The position numbers and the translations under genes are program-made. A stretch of 21,070 bases of DNA, taken from IMG/VR virus record IMGVR_UViG_3300010155_003575, positions 1 through 21,070 of that record; one strand, written 5' to 3'. Numbering within the stretch: position 1 is the first letter of the stretch; every line of letters begins with the position of its first letter. Below are positions 1 through 21,070 of the stretch, in pieces. Origin of the DNA: a virus. The notes below the pieces were generated by a model. The model was not told where the DNA came from and ran no database searches. It saw nothing but the letters and a program-made list of their open reading frames with translations.

Positions 1-1649
1 ACGCCGGCCTTAATGCCGTGCTTCCTCTTGGCTTCGGGAAGCGCCTCGCGCATCATGATCGAGGTAACAGTGTTTACCTCTGTGAATGGAATGTTATAAA
101 GCTTTGAGATATCCTTGATTAAACTTTTGAGCTGCAGCGTGTTCCAGTTTGAGATTGGGGCGACACAGTCTTCTCCCCACATTTCAACTAGCTTTTCCTT
201 CAATGCCATGCTGTCTGATACATCGTAATCGATATCAGGGTAATCCGTGGCGTCTGACCGCAGGAAGCGAGAGAATAGAAGCCTATGCTTGATGGGGTCT
301 ACTTGTGTGATTCCAAGGGCATATGCCACTAGCGAGCCGGCTGCGGATCCTCTGCCTGGTCCAGCCAGCATCATGTTAGTTGCTACATCAACAATAGATT
401 TCATCGTCAGGAAATATTTGGAGAAGCCTCGATCATCAATAACTCTAAGCTCGTCTCGCAAACGATCAGTATATTCCTTATTGGTGTGAAAGCCTCTTTC
501 TTTCAGTCCTTCCAGCGCATAATTAACAAGCGCCTGTGTTGCCGTAAAGCCCGCAGGCACAACGAATTCAGGGAGACGCACGGTGTTGTCAGGTAGAAAT
601 GACTCGATTCGTTCATGGGCGATTCGATATGTTTCTTCGATGCTTTCCAAAACGAGAGCATCATCATATTCAAAGCCACACGATTCTGCATATTGCTTAT
701 AACTTGACCATATCTGATCTCCATTCTTTGGATATAATTCATATCCGATCTCTTCAACGCCGGCCGGAAGCTGTGATTCTTCTTCTGCCCACGATGGGCG
801 TCCTTTGCCAAGCCAACCAAGCCGCTTGTAAAGTTCACGATCCTTCCAAGCATCGGGATTGGGATAGTGGCTATCTGCTGTCGTGATCAGCTTAACACCA
901 AACTCTTGTGCAACTTGGATAATGTATTGATTTAATTCATGTTGTTCCTTGATGTCGTTCCACTGGATCTCGGCGTACCAACGATCACCGAAGATATCAA
1001 CCATGTGCCTTGTAGTCTCTCGCATTGCCCCTAGGACGGCTTCGGCGCCTTCCTCCCGGTTCTCCCAGTAGTTGCCGGCGTAAACGCCTCCTAGGCATGC
1101 TGACGCAGCGATAATGCCCTCATTGTACTTTTCCAGAAGAGCATAATCGATGCGAGGATAGCGGTAGAAGTTCTCGGCTTTATACGATTCCGATACAAGC
1201 TTGAACAAGTTGTTTAAGCCTGTTTGATTTTGTGCAAGAAGGATGAGATGTCGCCGGCGCCGAAGGATATCTTGTATCTTTTTGCTGTTGCCTTCGTCTT
1301 CGACGGTGGCCCCTGATTGTTCATCTTTCTTGATAGAGCGGGCCCTCTTTTTGTCCTCCATGGCTTGGTCATATGCTTCTCTCCATTCTGAAATGGATGG
1401 CGTGAAGTAAGCTTCGCACCCAAAAATAGGTTTAAAATCTCTTCCCTCTGCCTTCATATTCTTTGCATGAAGTACCTGATAAGCTAGGCCGTTCATGTTA
1501 CCGTGATCGGTTAGTGCTAACGCATCACATCCATTATCATATGCAAAGTCCATATGCGTTTGGGGGTAACCAATGGCGTCGAAAATCGAACCTGCTACGC
1601 TATGCGCATGCAAGCCCACGAACTTAATTTTAGAATCTATTCGATTCAT
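1..1649 (-). CDS. dnaE: DNA polymerase III alpha subunit (DnaE-type), N-terminal 549 residues, cut by the window
   Basis: This is a replicative family-C DNA polymerase. The ATG at 1649 follows an AAGGAGA site and overlaps the stop of the preceding membrane-protein gene as ATGA. The frame stays open to base 1, so the C-terminus lies outside. An N-terminal PHP domain is seen: H14-A-H16 and T47-D48-H49-G50 match the metal-binding motifs of an intact PHP domain, which in this family can carry proofreading nuclease activity. The polymerase core follows, with the nucleotide-binding signature GRGSAAGS near residues 432-439 and the catalytic-type motif PDIDYD at 471-476, where D472 and D474 match the first two catalytic aspartates of DnaE. 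Downstream sequence (MWGED ... IRD-like helix) continues the family pattern. Family members usually exceed 1000 residues, so about half is visible. It is unusual here because a family-A polymerase is also present at 13434-14621. Confidence 0.93.
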   Translation of the reverse strand, partial: MNRIDSKIKFVGLHAHSVAGSIFDAIGYPQTHMDFAYDNGCDALALTDHGNMNGLAYQVLHAKNMKAEGRDFKPIFGCEAYFTPSISEWREAYDQAMEDKKRARSIKKDEQSGATVEDEGNSKKIQDILRRRRHLILLAQNQTGLNNLFKLVSESYKAENFYRYPRIDYALLEKYNEGIIAASACLGGVYAGNYWENREEGAEAVLGAMRETTRHMVDIFGDRWYAEIQWNDIKEQHELNQYIIQVAQEFGVKLITTADSHYPNPDAWKDRELYKRLGWLGKGRPSWAEEESQLPAGVEEIGYELYPKNGDQIWSSYKQYAESCGFEYDDALVLESIEETYRIAHERIESFLPDNTVRLPEFVVPAGFTATQALVNYALEGLKERGFHTNKEYTDRLRDELRVIDDRGFSKYFLTMKSIVDVATNMMLAGPGRGSAAGSLVAYALGITQVDPIKHRLLFSRFLRSDATDYPDIDYDVSDSMALKEKLVEMWGEDCVAPISNWNTLQLKSLIKDISKLYNIPFTEVNTVTSIMMREALPEAKRKHGIKAG

Positions 1650-1936
1650 TTATCTCTCCTTGAAAGTTTAACCCAAATACCCCAGATAATGGGGACTGCT
1701 ATTGGGTGAAGACACATTAACCAACTGACGGGGGCGCCCGTTATAAACCAGGGGTTAACATTGTGTCCGAGCCAGATAAAAATTAGTGGAAAAAGTACAT
1801 CTTCCAAAATCTCCCATCCAATTATGATAAGAACAAGGGCTGCCCCATGCTCTTTCAGTGTGTCCATCAGACGCGAGAGGCGAAAATGCTCAAACTTATG
1901 CTTTAGGCGATGACCAAGCCATCTCAATGCCTTCAT
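1646..1936 (-). CDS. Small two-helix membrane protein of unknown function
   Basis: This 96-residue protein has a basic, histidine-rich N-terminus (residues 1-30) followed by two hydrophobic stretches, about 31-57 and 68-90, separated by a short turn containing N59, N61 and P62, and a basic tail (KLSRRDK). The topology suggests an inner-membrane protein with both ends in the cytoplasm. The first helix carries acidic residues (E42, E45, D46), which is unusual for a simple anchor. The ATG overlaps the upstream stop by 4 bases and the protein's own stop overlaps the dnaE start, so it is translationally coupled on both sides. I do not recognise a family. Its size and two helices fit a class II holin, and an endolysin is encoded 2.3 kb upstream in the same transcript direction. 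It is not adjacent to the endolysin, so holin is only one possibility. Confidence 0.7.
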   Translation of the reverse strand: MKALRWLGHRLKHKFEHFRLSRLMDTLKEHGAALVLIIIGWEILEDVLFPLIFIWLGHNVNPWFITGAPVSWLMCLHPIAVPIIWGIWVKLSRRDK

Positions 1937-2820
1937 TTTTTATTCTCTATATAAGGTATTTTAGCGTATTTGTGAGGCTTTGTCAAGTGATCGGGGGGTT
2001 TTTCTACACAAAAATCTGAGGCAAGAAAATCTCTATATTCTTTCCAGCTGGAAATATCGTAATACCAATCAAGGTCGATTTTTGTCGCACTCTCTTCGCT
2101 CACTTGTTTGAATATCGTCTGGAAGTTGAAATGGCGAGCGCTCCATCTTTCGCCCAGGGGTATCTTCTGGGTCGGGTAGTGGGCACCGGGTGAAGGGGGT
2201 AAATATTCCCTTGTTGTTTGTTTGTTTACCGAACGTCTGCATTGTTTAAAATCTTCTCCTGTGAATGTAAATGCTATTGGTTTGTTGTCCTTGATTGTAC
2301 CGCCGTTATAGCTTAAAAAAAAGTTATTGTCAGCGTGATTAATCAATTTCCTATAACCACGTATGCTATATATGTCATATACTGCCATTGGAAAGGATAC
2401 ATAATATTTATCGGGCGTTACCCATTGCGATATTTTGTGTGCCACTTTCCAAGCAGAATATGCTCCGTATAATACCGACCATCCATAAGAATCTCTTCGA
2501 TTGCGATCTTTCGGGTGAATCGGTGTATAGTATATAGGTATTTCTTTTCGTTGTTCCGAACTAAAATTGCCATAAGTATTATAATAAACAGGATCATAGG
2601 TCCACTCGCCAACAATTTTACGCACAATTGGCGCCAAATCATCATTTGCGACAATCCAAATGGTGTTGCATCCCGCCATGGCACATTCAAAGACTGATTT
2701 TTGAATTGCTGTAAACCCTGCTTCTATTGGAGTTAACACATCGGGAGTTTGTAATTCAAAATCTGTTTTTAAATTTGCAACAGGGATGATGCCCGCTAAA
2801 TGTAATCTTGTGCGGCTCAC
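1933..2820 (-). CDS. Nucleotidyltransferase-fold (GT-A/GalU-like) protein with altered active-site loop
   Basis: I choose the GTG at 2820 (295 aa), which overlaps the upstream stop as GTGA and sits 5 bases after a GAGG site; a TTG one codon earlier is the alternative. Residues 8-60 follow the sugar-phosphate nucleotidyltransferase pattern. The strand LAGIIPVA is followed by NLKTDF where the family has the glycine-rich GxGTRx loop, then LTPI (family LPI-like), then a helix KSVFECAMAGC leading into the strand TIWIVANDD. Residues 111-121 (SYGWSVLYGAY) resemble the G-xx-A-V-L segment, and 138-150 (DKYYVSFPMAVYD) resemble the product- and metal-binding strand. The nucleotide-binding G and R are not seen, so catalysis is doubtful. 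The C-terminal 100 residues are unassigned. It is coupled to the 293-aa gene upstream, and the two may act together. The fold call is inference from pattern only. Confidence 0.55.
   Translation of the reverse strand: MSRTRLHLAGIIPVANLKTDFELQTPDVLTPIEAGFTAIQKSVFECAMAGCNTIWIVANDDLAPIVRKIVGEWTYDPVYYNTYGNFSSEQRKEIPIYYTPIHPKDRNRRDSYGWSVLYGAYSAWKVAHKISQWVTPDKYYVSFPMAVYDIYSIRGYRKLINHADNNFFLSYNGGTIKDNKPIAFTFTGEDFKQCRRSVNKQTTREYLPPSPGAHYPTQKIPLGERWSARHFNFQTIFKQVSEESATKIDLDWYYDISSWKEYRDFLASDFCVEKPPDHLTKPHKYAKIPYIENKK
1958..1986 (-). promoter_or_regulatory. Sigma70-like promoter for the membrane protein and dnaE
   Basis: Reading the minus strand, a perfect -35 box TTGACA (1981-1986) is followed after 17 bases by TAAAAT (1958-1963), a 5/6 match to the -10 consensus. 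It lies in the last codons of the nucleotidyltransferase-like gene, 22 bases before the next ATG. It could start a transcript for the membrane protein and the polymerase. Confidence 0.6.
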
Positions 2821-3698
2821 CAATGCCTCAAAAATCTATTGTAGGCCAGACTAGCCTGTGGTAGATCTTTGAGCATATCTTCCTTGTTAACTTCCGGAAT
2901 TTTAATGCTATCGGATTGGGGGACGATATTTTTTGCTTGCTCATTTGTTTCGCGATAAAGGCTAGTTGTTCTAAATTTGTAATGCTTGGGGTTTCCTGCG
3001 GTGGTGTAGTCATGGGCGAATGTTCCTTTCATTCCTCGGGATTCCATTTCGTGAATCGTTTTAAAACGAGCCATTGTCTGGGAATAATCAAAGTTTAAGC
3101 GTTGTTTCTTGTTTAAGATTGAGACAGCACAAGCATCTTTAACAGGAGTATTTCCATCAATACGGTCGGAAGGATAAAACCATATCTCCCTAACAAAATC
3201 ATCCTTCGTGTGAATGTAGTCAATCTCATGCTTGCCGCCTTTATTGAATCCAATATAATCATAACATATATATGTATCCTCGTCAAGTGTATTTTGCTCT
3301 ATAAATCCAGTCGTCTTGTCGTCGCCAAAATAATAACATTCATTAAATTTAAAATCTATTATTTTCGAATACTCGTTCGAGCAAGTAACAACATTATCAA
3401 CGCACCTTATGCTACTGCACAAATTTGAAAGCGGTGCGCAACCGCCGATTGACAATAGAAAAATTATTCTTTCCCACAATAATTCCTTAGTAATTCCAAT
3501 CTTTTTATCATCACCAAACGTCGTTAAACTTTTATTGGAGGCCGGAATCTTTAAGCACGATAAGTCTACCTCGGGCTCAAAATAATCGAACCTAAAGGGT
3601 CGACGCTCTTGAGCAAAAAAAACTGGATAATTATTGATGAAGGCGTATAGTATTGCCTCTATTGAGCTTCCTATGACTATTTTTTCGTACTCAATCAA
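2817..3698 (-). CDS. Unknown protein with a Rossmann-like (FAD/NAD-type) N-terminus
   Basis: This 293-residue protein starts at a TTG (3698) that overlaps the upstream protease stop and follows a GAGGAA site; no ATG or GTG lies nearby. The N-terminus (YEKIVIGSSIEAILYAFINN) has the strand-turn-helix look of a dinucleotide-binding fold, with GSSIEA in place of the usual GxGxxG/A, then a second strand (VFFAQE) ending in an acidic residue, as in FAD or NAD binders. After that I recognise nothing: the middle is rich in aromatic and acidic residues and has several cysteines (49, 88, 94, 99, 106 and later, approximate) with no clear metal motif. There is no signal peptide or membrane helix. It precedes and is translationally coupled to the nucleotidyltransferase-like gene. 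Together they could be remnants of a sugar-modification pathway or proteins reusing those folds; both ideas are inference. Confidence 0.6.
   Translation of the reverse strand: MIEYEKIVIGSSIEAILYAFINNYPVFFAQERRPFRFDYFEPEVDLSCLKIPASNKSLTTFGDDKKIGITKELLWERIIFLLSIGGCAPLSNLCSSIRCVDNVVTCSNEYSKIIDFKFNECYYFGDDKTTGFIEQNTLDEDTYICYDYIGFNKGGKHEIDYIHTKDDFVREIWFYPSDRIDGNTPVKDACAVSILNKKQRLNFDYSQTMARFKTIHEMESRGMKGTFAHDYTTAGNPKHYKFRTTSLYRETNEQAKNIVPQSDSIKIPEVNKEDMLKDLPQASLAYNRFLRHW
3258..3286 (-). promoter_or_regulatory. Candidate internal sigma70-like promoter
   Basis: The minus strand reads TTGACG (3281-3286), a 17-base spacer, then TATGAT (3258-3263); each box matches 5/6. It lies inside the 293-aa coding region and could raise expression of the nucleotidyltransferase-like gene and the genes after it. 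Coding sequence can produce such matches by chance. Confidence 0.4.
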
Positions 3699-4230
3699 CT
3701 TTCTTCCTCAAGCCGGCGCGTTCAAACCCGCCTAGATGCCAATTTGGGTGCATTATGTGAAATTTTTGAGAGTGGTGGCGCCATCCGAGGGCGTGGCCAA
3801 GTTCATGTTCTATCACTCTCTCTTTGCGCGCATACTTGGGATATACAAATATCTTAGCCTTTGCAATGTGGCCGGTTGTTTTCTCTGTATATATTCTTGT
3901 TGCTGCTATTTGATTGCCCCCCATGCTTCCTTCCGGCAATGTTACCACAACCTCGCCATAATGGGGGATCATGCAATCTGCGGAATGATCCATAAAAACA
4001 CCATTGAATTTATATCCTAGCATTTCCCAAAACTTAATAGCCTTTTGTACTCGATAGGCGGATACCTCTGTCGCGGTACAAACTCTTATGATCGGATTGT
4101 CTTTCCATGTTGCTTTTTGAATTGGGGGCCCTATCGCAAATGTGTCAAATGTTTGTGCTCCGTTGACCTTCAGTAATGGATATTGTTCTGCTACGAAGCA
4201 ACTCAAAAAAAGTATTAAAAGAATTCCCAT
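3691..4230 (-). CDS. Exported metzincin/matrixin-like zinc metalloprotease
   Basis: This 179-residue protein is predicted to leave the cytoplasm. Residues 1-20 are a short hydrophobic signal segment without much positive charge, and L-S-C at 9-11 is a weak lipobox, so a lipoprotein is possible. The zinc site is the elongated metzincin motif H142-E143-L-G-H146-x-L-G149-x-x-H152, followed by a Met-turn-like M160 in HIMHP. H142, H146 and H152 should bind zinc and E143 should be the catalytic base. The region before it (residues 47-135) fits the matrixin beta-sheet core. At this length there is little room for an inhibitory propeptide. It sits 23 bases after the endolysin gene, with a weak ribosome site at its ATG, so a role in lysis, cell-envelope attack or virion entry is plausible but not shown. 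Metalloprotease identity is secure; the substrate is unknown. Confidence 0.85.
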   Translation of the reverse strand: MGILLILFLSCFVAEQYPLLKVNGAQTFDTFAIGPPIQKATWKDNPIIRVCTATEVSAYRVQKAIKFWEMLGYKFNGVFMDHSADCMIPHYGEVVVTLPEGSMGGNQIAATRIYTEKTTGHIAKAKIFVYPKYARKERVIEHELGHALGWRHHSQKFHIMHPNWHLGGFERAGLRKKVD

Positions 4231-4253
4231 GTAATAAATAGGAATTACTGATT

Positions 4254-5183
4254 TTAATTTTTAATCTTATCTAAAATATCAATATCGTGTTTCACTTCGT
4301 CTATTAATGTCTTTATGTCGAGACCGGCACAATCAATTTTTCTTTTACTGACATGGTAATGACTCACAAATCCGGAAAAGCTTCCGTATGTCACATCTTG
4401 AACATATTTGGTAGATGTTTTATTAAATTGGCTAACCGGGGTTTCATAAGGAATCCCAGTAGCTTTGTGGATTGCTTTCCAGAGTGCTTTAAGGGCTTTT
4501 ATTTGTTCTGGGTAAAACCCTAGGAACGGGTCTAGCTTGGAGCCGTGAACCCAAGCGTCGTCTATTAGAGGGCGCTCGCCAAAACCGTTCTTTACATACC
4601 AATCTTGATATTTTGTATAATATGCGTTCGTAATTTCTACTCCCACAGACGGCCGGTTGGTTCGTGACGATCCGGCATGCCATGCGGCATGCTGCATATC
4701 AAGAGTCTGGTATATAGTGCCGTCGTTGTCAATTAAAAAGTGAACTGAGGCGCCGCGCTTATCCAACACACTTTGACAGGATTTCGACGAAAGACATACA
4801 TCCCAATGGTTTACAAAATAGCGGATTTTTCGCTTGGGACGTCCGGAGTAGTCATAAAAATGGCCGGGCTTTGTTTCTAGGCCCCCTTTCTCGGACCAAA
4901 GCACAAATTTATCCCATTCAATAGAGTGAAACTCGCCATTATAAACAATGTAATTTGAATAGTGACAATCGTTAGGCTTATATTCATCGATGTCTGCGTG
5001 ACGTTCGGTCCATAAACGACGAAACGTCATGGGCCCACACAATCCGTCGGCGCCGAGGCCTCGTACTCTCTGCCATTTTTTAATAGCTCTTAGAAGTTTG
5101 TCATCAAAATATTTTTCACCAAACCAGCTTGGCGCCCAGCCTAATTTTTTGGCTGATGCTTCGTTGTAAAAGTGTTTGTCCAT
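4254..5183 (-). CDS. Endolysin: N-acetylmuramoyl-L-alanine amidase with N-terminal peptidoglycan-binding domain
   Basis: This 309-residue enzyme should cut the amide bond between N-acetylmuramic acid and L-alanine in peptidoglycan at lysis. Residues about 26-58 (DDKLLRAIKKWQRVRGL then DGLCGPMT) match the PG_binding_1 domain (family pattern D-G-x-x-G-P-x-T). The catalytic Amidase_2 domain runs from about 118 to 290. H126 in FVNHWDVC is the first zinc ligand, AAWHAG (167-171) is the second conserved block, GVEITN (181-186) holds the conserved glutamate, and H277 with C285 in the C-terminal block fit the remaining zinc ligands. There is no signal peptide, so release needs a holin or another route. 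The ATG at 5183 lies 10 bases after AGGAG; a nearer ATG is out of frame. The gene follows the co-chaperonin gene by 17 bases and precedes the metalloprotease gene. Confidence 0.92.
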   Translation of the reverse strand: MDKHFYNEASAKKLGWAPSWFGEKYFDDKLLRAIKKWQRVRGLGADGLCGPMTFRRLWTERHADIDEYKPNDCHYSNYIVYNGEFHSIEWDKFVLWSEKGGLETKPGHFYDYSGRPKRKIRYFVNHWDVCLSSKSCQSVLDKRGASVHFLIDNDGTIYQTLDMQHAAWHAGSSRTNRPSVGVEITNAYYTKYQDWYVKNGFGERPLIDDAWVHGSKLDPFLGFYPEQIKALKALWKAIHKATGIPYETPVSQFNKTSTKYVQDVTYGSFSGFVSHYHVSKRKIDCAGLDIKTLIDEVKHDIDILDKIKN

Positions 5184-5200
5184 GCATGAGGCGCTCCTAT

Positions 5201-5470
5201 TTATTCAATCATCCCGACGACATAGTTATCTAATATAATATTATAAATAGTTCCGCCGACGCTTATTTCTTCCATCATTGAGTGATCCACCACCAAACGA
5301 GCTGATTTGTTAATCTTAAATCTGACATCGTCTGCGGCCTTTAAGGCAATTACTTCAATAAATTTATTTTCTTTTGGTTTATAGTCATCAGGAAGCACAA
5401 TTAATGACTCAGACTTCTGTGCTTTATGCGGCATTTCAATTAGAATATATCTATTAACGGGCTTCAGCAT
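5201..5470 (-). CDS. GroES/T4 gp31-like co-chaperonin
   Basis: This 89-residue protein has the length and layout of a GroES-fold co-chaperonin. It opens with the first strand LKPVNRYILIEM (GroES: IRPLHDRVIVK). A polar stretch at about 14-35, including LIVLPDD, takes the place of the GroEL-binding mobile loop and the GGIVLP-like segment. It ends with VGGTIYNIILDNYVVGMIE, like the GroES C-terminal strands. In T4, gp31 replaces host GroES so that GroEL can fold the capsid protein; the same job is inferred here. I choose the ATG at 5470, preceded by GAGAGG at good spacing; a TTG two codons earlier is less likely. It overlaps the end of the zinc-binding protein gene by 17 bases. Sequence identity to GroES is low, so the call rests on pattern and length. 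Confidence 0.7.
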   Translation of the reverse strand: MLKPVNRYILIEMPHKAQKSESLIVLPDDYKPKENKFIEVIALKAADDVRFKINKSARLVVDHSMMEEISVGGTIYNIILDNYVVGMIE

Positions 5471-5690
5471 TTTCAACCTCTCGCAAGATCAACATTTTTT
5501 GTGTTTCATAGTCTTGTTTGCTGAGAAATATGTCTTCGCGAGCGGCACAGTGCTTACAATACATCGTCATATGTACATTTTCCCCGTGTGTTGATCTAAT
5601 ATTCCCAACTGGAATCCAATAGCATTCCTCATGGTTAGCCTTGCATTTTCTTCTTACAAATTTAGCTTCCATTAAGTGATTAAAGTTCAC
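5454..5690 (-). CDS. Small zinc-binding (cysteine-rich) protein of unknown function
   Basis: I choose the GTG at 5690 because a full AGGAGG site lies 5 bases upstream, just after the stop of the reductase gene; this gives 78 residues. An in-frame start 21 bases further up would place that ribosome site inside the coding region. C16, H20 and C23 form one cluster and C45-K-H-C48 the second, which together could bind one zinc as a small treble-clef or zinc ribbon. The C-terminal 25 residues are probably a helix with mixed charge. I know no family for it. Its place between the ribonucleotide reductase and the co-chaperonin, with overlap into the latter, says only that it is part of the same transcription unit. 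Confidence 0.65.
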   Translation of the reverse strand: MNFNHLMEAKFVRRKCKANHEECYWIPVGNIRSTHGENVHMTMYCKHCAAREDIFLSKQDYETQKMLILREVENAEAR

Positions 5691-5698
5691 GTTTCCTC

Positions 5699-7666
5699 CT
5701 ATATCATACACGTATCATTAGTACAAAATTTTGTTCCAGATCCGCCATCCTCATCGTTGATTCTAATAAAAGGCGTAATCTTGGAGATCATTTTTTCATA
5801 TTTTTTCTTAGTAATTGCTTCATACGGCGCTTGTTCGTATCCCGAATCGTCGTACTTTAAAAAAGAAACCGCCTTTAGCCGCGTCTCATAGAGTTCAAGA
5901 GCAGCTTTAATTTGGTTCGCCTCCTGTGGTTTAAAAGTGACTGTAATAGACACTGAGTTATCTGCCCAATAATATTGATACTGGGCTGCAATTTCAAGTT
6001 GCTCCCAAATTGAAACATCTCGTTTTCCTTGCGTAAAATAGGGCTCGTGGACAGGAAACTCCACAACAGCAGTATTCGGAGAGTACTTATCATTTTCAAC
6101 ATTGTATCCTAATTCTTTGAGATTGTCAATTAATTTTGAAGAATTTGAAAATCTAATTCGTCTAATATAATACTCATTCTCTGGGAAATGTATTCCGGGC
6201 GTGGAGCCATTTAATAACGACACTGTGCCTGATGGCTTAATTGACGTCATACGAACTGATTTTGGAATGCACAACCAGTTTGAATATTCTTCGTCTAACT
6301 GCTTAACGTGCGCATATGCTTTATCACACATTTCATACATAGCTCGTCTTCCAAATTTATTGAAAGCTTGCACAACTCCCGATTGTGAGAGTCCGATGCG
6401 GCGATTCTTAAGCATCTTGGCATTGGTTTCTGGCCAGTGTGTATTTGAAAGAGTAATAGTCTTGCCATATAAATAGGCAATTTTTAGCGTGCGCAGATAA
6501 TCATCTAAATCATCATGTTTTGCGGGATATGTTTCCACAAGACAACAAAGTTCTGCATCTTCAAGTTGCTGTTCGACGCAAGGATTAAATCCTGCGACAT
6601 TAATATCATCAAATCGCTCAGCATCTTTAAATCTTCCGCGGGTTCGCGCGTTATTCAACCAAATGTATCCAGGCTCGCCATTCTTTTGGCTTTGCTTTGC
6701 GTGCCACGTATAATCCATTCCAACTTCAGCATTAAAAGAATTATTAGAGCCCCAACGATGATGATATAGCTTTTCTTGATCATTTTTCATTTCAAGATAG
6801 CGCATGTCATCATATTTGCCCATTGCCAATGCCGCCGAGCGGCGCACATTGCCAGAAACCACACATCTACCAATTAAATTTTCAGTATCAACAATATCAA
6901 CGGAAGAAATGGGTTCGCCTATTTTTGCAGAATAAAGCTCCTTTAAATTTTTATGAAGTTCGATCAATGGGTCCGGACCACTAGAAGTACCACCGAAGCC
7001 TTTGATTTCAATACCAAGAGGTCGAATAGCGGAATAATCAAACTTTGGAACTTTGCCGGCAAAAAAGAAGCCATCAAGCAGCATGTGTACGGAATTAACC
7101 CAACCTTCGCGAGAATCATCGATTACGAGAGTATCATTCGTATATTCTGGTTCTTGAATTGTAACAGTGCCGGCGCCTTCTGTGTCGAATCCAACACCGA
7201 CGCCAACCATAAGCGCATCCATCATCCAAGCAAACAGATAGCCCCCCTTTGTTGAGAGATCTCGCGTCGAACGAAATGCACAATTAAAAAGACCTGCGGC
7301 GGTGCGCTCTTCAACAAACTTGGTGCCCATCATCCATAGGCCGCGGCCGGGTGGCGTCCACTTAAGATTAAACAATCGATCATACGCTTCCTTTGCGGTC
7401 TTCTGTGCCTTATGGTCGTTCCATTCCAGGCCGAGTTGAAATACGTGCTGCTTTTGCATATTAAACATGCCCTCCACTACACGCCGGCATGTTTGCCACC
7501 ATTCTTCGCTTCCTGTTGCTTCGGGATCAAACTCACTTAATCGGCGAGCATATGTACGTTTGAAAGTTACATACCCCAAAGGACCCCATGGCACCTCATC
7601 ATCCTTGTAAGGCTCAATAAATGTATCTGATAATCTAAATCTGCGTATGTTTTGAATTGTTCTCAT
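5699..7666 (-). CDS. nrdJ: Adenosylcobalamin-dependent (class II) ribonucleoside-triphosphate reductase
   Basis: This 655-residue enzyme converts ribonucleoside triphosphates to deoxynucleotides for phage DNA synthesis, using vitamin B12 coenzyme for radical generation. The layout is the monomeric RTPR type known from Lactobacillus leichmannii. N361-P-C363-x-E365 is the active-site Asn/Cys/Glu set. C129 (GLFNCAF) and C374 (ELCCLVE) form the redox pair, and C374 lies exactly 11 residues after C363, as in RTPR (C408/C419). SGNVRRSA (271-278) and IKPSGTVSL (476-484) are further conserved blocks. The C-terminal C648 and C653 are the shuttle cysteines reduced by thioredoxin or an equivalent. It is about 80 residues shorter than the Lactobacillus enzyme. 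No intein is seen. Because class II enzymes work with or without oxygen, the phage needs only host cobalamin and a reductant. The ATG follows the helicase stop by 6 bases, with an AAGGAA site. Confidence 0.95.
   Translation of the reverse strand: MRTIQNIRRFRLSDTFIEPYKDDEVPWGPLGYVTFKRTYARRLSEFDPEATGSEEWWQTCRRVVEGMFNMQKQHVFQLGLEWNDHKAQKTAKEAYDRLFNLKWTPPGRGLWMMGTKFVEERTAAGLFNCAFRSTRDLSTKGGYLFAWMMDALMVGVGVGFDTEGAGTVTIQEPEYTNDTLVIDDSREGWVNSVHMLLDGFFFAGKVPKFDYSAIRPLGIEIKGFGGTSSGPDPLIELHKNLKELYSAKIGEPISSVDIVDTENLIGRCVVSGNVRRSAALAMGKYDDMRYLEMKNDQEKLYHHRWGSNNSFNAEVGMDYTWHAKQSQKNGEPGYIWLNNARTRGRFKDAERFDDINVAGFNPCVEQQLEDAELCCLVETYPAKHDDLDDYLRTLKIAYLYGKTITLSNTHWPETNAKMLKNRRIGLSQSGVVQAFNKFGRRAMYEMCDKAYAHVKQLDEEYSNWLCIPKSVRMTSIKPSGTVSLLNGSTPGIHFPENEYYIRRIRFSNSSKLIDNLKELGYNVENDKYSPNTAVVEFPVHEPYFTQGKRDVSIWEQLEIAAQYQYYWADNSVSITVTFKPQEANQIKAALELYETRLKAVSFLKYDDSGYEQAPYEAITKKKYEKMISKITPFIRINDEDGGSGTKFCTNDTCMI
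6101..6129 (-). promoter_or_regulatory. Candidate internal sigma70-like promoter inside the reductase gene
   Basis: The minus strand has TTGACA (6124-6129), a 17-base spacer and TACAAT (6101-6106). It would serve the zinc-protein, co-chaperonin and lysis genes downstream. The boxes also encode an ordinary stretch of the reductase (LIDN ... GYNV), so a chance match is possible. Confidence 0.4.
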
Positions 7667-7672
7667 TCTTTT

Positions 7673-9037
7673 TTATTTCCTTTTTCTAAATTTTTCATAC
7701 TTGTTTTGCAAAAGGTCCTTTTGCATGCCGGCACTTAGGGCAACCGGGTTTATGGGAATAATTCCATTTGTATTTTTTGGCATAACTTTTATTTTTGCGC
7801 TGCCGGGATCCATAAAAATATCGTATACGATACCATCAGGCCCATTTCTATTCTTTGCAATAAAAATTTTCCCTTGATTGTTTTGCTTGTCTTCGGCTGT
7901 GCGCGAAACAGAGAAAATGAAATCAGCCACGAAACATTTGTTAAACGCTTCTGAAATTTGTTCCATTGTAATCACTTCCGCACTCAGTCCTGAGCGATTT
8001 GTTTGTGATGCTGTCCACACGGGGCAGGCAAACTCTGTGGACATCGCGCGAAGCTCCTCATAGATAGACTCTAATTCTGTTCTCTTTTCTTTTCGGGTAG
8101 TAACTGGTCTTAGGAGATCCGCATAGTCAACAATGATCATCCCTGGCTTGAGGCCTCTTTTTAACAACTTTGTCAAGTGAGATTTAATAGTGTTTGTTGT
8201 TGCAGATTTGGTGGGATATTCTTTAATAATAAGCTTTCCCTCCATATCTTTAATCTCTTCATATACTTCTTCTTTGAAATTAATGATATCAGAAAGTGGA
8301 TAACCCGTTAAACAACTATCATATCTATTTGCAATAATTGTATCTTGAAGCTCTAGAGTGTAGTGGACGACCACCTTTCCTTCTTTGAGCCCTTGGGCGC
8401 CGAGGTGCACAAGACAAAAAGTTTTACCGGCACCAGTTGGCGCAATAACAACTCCAAGTTCGCTCTTTCCGAGGCCCCCACCACAAATATTATCAATCTC
8501 TTTCCAGCCGGTAGTGATTGGAAGACGATGTCTGGGAACAAATCTTTGTTCAAAATCGGCTATATAATCATATCCAAAGTTGTTATCTGAGCCCAGCTTG
8601 AGTGAGTCGTTGATCGTTTTTGAAATTTCATCAAAAGAACATGTTTGCAACAAACTAACTGACTTAAGCATTGCTTCTTTCAAATTTTGCTTGCGGCAAA
8701 AATCAAGAGACTGTTCTTTGATATATTTTATATCAGCTGCTTCGTTACTTGTAATTTTGGCAAAATAATCACGCACCTGCTTCCGCACAACTTTATCCTC
8801 GTTATCAAGCTCTGTGCGCAACATTGTTATAACAGCTTCGGCAGAAGGATGAGTGGCGTATCTATTGCGATAGTTAAGAATCTTCTCTGTAAATACACGC
8901 AAATACTCCAATTCTAGAAAATGTATGTGAAGCACTTCTGTGATTTGATCGGCGAAAGGACGATCTTCATATATGATCTGGACAAGCCCTTCCTGAAAGG
9001 CTTTTCCATAACGACTAAAGCTAACTTTTTCAATCAA
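7673..9037 (-). CDS. Replicative DNA helicase, DnaB/T4 gp41-type
   Basis: This 454-residue protein is a RecF/RecA-fold hexameric helicase expected to unwind DNA 5'-3' at the fork. The N-terminal half (1-165) is the helical domain that in DnaB binds primase. The motor domain starts near the RLPITTGW segment (171-178) typical of DnaB. The Walker A motif is APTGAGKT (199-206), HYTLEL (225-230) carries the catalytic glutamate E229, and the Walker B motif is MIIVDYADLL (300-309) with D304. QTNRSG further on matches the family's QLNR-type sensor. The start is a TTG at 9037 preceded by GAGGAG at proper spacing; no ATG or GTG nearby fits. A sigma70-like promoter lies directly upstream at 9063-9090. 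No primase gene is visible in the window. Confidence 0.92.
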   Translation of the reverse strand: MIEKVSFSRYGKAFQEGLVQIIYEDRPFADQITEVLHIHFLELEYLRVFTEKILNYRNRYATHPSAEAVITMLRTELDNEDKVVRKQVRDYFAKITSNEAADIKYIKEQSLDFCRKQNLKEAMLKSVSLLQTCSFDEISKTINDSLKLGSDNNFGYDYIADFEQRFVPRHRLPITTGWKEIDNICGGGLGKSELGVVIAPTGAGKTFCLVHLGAQGLKEGKVVVHYTLELQDTIIANRYDSCLTGYPLSDIINFKEEVYEEIKDMEGKLIIKEYPTKSATTNTIKSHLTKLLKRGLKPGMIIVDYADLLRPVTTRKEKRTELESIYEELRAMSTEFACPVWTASQTNRSGLSAEVITMEQISEAFNKCFVADFIFSVSRTAEDKQNNQGKIFIAKNRNGPDGIVYDIFMDPGSAKIKVMPKNTNGIIPINPVALSAGMQKDLLQNKYEKFRKRK

Positions 9038-9062
9038 GTTTCACTCCTCGGCACCCGTAATA

Positions 9063-9090
9063 AGTATAACAAATTTATCCGTAAAGTCAA
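9063..9090 (-). promoter_or_regulatory. Sigma70-like promoter upstream of the helicase gene
   Basis: In the 58-base gap between the exonuclease and helicase genes the minus strand has TTGACT (9085-9090), a 16-base spacer and TATACT (9063-9068). Initiation would fall about 20 bases before the helicase TTG start, leaving a short leader that contains the GAGGAG ribosome site. The gap holds no other gene and no terminator. Confidence 0.7.
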
Positions 9091-9095
9091 GCAAA

Positions 9096-10052
9096 TTAGC
9101 GTCCCGCATTAATTTTATTTAAGTGCAATTCTAAGTCTTTCCAATTCAATTCTCCGAAGCCATCATCGCGCATTTTCTTTAAAATTTCTATCTTGTTGAA
9201 ATTACACTCAAAGTTCTCTACTGCATTTCGAATAAAGTCTTTTGACTGGACCGAAAGCATTGGAGAATATAGTTGCATCATCTTATAATTATGCTCAATA
9301 ATTTCTTCTCCTTCGATAATATTTGTGTGAAACTTAAGCTTTTTATCTACTTTATCACAATATGAAACAATATCATCAATGGTGTAATCTTTGTCGGCCG
9401 CCAAAAATCCTAAACGTCGTTGAATGCTTTTAAAGCCAACTGATTTAATTCCTGCCAAATTATCTGATGCATCCCCCACCATTGCCCGGGCTAGGGCCAT
9501 GTTGCGTGGGTGCACTCCCAACTCTTCAACGATGCGGCCCTTATTATAGATGATATCACTAGTAGGGCGATAGACCACTGTTTCCTCATCACATAGCTGG
9601 TAAAAATCCTTGTCGTTAGAAACAATAACCTTCTGCCACCCATCATAGTAGGACATCCTTGTGAGATAGGAGATTACGTCGTCTGCCTCGACTTCTGGAA
9701 TCATCACTTGAACAATGGGCATCTCATTAAAATATTCAATGGCGCGCCGTTGCTGCCAGATTCGGTTTTGCATTTCCTCATTTTCGGTGAGGGCTTTTAC
9801 GTTTCTATTCAAACGAATTGGCTTGCGCCCAGCTTTATAATTCTTATCTAGGCTCCGGCGCTTGCGAGATCCGTTGGGGCCATCCCATACGATAACGACC
9901 TCTTCTGGTTTTGTCATCCTTACCAGCTTTTGTACAATCTTAAGGGATCCTTTGAATCCTCCGATTGGTTCTCCGTTTGTCGAGAGACTTGGATCTACAA
10001 TGTATGCTCTCAAAAACATATTGAGAGCGTCGATAATCAATACTCTTTTCAT
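9096..10052 (-). CDS. 5'-3' exonuclease / flap endonuclease (T4 RNase H-like)
   Basis: This 318-residue nuclease should remove RNA primers and 5' flaps during lagging-strand synthesis, the role that the polymerase I 5' nuclease domain or T4 RNase H plays. Metal-binding acids are present in the expected order: D8 (LIIDALN), D57 (VWDGPNG), E122, D124 and D125 (EVEADD), D147 and D149 (SNDKD), and D194 and D197 (GDASDN). The conserved basic motif YKAGR (72-76) follows the second acid. GIKSVGFKSI (201-210) is the helix-hairpin-helix-like DNA-binding motif. The ATG overlaps the deaminase stop as ATGA, so the two are translationally coupled. The separate gene fits the compact polymerase in the same block, which has no nuclease domain of its own. 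Confidence 0.92.
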   Translation of the reverse strand: MKRVLIIDALNMFLRAYIVDPSLSTNGEPIGGFKGSLKIVQKLVRMTKPEEVVIVWDGPNGSRKRRSLDKNYKAGRKPIRLNRNVKALTENEEMQNRIWQQRRAIEYFNEMPIVQVMIPEVEADDVISYLTRMSYYDGWQKVIVSNDKDFYQLCDEETVVYRPTSDIIYNKGRIVEELGVHPRNMALARAMVGDASDNLAGIKSVGFKSIQRRLGFLAADKDYTIDDIVSYCDKVDKKLKFHTNIIEGEEIIEHNYKMMQLYSPMLSVQSKDFIRNAVENFECNFNKIEILKKMRDDGFGELNWKDLELHLNKINAGR

Positions 10053-10492
10053 AATTTATAACTTCCTGCGATTTTGTTGTTAATAGTGTATACGACGCGT
10101 TTTACGCCAACATGTTTAAGGGCCTCATGGCACATGGAGCATGGCTTGGAAAGCTTGTAATTGCCCTCTCTCCCCACCCTAGCAACATAGATGGTAGAAC
10201 CCTCGGTGATGCTGCGATCCATGCCCAGGACGGCGCCTAGTTCTGCGTGGAGCGTTGTTCTGCCTTGATGTTCTTTTTGAAATCTCGACCCAAATGAACA
10301 GTAATTATCCTTATTGAAGGATGCATTTCGGATGGAGCCCTTCACAAGCACAGCGCCATGGCGATAATCAGGAAACGACGATTGATGTGCCATGCGCTTA
10401 GCTAGTTCCATATAGCGCCGTGTTTTACCAGAATAGTGATGGAATCTCTCGGCGCCATAATCCGATTTATATTCCGTTGCTGTCGTAGACAT
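10049..10492 (-). CDS. Deoxycytidylate (dCMP)-deaminase-like zinc enzyme
   Basis: I choose the ATG at 10492 (147 aa), 5 bases after GGGAGG; a TTG five codons earlier would swallow that site. The cytidine-deaminase superfamily signature is complete: H82-A-E84 supplies one zinc ligand and the catalytic glutamate, and P117-C118-x-x-C121 the other two ligands. The segment before the HAE block is rich in basic and aromatic residues and has C65. The likely reaction is dCMP to dUMP, feeding thymidylate synthesis alongside the ribonucleotide reductase, but sequence alone does not exclude another cytidine or nucleobase substrate. Its own strong promoter lies upstream (10519-10547), and it is coupled to the exonuclease by a 4-base overlap. 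Confidence 0.8.
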   Translation of the reverse strand: MSTTATEYKSDYGAERFHHYSGKTRRYMELAKRMAHQSSFPDYRHGAVLVKGSIRNASFNKDNYCSFGSRFQKEHQGRTTLHAELGAVLGMDRSITEGSTIYVARVGREGNYKLSKPCSMCHEALKHVGVKRVVYTINNKIAGSYKL

Positions 10493-10510
10493 GAAGCCCT
10501 CCCACAAGCT

Positions 10511-10524
10511 TATACTTCAGTATA
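10511..10524. repeat. Palindrome over the -10 box (operator candidate)
   Basis: The plus strand reads TATACTTCAGTATA, two 6-base arms that are exact reverse complements around a 2-base centre. One arm is the -10 box of the deaminase promoter; the other covers the expected start site. Such symmetry could be an operator for a dimeric repressor, or simply give a -10-like box on both strands. Confidence 0.5.
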
Positions 10525-10547
10525 GCGCATCATGAGAGGGCTGTCAA
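10519..10547 (-). promoter_or_regulatory. Strong sigma70-like promoter before the deaminase gene
   Basis: The recA-deaminase gap holds, on the minus strand, a perfect TTGACA (10542-10547), an ideal 17-base spacer and TATACT (10519-10524, 5/6). It is the best promoter in the window. It should drive the deaminase and exonuclease genes, and read-through could reach the helicase. Confidence 0.8.
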
Positions 10548-10554
10548 GCGTTTT

Positions 10555-11682
10555 TCATTCGGGATCTGCGTAAAATTGATCTGCAGAACCCTCGCGCCTA
10601 TCAAACTTCTGGACAACTTCTTCGTCCATAAGTTCCAAGACATTCTTTCTAAATTCTTCATCAGATTGTATTAGATCTGCCCATTTTGATGGCTGAAACT
10701 TTTTCTCGTATCCGTCGGCCATTTTCAGAGTGTACCATGCACCAGCACTAGTCATACACTCTGAACCCTTCACAGCATCAAACCATGATTCTTCGTCACG
10801 AATGCCAACATCTTCGGTCCCCCACAAAATGCGGAAGGCGCAATTGCGTCCTTGCGTGCCGAATCGTGATTTCTCGATCTTTACCTTAACCTCTGAACCA
10901 ATGCGAAAGCCCTTAGCATCCTCAATAAACGCAGATTTTGCCTTTCTGCCTGTGAGCCAGATCCGCAATGAATACGAATAGTGTAGCGCCTTGCCTCCGG
11001 GGGTCATGTATGGCGTCGTCATCGCAATAATACGTGCGTTCGGGCCGCTTGGAATATTCGTCTTCAACTGGTTGAGAACGAGCAGTGTTGCTTGTTTATC
11101 GGCGATAGGGATCACCAGTTTTGACATTCCCTTTGCAAGAATGCGTGCTTTCACGGCCATCGACGACTGTGGGTTGAAGTCCCCTTCAACGTCGGAAATT
11201 GACGGCGTAAATGCCAATGAATCCCAGATAAACAATAGCTGATCTTCGGATGCTCCAAGTAGTTCTTCTATGGTTTCTAGTACAAACTCTACGGACGTCG
11301 CCTGGATGTACATTAAGCGACCTAGATCGCATCCTGCTCGCTCCAAAAAGTCAGGGTCAATGGCTGACTCAGAATCGAAGTAGACGACAAGCTTGCCCTG
11401 TTTCTGGGCGTTTGCGGCGATCTGCGCTGCCATATATGACTTACCTGTGCTGGTCAATCCAGCCAGTTCAGACACCTTGCCGACCGGGATCCCGGCGACT
11501 CGGCCCTTGCATATAATACTATCAAGCCAACGAGAGCCTGTGGATATCCATTCCTTTACTTCGGTTGGATTTGTGCCCGTCAGATCGTGAGCAACGTTGC
11601 GGCCGGCCTTCTTGTTTACAAGATTCATCAAATCTTGCATCGATACCCGGCCAGGCTTGGGTTGTTTGGCTTTTCTCGCCAT
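10555..11682 (-). CDS. RecA/UvsX-type recombinase
   Basis: This 375-residue protein should form ATP-dependent filaments on single-stranded DNA and carry out strand exchange for recombination-dependent replication and repair. The Walker A motif is G75-L-T-S-T-G-K-S82, followed by the strand VVYFDSE (99-105), typical of RecA/UvsX. The Walker B strand is LLFIWDS, with D154. LVLNQLK matches the conserved RecA glutamine switch region, and the PGGKALHYSYSLRIWLT block matches the RecA segment after loop 2. The N-terminus is basic and the C-terminus acidic, as in RecA. The ATG follows an AAGGAGG site. Immediately upstream is the terminator/pseudoknot element (11694-11737), so expression probably depends on read-through from ssb. 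Whether it is closer to bacterial RecA or T4 UvsX needs a tree. Confidence 0.93.
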   Translation of the reverse strand: MARKAKQPKPGRVSMQDLMNLVNKKAGRNVAHDLTGTNPTEVKEWISTGSRWLDSIICKGRVAGIPVGKVSELAGLTSTGKSYMAAQIAANAQKQGKLVVYFDSESAIDPDFLERAGCDLGRLMYIQATSVEFVLETIEELLGASEDQLLFIWDSLAFTPSISDVEGDFNPQSSMAVKARILAKGMSKLVIPIADKQATLLVLNQLKTNIPSGPNARIIAMTTPYMTPGGKALHYSYSLRIWLTGRKAKSAFIEDAKGFRIGSEVKVKIEKSRFGTQGRNCAFRILWGTEDVGIRDEESWFDAVKGSECMTSAGAWYTLKMADGYEKKFQPSKWADLIQSDEEFRKNVLELMDEEVVQKFDRREGSADQFYADPE

Positions 11683-11693
11683 TATGCCTCCTT

Positions 11694-11737
11694 AAAAAAT
11701 GCGGCACCCTATTTTCTCGACCGGGGTGCCATCGGTC
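11694..11737 (-). terminator. Intrinsic terminator that can also fold as an H-type pseudoknot, between ssb and recA
   Basis: On the minus strand GGCACCC (11724-11730) pairs with GGGTGCC (11703-11709), 7 pairs without mismatch, followed by GCA and six T (11694-11699): an intrinsic terminator form. A second stem is possible. GACCG (11733-11737) pairs with CGGTC (11719-11723), which lies in the loop of the first, while the first stem's 5' arm lies in the loop of the second. The two stems together make a classic H-type pseudoknot: stems of 5 and 7 pairs, a 2-base first loop, no bases between the stems and a 9-base A-rich third loop (GAGAAAATA). The recA ribosome site begins directly after the T run. 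The base pairing is seen; the function is inferred. Confidence 0.6.
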
Positions 11738-11748
11738 ACGCGCAAACC

Positions 11749-12513
11749 TTATTTAGTTGCCATTAACTCGTCAAACGCTCGGTCCACATCGCTCTTACCA
11801 TTTCCGTATTTAGTGGTTTCCGTCGAGCGTGACTCTGCACTTCCATTGTCAGCAAGCTGTTCATCCAGAATTGCATCGATTTGCTTTGAAGTATGACGCT
11901 CGAAAAGAGAATCAAAATCGGGAATACTATCAAGGAGGGCGGGGATAGCTTCCTTATCCTCCAAAAGCGGGGAAGTGTTTCGGCGCATCTTAAGGTTCGT
12001 CTGCGGGTATGCCCCAGGCGTGGTGGGCTTCGTATAGGTTAGGGCAATGTCGGTCCCTTCGAGGGGATCTGTAATGTCCCCATAATCTGGATCTAAAATG
12101 TAGCCTAGAAGATTCTCGTAGGCGCGCTTTCCATAGCCATACATCTTGGCTCCCTCATCTTCTCGGCCGCGAACAACGACCGGAGAGAAATAGCGTGCAC
12201 GAACGAATAGAGACTTAGCAAGCTTCTTGCTTTCTTCATCGTTGTTGCCTGTACCTTCCTTCCACAAAGCAGAAGCAAACTCGCAAATCGAACAGTTTTC
12301 TCCAAAGTTGCGCTTTGGGCAAACGATTCCTCCGCGATGTTCTCCTACATTATAGTGGAAATACATTTCCTTAAGCGGATCGCCATCGGGCGATGGGACG
12401 ATTCGAATGTCCTGATCCCCTTCATCTGGTCTAAACCAGGGCGATTGCTCCTTATCATACTCGCCGCGTAGTTGAGCGAGCTTCTTTCTCATTAGTTCCA
12501 TGTTGATTGACAT
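11749..12513 (-). CDS. Single-stranded DNA-binding protein, T4 gp32-like
   Basis: This 254-residue protein should coat single-stranded DNA at forks and recombination intermediates and work with the recombinase, helicase and polymerase. The gp32 zinc site is visible: H53, C65, C74 and C77, with spacings (11, 8 and 2 residues between ligands) close to T4 gp32 (12, 9 and 2). The N-terminal 20 residues contain a basic segment (MRKKLAQLR), where gp32 has its cooperativity domain. The C-terminal third is rich in acidic residues and serine, as in the acidic protein-interaction tail of gp32, although the last residues are not strongly acidic. The ATG follows AAGGAG, with an A-rich spacer. The gene follows the tubulin-like gene and precedes recA; a hairpin leader before it suggests autogenous control as in T4. 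Confidence 0.88.
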   Translation of the reverse strand: MSINMELMRKKLAQLRGEYDKEQSPWFRPDEGDQDIRIVPSPDGDPLKEMYFHYNVGEHRGGIVCPKRNFGENCSICEFASALWKEGTGNNDEESKKLAKSLFVRARYFSPVVVRGREDEGAKMYGYGKRAYENLLGYILDPDYGDITDPLEGTDIALTYTKPTTPGAYPQTNLKMRRNTSPLLEDKEAIPALLDSIPDFDSLFERHTSKQIDAILDEQLADNGSAESRSTETTKYGNGKSDVDRAFDELMATK

Positions 12514-12544
12514 TAGTTTTTTCTCCTTGTTTTATTGTTAAAGT

Positions 12545-12565
12545 ATATCAAGCTTTCCTTGATAT
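12545..12565 (-). promoter_or_regulatory. Hairpin in the ssb leader, candidate autoregulatory element
   Basis: ATATCAAG (12558-12565, minus-strand reading) and CTTGATAT (12545-12552) form a perfect 8-pair stem around the loop GAAAG. About 30 bases of A-rich sequence with no evident pairing follow, containing the AAGGAG ribosome site and the ssb ATG. This matches the known T4 gene 32 arrangement, a folded nucleation site then an unstructured leader that gp32 coats. The stem is seen; the regulatory role is inference by analogy. Confidence 0.5.
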
Positions 12566-12573
12566 CTAATGTG

Positions 12574-13437
12574 TCACTCTTGCTCTAGCCTGTCAAGAGT
12601 TTTTTGTTGTTGTATCGTGTTTGTGTGGGCCACGACGTACCCAAAATCATTGTGCGGTGTTTCGTATATTGCATAAGAAATTTTACGAAAAGCATTTGAA
12701 GGCTTCTTCTTTAGCGCGTCCACAATCTTTCTATGCAATGTGCCCTCCTGGGCCAATCTTTCTTCATTTATACATAAATAATAACATAAATCTCGCTGAA
12801 CGTCAAGCTTAAAAAGCCAATTTTCTTCTAAATTTTTTGTATCGAGGACTCCAATACTTCTAATGCGATTCATCACCGCGGGGCGCGCGACTTGGCCGAT
12901 CTCGGGCTCCGTGTGGGCAAAATAATTCAAATAATGAACTGATGAGAAAATCGAATCATTTATAATATCGTAGTACTTCTTTATTGGTACATTTCCAAGA
13001 ATTTTTTCAATCTCTTGATTAGAAAAAACCGTAATTGACTGAAATAGTCCAGAACGAGCGTATTCCTGTAAAACTCCAAAAGTTATATTTTCCATTGTCC
13101 GGGGGACTCCCGTCAACAGGCCAATATCTGGTTTAATATAAAAAACTTCTATCTTCTTTTCTTTTATTTGTTGTAATATGCCCAACGAATAATTTGAACT
13201 ATACGAAGATCCAATAATAAAAACTTGAACATGGTCCTTCAGATCTTTAAAAAAATTAGATAAATCAGGAATATTGTTTTCATATTCTTCCGGATCTTCA
13301 AATGCTTTGAGCTTAAACTTTCTCGATGTTTTTCTTTTAATGCTGTTGTTCAATAGATATACATCGTACTGCGAGATTTCACCAAACTTCTCGGCAATCG
13401 CGGAGGCTCCATTACCAATGCCCACAATAGATATCAT
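12574..13437 (-). CDS. Putative degenerate FtsZ/tubulin-fold protein in the replication operon
   Basis: This 287-residue protein follows the FtsZ layout without its signatures. ISIVGIGNGASAIAEKF (2-18) resembles the FtsZ first strand and T1 loop. VQVFIIG (70-76) and then SSYSSNYSLGILQQI stand where FtsZ has its strand and GGGTGTG loop. IEVFYIKPD (96-104) matches the next strand (AVVTKPF-like). ARSGLFQSITVFSN (127-140) matches the GI-x-x-L-x-x-x-VDTLIVIPN block, and the helix at about 152-173 matches the DAF-x-x-AD-x-VL helix. The GTP-binding glycine loop and the catalytic NxDxxD (T7) loop are missing, so GTP hydrolysis is unlikely. The C-terminal 110 residues could be the second FtsZ-like domain. 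The start overlaps the polymerase stop as ATGA. A plain Rossmann-fold protein is the main alternative. Confidence 0.5.
   Translation of the reverse strand: MISIVGIGNGASAIAEKFGEISQYDVYLLNNSIKRKTSRKFKLKAFEDPEEYENNIPDLSNFFKDLKDHVQVFIIGSSYSSNYSLGILQQIKEKKIEVFYIKPDIGLLTGVPRTMENITFGVLQEYARSGLFQSITVFSNQEIEKILGNVPIKKYYDIINDSIFSSVHYLNYFAHTEPEIGQVARPAVMNRIRSIGVLDTKNLEENWLFKLDVQRDLCYYLCINEERLAQEGTLHRKIVDALKKKPSNAFRKISYAIYETPHNDFGYVVAHTNTIQQQKTLDRLEQE
12576..12606 (+). terminator. Possible plus-strand terminator-like hairpin
   Basis: On the plus strand ACTCTTG (12576-12582) pairs with CAAGAGT (12594-12600), and six T follow directly. It would stop transcripts running antisense to the replication genes. 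The stem is short, no plus-strand gene is seen, and the same bases encode the C-terminus of the tubulin-like protein, so it may be chance. Confidence 0.25.
12778..12806 (-). promoter_or_regulatory. Sigma70-like promoter inside the tubulin-like gene, upstream of ssb
   Basis: The minus strand has TTGACG (12801-12806), a 17-base spacer and TATTAT (12778-12783); each box matches 5/6. A transcript from here would include the ssb leader hairpin (12545-12565), which fits post-transcriptional control of ssb. Confidence 0.5.
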
Positions 13438-14621
13438 AGCGACATCCTCTCAAGGTCATAATAGTCGTTGCCGGCACTTAAATTTACCATGAAATTGCCT
13501 AGTTTATTTTGTTCAAATGTATCTCTAATCTCAATCACCATATCACGCTCTTCATCAGCAAAGTCTATTACAATCTCGTCATGAACTATGTGTGAAATAA
13601 ATGACTTCTTGCCTTCTAGCATCGCGTCTATTATTGTGGCGCGCTCTAGTACAAGATCGGCGGTGGTGCTTTGAATTAAATAATTGAACGCTCTTCGCTG
13701 ATCGACTTTGATGCTTCTCCCAAATACAGTATAAATGTAACCACCCTTGTAGTATTTGTCAAGTATTTTTTTGCGATCATAATAATTGGTTTTAATAACG
13801 TCTGAGTCTGGGTTGTATAACCATGCGAAGAACATGCTCTTCGCTTCTTCTCGATGGATTTCGGGTTTTTTAAACACGTTATGAATGTTCCATTCGTGAA
13901 TGTCAGTCTCTGGTTGTTCTTGCTCCGAAAGCGCTAGTAACGTGCGCACTTCAGCGCCATTGTAATCTAAAGATAAAAACCAGTCATTATGGGGCTTTAT
14001 TAGCTTTCTTAACTCTTTCTTGAGGGTAAGAATCGGAAAAGAATTTGGTCGAGTTGTTAAACGACCCGTAACCGTCCCAAAAAGATTATAGTCTATATGT
14101 TGAGGGTGATTAAGAATTTTTTTAGCTTCGCGGCGCGTGCCAGTACTTAAAAACAATTTTTTGCTATCTTCGGCATTTATATTAAGATTTTGATATTTGA
14201 TCTTAAACAGCAATTTTTGCATTTTTTCCAAAAACTCATAGTTTTTTGGTTTTTCGTAATTTTCAAAGACGTGCTTAGTAATTTGGTTTTTGATGTCACA
14301 CAATTTTACAAGGAAATCGTGCGGCACTAAATCAAAGAAGCAGTGTTCTCGAAAATTTAATTTTGCTATCTCAAATGATTTTCTATAAGCAACAAACTTT
14401 TTTCTAACTTTTTGCCACTCATCTTTTAAATGATTAGGGCATACCTCATCCAAAGAAAGCCCTCCCGCATAGAGGAAACCATAATCAATCTCTTTATCGC
14501 TTAAAGAGCCTGAGTAGTTCCATGTTTTTGTAAGTTTATGGGCCGGTGGATCAAAATAGAGTGCCCCATCAACATATACACCAAAACATTGATTTTTGTC
14601 ATCAAGTGTTTGAAAAATCAT
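13434..14621 (-). CDS. Compact family-A (PolA-type) DNA polymerase lacking exonuclease domains
   Basis: This 395-residue protein holds a full set of polymerase I catalytic motifs. The TGRLT block near 190 is conserved. Motif A is D219-YNGAEVR, with the glutamate corresponding to E. coli E710. In motif B, R257, K261, F265 and Y269 match E. coli R754, K758, F762 and Y766, but N761 and G763 are replaced. R-x-x-x-N-x-x-x-Q followed by STTAD matches the R841/N845/Q849 region, and motif C is H347-D348-E349. The spacings A to B (38 versus 49) and B to C (86 versus 123) are much shorter than in E. coli, so fingers and tip are trimmed. The first 180 residues are a short thumb-like region. No 3'-5' or 5'-3' exonuclease is fused. 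Rhodothermus phage RM378 is a known case where exonuclease and polymerase parts are separate genes. The start abuts the previous stop (TAAATG). Confidence 0.88.
   Translation of the reverse strand: MIFQTLDDKNQCFGVYVDGALYFDPPAHKLTKTWNYSGSLSDKEIDYGFLYAGGLSLDEVCPNHLKDEWQKVRKKFVAYRKSFEIAKLNFREHCFFDLVPHDFLVKLCDIKNQITKHVFENYEKPKNYEFLEKMQKLLFKIKYQNLNINAEDSKKLFLSTGTRREAKKILNHPQHIDYNLFGTVTGRLTTRPNSFPILTLKKELRKLIKPHNDWFLSLDYNGAEVRTLLALSEQEQPETDIHEWNIHNVFKKPEIHREEAKSMFFAWLYNPDSDVIKTNYYDRKKILDKYYKGGYIYTVFGRSIKVDQRRAFNYLIQSTTADLVLERATIIDAMLEGKKSFISHIVHDEIVIDFADEERDMVIEIRDTFEQNKLGNFMVNLSAGNDYYDLERMSL
13734..13762 (-). promoter_or_regulatory. Weak candidate promoter inside the polymerase gene
   Basis: The minus strand has TTGACA (13757-13762), a 17-base spacer and TACATT (13734-13739, 4/6). 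It would serve the tubulin-like gene and ssb. The weak -10 box makes it doubtful. Confidence 0.3.
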
Positions 14622-15818
14622 TTAGCCAGCCAGAATTCTACGTCTCTCTATAATATAATTTATTGCGCCGCTATAGTCAAGCGTTTTATTGAGAATTTTT
14701 TCAAAAGAATTTAAAGCCTGAATTAAATCCATTTCTGCCAAACTAAGACAATCACTTATTAGGCGGTTTTTCTGACCGTCAGTAAACTGTGACTCCTCTT
14801 CAAAAAATCTGATTCTACAATAAAGTTCCAAAAAATATAAATCGTCATATCTTATAAAATATGATTCTAAATTGTAATTTGTGGGTGTGGTCGTTTTTGC
14901 AATAAAGCCTCCATTTTCACACACTTCATGTTCATATATTCTTAGATCTTTTATGGTGTTGTATAAATCAAGTAAAATATATTTAAATCTGCCGAAATAT
15001 TTTAAATGGGCCTTTTCATAAGCAACATTTAAGATAAGATCGGTTGTATTCATTCTATACTCGCCGGCATACTCCAGCATTGCTGGGCCCGCCAGATCTG
15101 CCACAATTCTCCACGGCATTTTAACATCTACCATGAATCCATAAGAATTGCATGCATTTACAAAAAATTCCCAGTTAGGGCTGGCAATAAATTGTTTGAT
15201 TTTTTCAAAATCATTGTCTGCTTGCAAATCAGCAATCTCTACTGCGAGGCCCGACACATTTATGGGGCAGAAGGTGCTTTTAACAAATGCGGGAAATGTA
15301 AATGGTATTTTTTTGCTAACTGTTTCTAAGGTCGGTATTAAGTTTAAAATAAATTCATCAAAATTTCTAATTTTAGGGTTTGCTCCTTTAAGTGTGCTCG
15401 ATAAACCTGTTTTAACTTCAGCCAAGTGTTCATCGTATAATTTCTTGGGATTTACATAAGCTTTATGTACTTTTAGGCTAGACAAGAAAGTATCCGTCGT
15501 GCTTATTTTACCTGTTAGTGCACACTTATCAAATTGCTGGGAGAGCTTTTCAAATGCATCCACTACAAAATTTAAAGCCGCAAGAGGTTCTTTTGATTCC
15601 GAGGCGGATGAAAAATTTTTTAATTGGGAAGTGGGCCCATATGATAAAACCATTGGTTCAAAATTCCTGGTGACTCGGCCATATAGTTGTTTTTCTGCAA
15701 AATTAAAATCCATCAAATTAGTATATACATAACCGTGGCATGTCGTCAAGTAAACCATTCTTTTATAAAATAGTTCTCGGCTAGTCTCTTCGTTACTTTC
15801 TACATATCCAAATGACAT
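14622..15818 (-). CDS. Conserved-looking phage protein of unknown function (398 aa)
   Basis: The ATG at 15818 follows a full AGGAGGA site 17 bases after the stop of the 1091-aa virion gene. The protein is acidic to neutral, rich in Tyr, Phe and Asn, without signal peptide or membrane helix. A notable segment near residue 225 reads YGFMVDVKMPWRIVADLAGP. From memory, similar G-F-x-x-D-x-x-x-PWR-x-VADL strings occur in uncharacterised proteins of marine myoviruses, but I could not check this. The second half is helical-looking, with many aromatic residues. Its stop directly abuts the polymerase start (TAAATG), so it could pair with the polymerase, yet a tail or virion role is equally likely from the upstream genes. 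I see no nuclease motif (no DEDD-type exonuclease pattern), so it is probably not the missing proofreading subunit. Confidence 0.6.
   Translation of the reverse strand: MSFGYVESNEETSRELFYKRMVYLTTCHGYVYTNLMDFNFAEKQLYGRVTRNFEPMVLSYGPTSQLKNFSSASESKEPLAALNFVVDAFEKLSQQFDKCALTGKISTTDTFLSSLKVHKAYVNPKKLYDEHLAEVKTGLSSTLKGANPKIRNFDEFILNLIPTLETVSKKIPFTFPAFVKSTFCPINVSGLAVEIADLQADNDFEKIKQFIASPNWEFFVNACNSYGFMVDVKMPWRIVADLAGPAMLEYAGEYRMNTTDLILNVAYEKAHLKYFGRFKYILLDLYNTIKDLRIYEHEVCENGGFIAKTTTPTNYNLESYFIRYDDLYFLELYCRIRFFEEESQFTDGQKNRLISDCLSLAEMDLIQALNSFEKILNKTLDYSGAINYIIERRRILAG
14652..14680 (-). promoter_or_regulatory. Sigma70-like promoter upstream of the family-A polymerase gene
   Basis: The minus strand has TTGACT (14675-14680), a 17-base spacer and TATATT (14652-14657); each box matches 5/6. 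It sits in the last codons of the 398-aa gene, with initiation about 25 bases before the polymerase ATG. It is the natural start for the replication operon. Confidence 0.6.
15720..15749 (-). promoter_or_regulatory. Candidate promoter early in the 398-aa gene
   Basis: The minus strand has TTGACG (15744-15749), an 18-base spacer and TATACT (15720-15725); a 16-base spacer gives TATATA instead. It lies about 70 bases inside the coding region and is the first such element after the virion genes, so it may mark the start of the replication transcript. Confidence 0.4.
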
Positions 15819-15835
15819 ATTTTATTGTCCTCCTA

Positions 15836-18800
15836 TTATGGTTTCCCATCTTCTGATAGTTCCTCTATCGCCGGCCGGATCCGCTTTTGCCAGTCATCGC
15901 TTCCAGGGGCCATGTTCGCCACAACCTGGGTCCACCACCGCGCTTTTTCTCCTTGTCGTTTAGATGTTGGGATTGGGGGTTCCTGCCCCTGGGGCTGCGG
16001 GGCAAGGCTGCCTTTTGTTTCTACTTGACATTTTGCGGATTCTGGTCTCTTCCCTACTTTTTCTTGCGATTTCGAAGTGGAGTCAGTGCCGGCTTGGTGG
16101 GTCCATTGAGCCTGAATGACTGTATTTGCTTTGCCGGGCCCGAAGCTGGATTCGGCGCGTTTTACCATATAGTATCCTCCGATACCATATCTGGTTAAAT
16201 CTTGTTCAAGCAACGCAGTAAAGCCTGCAAGTTCGACTGATGCAGTTCCTGCCGCACGGGCCTTGTCGCGGGCCCCTATTATTTCTTTTGATATGCGCTC
16301 TGTTTGTGGTGACCACCCGCGCGGATCTACATAGATGTAGGTTCCAGGAAAAACATTAACGTTTGCATAACAGTCTATACTAACATCATAAACTTCTCTT
16401 AGCTGTTCTAAACCATCATAACCTTCTTGTGCGAATCGAATTTCTTTAAGATATGGCACGTCGGTTCTCGTCATTCTGATATTTTTTACGATACCGCGAT
16501 CTTTTCCAATTGAATAGTGGTGAATGCCGCCTTTTTTATCTTCTTCGAAATTTCCATTCTGTTTTTCTACCGGATTAGCTCGTCCTGCGAAAAAAGTTAG
16601 ATAATTAATTTCATTTTCCGCGCCAGCATCACTAACTGGCTCATGACTAACTCCAGATATATTTAGGAGTGGCCACGGATCTGCAGAATTTGGCGCAATG
16701 AGGCCGAGGTTGTCTAAAGGGAACCTGGAGATGTATGTAGTACCGACGGCCGCTCTTAGGGCTCCGATATATTGAGTAATTATATCGCTTGGATCCTCTT
16801 CCTTTCTTTTATAAGATGTAATGGCTGCTTGGGTCAACAATGTTCTTTGTTTGACGCGACCTTCAAAACAAGTGTCATTATTCAAAAAAGTAGCAATAAA
16901 TTCTTTAAAAAATTGATTTATAAACCTAGGGAGAGGGTAGATAACTGTGGCCTTGTTCAGGGTTTTCTTAGATAACCATTCTATAAAATATTTTACTGAT
17001 ATTGGAATATCCCCCATATTTATAAACCGGCTGTCCGTGGGATCTTGTTGATTAACAATCTCTAGCGGACCCAAGAGAACTCTAAGTTTTTTGAATGCTT
17101 TGAGTTGTTTAGCTATCTCTTTCTTTTCCTTTGCTAAAAGATTGGCATCAATTAATTTAGCAATGGGATCTTTAGCGGCCCCCTGGACAATTTCATTTAA
17201 AATTCTGTCAGCGCTGGCCAATCTTCTATCAATGCTCTCCAAGATAGTGTCGAATAAGTCACTTACATAAAAAAACGATAGATTGTACTTTTTATGTCTG
17301 GGTGCGACGGGTCGAGTACTAAAGGCTCCAACATTTAAAACTCTGTCGAGTTTTCCACCTCTCGGATCGGCCCCTCCCGCCAGGGCCTTCTCAACGGCGG
17401 CTATCGTGTCCTTGGTCGGGGTCGTGCTAGCTTTACTAAACTCTTTTCCAAACGCCGAATATGGGCCATCCATGTTTAAGCTGCGCAATTTAGAAAAGGA
17501 GATATTAACATATCTAAGTCTTTTTTTGCCCATCAATTGCGTTATGATTTCTGCAGCGTCTTCGCGAAGATCGTCTCTTATTTCATCTTTCCATTTTTCT
17601 TTTATGGGTGCTATCGATTCTGGCTTACAGGCCTCACTTAAAGAAGAAATAACTAATTTTCTTTTTAGGTAGCGCCCAAATGTATCTTCATTACCAAAGA
17701 TGCTAAATAATGGATTATCAAAGTGGCTTTCGATGTATGCGAGATATTGTATTTTAAACCTCACCGAACCATCATCTTGTATATCAAAATTATGGATCGT
17801 CGGAGTTAGATTCAAAGTCACAAAGGAATTATAAACCGCTTTTGACAAATCGCTGTTGGATCCACCGGTCCGGGTCGGTGGACTTTGCCAGCCAACAACC
17901 GCCTTAATTCTAAAATTAAGTCGACTCAAATTCTCATATTCTACTGTCCCTTTGGTCGCATCTAATTGTTGCTGTATATTCGCACCGCCTGTCTTGAGCG
18001 CTAAATCCACGTAGCGCCAATCGCCTGGATCCAGGACGCGGCTGCGCGAGCGGAACAGTTCGTCAAAACTAGCAGCATATAATGTGAGACTGGCTTTAAT
18101 GCTTTTCTTAACAGCGAACGGATCGCTTCCTTCATAAGAAAATGTAAAATCATTAATTCCAACTCCGACACCCCTTTTTTGTCTATCCCGCATTGCAAAT
18201 CCGATGTCATTGTGATTCGGATGAGAATCAAAATGAATTTCTTGACTAATCTCATCCCCTTCATCATTTTCGAAAACCTTAAATAATCTAATTTTGGGAA
18301 CAAGTGCTGAGATTTCGTGGGTCTGCAGATTCAAAAGAGTTGATTGAGTGCTATATTGCGTTAATTTGTTCATAAATCCATATGGCTCGCCGTGCACCAT
18401 TAAGCATTTGTTTGTGTTTTCTTCATCTTTCTTCGCGCCGTAATAAGGAAGGCCTTTTCGCTCAACAAGCTCAACATTGTTCGTTTTATAATCATAAAAT
18501 TTAAATATGTGGGCCAACAAGAAACATTGTTCTTTAAAATCCGCGATTGCCACATCTGAAGTATTGGTTCTTGGAGGCCGGGGTGCAGACGTTGCTCCGG
18601 CCGCGGCGTCTGCGTGGGCTTTGGCATATGCTTCTGCTTGTTTCTTAGCTTCGGTCAGGTCGGGATCATGCGTGGCGCCCGGGGCGGCCGCACTGGCGCC
18701 GGCAAGAATCGCAAATACTTCGCCGGAGATTTTTATCGCCTGATGCGAAACATATGCATCCATACCGACCGAGGAAGAACCGTCCCCAAAATTAGATTTG

Positions 18801-19111
18801 AGCGTGGCAAAGTCCATTACTCCCCACGTGCCACCCAGGCTGCCGGCGCGCTTCGGCTCATCTCCTAATATTTCATGATACTTCGACCATATCTGGTTAT
18901 AAAGGCCAATGGTGTTGTTGTCTGTGTCTGAAACCGCCTTTAGTTTGGCGACAGTGTCATAGCCGGGCATAAGGCTACCCGCGTTATTGGCAACTTCTGT
19001 TAATACTTTATCGAGGTAGGTTTCGGCTAATTCTTTACGATATCCACTGGACGCCCCGACATTCCAATCACTTTCGGCCTCGGCAAATCTGACTTCTGTT
19101 CTTTCGGCCAT
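15836..19111 (-). CDS. Large virion protein, baseplate or tail-hub-like (1091 aa)
   Basis: This is the largest gene in the window and very probably encodes a tail or baseplate component. There is no signal peptide or membrane helix. An alanine-rich, low-complexity linker lies at about residues 135-190. The C-terminal part (about 863-933) has a beta-rich block (HHYSIGKDRGIVKNI ... YLKE ... QLREVYDVSIDCYANVNVFPG then YIYVDPRG), and GIGGYYMVKRAESSFGPGK follows near 976. This arrangement resembles hub or late-control-D-like proteins in which a glycine-rich strand ends the domain; that is a judgement from pattern. The last 90 residues are rich in Pro, Gln and charge and may be disordered. The ATG lies 3 bases after the gp53-like stop, with a GGAG site. 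No enzyme motif is seen. The virion role is inferred from size, order and neighbours. Confidence 0.7.
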   Translation of the reverse strand: MAERTEVRFAEAESDWNVGASSGYRKELAETYLDKVLTEVANNAGSLMPGYDTVAKLKAVSDTDNNTIGLYNQIWSKYHEILGDEPKRAGSLGGTWGVMDFATLKSNFGDGSSSVGMDAYVSHQAIKISGEVFAILAGASAAAPGATHDPDLTEAKKQAEAYAKAHADAAAGATSAPRPPRTNTSDVAIADFKEQCFLLAHIFKFYDYKTNNVELVERKGLPYYGAKKDEENTNKCLMVHGEPYGFMNKLTQYSTQSTLLNLQTHEISALVPKIRLFKVFENDEGDEISQEIHFDSHPNHNDIGFAMRDRQKRGVGVGINDFTFSYEGSDPFAVKKSIKASLTLYAASFDELFRSRSRVLDPGDWRYVDLALKTGGANIQQQLDATKGTVEYENLSRLNFRIKAVVGWQSPPTRTGGSNSDLSKAVYNSFVTLNLTPTIHNFDIQDDGSVRFKIQYLAYIESHFDNPLFSIFGNEDTFGRYLKRKLVISSLSEACKPESIAPIKEKWKDEIRDDLREDAAEIITQLMGKKRLRYVNISFSKLRSLNMDGPYSAFGKEFSKASTTPTKDTIAAVEKALAGGADPRGGKLDRVLNVGAFSTRPVAPRHKKYNLSFFYVSDLFDTILESIDRRLASADRILNEIVQGAAKDPIAKLIDANLLAKEKKEIAKQLKAFKKLRVLLGPLEIVNQQDPTDSRFINMGDIPISVKYFIEWLSKKTLNKATVIYPLPRFINQFFKEFIATFLNNDTCFEGRVKQRTLLTQAAITSYKRKEEDPSDIITQYIGALRAAVGTTYISRFPLDNLGLIAPNSADPWPLLNISGVSHEPVSDAGAENEINYLTFFAGRANPVEKQNGNFEEDKKGGIHHYSIGKDRGIVKNIRMTRTDVPYLKEIRFAQEGYDGLEQLREVYDVSIDCYANVNVFPGTYIYVDPRGWSPQTERISKEIIGARDKARAAGTASVELAGFTALLEQDLTRYGIGGYYMVKRAESSFGPGKANTVIQAQWTHQAGTDSTSKSQEKVGKRPESAKCQVETKGSLAPQPQGQEPPIPTSKRQGEKARWWTQVVANMAPGSDDWQKRIRPAIEELSEDGKP

Positions 19112-19114
19112 TTT

Positions 19115-19450
19115 TTAAACTCCGAATGTTCTTAAGATATCTTCAATATTTATTGGGATATCTAAGACATCTCCAGGCTTAACGTGCGCCTCTGTGGGGT
19201 GTCCATTATACCAAGCTATAATCCACCAATATCGTACGTTTCCATAATATTTGGACGCGAGATTATAATATCTATCTCCATACTTCCATATGTGTACGGT
19301 GGTGGACAAAGAGGCGCGATCCGTTATCGTTGGATTTCTTAAAACGGGAGTTGCGAATTGAATTACTCTTTTTACATTTCTCTTTTTTCTCAAGAATTCG
19401 TAATAATCAGCGTCGTTTGATACTATCGATGTTTTTTTATATCTCGGCAT
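19115..19450 (-). CDS. Baseplate wedge protein, T4 gp53/LysM-like
   Basis: This 111-residue protein contains a LysM-like fold at about residues 52-100. W55-K-Y-G-D-R-Y-Y-N-L-A opens it, the YYGN block follows, and W75-W-I-I-A-W-Y-N-G-H precedes V90-K-P-G-D-V-L-D-I-P, the strand that ends LysM repeats. T4 gp53 and related baseplate wedge proteins carry the same W-GD-LA-xYYG-xxxYWW-PGxxLxIP pattern, and LysM adaptors recur in contractile systems. The first 45 residues are basic. It probably sits in the baseplate next to the central hub, consistent with its place between two virion genes. The ribosome site before the ATG at 19450 is weak (GGAACA). Confidence 0.8.
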   Translation of the reverse strand: MPRYKKTSIVSNDADYYEFLRKKRNVKRVIQFATPVLRNPTITDRASLSTTVHIWKYGDRYYNLASKYYGNVRYWWIIAWYNGHPTEAHVKPGDVLDIPINIEDILRTFGV

Positions 19451-19478
19451 TTTTTATTTGTTCCATTTAATTGTTGTT

Positions 19479-20702
19479 CTATTCTAGATCGTAAAGACGT
19501 TTTGCGCGTTGCGCGTAGGATGATCCAATTACGCGGCGGCCGCGTGCCTCGGCCCTCCGACGGCCGCTGTCGTCGCCGATCCTCTGGCCGGCTATCGCAC
19601 TTCCAATATATGGATCTATCCTTTCCCCAGCCCGTTTCTGTTTTGCGGCTTTTTTCATATCTTTCTTAAATCTAGAGGCACCAAACATACCAGAATAACG
19701 AGCCTCTGCGTTGTCGAGGGCCGCCTGCGCCGAATCGCGATCTTTAAAGTGCTCTTGCACCAGCGCATCTTCAACCTCGGCGGCGAAACCCCCTTGGGCG
19801 ATGTACTGCGCAGCGCATTTCACGGCTTCGTCTGAGCCCGGGTCCATGCCATCACAATTGGCCTTCGGGGGGTTCCAAATATCATCAACATCGATTTTAT
19901 GCTCCTCCGTGTGCAGGTCTACTCCATACGGAAAAGTTGGTGTCAAGGCCTCTCCCTCTTCATTCCACCCTATCGGGTGTTCATGTATGGGGGAAAAGTC
20001 AAATGATACGTCAAAATAAGTAGGCAATATTGTGTTGACTCCTTTTTCAATTGCGGATGCGGCGGGGTTTTCTAAATTGTGGTTAATCTGCAGCGAATTG
20101 ATGGTTCCCAATAATCCTGCAGAGGCGCCCAAATCAGACTTATAGTTATTGAAGGATTCTCGGTTAGCATACATATCCACGGCAGGTTCGTCGTTCTTAT
20201 TGGTTCGAATCAAGTTCATCACCTTTAATCTCACCAATGGTGATTGACCCATCAATTGCGCGCTAGCGCCATCATCCAGGTATGTAGGATAAAGAAACTG
20301 CGTCAGTAGTTGTAATCTTCCTAAATTTTCATATGCTTCGCCTTCCGTGGCTCCGGGAACCTTTAGGGCTAACGTTATTTTACGCTCCGTTGATCTAAAT
20401 AATTGAATCGGATCAACACGACCAAACACCGATTCGCGAGACCAATCAGAATTATACGTTTCATTAAATGCGGTTATAAATGCTTTAAAAAACACTTCTT
20501 TTCCAGATGCTTCGTGTCTCACGGAAACGACCATTTGACGGTTATTTGCTAACGCATCAGCAGCATCTATATATGGTGCAATTGGCACCCTTAATTGGCC
20601 GCCTAGGGCCTGACCGGGGGGTCCGCCCTCGGGGGCGCTAGCGTATTTGTCGACATTAAATCTTCTTGTCGGTGAATCATCTGTATCAAAATTGTCTGCC
20701 AT
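19479..20702 (-). CDS. Tail tube/baseplate-associated virion protein (407 aa)
   Basis: The ATG at 20702 follows an AAAGGAAC site. Residues 58-141 form a beta-rich block: MVVSVRHEASGKEVFFKAFI, then W87-S-R-E-S-V-F-G-R-V-D-P-I, then TERKITLALKVPG and a helix leading to LYPTY. W-x-x-E-x-V-x-GR-x-DP-I followed by a T-R-x-I strand is a pattern I associate with tail-tube initiator or hub-adaptor proteins of contractile phages and injection systems; this is recognition by eye only. The middle has a Cys pair (NCDGMDPGSDEAVKCAAQ) and acidic runs. The last 60 residues are strongly basic (RRRAEARGRR), suggesting contact with a nucleic acid or an acidic partner. The next gene encodes the LysM/gp53-like protein, which fits a baseplate-adaptor role. 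Confidence 0.65.
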   Translation of the reverse strand: MADNFDTDDSPTRRFNVDKYASAPEGGPPGQALGGQLRVPIAPYIDAADALANNRQMVVSVRHEASGKEVFFKAFITAFNETYNSDWSRESVFGRVDPIQLFRSTERKITLALKVPGATEGEAYENLGRLQLLTQFLYPTYLDDGASAQLMGQSPLVRLKVMNLIRTNKNDEPAVDMYANRESFNNYKSDLGASAGLLGTINSLQINHNLENPAASAIEKGVNTILPTYFDVSFDFSPIHEHPIGWNEEGEALTPTFPYGVDLHTEEHKIDVDDIWNPPKANCDGMDPGSDEAVKCAAQYIAQGGFAAEVEDALVQEHFKDRDSAQAALDNAEARYSGMFGASRFKKDMKKAAKQKRAGERIDPYIGSAIAGQRIGDDSGRRRAEARGRRVIGSSYAQRAKRLYDLE

Positions 20703-20725
20703 TTTCTTTGTTCCTTTTTATGATG

Positions 20726-21070
20726 TTATCCTATTACACTCTGAATTTCCTTACCAAGGACGTTAATGATCTGCTTGCCCAGCGCACCTTCTTCAGTTCG
20801 GAAAGTAATTTCAATAGGTTGTTTTACAAGAGGGGTATTCTGTGAGGCTGCTGCCGGCGCGGTGGCTGGGGCTGGGGCCTGGCGGCCGGCCGTTACGGCG
20901 CCCATAGTGGCAGCTAGCGCACGGGGGACGAGATCGAGCGCGACCCGGGCACCGCTAGCGACTGCCGGTGGGGCCACTTCGTCCAAATCAGTCAAAAACG
21001 CATCTTTCAGCCCCATCATGGCGCCGGCAACGTTGTTCAAGTGACTTGCTGTGTTGGGGAGTGCCCGGCT
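20726..21070 (-). CDS. C-terminus of a larger virion protein, possibly tape measure (cut by the window)
   Basis: The reading frame is open to the last base of the window, and the only internal start-like codon is a TTG without a ribosome site, so the real start lies outside. The visible 114 residues begin inside a small, mostly alanine-rich region. A low-complexity Ala/Pro stretch (APAPATAPAAAS) follows, then a short beta-like end, PIEITFRTEEGALGKQIINVLG. Tape measure proteins often end this way, with a linker and a small strand-helix unit, and they usually precede the tail adaptor and baseplate genes as this one does. The evidence is positional and weak; it could be another tail protein. The next gene begins 23 bases after the stop. 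Confidence 0.5.
   Translation of the reverse strand, partial: SRALPNTASHLNNVAGAMMGLKDAFLTDLDEVAPPAVASGARVALDLVPRALAATMGAVTAGRQAPAPATAPAAASQNTPLVKQPIEITFRTEEGALGKQIINVLGKEIQSVIG

Follow-up and report, generated by a model that had tools for sequence, protein, structure and literature searches.

The T2/T4 gene 32 pseudoknot is bound by gp32 and is located 67 nt ahead of the gene 32 start; its fold has been described, and the T4 gene 32 mRNA has been reported as the most stable T4 mRNA (PMC3014915).

Here we analyze a pseudoknot located between genes for a gp32-like single-stranded DNA-binding protein (ssb) and a recombinase (recA) in the window, i.e., the whole stretch of viral DNA under analysis (21,070 nt). 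A search against Rfam 15 produced no match in the window and, when 13 further loci were searched to weak E-values, none at the element; a search of the open-access literature did not find this pseudoknot element described. Apparently, it is a member of a phage pseudoknot family that has not been described previously, a covariation-backed RNA element without an Rfam match that occurs across uncultured phages from marine and other environments, in a gut phage record and in a Xanthomonas phage.

Phage RNA offers further points of comparison. Strong intrinsic (rho-independent) terminators stand behind T4 gene 32 and T7 gene 10, and mRNA 3' ends can be stabilized by structured elements such as REP-like hairpins and the RNase III sites of T7. 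The stems of the T2/T4 gene 32 pseudoknot are similar in size to those of the window element.

The pseudoknot between ssb and recA

The genes flanking the pseudoknot are all encoded on the minus strand (Table 1). Downstream of the ssb stop codon, which lies 11 nt before S1, the RNA reads, 5' to 3', GGUUUGCGCGU GACCG AU GGCACCC CGGUC GAGAAAAUA GGGUGCC GCAUUUUUU AAGGAGG CAUA AUG, the last triplet being the recA start. The initial annotation had placed here a pseudoknot with interlocked stems of 5 and 7 pairs and loops of 2, 0 and 9 bases, and its coordinates (11694–11737, minus strand) proved exact; the element also extends, as claimed, to the recA ribosome site, with the U6 run followed by AAGGAGG and the recA start codon at 11682. 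The 66-nt gap between ssb and recA is too small for a promoter, so that recA in the window must be reached by readthrough.

The -10 box of the ssb promoter is CACATT in the window and TACATT or TATAAT in relatives. Just 3' of it sits the 8-bp hairpin, which is kept in the aligned relatives, and the inverted repeat over the -35 box is a possible operator. Given its own conserved promoter, the 5' hairpin and the 3' pseudoknot, ssb looks, as far as sequence can tell, like an mRNA unit complete in itself, structured at the 5' end and closed by a pseudoknot at the 3' end. Elsewhere in the window (13434–15818, minus strand), two adjoining reading frames of 395 and 398 aa, the first of which resembles the C-terminal part of DNA polymerase A, may represent a split gene.

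Table 1. Features of the ssb–recA region, in window coordinates
Feature	Position	Strand	Basis
recA/UvsX-like recombinase gene (phrog_97)	10555..11682	-	protein family match
Shine-Dalgarno AAGGAGG of recA	11687..11693	-	sequence
Spacer GCA and U-tract U6 (U6 = 11699-11694)	11694..11702	-	U enriched at +4..+8 in relatives
S2 3' strand GGGUGCC	11703..11709	-	sequence and covariation
L3 GAGAAAAUA, A-rich, conserved ...AATA end	11710..11718	-	alignment
S1 3' strand CGGUC, L2 = 0 nt	11719..11723	-	sequence and comparison
S2 5' strand GGCACCC	11724..11730	-	sequence and covariation
L1 AU	11731..11732	-	family consensus [CAT]U
S1 5' strand GACCG	11733..11737	-	sequence; S1 compensated between lineages
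gp32-like ssDNA-binding protein gene ssb (phrog_1192)	11749..12513	-	protein family match
8-bp 5' hairpin of the ssb mRNA	12545..12565	-	7/8 pairs covary, 99.8% paired
sigma70-type ssb promoter (TTGACA, 17 nt, CACATT)	12568..12596	-	conserved in relatives
Inverted repeat over -35/spacer, ACTCTTG/CAAGAGT	12576..12600	-	conserved in aligned relatives

Taken alone, the window sequence is weak evidence for a pseudoknot. Its nested folding is not better than that of shuffled sequences (z = -0.49), the predicted minimum-energy nested fold consists of S2 alone, and strict 5 + 7 bp pseudoknots number two on the minus strand and one on the other, compared with 0.18 per shuffled 21-kb strand. The pseudoknot is considered real because it is conserved in relatives, not on the strength of single-sequence folding. 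A longer S2, formed by pairing L1 with the bases 3' of S2, was rejected: the L1 A stands opposite A, G or C and almost never opposite U, and therefore such an extension is not conserved.

Covariation and occurrence of the element

The window proteins match hundreds of relatives in uncultured phages, and the main alignment comprises 62 distinct ssb 3' regions from such relatives, picked without regard to structure. In this set, S2 is 99.3% paired, with six of its seven pairs changed on both sides, and the paired cells total 93.9% vs. 79.9% in shuffles, a value reached by none of 500 shuffles (slid controls pair at most 43%). S1 is CCG/CGG in nearly all of these regions and, because of this near invariance, was tested on its own, through a pattern scan of viral contigs in which most S1 bases were free, CCG was excluded and matches outside long reading frames were considered. 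Among the 88 non-coding matches listed, 43 have a fully Watson-Crick S1 (GCG/CGC, TCG/CGA, ACG/CGT, GGG/CCC and GAG/CTC being among the types), with about 1 in 12 expected by chance, and another 37 pair at two of three positions, mostly as GTG/CAT or GCG/CGT with one G-U. Covariation in related phages, which the initial annotation had named among the checks, is found in both stems.

In a second, independent lineage (L389–L446), typified by a small structural-type protein, the element is present in nearly all of 53 distinct 3' regions, with S2 in the form of GGCUCCC/GGGAGCC, GGCCUCC/GGAGGCC or GACUCCC/GGGAGUC. Among relatives, the S2 sequence drifts freely while the pairing stays, L1 is [CAT]U in 239 of 242 copies (some of which were found with patterns that fix L1), and L3 is A-rich in all copies; set A2 and the later sets were chosen partly by structure. 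We define the family by an S1 that has at least 3 bp and a closing G-C pair, an L1 of [CAT]U, an S2 of 7 bp, an L2 of 0 nt and an A-rich L3, and the window element conforms to this definition throughout. A diverged copy, AGCCG AU GCCCCU CGGCU GAAAUA AGGGGC, lies behind the structural-type gene of L443 and has no U-run. One phage group (L447, L452, L454, L491 and kin) has a G-U-bearing S1 (GGGGUG/CAUCCU), and likewise lacks the U-run. Of the two copies in L447, one follows a lipoprotein-like gene, and the other follows the gene of a small protein whose acidic C-terminus resembles that of SSBs.

A covariance model has matches in 57 of the 60 whole records to which it was applied, namely two named phages and 58 uncultured contigs, the longest of 194 kb. 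Marine contigs carry one to four copies each, all in one small region that spans ssb to recA where both are present. Genes for ssDNA-binding proteins from six or more protein families directly precede the pseudoknot (phrog_1192, 44, 112, 7011, 9002 and 7364, the last five from the matches listed in gene-blind pattern scans); other upstream genes among the pattern-scan matches listed encode a DUF669 protein, a major head protein (phrog_3437), a tail protein (phrog_290), unannotated structural-looking proteins, and capsid or decoration proteins of unrelated uncultured phages. SSB genes are strikingly frequent upstream of the pseudoknot in a raw tally of the copies found. Related contigs enter the counts repeatedly, and the genes called in fragments are plain open reading frames.

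Among named phages, the fold is present in one gut phage record and in a single named isolate, Xanthomonas phage XAJ2, the S1 of which is AAGCG/CGCTT. The related ssb–recA pair occurs without the element in Microcystis Mel-JY01 (8 nt between the genes) and Flavobacterium immuto (2 nt). Relatives of the head protein are also carried by Pelagibacter phages; in HTVC010P, the one examined, only 12 nt lie behind the head-protein gene, which leaves no room for the element. A search for one strict form across 84,980 genomes of bacteria and archaea yielded a single match, which lies inside the coding sequence of a dehydrogenase-like gene and was dismissed as chance.

The element follows stop codons closely: S1 begins 6–27 nt (5th–95th percentile) from the stop codon among copies taken at most 40 nt from a stop, in agreement with the unselected ssb set, and the next start led by a Shine-Dalgarno (SD) sequence is 19–387 nt away. 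Stimulation of readthrough or frameshifting was rejected, given that both the distance to the stop codon and the frame vary between relatives. In the window's lineage, the first three bases 3' of S2 are [G/A]C[A/C], not U, and U occupies +4 to +8 in 61–84% of the copies. The terminator-like U-run that the initial annotation saw behind the longer stem recurs in most copies. A G+C-rich stem with a U-tract within a few nt is present in the window (GCA-U6) and in most copies and is absent in some lineages; a four-U run is missing from the canonical-SSB lineage (0/4), the GUG/CAU lineage (0/9) and the head-protein copies.

The gene 3' of the pseudoknot is often not recA, the place being taken by small inserted genes, a tRNA-Met gene or a promoter. 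In 12 of 242 copies, the 110 nt 3' of S2 include a near-consensus sigma70 promoter (1.4% in the shuffled control); promoters 3' of the pseudoknot mostly begin 7–19 nt after S2, and some match 12/12. The promoters that follow the pseudoknot at once in L151, L206, L226, L022 and L106 coincide in part with short palindromes (e.g., CCTTGACATTCTAAATCAAGG and AACAGATATAGATCTGTT), an arrangement to be expected if inserted genes bring a repressor site of their own. A tRNA-Met gene follows the pseudoknot in 11 loci, and the U-run is usually broken there. The 5' end of the tRNA lies 6–9 nt after S2 in 10 of these loci (12 nt in the remaining one), and therefore cleavage by RNase P would yield an mRNA 3' end at almost the same place. 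In L012, L032, L037, L038, L024, L163 and L089, the tRNA-Met gene is located between the pseudoknot and recA; the 5' side of the acceptor stem is often imperfect (TTCAGGG vs. CCCTGCA). Extra copies of the pseudoknot follow extra small genes inserted between ssb and recA. Such inserts (e.g., in L019, L093 and L210) include a Thr-rich membrane protein (MEWLKS...), tiny lipoproteins, and ParB-like and other genes, and most are closed by a pseudoknot of their own, in a cassette-like arrangement.

Possible roles of the pseudoknot

The interpretation to which we give slightly better than even credence is that the pseudoknot and the U-tract form the 3' end of a phage mRNA, as a leaky terminator and/or an exonuclease barrier, so that more SSB than RecA would be made. 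Under this scenario, ssb would be transcribed from its own promoter into an mRNA with a structured 5' hairpin; once the RNA polymerase has left ssb behind, S1 would fold first and S2 next, with the U-tract following; part of the polymerases would stop about 8 nt after S2 and the rest would read on into recA; and the stacked stems together with the A-rich L3 would block 3'–5' exonucleases at the new 3' end, the net result being much SSB and less RecA. The initial annotation had suggested that the element could set the SSB:RecA ratio by termination or by protection of the ssb mRNA 3' end, and it is from the comparative evidence, which backs this suggestion, that we infer these activities. The genes upstream of the pseudoknot encode abundant proteins (SSBs, the major head protein), which we count in favor of an mRNA end; the stability reported for the T4 gene 32 mRNA is a parallel. 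A plain hairpin would suffice for termination, and the conserved pseudoknot core, for which termination does not account, counts against this interpretation, as do the non-U bases at the first three positions 3' of S2. Since several lineages without a U-run keep the fold, termination is not a function shared by all members, and what the members have in common may be protection of the 3' end or insulation of cistrons; effects on the next gene are conceivable as well, given that most copies lie in short gene gaps.

The persistence of the fold where the U-run is missing would also be accounted for by an intercistronic element that is independent of the U-tract and blocks exonucleases, directs mRNA processing, or insulates or couples translation between the stop codon and the next start, all without termination, the U-tract being an add-on in AT-rich phages. 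L453, with GGAGG almost directly 3' of S2, and the c18 and c7 lineages, in which the next start is 10–20 nt away with no clear SD, fit such a function; we consider it rather unlikely, however, in view of the strong, position-specific U-tract and the downstream promoters in the window's lineage. An operator of the T4 gp32 type, where SSB would bind the pseudoknot and repress recA (or ssb), appears improbable, despite the resemblance in fold and stem sizes to the gene 32 pseudoknot and the many SSB genes upstream. The same element stands behind capsid, decoration, tail and other structural genes as well as behind several non-homologous SSB families, its S2 is free to drift in sequence, and it lies 3' of ssb and often not before recA, while two named phages with the ssb–recA pair lack it. 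Moreover, the ssb leader, where such an operator belongs, contains a promoter and a simple 8-bp hairpin, not a pseudoknot. Because the element occurs behind many unrelated genes, as a phage 3'-end or intercistronic RNA family, we do not retain the suggestion of the initial annotation that SSB controls recA translation in the manner of gp32.

The small genes between ssb and recA in relatives, each with its own copy behind it, could be taken to suggest a cassette or recombination site at the DNA level, similar to integron attC. This seems very improbable, given that the pseudoknot topology with G-U pairs, the U-tract and the single copies behind capsid genes fit RNA better; visual inspection of the alignment showed no GTTRRRY/RYYYAAC core. 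We give hardly any credence to an ordinary terminator hairpin composed of S2 and the U-run, with fortuitous S1 pairing: such a hairpin would agree with S2 alone being the minimum-energy nested fold, but S1, when left free, is compensated (43 of the 88 non-coding matches listed against about 1 in 12, most others having one G-U).

Extending the favored interpretation of a leaky, protected mRNA end, we tentatively propose, with somewhat less than even confidence, that the conserved pseudoknot is a punctuation mark behind genes for stoichiometric proteins, preferentially non-homologous SSBs, and that a conserved host factor (RNA polymerase, ribosome or RNase) recognizes the S1/L1/L3 core, not the U-tract alone. 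If true, the mRNA-end function would explain how phages with compact operons produce SSB or capsid in large excess over the protein encoded next. Specialists would not expect a pseudoknot to serve as an mRNA end, nor its recurrent pairing with genes for non-homologous SSBs, and the element could be used as a genome-mining handle for highly expressed phage genes.

Comparison with described RNA elements

Similarly to the T2/T4 gene 32 leader pseudoknot, the present element, both stems of which covary, is an H-type pseudoknot linked to a phage SSB gene; unlike the former, it is located downstream of ssb and is also found behind non-SSB genes. With the intrinsic terminators behind abundant phage genes, it shares the place after the gene, a G+C stem followed by a U-tract, and the promoters that follow, whereas its stem is part of a conserved pseudoknot and its U-tract, absent from several lineages, begins at +4. 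REP-like hairpins and the RNase III sites of T7 are comparable as structured 3' ends between cistrons of unequal expression, which would be the case here as well; in contrast to these, the present element is not a plain hairpin but a pseudoknot in which L1, the S2 base and the A-rich L3 are conserved.
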